This document shows, piece after piece, positions 1 through 11,932 of a stretch of DNA of 11,932 nt; positions within the stretch are counted from its first letter, which is position 1; each line of letters begins with the position of its first letter. The stretch comes from Deltaproteobacteria bacterium (GTDB taxonomy: Bacteria > Desulfobacterota > Desulfobaccia > Desulfobaccales > 0-14-0-80-60-11): NCBI GenBank assembly GCA_023381945.1, contig JAMCQY010000029.1:1-11932 (forward strand), written 5' to 3'. A model generated the notes under the pieces. The model searched no databases, had not been told where the DNA came from, and saw only the letters and a list, made by a program, of their open reading frames with translations. The translations under genes were made by a program, and so were the position numbers.

Positions 1-465
1 CCGGCAGACGATATTAAATTTCCCGAAGTCGGCAAGGTCTATTATCAGGATCACCTCTGCATGGCCGTGATGAGGCAGGGACGCAAGGCCTCTTTTGAGG
101 CGCCGGTGGATGGCGCGGTGGAGGCCATCAATCCCAAGGTTCGCCAGCAGCCCAAGCTGATTCACGACGATCCTTATGGGGAAGGCTGGCTCTTTACGGT
201 CAGGCCCGACAATCTCCAACGCAATTTGGAAAAACTATTTTCCGGTGAGGCCAATGTCACCTGGATTGATGAAGAGTCTCACCGCTTAATGAACCTGATG
301 GACGCCAAGGCCGGCTTAACCCTGCCGGACGGCGGCACCGTCATCGATGACTTGTATGGCCACTATCCGGACTTAGGCTGGCGGCCGCTGGTCCAGGAGT
401 TTTTCCTGCAAAACCTGACCAGAAAGGGTTTTCTACCCGTGGCGAAGTGGAAGAAAGCCGGATGA
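1..465 (+). CDS. GcvH-like (biotinyl/lipoyl-fold) protein, C-terminal part, truncated by window edge
   Basis: The frame is open from base 1, so the start lies upstream; 154 residues are visible. Residues 25-62 match the central part of glycine-cleavage H proteins: an R-Q-G-R-K-A turn (K29 is the candidate lipoyl lysine), then A-P-V-D-G, an asparagine, and the hallmark D-P-Y-G-E-G-W-L. Genuine H proteins carry a glutamate three residues before the lysine and have two more residues between lysine and proline; neither is present here. A C-terminal extension of about 75 residues (E-S-H-R-L, L-P-D-G-G, I-D-D, L-G-W, L-V-Q-E-F) is absent from ordinary H proteins. The next gene encodes a paralogue that aligns without gaps and is roughly half identical, so this is a tandem duplication. 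A glycine-cleavage role is not supported, since no gcvT or gcvP is nearby. A swinging-arm carrier or a non-lipoylated regulatory protein are both possible. Confidence 0.8.
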   Translation, partial: PADDIKFPEVGKVYYQDHLCMAVMRQGRKASFEAPVDGAVEAINPKVRQQPKLIHDDPYGEGWLFTVRPDNLQRNLEKLFSGEANVTWIDEESHRLMNLMDAKAGLTLPDGGTVIDDLYGHYPDLGWRPLVQEFFLQNLTRKGFLPVAKWKKAG

Positions 466-473
466 AAACCGGC
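457..473 (+). other. Small hairpin across the stop codon of the first GcvH-like gene
   Basis: GCCGG at 457-461 and CCGGC at 469-473 form a five-base stem around the TGA stop at 463-465. It has no T run after it, so it is at most a weak processing or attenuation element. The spacing between the two paralogues is only 82 bases, and co-transcription is likely. Confidence 0.3.
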
Positions 474-532
474 AAACAGGAAAACTGGAGGGTAATTTCC
501 AGACACCCTGTCCTTCCAGGGCAAAGTGTAGT

Positions 533-538
533 GAGAGG
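533..538 (+). promoter_or_regulatory. Ribosome binding site of the second GcvH-like gene
   Basis: GAGAGG lies nine bases before the ATG at 548. It supports that start for the complete paralogue. Confidence 0.6.
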
Positions 539-547
539 TATGATTCA

Positions 548-1429
548 ATGGCAAAACAATTCATCGAGGGCAAAAAGCCGTGTATCTGGATGGAAGCCGG
601 GGTCATCGACTTCAAGATATGCGATCGTGATTTCGATTGTTTGTCTTGCGATTTCGACCGGGTCATGAGCGAAACTGCCGAGCAGCATCTGGCCAGTCGC
701 CAGAAAGTTAAACGTCCGCCAGGCAAGAAGGCCGTCACGGTCCCCTGGGAAGGAAAAATGCGGCGACACTTTAAGGGGCGGCAGAAGTGCCAGCTCATGC
801 AAACCCGGCATTGTCACCAGTGTTCTTTTGACGAACTTCTGGAGGACCAGTTTGATTTCTTTCTGGCCCCGGAAAGGCCCAAGGTCCAGGAGGTCTTCGG
901 CATTACGGTGCCGACCTCCAACTTCCTCCACCGGGGTCATACCTGGGTGGCCCTGGAGAATGCCGGGAGGGTCCGTGTCGGTTTAGACGACTTTTCCCAG
1001 AAGGTCTTAGGCCCTCCCGACAAAATCAAGTTCCCCGGCCTGGGGCAGAAAATTCACGCCGATGAGGCGGCTCTGACTCTATCCCGCCAAGGGAAAAAGG
1101 CCGCAGTTCTGGCCCCCCTGAATGGCGTCATCGAGGCGGTGAATCCCAAAGTTCGGCAAAATCCTGGTTTGACTCATGCCGACCCTTACGGCGAAGGCTG
1201 GCTGTTGGTCGTCTCCCCTACCAAGCTCAAACCGGACCTGGAAAAAATGCTTTTTGGCCAGTGCAATGTCGCCTGGATGGACCATGAGTCCCACCGCCTG
1301 CTGGCCATGCTGGAAACTGCGGCGGGGGTGACGCTGCCCTCCGGGGGAGTGATCATCGATGACGTCTTCGGCACCTTTCCGCAGTTGGGCTGGAAACGCC
1401 TGGTGCAGGAGTTTCTCCATAGCGCTTGA
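548..1429 (+). CDS. Cysteine-rich N-terminal domain fused to a GcvH-like domain with C-terminal extension
   Basis: The protein has 293 residues, about twice a normal glycine-cleavage H protein (near 130). Residues 1-100 are cysteine-rich: C12, C25, C31 and C34 (C-x2-C), then C81, C89 and C92 (H-C-x2-C). The layout could bind zinc or an Fe-S cluster. Residues about 119-225 are the H-protein fold: H-T-W-V at 131-134, a V-G-L-D-D-F strand, the lysine turn G-K-K-A-A at 182-186, and D-P-Y-G-E-G-W-L at 212-219. K184 aligns with K29 of the visible upstream paralogue and is the candidate lipoyl site. As there, the acidic residue normally at -3 is missing and the loop to the next proline is two residues shorter. 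Residues 226-293 are the extension shared with the paralogue. The function is unknown. A redox- or metal-linked carrier or adaptor is my inference. The assignment as a real gene is secure. Confidence 0.88.
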   Translation: MAKQFIEGKKPCIWMEAGVIDFKICDRDFDCLSCDFDRVMSETAEQHLASRQKVKRPPGKKAVTVPWEGKMRRHFKGRQKCQLMQTRHCHQCSFDELLEDQFDFFLAPERPKVQEVFGITVPTSNFLHRGHTWVALENAGRVRVGLDDFSQKVLGPPDKIKFPGLGQKIHADEAALTLSRQGKKAAVLAPLNGVIEAVNPKVRQNPGLTHADPYGEGWLLVVSPTKLKPDLEKMLFGQCNVAWMDHESHRLLAMLETAAGVTLPSGGVIIDDVFGTFPQLGWKRLVQEFLHSA

Positions 1430-1471
1430 GCTGTTCCGGCCCCCGAATTCTAAAAAATTGGGTCGGAAGGG

Positions 1472-1497
1472 CCTGGCATATCCACGAAAATGCCAGG
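1472..1497. terminator. Hairpin between convergent genes, possible bidirectional terminator
   Basis: CCTGGCAT (1472-1479) and ATGCCAGG (1490-1497) form a perfect eight-base stem with a ten-base loop. On the + strand TTCTTCT follows; on the - strand a T-rich stretch appears only about 13 bases later. It lies between the convergent ends of the GcvH-like gene and the sigma-54 regulator, where terminators are expected. The T tracts are weak. Confidence 0.5.
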
Positions 1498-1526
1498 TTC
1501 TTCTGGCGGAGAGGGCAGTTCGAGCA

Positions 1527-1544
1527 GCAGGAAATCTCTCCTGC
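1527..1544. terminator. Second small hairpin in the convergent gap
   Basis: GCAGGA (1527-1532) and TCCTGC (1539-1544) pair around a six-base loop, 41 bases beyond the stop of the - strand regulator gene. No T run is adjacent on either strand. It may assist the hairpin at 1472-1497, but it could be chance in GC-rich DNA. Confidence 0.3.
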
Positions 1545-1585
1545 CTGCCGCCGAGCCGCGGCCAGGGCGCCTCAAAATTTCGGCG

Positions 1586-2932
1586 TTAATGGGCTAGGCC
1601 GTATTTCTTGATTTTCTCGTAGAGCGTGGAACGGTTGATGCGCAAAACCCTGGCGACATTGGAAAGGTTGCCGCCTTTGGTTGCCAGGAGTTGGGCGATA
1701 TGTTGGCGTTCCAATTCTTCCAAGGATAACTCGGCCAATTCCATGGCCTCAGGTGCAGTGCCAAAAGGCAGGTCAGCCCGTTTGATCTGCCGGCCTTTCC
1801 CCACCACGACGGCCCGTTCTATGGCGTTTTCCAGCTCCCGGACATTTCCCGGCCAGGGATATTGTTGCAGCGCCTCCATGGCTTTCGGATGGATGGAGTC
1901 GATCTTCTTTTTAGTCTCAGTGGCGTAACGTCTCATGAAATGTTGGGCCAGTAAGGGAATATCTTCCGGCCGCTCCCGCAAAGGCGGCACTTGCAGGTGG
2001 ATAACGTTCAGCCGATAGAACAGGTCTTGTCGAAAGTTTTTGCGTCGAATGGCCTCAGTAAGATCCTGGTTAGTAGCGGCGATAACCCGAAAATCACTGC
2101 GTAACGGTACAGTTCCCCCCACCCGGGTGAATTCCCGGGTCTCCAGGACCCGGAGCAGGTCGATCTGCATCTTCATGGAGATATCGCCCACCTCATCCAG
2201 GAAGAGGGTCCCGGCGTGCGCCATTTCCAGTCGGCCTTTCTTAGTATACTTGGCGTCGGTGAAGGCGCCTTTTTCATGTCCAAAGAGCTCGCTTTCCAGG
2301 AGCTGTTCCGTAAAGGCCCCGCAGTTAATGGCAATAAAGGGGGCATAACACCGGGGACTCTGCGCATGAATGGCCCGGGCCACCAGTTCCTTGCCCGTAC
2401 CGGTTTCCCCGGTGATCAAGACCGTGGCGTCACTCTGCGCCACATCCACAATGGTCTCAAAAAGCTTCACCATGACCGGTGATTGGCCCACCAGGTTTTC
2501 AAAGCGGGTAATAGTCGCCAGCCTCTCTTTCAAAATCTGGTTCTCCATTGCCAGTTGTTGCAACTGCACCAGTTTTTCGATGGTAAAGCTGAGTTCCTCC
2601 AGTTCGAAGGGCTTGAGTAAATAGTCGTAAGCCCCCAGCTTGATGGCTTCCACGGCATCATGGATGTCGCCGTGCGCCGTCATCATGAGAATATTCGTCT
2701 CGACTTCGCTTTCCTTGAGTTTTTTGAGCAGGGTCAGGCCGTCCATCTCCGGCATTTTGACATCGATGAGCATGATGTCAGCCCGCTTTTCCCGGATCTT
2801 GGCCAGTGCCGCGACCCCGTCTTCGGCGGTTTCCACCTCATAACCGCCCCTTTTCAGCCAGCCGCTCAAAGATTCACGGATGCTCAGTTCGTCATCCACT
2901 ACCAGGATGCTGATCTTGTTATGCGGCAGCAT
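1586..2932 (-). CDS. NtrC-family sigma-54-dependent response regulator (REC-AAA+-Fis HTH)
   Basis: This is a 448-residue DNA-binding response regulator that should drive sigma-54 RNA polymerase from remote sites. The receiver domain (about 6-120) has acidic residues D13 and D14, phospho-acceptor D57, T85 and K107. The AAA+ domain (about 145-375) has Walker A G-E-T-G-T-G-K-E at 175-182, Walker B G-T-L-F-L-D-E at 241-247 and the R-Q-D-L-F-Y-R-L-N stretch at 301-309. The sigma-54 contact loop reads G-A-F-T-D-A (222-227) instead of the consensus G-A-F-T-G-A. A Fis-type helix-turn-helix occupies about 405-445. An upstream in-frame extension to 3037 exists, but ATG 2932 is preferred. It has GGGAG six bases upstream (2939-2943), it begins the receiver fold properly, and it overlaps the kinase gene by only 14 bases, which indicates translational coupling. 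The cognate partner is the kinase encoded just upstream. Likely targets include the palindromes upstream of its own operon. Confidence 0.95.
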   Translation of the reverse strand: MLPHNKISILVVDDELSIRESLSGWLKRGGYEVETAEDGVAALAKIREKRADIMLIDVKMPEMDGLTLLKKLKESEVETNILMMTAHGDIHDAVEAIKLGAYDYLLKPFELEELSFTIEKLVQLQQLAMENQILKERLATITRFENLVGQSPVMVKLFETIVDVAQSDATVLITGETGTGKELVARAIHAQSPRCYAPFIAINCGAFTEQLLESELFGHEKGAFTDAKYTKKGRLEMAHAGTLFLDEVGDISMKMQIDLLRVLETREFTRVGGTVPLRSDFRVIAATNQDLTEAIRRKNFRQDLFYRLNVIHLQVPPLRERPEDIPLLAQHFMRRYATETKKKIDSIHPKAMEALQQYPWPGNVRELENAIERAVVVGKGRQIKRADLPFGTAPEAMELAELSLEELERQHIAQLLATKGGNLSNVARVLRINRSTLYEKIKKYGLAH

Positions 2933-5192
2933 TTTCTTCTCCCGGTTTACAGGCGGGCAGGCGAATAGTAAACGAAGTCCCATGCCCCGGCACACTGTCC
3001 ACTTTGATGGAACCCTTGTGGTCCCGGATAATGCCATAAACCACGGAGAGCCCCAGGCCTACGCCGGAGCAGGTCTTTTTCGTGGTGAAGAACGGTTCGA
3101 AGATCTGGGAAAGATTTTCTTTGGGAATGCCTTTTCCGGTGTCGGAGACTTTCACCATCACTTGACGGGATCGGGAATTCCTGGATTCCAGGGTGAGAGT
3201 GCCTCCTTGCGGCATCGCGTCCTGGGCGTTCAGGAAGAGATTCAAAAAGGTCTGTTTCATCTGTCCCTTATCCGCCATGACCGGGGGCAGGTCCGGAGCC
3301 AGCTGGCGGTTCACGTTGATGCCTTGCAGCCGCATCTGGTATCCGGTAAGGGACAAGGTTTCCGTCAGGATCGCGTTGACGTCCACCGGCTCGAATTCCG
3401 GCTTGGTCTTGCGAGAAAAAGCCAGGAGATTGGCCACGGTTCGGCTGACCCGGGAGGTCTCACTATGGATCATGGTGAGATAACGGCGGATATCAGCCAA
3501 ATCTGCCTCACCCAGGGCCCCGTCATCCAGCATGCTTTCCATCAATTTGACGAAATTGAGGATGCCGGTGAGCGGGTTATTAATTTCATGCACCACGCTG
3601 GCAGACAACTTCCCCAAAGAAGCCATTTTATCCTCATGGAGCATCCTGGTGCGGGCGTTGATCTCCTGGGTGATATCCCTGGATAGATCAACTACTTGGT
3701 GAATACGCCCCTCCTCATCATACAAAGGGTGGCAGACCACATGATAATAACGCTCCCGGCCGTCCTTGTCGAAGTGCACATGCGTGGCCGAAGCGGCCTT
3801 GCCCTTGGCCACCGCCTCTTTTAAAGGGCAGGGATGATCAGGGATGGTGCAAGGCTCATTCAAGTGGTGCGATACTTCATAGCAGTGTCTGCCCACCACT
3901 TCTTCCCATTTTAGACCCACCATCTCCAGCAAAGCCCGGTTAACCTCAATAATTTTATAGTCCAGGTCGATCACCATCATGTGATCCACAATGCCGTTGA
4001 CAATGGTCTCAAGAAAGGCTTTACCCTTTTTTGCCCTCTCTTCGGAACTTTTCAGCGCTTCTTCCAGGTTCATGCGAGGAGTGATATCTTTGATAACCTC
4101 GATAACTCTTTTTTTGGTGCCTTCCGGCGGACATAGAGGCGACATGGTGATTTCATCATATCGCAGGGTGCCGTCGGGATTGGGAAAGCCTTGCAAACTC
4201 TGGACGGTCTCACATTTCTCCAGAACCGTCGGCAAGGGGCAGGGCATGCCTTTTTTGTCGCAGGGTTCATCAAACTGATGGAACACTGCATAACAAGGTT
4301 TGCCGATGACCTCATCCGCTTGTTTTTGGAAGCGATTCAGAAACGGCAGGTTGGCTTCTTCCACTAAATAATTTGGGCGCAATACCAACACCGGATCAGG
4401 GAGATGGTCAAAAATTCTCTGAAAACGGTTGCGCTGGCCGGCCAGCTTGATTTCGCTCTCAACCTTGCTGCGCAAGCGGTCTTCATCCCGGTGCAGGAGA
4501 TCCCAGAAGAGGCGCGCCTTTATATGGTCGATGATCTGGGTGTGCGGGCCTTTCTGTTGGATGATTCTTTCCCGCACTTCCGGGTCCCCGGTGAGTTCCA
4601 GAATGAGATCCGGGGTCGATTCCGAAATGGGAGTTAATTCGGTAAAGGTTGGTATCCCCAATTCTTTGGCCAGCCTGACACCCTGGGCCTGCGTATTGGG
4701 ATCAGCCACCCAGAGGATTTCGATTCTCCGCCGATAACGCGGCTCTCCGGCAATAAGTTTGAGAACCTCATGCCCGCCTTTACCTCCCCCTACAATGCCG
4801 ATTCTCAAAGGCGCGGATTCTTGAACGGGGGTAAGATCCATGGAGACGAGGTCCCAGAAGTCCTCCCAGGAAAGCGGACGATCGACATTGAGGATCATCA
4901 TTCTCTCTGGCCGCTGTTCGTCCAATTTTAAGGAGACTTCCGGGTGGCCGGTGGCGTTGACGATAATGTCCAATTCGGGGAGCTGGAATAAGTCGGTAAA
5001 ATCCACCGTGACCAGAAGATTATGACGGTAAGCATAGAGGACGCCGGGAGCTTCGGGATTCAAGTCAGCCAATCCCACTATTCGCAAGAGCTGGTCATCC
5101 CGGCGGAGAGGCACCAGGGCCTCCAGGATGGCCATGCCTTGACGGCCCCCGCCCACCAGGGCCAGATTATAGAACTGCTTGCCGGGACTCAT
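2919..5192 (-). CDS. Histidine kinase with two N-terminal Rossmann-like domains and two Cys-bearing PAS domains
   Basis: The protein has 757 residues and no obvious membrane segment, so it is probably a cytosolic sensor kinase. From the N terminus: a nucleotide-binding-like fold with a glycine-rich loop at 12-19 (L-V-G-G-G-R-Q-G); a second with G-I-V-G-G-G-K-G-G at 132-140; PAS1 (about 256-375); PAS2 (about 393-512); a HisKA domain with phospho-acceptor H535 in V-V-H-E-I-N-N-P; and an ATPase domain with N655, D-T-G-K-G-I at 684-689 and G-V-G-L-G-L-S at 710-716. Both PAS domains hold three cysteines at identical spacing (C300/C311/C318 and C437/C448/C455, i.e. C-x10-C-x6-C ending in C-P-L). 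ATG 5192 is chosen because GGCGGAG ends six bases upstream; a TTG at 5207 in the same frame is less likely. The gene overlaps the downstream regulator. The Rossmann part suggests sensing of NAD(P)(H) or a similar ligand, which is inference. The kinase assignment is firm. Confidence 0.93.
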   Translation of the reverse strand: MSPGKQFYNLALVGGGRQGMAILEALVPLRRDDQLLRIVGLADLNPEAPGVLYAYRHNLLVTVDFTDLFQLPELDIIVNATGHPEVSLKLDEQRPERMMILNVDRPLSWEDFWDLVSMDLTPVQESAPLRIGIVGGGKGGHEVLKLIAGEPRYRRRIEILWVADPNTQAQGVRLAKELGIPTFTELTPISESTPDLILELTGDPEVRERIIQQKGPHTQIIDHIKARLFWDLLHRDEDRLRSKVESEIKLAGQRNRFQRIFDHLPDPVLVLRPNYLVEEANLPFLNRFQKQADEVIGKPCYAVFHQFDEPCDKKGMPCPLPTVLEKCETVQSLQGFPNPDGTLRYDEITMSPLCPPEGTKKRVIEVIKDITPRMNLEEALKSSEERAKKGKAFLETIVNGIVDHMMVIDLDYKIIEVNRALLEMVGLKWEEVVGRHCYEVSHHLNEPCTIPDHPCPLKEAVAKGKAASATHVHFDKDGRERYYHVVCHPLYDEEGRIHQVVDLSRDITQEINARTRMLHEDKMASLGKLSASVVHEINNPLTGILNFVKLMESMLDDGALGEADLADIRRYLTMIHSETSRVSRTVANLLAFSRKTKPEFEPVDVNAILTETLSLTGYQMRLQGINVNRQLAPDLPPVMADKGQMKQTFLNLFLNAQDAMPQGGTLTLESRNSRSRQVMVKVSDTGKGIPKENLSQIFEPFFTTKKTCSGVGLGLSVVYGIIRDHKGSIKVDSVPGHGTSFTIRLPACKPGEENAAA

Positions 5193-5198
5193 GAGGAA

Positions 5199-5205
5199 CT
5201 CCGCC
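5199..5205 (-). promoter_or_regulatory. Ribosome binding site deciding the sensor-kinase start
   Basis: On the - strand GGCGGAG is followed by six bases and then ATG at 5192. The alternative TTG at 5207 would place this site inside the coding sequence and has no comparable site of its own. This supports the shorter protein. Confidence 0.65.
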
Positions 5206-5370
5206 AAGGAGTGTGTTGCTAGATTTCCTAACAGGCTTCTCCATTGCAGCAGGTTTGTTTACATAATAACATGGTCCCTGAAAGTTTTCATGCTTCCACC
5301 CGTTGCTTCCCTTCCCGCTTTGATGACCTTTGACACTGGAATCCCGGCGAGAGGGTCCATTTCATATAAA

Positions 5371-5385
5371 GCAAAGGATGTGCCA
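5371..5385 (-). promoter_or_regulatory. Sigma-54 (-24/-12) promoter of the kinase-regulator operon
   Basis: Read on the - strand, the sequence is TGGCACATCCTTTGC. It has the GG and GC dinucleotides at the fixed sigma-54 spacing and matches TGGCAC...TTGC at every conserved position but one (A for G after TGGCAC). It points toward the sensor kinase. Transcription would start near 5360, giving a leader of about 170 bases before ATG 5192. The operon encodes a sigma-54 activator, which makes autoregulation likely. Confidence 0.8.
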
Positions 5386-5466
5386 GCAGCCAAATTACCC
5401 ATCTATCTATCTGATAATTCTACGAATCTTCTCCACGGGCCAGAGAATTTCACCATTAAAGTCTCA

Positions 5467-5483
5467 TGTCGGATAATCCAACA
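5467..5483. promoter_or_regulatory. Promoter-proximal 17-bp palindrome, candidate activator (UAS) site
   Basis: TGTCGGA-TAA-TCCAACA has seven-base arms with one mismatch and a three-base spacer. Its centre is about 115 bases upstream of the predicted sigma-54 start. It is a near copy of the perfect palindrome at 5543-5559. Fis-type activators of the NtrC family bind such paired dyads as enhancers. Confidence 0.65.
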
Positions 5484-5542
5484 ATCGATTCTTCTTATCG
5501 GTTAACCTATGAATAATTTTCAATATTAAGGAAAAAATGAAT

Positions 5543-5559
5543 TGTTGGAAAATCCAACA
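5543..5559. promoter_or_regulatory. Distal 17-bp perfect palindrome, candidate activator (UAS) site
   Basis: TGTTGGA-AAA-TCCAACA is a perfect dyad with seven-base arms. Its centre is 76 bases from that of the proximal copy and about 190 bases upstream of the predicted start, the usual range for sigma-54 enhancers. Only the third arm base and the spacer differ between the two copies. Confidence 0.68.
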
Positions 5560-5634
5560 GCAGGCCAAAATTGACATATCCGGGCGGATGGGTTTGGAGA
5601 AGCTATACCGGGTTGCGGTCAACAAAGTTATATT

Positions 5635-5695
5635 GTCATTCTGAGCGAAGCGAAGAATCTAATTCTTCACTCCGCCATGCTCCGTTCAGAATGAC
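5635..5695. repeat. Dispersed palindromic repeat (GTCATTCTGA type)
   Basis: Outer arms GTCATTCTGA (5635-5644) and TCAGAATGAC (5686-5695) are perfect inverted copies. Inside, GAAGAAT (5652-5658) and ATTCTTC (5662-5668) form a second perfect stem with a three-base loop. The wording beginning GTCATTCTGAGCGAAGCGAAG is, to my knowledge, a dispersed intergenic repeat in many bacterial genomes. It lies between the enhancer sites and the 3' end of the secreted-protein gene. Confidence 0.7.
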
Positions 5696-5804
5696 ACCTC
5701 AAATAATGCCTGTTTGAGCGCAACTCGTATGAAACAATTTCTCAACTTTCCAACGCGATGTCTTTATTCAGATTGGCATCGGGGGAAACCATTATGCCCA
5801 TAGC

Positions 5805-7184
5805 TTACGGTTTGGGGGTGAAGTAGAACATCATATCGAAATGTTTACCCAGCTTATGGCGTTCCGGGACTCCCGGGACCCAGCCGGAGCCGGAGTTCTG
5901 CTCCACCCAACCGTCCTGGAACTCCCACCCCCGGAAGCCGTAAGCGGAACCCTTCATCATGGGCAGAAAGTTATAAGGATCGCCCGCCGGGGCGCTCACC
6001 ACCAGATGGTAAGTTGAACCATTTTTCAGGGTGCGCGGGCTGCTGAAGGCATAAGTGACCCAATTTATGGCAGTTTCTTCTCCCATTGGCGCCAATGCGG
6101 CAGGGATGGCCCCCTCCTCAATGAGAGTGCCATCACCCTGCTCCAACCTGATCGTTAAACGGCCGGGATTGGCGCCGTTGGCTACCCAGCAGGCCACCGA
6201 CATCTTGCTGACGATCTGGTCTCCGCCGGTGACGGTGAAGGTTTCCCTCATCCGGGTATTGCCTTGGATTTGGCAGGGAGTGGTGGGGTAGACCTGTAAA
6301 TAGGCCGCGCCCAGGGAATGGCCGTCCTTGAAGTAGAGGGTAAAGATCGGGGTGTCGTGCTTGACCCGTTCATCCCATTTCCAGACCCCGGATACCTTGC
6401 GGACCAGGCAGTAGTCGGTGTCGCTGACTCCTGTCTGAATGGGACTGAGCAACTGGGCGACACACATATTATTGATGTCGAACCAGTTATTATAAGGATC
6501 GGGGGAGGCGTTGGAGACCACGAGGTGGTAGAGCTGGCCGGCGGTTAGCGAGGCCGGGGCATTGAAGCGCAGCCGGTCATGAATCCACGAGTAGCCGTTG
6601 TGGCGCACCCTGCCGTAAAGGTTATCAAGCTGCAGAAACGCCAGAACCTTGCCGGAGGGGAAGTGGCCGGCGGTGCCGTCGTCGGTTTGTAATTCAACCC
6701 GCAGGATACCGGCGTCCCCCATGGCATAGCCCGCTCCCTGGACCTGGAGAAAGAACTGAACCGCCTCCGCCTGGCCGGTATGGTCGGCCCGGAAACGGTA
6801 GGACATGGCCGTGCCGTGACATTTGGGGTGGGTGCCGATGTTCATGTTGTCCAGGGAAAACCAGCGCCAGGGCGCCCCATAGACTTTGACCGTATGAGAG
6901 ATGGGAGGAGCCGGGGATGGATTGGGGGGATTCTGTCCACGAGCAGCAACGACGAGGCTTGGCCGGACGTTCAAGGCGCCTGACGAAATCGGCCCCGCTT
7001 GGGAGGCCGGGAGCTGCCTGATAAAGGGCCTTCCGGTGGCGTCGCAGTCTATCCCAGGCAGGTTGACATTACCCTGGTAGAGGGGCGAAAGGGCTGGGAC
7101 AGGCGCTGAGTGGTCCGTCTGCGACAGGCCGGGGGCCACGGTCAGGAGCAACAGGGCGGCCAGGATAATCAACTGGGTTCTCAC
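5805..7184 (-). CDS. Secreted protein of unknown function with a duplicated beta-rich module
   Basis: GTG 7184 is chosen because AGAGGAGG (7193-7200) ends eight bases upstream and the product then begins with a signal peptide. The upstream in-frame extension to a TTG at 7295 has no such site. The 459-residue product has a charged start, a hydrophobic core at about 5-18 (L-I-I-L-A-A-L-L-L-L) and likely cleavage after about residue 22. A proline-rich linker at 85-96 precedes two related modules, about 125-286 and 308-456. Each contains a T-x-x-x-Y-H-L-V-V-S segment (214-224 and 387-397) followed by D-P-Y-N (229-232 and 402-405), an aromatic stretch and a closing strand of the F-x-L-Y-F or M-F-Y-F kind. 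The pattern resembles extracellular beta-sandwich or lectin-like domains. I see no catalytic motif and do not recognise the family. It is probably exported across the inner membrane; whether it stays periplasmic or leaves the cell is unclear. Confidence 0.85.
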   Translation of the reverse strand: MRTQLIILAALLLLTVAPGLSQTDHSAPVPALSPLYQGNVNLPGIDCDATGRPFIRQLPASQAGPISSGALNVRPSLVVAARGQNPPNPSPAPPISHTVKVYGAPWRWFSLDNMNIGTHPKCHGTAMSYRFRADHTGQAEAVQFFLQVQGAGYAMGDAGILRVELQTDDGTAGHFPSGKVLAFLQLDNLYGRVRHNGYSWIHDRLRFNAPASLTAGQLYHLVVSNASPDPYNNWFDINNMCVAQLLSPIQTGVSDTDYCLVRKVSGVWKWDERVKHDTPIFTLYFKDGHSLGAAYLQVYPTTPCQIQGNTRMRETFTVTGGDQIVSKMSVACWVANGANPGRLTIRLEQGDGTLIEEGAIPAALAPMGEETAINWVTYAFSSPRTLKNGSTYHLVVSAPAGDPYNFLPMMKGSAYGFRGWEFQDGWVEQNSGSGWVPGVPERHKLGKHFDMMFYFTPKP

Positions 7185-7192
7185 AGCGGCGA

Positions 7193-7200
7193 CCTCCTCT
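7193..7200 (-). promoter_or_regulatory. Strong ribosome binding site fixing a GTG start
   Basis: On the - strand AGAGGAGG is followed by eight bases and GTG at 7184. This is the best ribosome binding site in the window and sets the secreted protein's start at its signal peptide. Confidence 0.75.
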
Positions 7201-7280
7201 GGGTAAGCAAGATGCACATTTGATTTTACAAGATAAGCAGTTGGGAAGGCTTTTGCCACCTGGGTCGAGCAATGGAACCC

Positions 7281-7318
7281 TATAGCGTTTGCCAAAAGTT
7301 ATAGCGTTTGCCAAAAGT
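7281..7318. repeat. 19-bp tandem direct repeat, left arm of a nested inverted repeat
   Basis: TATAGCGTTTGCCAAAAGT occurs twice head to tail (7281-7299 and 7300-7318) with no mismatch. Inverted near-copies lie at 7409-7426 and 7434-7452. Confidence 0.85.
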
Positions 7319-7340
7319 TTTTTCCGATAACCCGATGGAT

Positions 7341-7400
7341 TGTAGGGGCGGACCCATGTGTCCGCCCGCAGGAGGGCGCACACGCGGGTGCGCCCCTACA
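7341..7400. repeat. 60-bp double-hairpin core repeat
   Basis: Outer arms TGTAGGGGCG (7341-7350) and CGCCCCTACA (7391-7400) are perfect inverted copies. Inside are two adjacent hairpins of eight-base arms and six-base loops: GGGCGGAC/GTCCGCCC (7346-7353, 7360-7367) and GGGCGCAC/GTGCGCCC (7374-7381, 7388-7395). The TGTAGGGGCG...CGCCCCTACA wording is familiar as a dispersed intergenic repeat in bacteria. Confidence 0.75.
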
Positions 7401-7408
7401 AGAAATTA

Positions 7409-7452
7409 TTTTTGGCAATCGCTATAGAAAAAAACTTTTGGCAATTGCTATA
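7409..7452. repeat. Two inverted copies of the 19-bp unit, right arm
   Basis: Read on the - strand, 7434-7452 matches the left-arm unit at 17 of 19 bases and 7409-7426 matches at 16 of 18. They face the tandem pair at 7281-7318 across the 60-bp core, giving a symmetrical element of about 172 bases. Their divergence against the identical left pair suggests that the left duplication is recent. Confidence 0.75.
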
Positions 7453-7497
7453 AATCAGTTTGGCTGGGCCAGCTTTGGATCAATGGATGAACGGTCT

Positions 7498-7528
7498 GGG
7501 GAGGTGAGATCCTGGAGGATCACTCCCC
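7498..7528 (-). terminator. Imperfect hairpin downstream of the hybrid kinase gene
   Basis: GGGGAG (7498-7503) pairs with CTCCCC (7523-7528), and GATCC (7508-7512) with GGATC (7517-7521), leaving a small internal bulge. It lies about 110 bases beyond the kinase stop. No T run follows on the - strand, so termination there is uncertain. Confidence 0.3.
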
Positions 7529-7640
7529 TATAACCACTTGGGCGGGAGTTTAGGACCGGTTGAATGAAAGGACTAAGGTTTCTTCAGCTTCTCCGCGGTA
7601 AATCGTTTTTCGCCTCAGAAGCGCAGAATACAGAAACCAT

Positions 7641-9602
7641 TCAACTCTGCTTCGATTCGAGGGCGTACTTAGGGTAACATATTGATTTTATTGGTTTATT
7701 TCTCTCCCCCCCCCCCCCCCCCCCCCGAGAAACATCATTCTTGGGTAATGCGAAATAGAAGGTGGCGCCATCGTTGACCCTCCCTTCGGCCCAGACACGG
7801 CCGCCGTGGCGAAGGATGATGCGCTGAACGATGGCCAGACCGATGCCGGTGCCGTCATATTCTTCCAGGCTATGCAGGCGCTGAAAAGCGCCGAAAATTT
7901 TTCCGCGGTAACGTTCATCAAAGCCGATGCCGTTATCTTTGACGTAGAAGATGGTTTCCGTTCCCTCGGCCCGGCCGCCCACCTCAATGATTGCGGTCTC
8001 CTTGGACCTGGTATATTTTATGGCGTTGTCGAGGTGGTTGGTCATGACCTGATAGAGCAAGGAATGGTCGCCATAGGCAGGAGGCAGGTCCTTGATGATT
8101 AATTGCAAATTCCTTTGGGGTACTTGAGCCTTCAGGCGCTGGAAGACTTGACCGGCCATGCCGCCAAGATCGATGACGGATTTTTTCAGCGGTTGCCGGC
8201 CCAAACGAGCCAGGGCCAGCAGGTCATCGATGAGATGGTGCATCATTTTGGTATTCTCGCAGATGACCCTGAGGAGCCGCAGCGCTTCGGCATCGAGTTT
8301 TTGGGCATGTTCGCCCATCAACATCCGGGAGAACCCTTCGATGGCGCGAATGGGGGCCTTGAGGTCATGCGACACCGAGTAAGAGAAGGATTCCAGCTCC
8401 TTGTTGACGGCTTCCAATTCGGAGGTGCGCTCCCGGACCCGCTGTTCCAGCTCTTCATTGATTACTTGGAGTTCTTCTTCCGTCTCCTGCCGCCTTCCAA
8501 CTTCTTCCTCCAACTGATCCACGGCCATTTTAAGTTCGGCGGTGCGCTCTTCCACCCGCCATTCCAATTCATCATGGGCCTGCATGAGGGCGGCTTCGCC
8601 GCGCTTGCGCATCAGGGCTTCAACAATGGCAAAAGACAGGCTCTCCAAAGATTCCTGGTCAGAAGGGTCAAAACCTCCTTCTTTGTTCCCCAGGGCGATC
8701 AGGCCGATGGTCTGCCCGATATATTTCAGAGGCGCTCCCAGAAAGGAGGTGACGGGGGGGCAGTCCGGATGGTTGGCGACGCTGCCGGAATGGCCTGCAA
8801 GATTATTGGCGATCAGGGATCGGCCCTCGGCGATGATTTTTTTGAAGAAGCCCCGGAGGTGCTGCAAGTTGCCGGGCAAGCCGGTCCCGGCCGCCTCCGA
8901 CATCGGGCAATCCGACCAGTCGCTGAAGGCAATTTCCAGCCTGCGAGCTTGATTCACCTTGCCCATCAAACCCCCCTGGCTTTCCGTCAGGCCTATGGCC
9001 ACCTTAAGTGCGGTCCGGGCCAGTTCTTCTTCGGTCTCGCAGGTCAGGGCCTCGTGAAAGACGCGATTGATGCCCAGCAAGATTTGATTCTTCTTCTGCA
9101 GGCGGTCTTCGCTCCGTTGCAGGGCCTTGACCTGCGCGATGAGCTTGTCCACCAGCAATTGCAGGTGCTTCTCCTCGAAGGCCGGGGGCAGAAGCGAAGC
9201 AGCCGGGGTCCGCTTGCTTTTCAGGACTTCAGCCACACTCTCCAGGATTCTTTCCGGTTCCGTGGGTTTGGAGAGAATGCATGCGACACCGAGTTCGCCG
9301 GCCAGGTCCAGGGCCTCACGCTCATTGAATACTGCGGTATAAAAGAGCACGCCCGTTCCGGAGACGGCGGGGTCGGCGCGCAATTGCTTGACCAGTTGAT
9401 AGCCGTCCATCTTGGGCAGAAGCACATCAGAAATGACCAGGTCCGGATGTTCCGACCGGATCAGGGCCAAGGCCCGGGGGCCGTCAGCAGCTTGCAAAAC
9501 CCGGTACTTGGCGTGCTCCAGCAAGTCGGTCAGCATTTCCCGGTCCATTTCCCGATCTTCGACTATCAGTATGGTGGTCTGGCCCTTCCCGTTCTGTTTC
9601 AC
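7641..9602 (-). CDS. Hybrid sensor histidine kinase (REC-GAF-coiled coil-HisKA-HATPase) with a G21 tract
   Basis: This is a 653-residue cytosolic signalling protein. The N-terminal receiver (about 10-130) has D59 in I-S-D-V-L-L-P and K112. A GAF domain follows (about 180-335), then a Glu-rich coiled coil (about 335-400). The HisKA domain has H412 in V-S-H-D-L-K-A-P, the bacteriophytochrome-like subclass. The ATPase domain has N526, D-N-G-I-G-F at 556-561 and G-T-G-I-G-L-A at 584-590. The fold ends near residue 620. Next comes a six-glycine run encoded by 21 consecutive G (C at 7706-7726 on the + strand), then a basic 21-residue tail. GTG 9602 is chosen, with GTGGGG (9611-9616) eight bases upstream; a TTG one codon earlier is possible. 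An N-terminal receiver suggests that the kinase takes phosphate or a signal from another component. The CheY-like protein and GAF protein encoded upstream are obvious partners. Confidence 0.92.
   Translation of the reverse strand: MKQNGKGQTTILIVEDREMDREMLTDLLEHAKYRVLQAADGPRALALIRSEHPDLVISDVLLPKMDGYQLVKQLRADPAVSGTGVLFYTAVFNEREALDLAGELGVACILSKPTEPERILESVAEVLKSKRTPAASLLPPAFEEKHLQLLVDKLIAQVKALQRSEDRLQKKNQILLGINRVFHEALTCETEEELARTALKVAIGLTESQGGLMGKVNQARRLEIAFSDWSDCPMSEAAGTGLPGNLQHLRGFFKKIIAEGRSLIANNLAGHSGSVANHPDCPPVTSFLGAPLKYIGQTIGLIALGNKEGGFDPSDQESLESLSFAIVEALMRKRGEAALMQAHDELEWRVEERTAELKMAVDQLEEEVGRRQETEEELQVINEELEQRVRERTSELEAVNKELESFSYSVSHDLKAPIRAIEGFSRMLMGEHAQKLDAEALRLLRVICENTKMMHHLIDDLLALARLGRQPLKKSVIDLGGMAGQVFQRLKAQVPQRNLQLIIKDLPPAYGDHSLLYQVMTNHLDNAIKYTRSKETAIIEVGGRAEGTETIFYVKDNGIGFDERYRGKIFGAFQRLHSLEEYDGTGIGLAIVQRIILRHGGRVWAEGRVNDGATFYFALPKNDVSRGGGGGGERNKPIKSICYPKYALESKQS
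7706..7726. repeat. 21-base mononucleotide C/G tract inside the kinase gene
   Basis: Twenty-one C on the + strand are read as G on the coding strand and flanked by TCTCT and GAGA. In the present length the frame runs to the stop at 7641. One G fewer gives the tail R-E-I-N-Q and stop; one more gives G-E-K and stop. Tracts this long are prone to slippage in replication and sequencing alike. Confidence 0.9.
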
Positions 9603-9625
9603 CAAAATTACCCCACTATTTCACC

Positions 9626-9692
9626 GCAGAGGCGCGGCGTACGCAGAGAAATAAGAATAGGAATTTACTCTTGGCGCCCTCCGCGTCTCTGC
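9626..9692. repeat. Imperfect inverted repeat of the GCAGAG type
   Basis: GCAGAGGCGCGG (9626-9637) and CCGCGTCTCTGC (9681-9692) pair at 11 of 12 positions. The surrounding TCACCGCAGAGGCGC...ACGCAGAGAA wording is a common dispersed intergenic repeat in bacteria. It sits immediately upstream of the hybrid kinase gene, so its hairpin would be in or next to that gene's leader. Confidence 0.6.
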
Positions 9693-9705
9693 TTCGAAAA
9701 GTTAC

Positions 9706-9769
9706 TTGGTGGCGCAGGCGTCCCTGCCTGTGGCCCAGGTTTGGCAGGCACGGAGGCCTGCCCCACCAA
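9706..9769. repeat. Imperfect palindromic dispersed repeat (TTGGTGG...CCACCAA)
   Basis: The left arm starts at 9706 (TTGGTGGCGCAGGCGTCC) and the right arm ends at 9769. They form a stem of about 27 positions with a handful of mismatches. GTGGCGCAGGCGTCC is a wording I recognise from dispersed bacterial intergenic repeats. With the repeat at 9626-9692 it nearly fills the gap between the kinase and the receiver gene. Confidence 0.65.
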
Positions 9770-9793
9770 ACCTTTTCATGCTTTACGGGTGGG

Positions 9794-9817
9794 CCGCAGG
9801 TCCATTAGGAACTGCGG
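9794..9817 (-). terminator. Hairpin just downstream of the CheY-like gene
   Basis: CCGCAGGTCC (9794-9803) and GGAACTGCGG (9808-9817) form a ten-base stem with one mismatch and an ATTA loop. It starts 15 bases beyond the receiver stop on the - strand. No T run follows. It could terminate weakly or shield the mRNA end ahead of the repeat-filled gap. Confidence 0.4.
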
Positions 9818-9832
9818 TGAATCGTATGCTGG

Positions 9833-10201
9833 TCATTTTTTCATGAAGGCTTCGACCTGTTTTTGGAAAACCTCAGGTGTAATCGGTTTGTCGATATAGC
9901 CGTCAAACCCGGCGGACAACACTTTTTCACGGTCGCCGACCATAGCCAGGGCGGTCACCGCTATTAGAGGAATGCGGCTAAGCATGGGGTCACGCTTGAG
10001 GTAGGCAGCCAGTTCATAACCGTCCATTCCCGGCATCTGCACATCACAGATGATCAGGTCAAGTTTTTCCTGGCGCACCAAATCAATTCCCCTGACACCA
10101 TTACGCGCGGTCAGGACGGTGTAGCCGAAAGCCTCCAGAAGATCGGTCATGAGTTCCAGGTTAAAAGGGTTATCTTCAATGACCAGGATTCGTTTTGCCA
10201 T
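9833..10201 (-). CDS. Stand-alone CheY/DivK-like response regulator
   Basis: The protein is a single receiver domain of 122 residues, the normal size for CheY-type regulators, with no output domain. It has the complete phosphorylation site: E9 and D10, phospho-acceptor D53 in I-C-D-V-Q-M-P-G-M-D-G, T83 and K105 in D-K-P. The N-P-F-N-L-E segment after D10 and the Q-M-P-G-M-D-G loop resemble the DivK and hybrid-kinase receiver type more than chemotaxis CheY. ATG 10201 lies inside the preceding gene, overlapping it by 26 bases, with only a weak ribosome site (GGAA about 12 bases upstream), so translation is probably coupled. It likely acts by protein-protein contact as a shuttle in a phosphorelay. 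The hybrid kinase downstream is the nearest phosphodonor. Confidence 0.95.
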   Translation of the reverse strand: MAKRILVIEDNPFNLELMTDLLEAFGYTVLTARNGVRGIDLVRQEKLDLIICDVQMPGMDGYELAAYLKRDPMLSRIPLIAVTALAMVGDREKVLSAGFDGYIDKPITPEVFQKQVEAFMKK

Positions 10202-11932
10202 CGCTCAGATCAGTTCCTTCCCGGGCCTTTAAAGCCATTAAATCTTTGAGGAGCGCCTCCTTTTCTTCCAGCGATTTTTTTATGCAGTCCTCGGCCTTCT
10301 TCATTTCCATGACCAGGCGAGCGTTCTCCAGCGATATGGCGGCCTGGGAAGTCAGCAATTCGGTCATTTGGGTTTTTTCCCAAGTAAAGACCGATTCCGA
10401 CAGGCGGTTTTCCAGGTAGAGGATTCCTATCATCTTCGATTGTTTGATCACCGGCAGGCAGAGAACGGAACGCAGTTGCATGATCTGAACCTCGGGATTA
10501 TCCTTGAAGGCGCCTTCTTGGGAGGCGTTGTTTAGGATCAGGCGTTCTCCGGTGCGGTAGACGTAGCGGACAATTGCCTTACAGATATCAACGGCGTCTT
10601 CCAGTTTTTGATTTAAAGTTAAGGCTTCCTTGTCGGCGACGTGACTCTCGGCCCGCACCAGCAAATTGCCCTCTTCATCGACCATCAGCAGATAGCCGTG
10701 CTGGGCGCCAGAGCTTTCCACCACCACATTCATGATCTTTTTCATCAGAGCGTTCTGCTCGATCTCGGCGGAAATGGCCAGGGACGACTTCATGAGGTAA
10801 TCCAGGTCGAGATCGGGCAAAGTATAAGGCGGAACTGACTCCAAATCAATCTTCGCATAAGAGACAATTTCTTCCTCGAGATACTCCGGATATTTCTCAA
10901 GGAGACTTAATTCTTTGCGTTCGGCCCGGCATTTCCGGTAGAGACGCCCGGCCTCGGCAAAGTATACCTTTTCGGGGAACCAGCCGGCTGCCAGGAGCAA
11001 CTCACCGAGGCATTCGTGAAGATGCCCTTCCAGGAAGGTAAACTTTTGTTGATGAGCCAGGTTGATGGCATCGAGGTAAAGGCTCCGGGCCTCTTTAAAA
11101 TTGCCCAGGACCCTCTCCTTTTCGGCATAGAGAAAGGCCAGGTAGGGCTTTAAAAGAGGGCCCAGCCCGGTCCAGGTTTCGACTTTTTGGATAATCGGCC
11201 GGATTTCGGCTAGGAGTGCTTCTTTATTTCTAAATCCCACGCCCCGCTCAAATTGTTTGAGGGCATTTAAGACCCGGAAGATGTGCCATTGCCTTTTCAG
11301 CACGTTGTCAGTAAGGCCGGACAGGTACTTCTTAACCCCTACCAGGTAGCGTTCAGCATCGTCGTGCTCGCCAAAGTAGTAATGCACCAGTGCCATGTGG
11401 ACATAATAACTACCGGCGGAGGCGATGTGATTATCGCGCTCCCACTGCGCCAGTTTTTCTTTTATGGGCACCGGAGCATAATCCCTTTTCATGGGGCCGA
11501 TCCAGCCCGCCTGCATGGCTTCAGCCAGCCCTACGGAGAAGGCCAGATGGTACCTGTTGGAGAATTGCAGACATTCCTTGGCTACGTCTTCGATAATCGA
11601 CAGGTCCACCCCCTGGACCTGGAGATTCCACATCAGGGGGCCGTAAGATAGGCCCGCATTGTAAAGATCGCCGCAGTTCTTGCCACTCTGGATCGACTTA
11701 AGGCAATAATCCACAATATCCTTCGGATGGCTCCTGGAGTGCATGTTGCACCAGACGATGCCGTTCATGCCCCGGGTGGCGCCGAAGGTGTTGGGGTATT
11801 TGGCAGACAGGTCCCGGGCCAGGTCTTCGTAGTTGTAGGCCTGCTGGAATTCCCCCTGCTCCCCGAGCTGGAGCCCCATGATGCTGAAGGAATAGATTAC
11901 CGACTCATCCATGCCGCCGGCCAGGCAGTGCT
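10176..11932 (-). CDS. C-terminal part of a large TPR-like/GAF multisensor protein, truncated by window edge
   Basis: The frame stays open to base 11932, so the N terminus lies outside; 584 residues are visible. Counting from the internal ATG at 11912, residues 1-340 are alpha-helical and TPR-like (for example A-Y-L-x-F-L-Y-A and G-N-F-K-E-A-R-S-L-Y). They resemble the region that follows the ATPase module in Ser/Thr-kinase/AAA multisensor proteins. Residues about 371-384 hold the linker before a GAF domain (about 385-533, with S-V-L-C-L-P-V and G-I-L-Y-L-E-N). A coiled coil (535-562) follows and the protein stops at 578. Related proteins often continue from a similar S-L-E-E-K-E-x-L-L-K segment into a histidine-kinase domain, which is missing here. 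The gene overlaps the CheY-like gene by 26 bases. That upstream kinase and ATPase domains exist is inference from family architecture. The GAF assignment is firm. Confidence 0.85.
   Translation of the reverse strand, partial: HCLAGGMDESVIYSFSIMGLQLGEQGEFQQAYNYEDLARDLSAKYPNTFGATRGMNGIVWCNMHSRSHPKDIVDYCLKSIQSGKNCGDLYNAGLSYGPLMWNLQVQGVDLSIIEDVAKECLQFSNRYHLAFSVGLAEAMQAGWIGPMKRDYAPVPIKEKLAQWERDNHIASAGSYYVHMALVHYYFGEHDDAERYLVGVKKYLSGLTDNVLKRQWHIFRVLNALKQFERGVGFRNKEALLAEIRPIIQKVETWTGLGPLLKPYLAFLYAEKERVLGNFKEARSLYLDAINLAHQQKFTFLEGHLHECLGELLLAAGWFPEKVYFAEAGRLYRKCRAERKELSLLEKYPEYLEEEIVSYAKIDLESVPPYTLPDLDLDYLMKSSLAISAEIEQNALMKKIMNVVVESSGAQHGYLLMVDEEGNLLVRAESHVADKEALTLNQKLEDAVDICKAIVRYVYRTGERLILNNASQEGAFKDNPEVQIMQLRSVLCLPVIKQSKMIGILYLENRLSESVFTWEKTQMTELLTSQAAISLENARLVMEMKKAEDCIKKSLEEKEALLKDLMALKAREGTDLSDGKTNPGH

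Follow-up and report, generated by a model that had tools for sequence, protein, structure and literature searches.

A histidine kinase with an apparent tandem Rossmann-type input end, and its candidate sigma-54 circuit, in a member of the Desulfobacterota

The 11,932-nucleotide stretch of Deltaproteobacteria bacterium DNA analyzed here (the window) encodes what is most likely a cytoplasmic histidine kinase with a tandem Rossmann input end. The protein's most likely role is that of a kinase that responds to a dinucleotide and governs a redox regulon; the ligand and its effect are what we infer. A catalytically dead pair of dehydrogenase-type Rossmann domains, D1 and D2, would bind a dinucleotide cofactor, and D2 would signal by way of PAS domains to a circuit built on an NtrC-type regulator. 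Taken as a whole, this is an explanation toward which we lean slightly. The features concerned are collected in Table 1.

Table 1. Features of the kinase-regulator region, in window coordinates
Feature	Position	Strand	Basis
Sensor histidine kinase, 757 aa: Rossmann domain 1, Rossmann domain 2, PAS, PAS, HisKA, HATPase_c	2919..5192	-	
Rossmann-type domain D1 (residues 8-118), with a strict GxGRQG loop, D43 closing strand 2, and NATG following strand 4	4839..5171	-	
Rossmann-type domain D2, residues 129-234: GGGKGG loop, D164, ELTG, invariant D222-H223	4491..4808	-	
Long helix predicted to begin at H223 (residues 223-249) and to lead from D2 towards PAS1	4446..4526	-	AlphaFold2
PAS1 core, residues 255-312	4257..4430	-	
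PAS2, residues 393-506	3675..4016	-	
HisKA, residues 526-596: H-box HEINNP, phospho-acceptor H535	3405..3617	-	
HATPase_c catalytic domain, residues 641-747: G1 and G2 boxes retained	2952..3272	-	
NtrC-type response regulator: receiver, sigma-54 interaction, Fis-type HTH	1586..2932	-	
Presumed sigma-54-type promoter, TGGCAC-ATCCT-TTGCT, upstream of kinase, perfect site	5370..5385	-	
Inverted repeat TGTTGGA-TTA-TCCGACA, candidate activator site	5467..5483	-	
Inverted repeat TGTTGGA-TTT-TCCAACA, candidate activator site	5543..5559	-	
GcvH-like protein gene, oriented convergently to the kinase and regulator genes; candidate target type	548..1429	+	
Another GcvH-like gene, truncated at the window edge	1..465	+	

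The kinase gene is a minus-strand open reading frame (5192-2919) that starts at an ATG at 5192, with GGAG six bases 5' of it; an alternative start, the TTG at 5207, is less likely. HisKA and HATPase_c both score over cut-off in a Pfam scan, and the H-box, G1, and G2 are conserved in a 106-row alignment of proteins of at least 700 residues, all two-copy, from which shorter matches were excluded. The N-box, NLFLNAQDAM, was identified by eye, a pattern search having given no match. Each PAS domain carries three cysteines that are invariant in 106/106 rows: C300, C311, and C318 in PAS1, the last lying slightly past the core, and C437, C448, and C455 in PAS2.

What lies ahead of the PAS domains? 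The earlier note had described two glycine-rich loops there, each followed by a VNATG or LELTG turn, and all four elements were found: LVGGGRQG at residues 12-19 (window 5159-5136), VNATG at residues 78-82 (4961-4947), GIVGGGKGG at residues 132-140 (4799-4773), and LELTG at residues 198-202 (4601-4587). The GxGxxG loop after strand 1 is thus present in both D1 (GGGRQG) and D2 (GGGKGG). The two domains align at 31% identity over 104 positions (E 1e-6, single comparison), and, at the level of sequence, the two-loop observation is confirmed as more than chance. In the 106-row alignment, G14, G16, and G19 are about 90% conserved (the start is absent from some rows), while G135, G137, E199-G202, and D222-H223 are 100% conserved. 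The acidic residue closing strand 2 is D43 in D1 (about 100%) and D164 in D2 (100%). Such a residue at the end of strand 2 is the rule for NAD preference; because both domains have it, the cofactor would most likely be NAD(H) rather than NADP(H).

Across the family, all three loop glycines occur in about 95% of D1 domains. The third loop position is G, A, or C in D2 and usually C in single-copy relatives; in the window kinase, both D1 and D2 have the glycine. The strand-2 acidic residue is found in 100% of D1 and D2 rows and in 71% of single-copy rows, a group that includes three cut doubles (P0113-P0115); in about 24% of the single-copy set, C or S stands at this position instead of Asp. Many D2 domains and most single-copy ones have lost the third glycine, and the strand-2 Asp varies in the latter, so that a single common ligand is not assured.

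AlphaFold2 predicts alternating strands and helices in both D1 and D2 (mean pLDDT, 78.3; pTM, 0.47), although at that pTM the placement of D1 relative to D2 is not fixed. The fold is of the Rossmann type, the nearest fold match being acylating acetaldehyde dehydrogenase. Together with the Pfam scan, these results bear out the proposal in the earlier note of two tandem dehydrogenase-type domains as the sensor end. Neither the Pfam scan nor AlphaFold2 shows a catalytic domain with the Rossmann pair, and the last predicted helix of D2 runs to PAS1. An intact dehydrogenase fused to a kinase was rejected on this evidence and on the search with residues 1-250 given below. Against a Pfam NAD-binding family (cut-off, 24 bits), the window kinase scores 17.9 bits as a full protein and 21.8 bits as residues 1-250; an orthologue at locus L100, 68% identical overall, reaches 45.0 bits, above the cut-off. 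A search with residues 1-250, among candidates 0.55-1.75 times 250 aa in length, listed 44 proteins with no full enzyme among them; the list comprised portions of members of this kinase family, some other kinases, and fragments without a name. Two of these hits, annotated as a "predicted dinucleotide-utilizing enzyme" (P0200) and a "predicted dehydrogenase" (P0209), have two domain copies each. Pfam gives P0200 no catalytic domain, and both are read as cut kinases.

The kinase shares the Rossmann fold, glycine loop, and strand-2 acid with DmpF-type acylating acetaldehyde dehydrogenase, homoserine dehydrogenase, and the Gfo/Idh/MocA enzymes (PF03447, PF01408), although overall sequence likeness is weak. 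Unlike them, it shows no catalytic or substrate domain, is fused to a kinase, and has the Asp-His motif and a long output helix after strand 5. Could the cleft bind something other than a dinucleotide of the pyridine pool? Acylating acetaldehyde dehydrogenase uses CoA as well as NAD, and this nearest fold match, along with the loosened loop and the C or S substitutions of single-copy members, would suit CoA or acyl-CoA, an aldehyde or semialdehyde, or a different nucleotide as the ligand, in which case the kinase would report a carbon metabolite instead. However, the GxG and strand-2 Asp are nearly exceptionless in D1 and D2 of this lineage, and CoA handling in such enzymes involves the catalytic domain, which the Pfam scan did not detect in this kinase. 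We regard this alternative as unlikely.

How might a bound dinucleotide reach the kinase? A ligand in D2 would shift the helix that begins at the invariant Asp-His motif, near whose predicted start lies a conserved ARLFW motif, and the movement would pass the two PAS domains, with their cysteine triads, to the phospho-acceptor helix. D1, which lacks the Asp-His output motif kept by D2, would be the older duplicate; as it has retained the cofactor loop and lost the output motif, it probably tunes D2. Alternatively, the Rossmann pair may be an empty scaffold that serves dimerization or the docking of partner proteins (for example a dehydrogenase, GcvH-like protein, or Hdr subunit) while the Cys-rich PAS domains do the sensing. 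The six invariant PAS cysteines and the location of the Asp-His and ARLFW motifs at the output helix would agree with that, as would a paralogous kinase at locus L093 that has no Rossmann pair yet sits beside the same kinds of genes (regulator, M54, and GcvH-like). Yet both copies keep the glycine loop and strand-2 Asp, which docking alone does not need, and minimal kinases have a Rossmann-type domain without PAS, making a mere scaffold quite improbable. In a 357-residue minimal kinase, the Rossmann-type domain is the sole sensor, and one predicted helix spans the Asp-His motif through the phospho-acceptor histidine. Minimal proteins of about this size are simple enough for purification and assay.

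The earlier note had called such folds rare as kinase inputs. That idea was rejected: in 395 genomes sampled from the phylum of a related genome, the domain occurs in 113 and is therefore common there. The outputs behind it are PAS, HisKA, HisKA_3, hybrid, and sigma-54-activator types, and one protein has four copies. In 198 collected proteins, a domain profile detects two copies in 114 and one in the remaining 84; double-domain proteins occur in at least 11 of the 395 genomes, and the duplicated form belongs to a single lineage. In a midpoint-rooted tree of 86 of the 385 domain rows (110 columns), the forks placing D2 among single-copy domains are weak, and P0115, a cut double labeled as single, falls among D1. 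A limited literature search found no description of this domain family. One broader speculation, tentative and inviting more doubt than belief, is that the domain is a phylum-wide noncatalytic dehydrogenase receptor that reads the pyridine-nucleotide pool directly. In this lineage, its two copies would each read a different ligand or redox state and, with the Cys-rich PAS domains, would adjust a sigma-54 regulon comprising GcvH-like, HdrA-like, and formate-dehydrogenase genes.

How does this kinase compare with known systems? One paper describes the USP domain of the histidine kinase KdpD as binding c-di-AMP, in a mode that it says was not found in Rossmann-like lineages (PMC8214093). Both kinases would use a nucleotide-binding alpha/beta fold as cytoplasmic input, with a ligand that is putative for the window kinase, but the input of KdpD is a USP domain rather than two dehydrogenase-type domains. 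Rex and CtBP are Rossmann proteins that sense NADH, and the direct reading of the NAD(H) pool proposed here would resemble theirs; Rex, however, works as a one-component repressor and CtBP as a co-repressor, and neither is known as a kinase input. Systems of the AtoS/ZraS and AtoC/ZraR types are among the best NCBIfam matches of the kinase and regulator, all below curated cut-offs, and differ from the window system in the input end. Two-component systems are mostly held to read redox indirectly. Passages of a 2021 review of kinase sensing name heme, FAD, Fe-S clusters, and disulfides, and a term search of its main text gave 0 matches for NADH, NAD+, and Rossmann (PMC8534201). A recurrent dehydrogenase-type input would, if true, be a direct route, by which Desulfobacterota might sense their cellular redox state.

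The ATG of the NtrC-type regulator overlaps the end of the kinase gene by 14 bases, and the kinase is proposed to signal to it. The regulator, using inverted repeats and sigma-54 promoters, may then control its own operon together with GcvH-like genes. In some relatives its targets may extend to HdrA-like and formate-dehydrogenase genes, which adjoin in related loci. Such gene context offers a candidate readout in Desulfobacterota energy metabolism; the regulon and the physiological signal are again what we infer. The site at 5370..5385, which like the two inverted repeats lies upstream of the kinase gene, is taken to be a sigma-54-type promoter from its match to the sigma-54 consensus. The upstream end of the gene array that includes the GcvH-like gene at 548..1429 falls outside the window.

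Thirteen related loci contain seven perfect sigma-54 sites in all, one before this kinase and six before GcvH-like genes. Five of them belong to L096, L099, and L100, near-copy loci whose kinases are 89-91% identical, so these are not independent and the seven reduce to about four separate cases. Clustering was the basis for assigning GcvH-like and M54 genes; Pfam was applied to one M54 and three GcvH-like proteins, and the L100 kinase was added manually to the ORF-filtered gene set. Four of the six sites at GcvH-like genes fall within the longest open reading frame, at or before the point where likeness to other GcvH-like proteins begins; the true starts must therefore be downstream. The repeat pattern, derived from the window's own two sites, recurs outside the window with at most two mismatches three times, against 0.45 expected over the whole set: once at L093, where it precedes the kinase by about 200 bases, and twice at L098, at distances of 160 and 171 bases to a sigma-54-like site. 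Repeats before GcvH-like genes are often three mismatches off, a class with 9 seen versus 7.3 expected. The null models were composition-only shuffles in one scan and dinucleotide-frequency resampling in another.

Might the GcvH-like genes escape this regulator, their sigma-54 sites serving another activator? Proximity and motif sharing are correlational, the pattern comes from the window itself, the three-mismatch class is near expectation, and three of the loci repeat one another. The excess of closer repeats, their positions at L098 and L093, and the share of perfect sites at GcvH-like genes (6/7) argue the other way and leave this alternative on the unlikely side. If the regulator does control them, is the circuit tied to the Rossmann-type domain? 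Among 80 loci fetched by domain profile, many on short contigs, a GcvH-like gene is found in 1 (L008) and an M54 gene in 0, which makes the circuit seem characteristic of the double-domain lineage rather than of the domain itself. The paralogue at L093, with the same kinds of neighbors and no Rossmann pair, indicates that PAS input can suffice for the circuit.

The window kinase gene, whose ATG is preceded six bases 5' by GGAG, encodes a protein in which Pfam recognizes two PAS domains, HisKA and HATPase_c. Its N-terminus matches the dehydrogenase families GFO_IDH_MocA (17.9 bits) and NAD_binding_3 (13.9 bits), both below the cut-off of 24. The earlier note was right about the glycine-rich loops in this region, the tandem order of the two Rossmann-like domains (D1 and D2) and their lack of a catalytic domain. 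As the best single explanation, we lean slightly towards direct NAD(H) sensing as the putative function. No description of this sensor-domain family was found in the literature searched, a coverage outside which most subscription journals fall.

Conservation was assessed across 108 D1, 114 D2, and 163 single-copy domains, the last group including the four copies of one protein (locus L046) and three truncated double-domain proteins (P0113-P0115). D1 retains a strict GxGRQG loop and the D that ends strand 2, N mostly replaces the E of ELTG, and the Asp-His motif is lost. In D2, E-L-T-G and D-H stand at 100%. Single-copy domains keep the E in 97%, the D in 92%, and the H in 88%; their third loop residue is usually C, and strand 2 ends in D in 71%, in C in 17%, and in S in 7%. 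In a midpoint-rooted tree of 86 domains, D2 forms a single clade (100/100) and D1 one group on a long branch, with one truncated double inside; the forks nesting D2 among single-copy domains are weak. The simplest history would be a single ancient duplication, or acquisition of a second copy, after which D1 changed rapidly. The four L046 copies cluster together, as a separate, more recent expansion.

How might a signal leave the Rossmann domain? In the 357-residue minimal kinase P0192, the kinase core follows the domain directly. AlphaFold2 (mean pLDDT, 91.4; pTM, 0.71) predicts a single helix at residues 103 to 161, with per-block values of 78 to 94, that spans the phospho-acceptor H144. Since it starts right after D102, the conserved Asp-His motif would head the output helix. 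The equivalent helix predicted in the window protein heads towards PAS1.

A genome scan with the domain profile A3 confirmed 119 of 190 stretches, and 80 loci were retained, labelled mostly Desulfobacterota or Deltaproteobacteria, with several Proteobacteria only, one Myxococcales, and one merely bacterium. Their 85 domain-bearing ORFs, some cut by contig ends, lead to HisKA-HATPase with or without PAS, REC hybrids, or sigma-54 activators (8 ORFs). One-copy HisKA_3-type kinases were also found, two labelled Nitrospirales. The suggestion that a dehydrogenase-type input is rare did not hold within its group: 113 of 395 genomes sampled from the phylum of the genome with locus L007 carry the domain, and at least 11 (12 loci) have two adjacent copies. 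The count was 5 of 282 in the phylum of the L067 genome, itself included. A protein at L009:5899-6762 has a single Rossmann domain and a C-terminal tail with CSGCKKIRDDNGYW, without a Pfam match. Minimal Rossmann-HisKA proteins at L070:5953-7032, L072, and L080 have ATP-binding motifs that by eye seem degraded, and are possibly inactive kinases.

The neighbourhood was compared in the window and in 12 loci, spread over 11 genomes, that encode the double-domain kinase. All 13 have a regulator gene after the kinase gene, split into two ORFs in L098 and truncated by the contig end in L097; in the window it is of NtrC type and starts 14 bases ahead of the kinase gene end. A peptidase M54 (archaemetzincin) gene comes next in 8 of the 13, the window lacking it, and GcvH-like genes occur in 10; assignment was by clustering, plus a profile for GcvH-like genes, with Pfam applied to one M54 and three GcvH-like proteins. 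Loci L096, L099, and L100, whose kinases are 89 to 91% identical, carry on the same strand genes for a GcvH-like protein, a protein with Fe-S and pyridine-nucleotide-oxidoreductase Pfam domains (presumably HdrA-like), an Fe-S protein, what we take to be formate dehydrogenase, the kinase, and the regulator. Two molybdopterin-oxidoreductase ORFs make up the presumed formate dehydrogenase; the in-frame TGA between them, seen in the L099 sequence, probably encodes selenocysteine. Separately, L008:7546-10436 holds a single-copy Rossmann kinase with a regulator gene next and a GcvH-like gene nearby.

Across these 13 loci (194,485 bases), seven perfect sigma-54 sites were observed against 0.15 expected: one ahead of the window kinase, one at a GcvH-like gene in L098, and five at GcvH-like genes of L096, L099, and L100. 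Those five, in near-copies, represent two orthologous sites, leaving about four independent cases. Inverted repeats with up to two mismatches number five against 0.45 expected, two being the window sites that defined the pattern; the other three lie about 200 bases 5' of the kinase in L093 and, in L098, near sigma-54-like sites (160 and 171 bases away). Three-mismatch repeats (9 against 7.3 expected) are not significant as a class, and 7 of the 9 lie 85 to 175 bases from a sigma-54-like site (at most one mismatch). Against reading these elements as one circuit with the kinase, L093 has a kinase paralogue that lacks the Rossmann pair and sits in a similar gene set. Moreover, a GcvH-like gene lies near only 1 of the 80 scan loci (L008) and an M54 gene near none; the circuit therefore looks like a trait of the double-domain lineage.

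Features of the window and related loci
Feature	Position	Strand	Remark
Histidine kinase gene	window, ATG 5192 to stop 2919	-	757 residues
Cysteine triad of one PAS	window 4239-4295	-	C300, C311, C318; C-x10-C-x6-C
Cysteine triad of other PAS	window 3828-3884	-	C437, C448, C455; C-x10-C-x6-C
Inverted repeat	window 5559-5543		upstream of window kinase
Inverted repeat	window 5483-5467		upstream of window kinase
Perfect sigma-54 site	window 5385-5370		upstream of window kinase
Receiver-GAF-HisKA kinase	window 7641-9605	-	second signalling cluster
Short receiver-like protein (by eye)	window 9833-10201	-	second signalling cluster
GAF protein	window 10176-11912	-	second signalling cluster
Peptidase M54 (archaemetzincin) gene	L098:4404-4964 and 7 other loci		directly after regulator gene
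Four tandem Rossmann copies, then PAS, HisKA, cut HATPase_c	L046:5921-8812		signalling protein

Both PAS cysteine triads are invariant in all 106 alignment rows, which suggests possible metal, Fe-S, or thiol chemistry. Elsewhere in the window, a 496-residue ORF (5805-7295, minus strand) had no Pfam match at an E value of 1e-3. At about 5635-5700 (minus strand), in the stretch that separates the kinase gene from the next gene upstream, the arms CATTCTGA...TCAGAATGAC look by eye like a palindromic repeat element.
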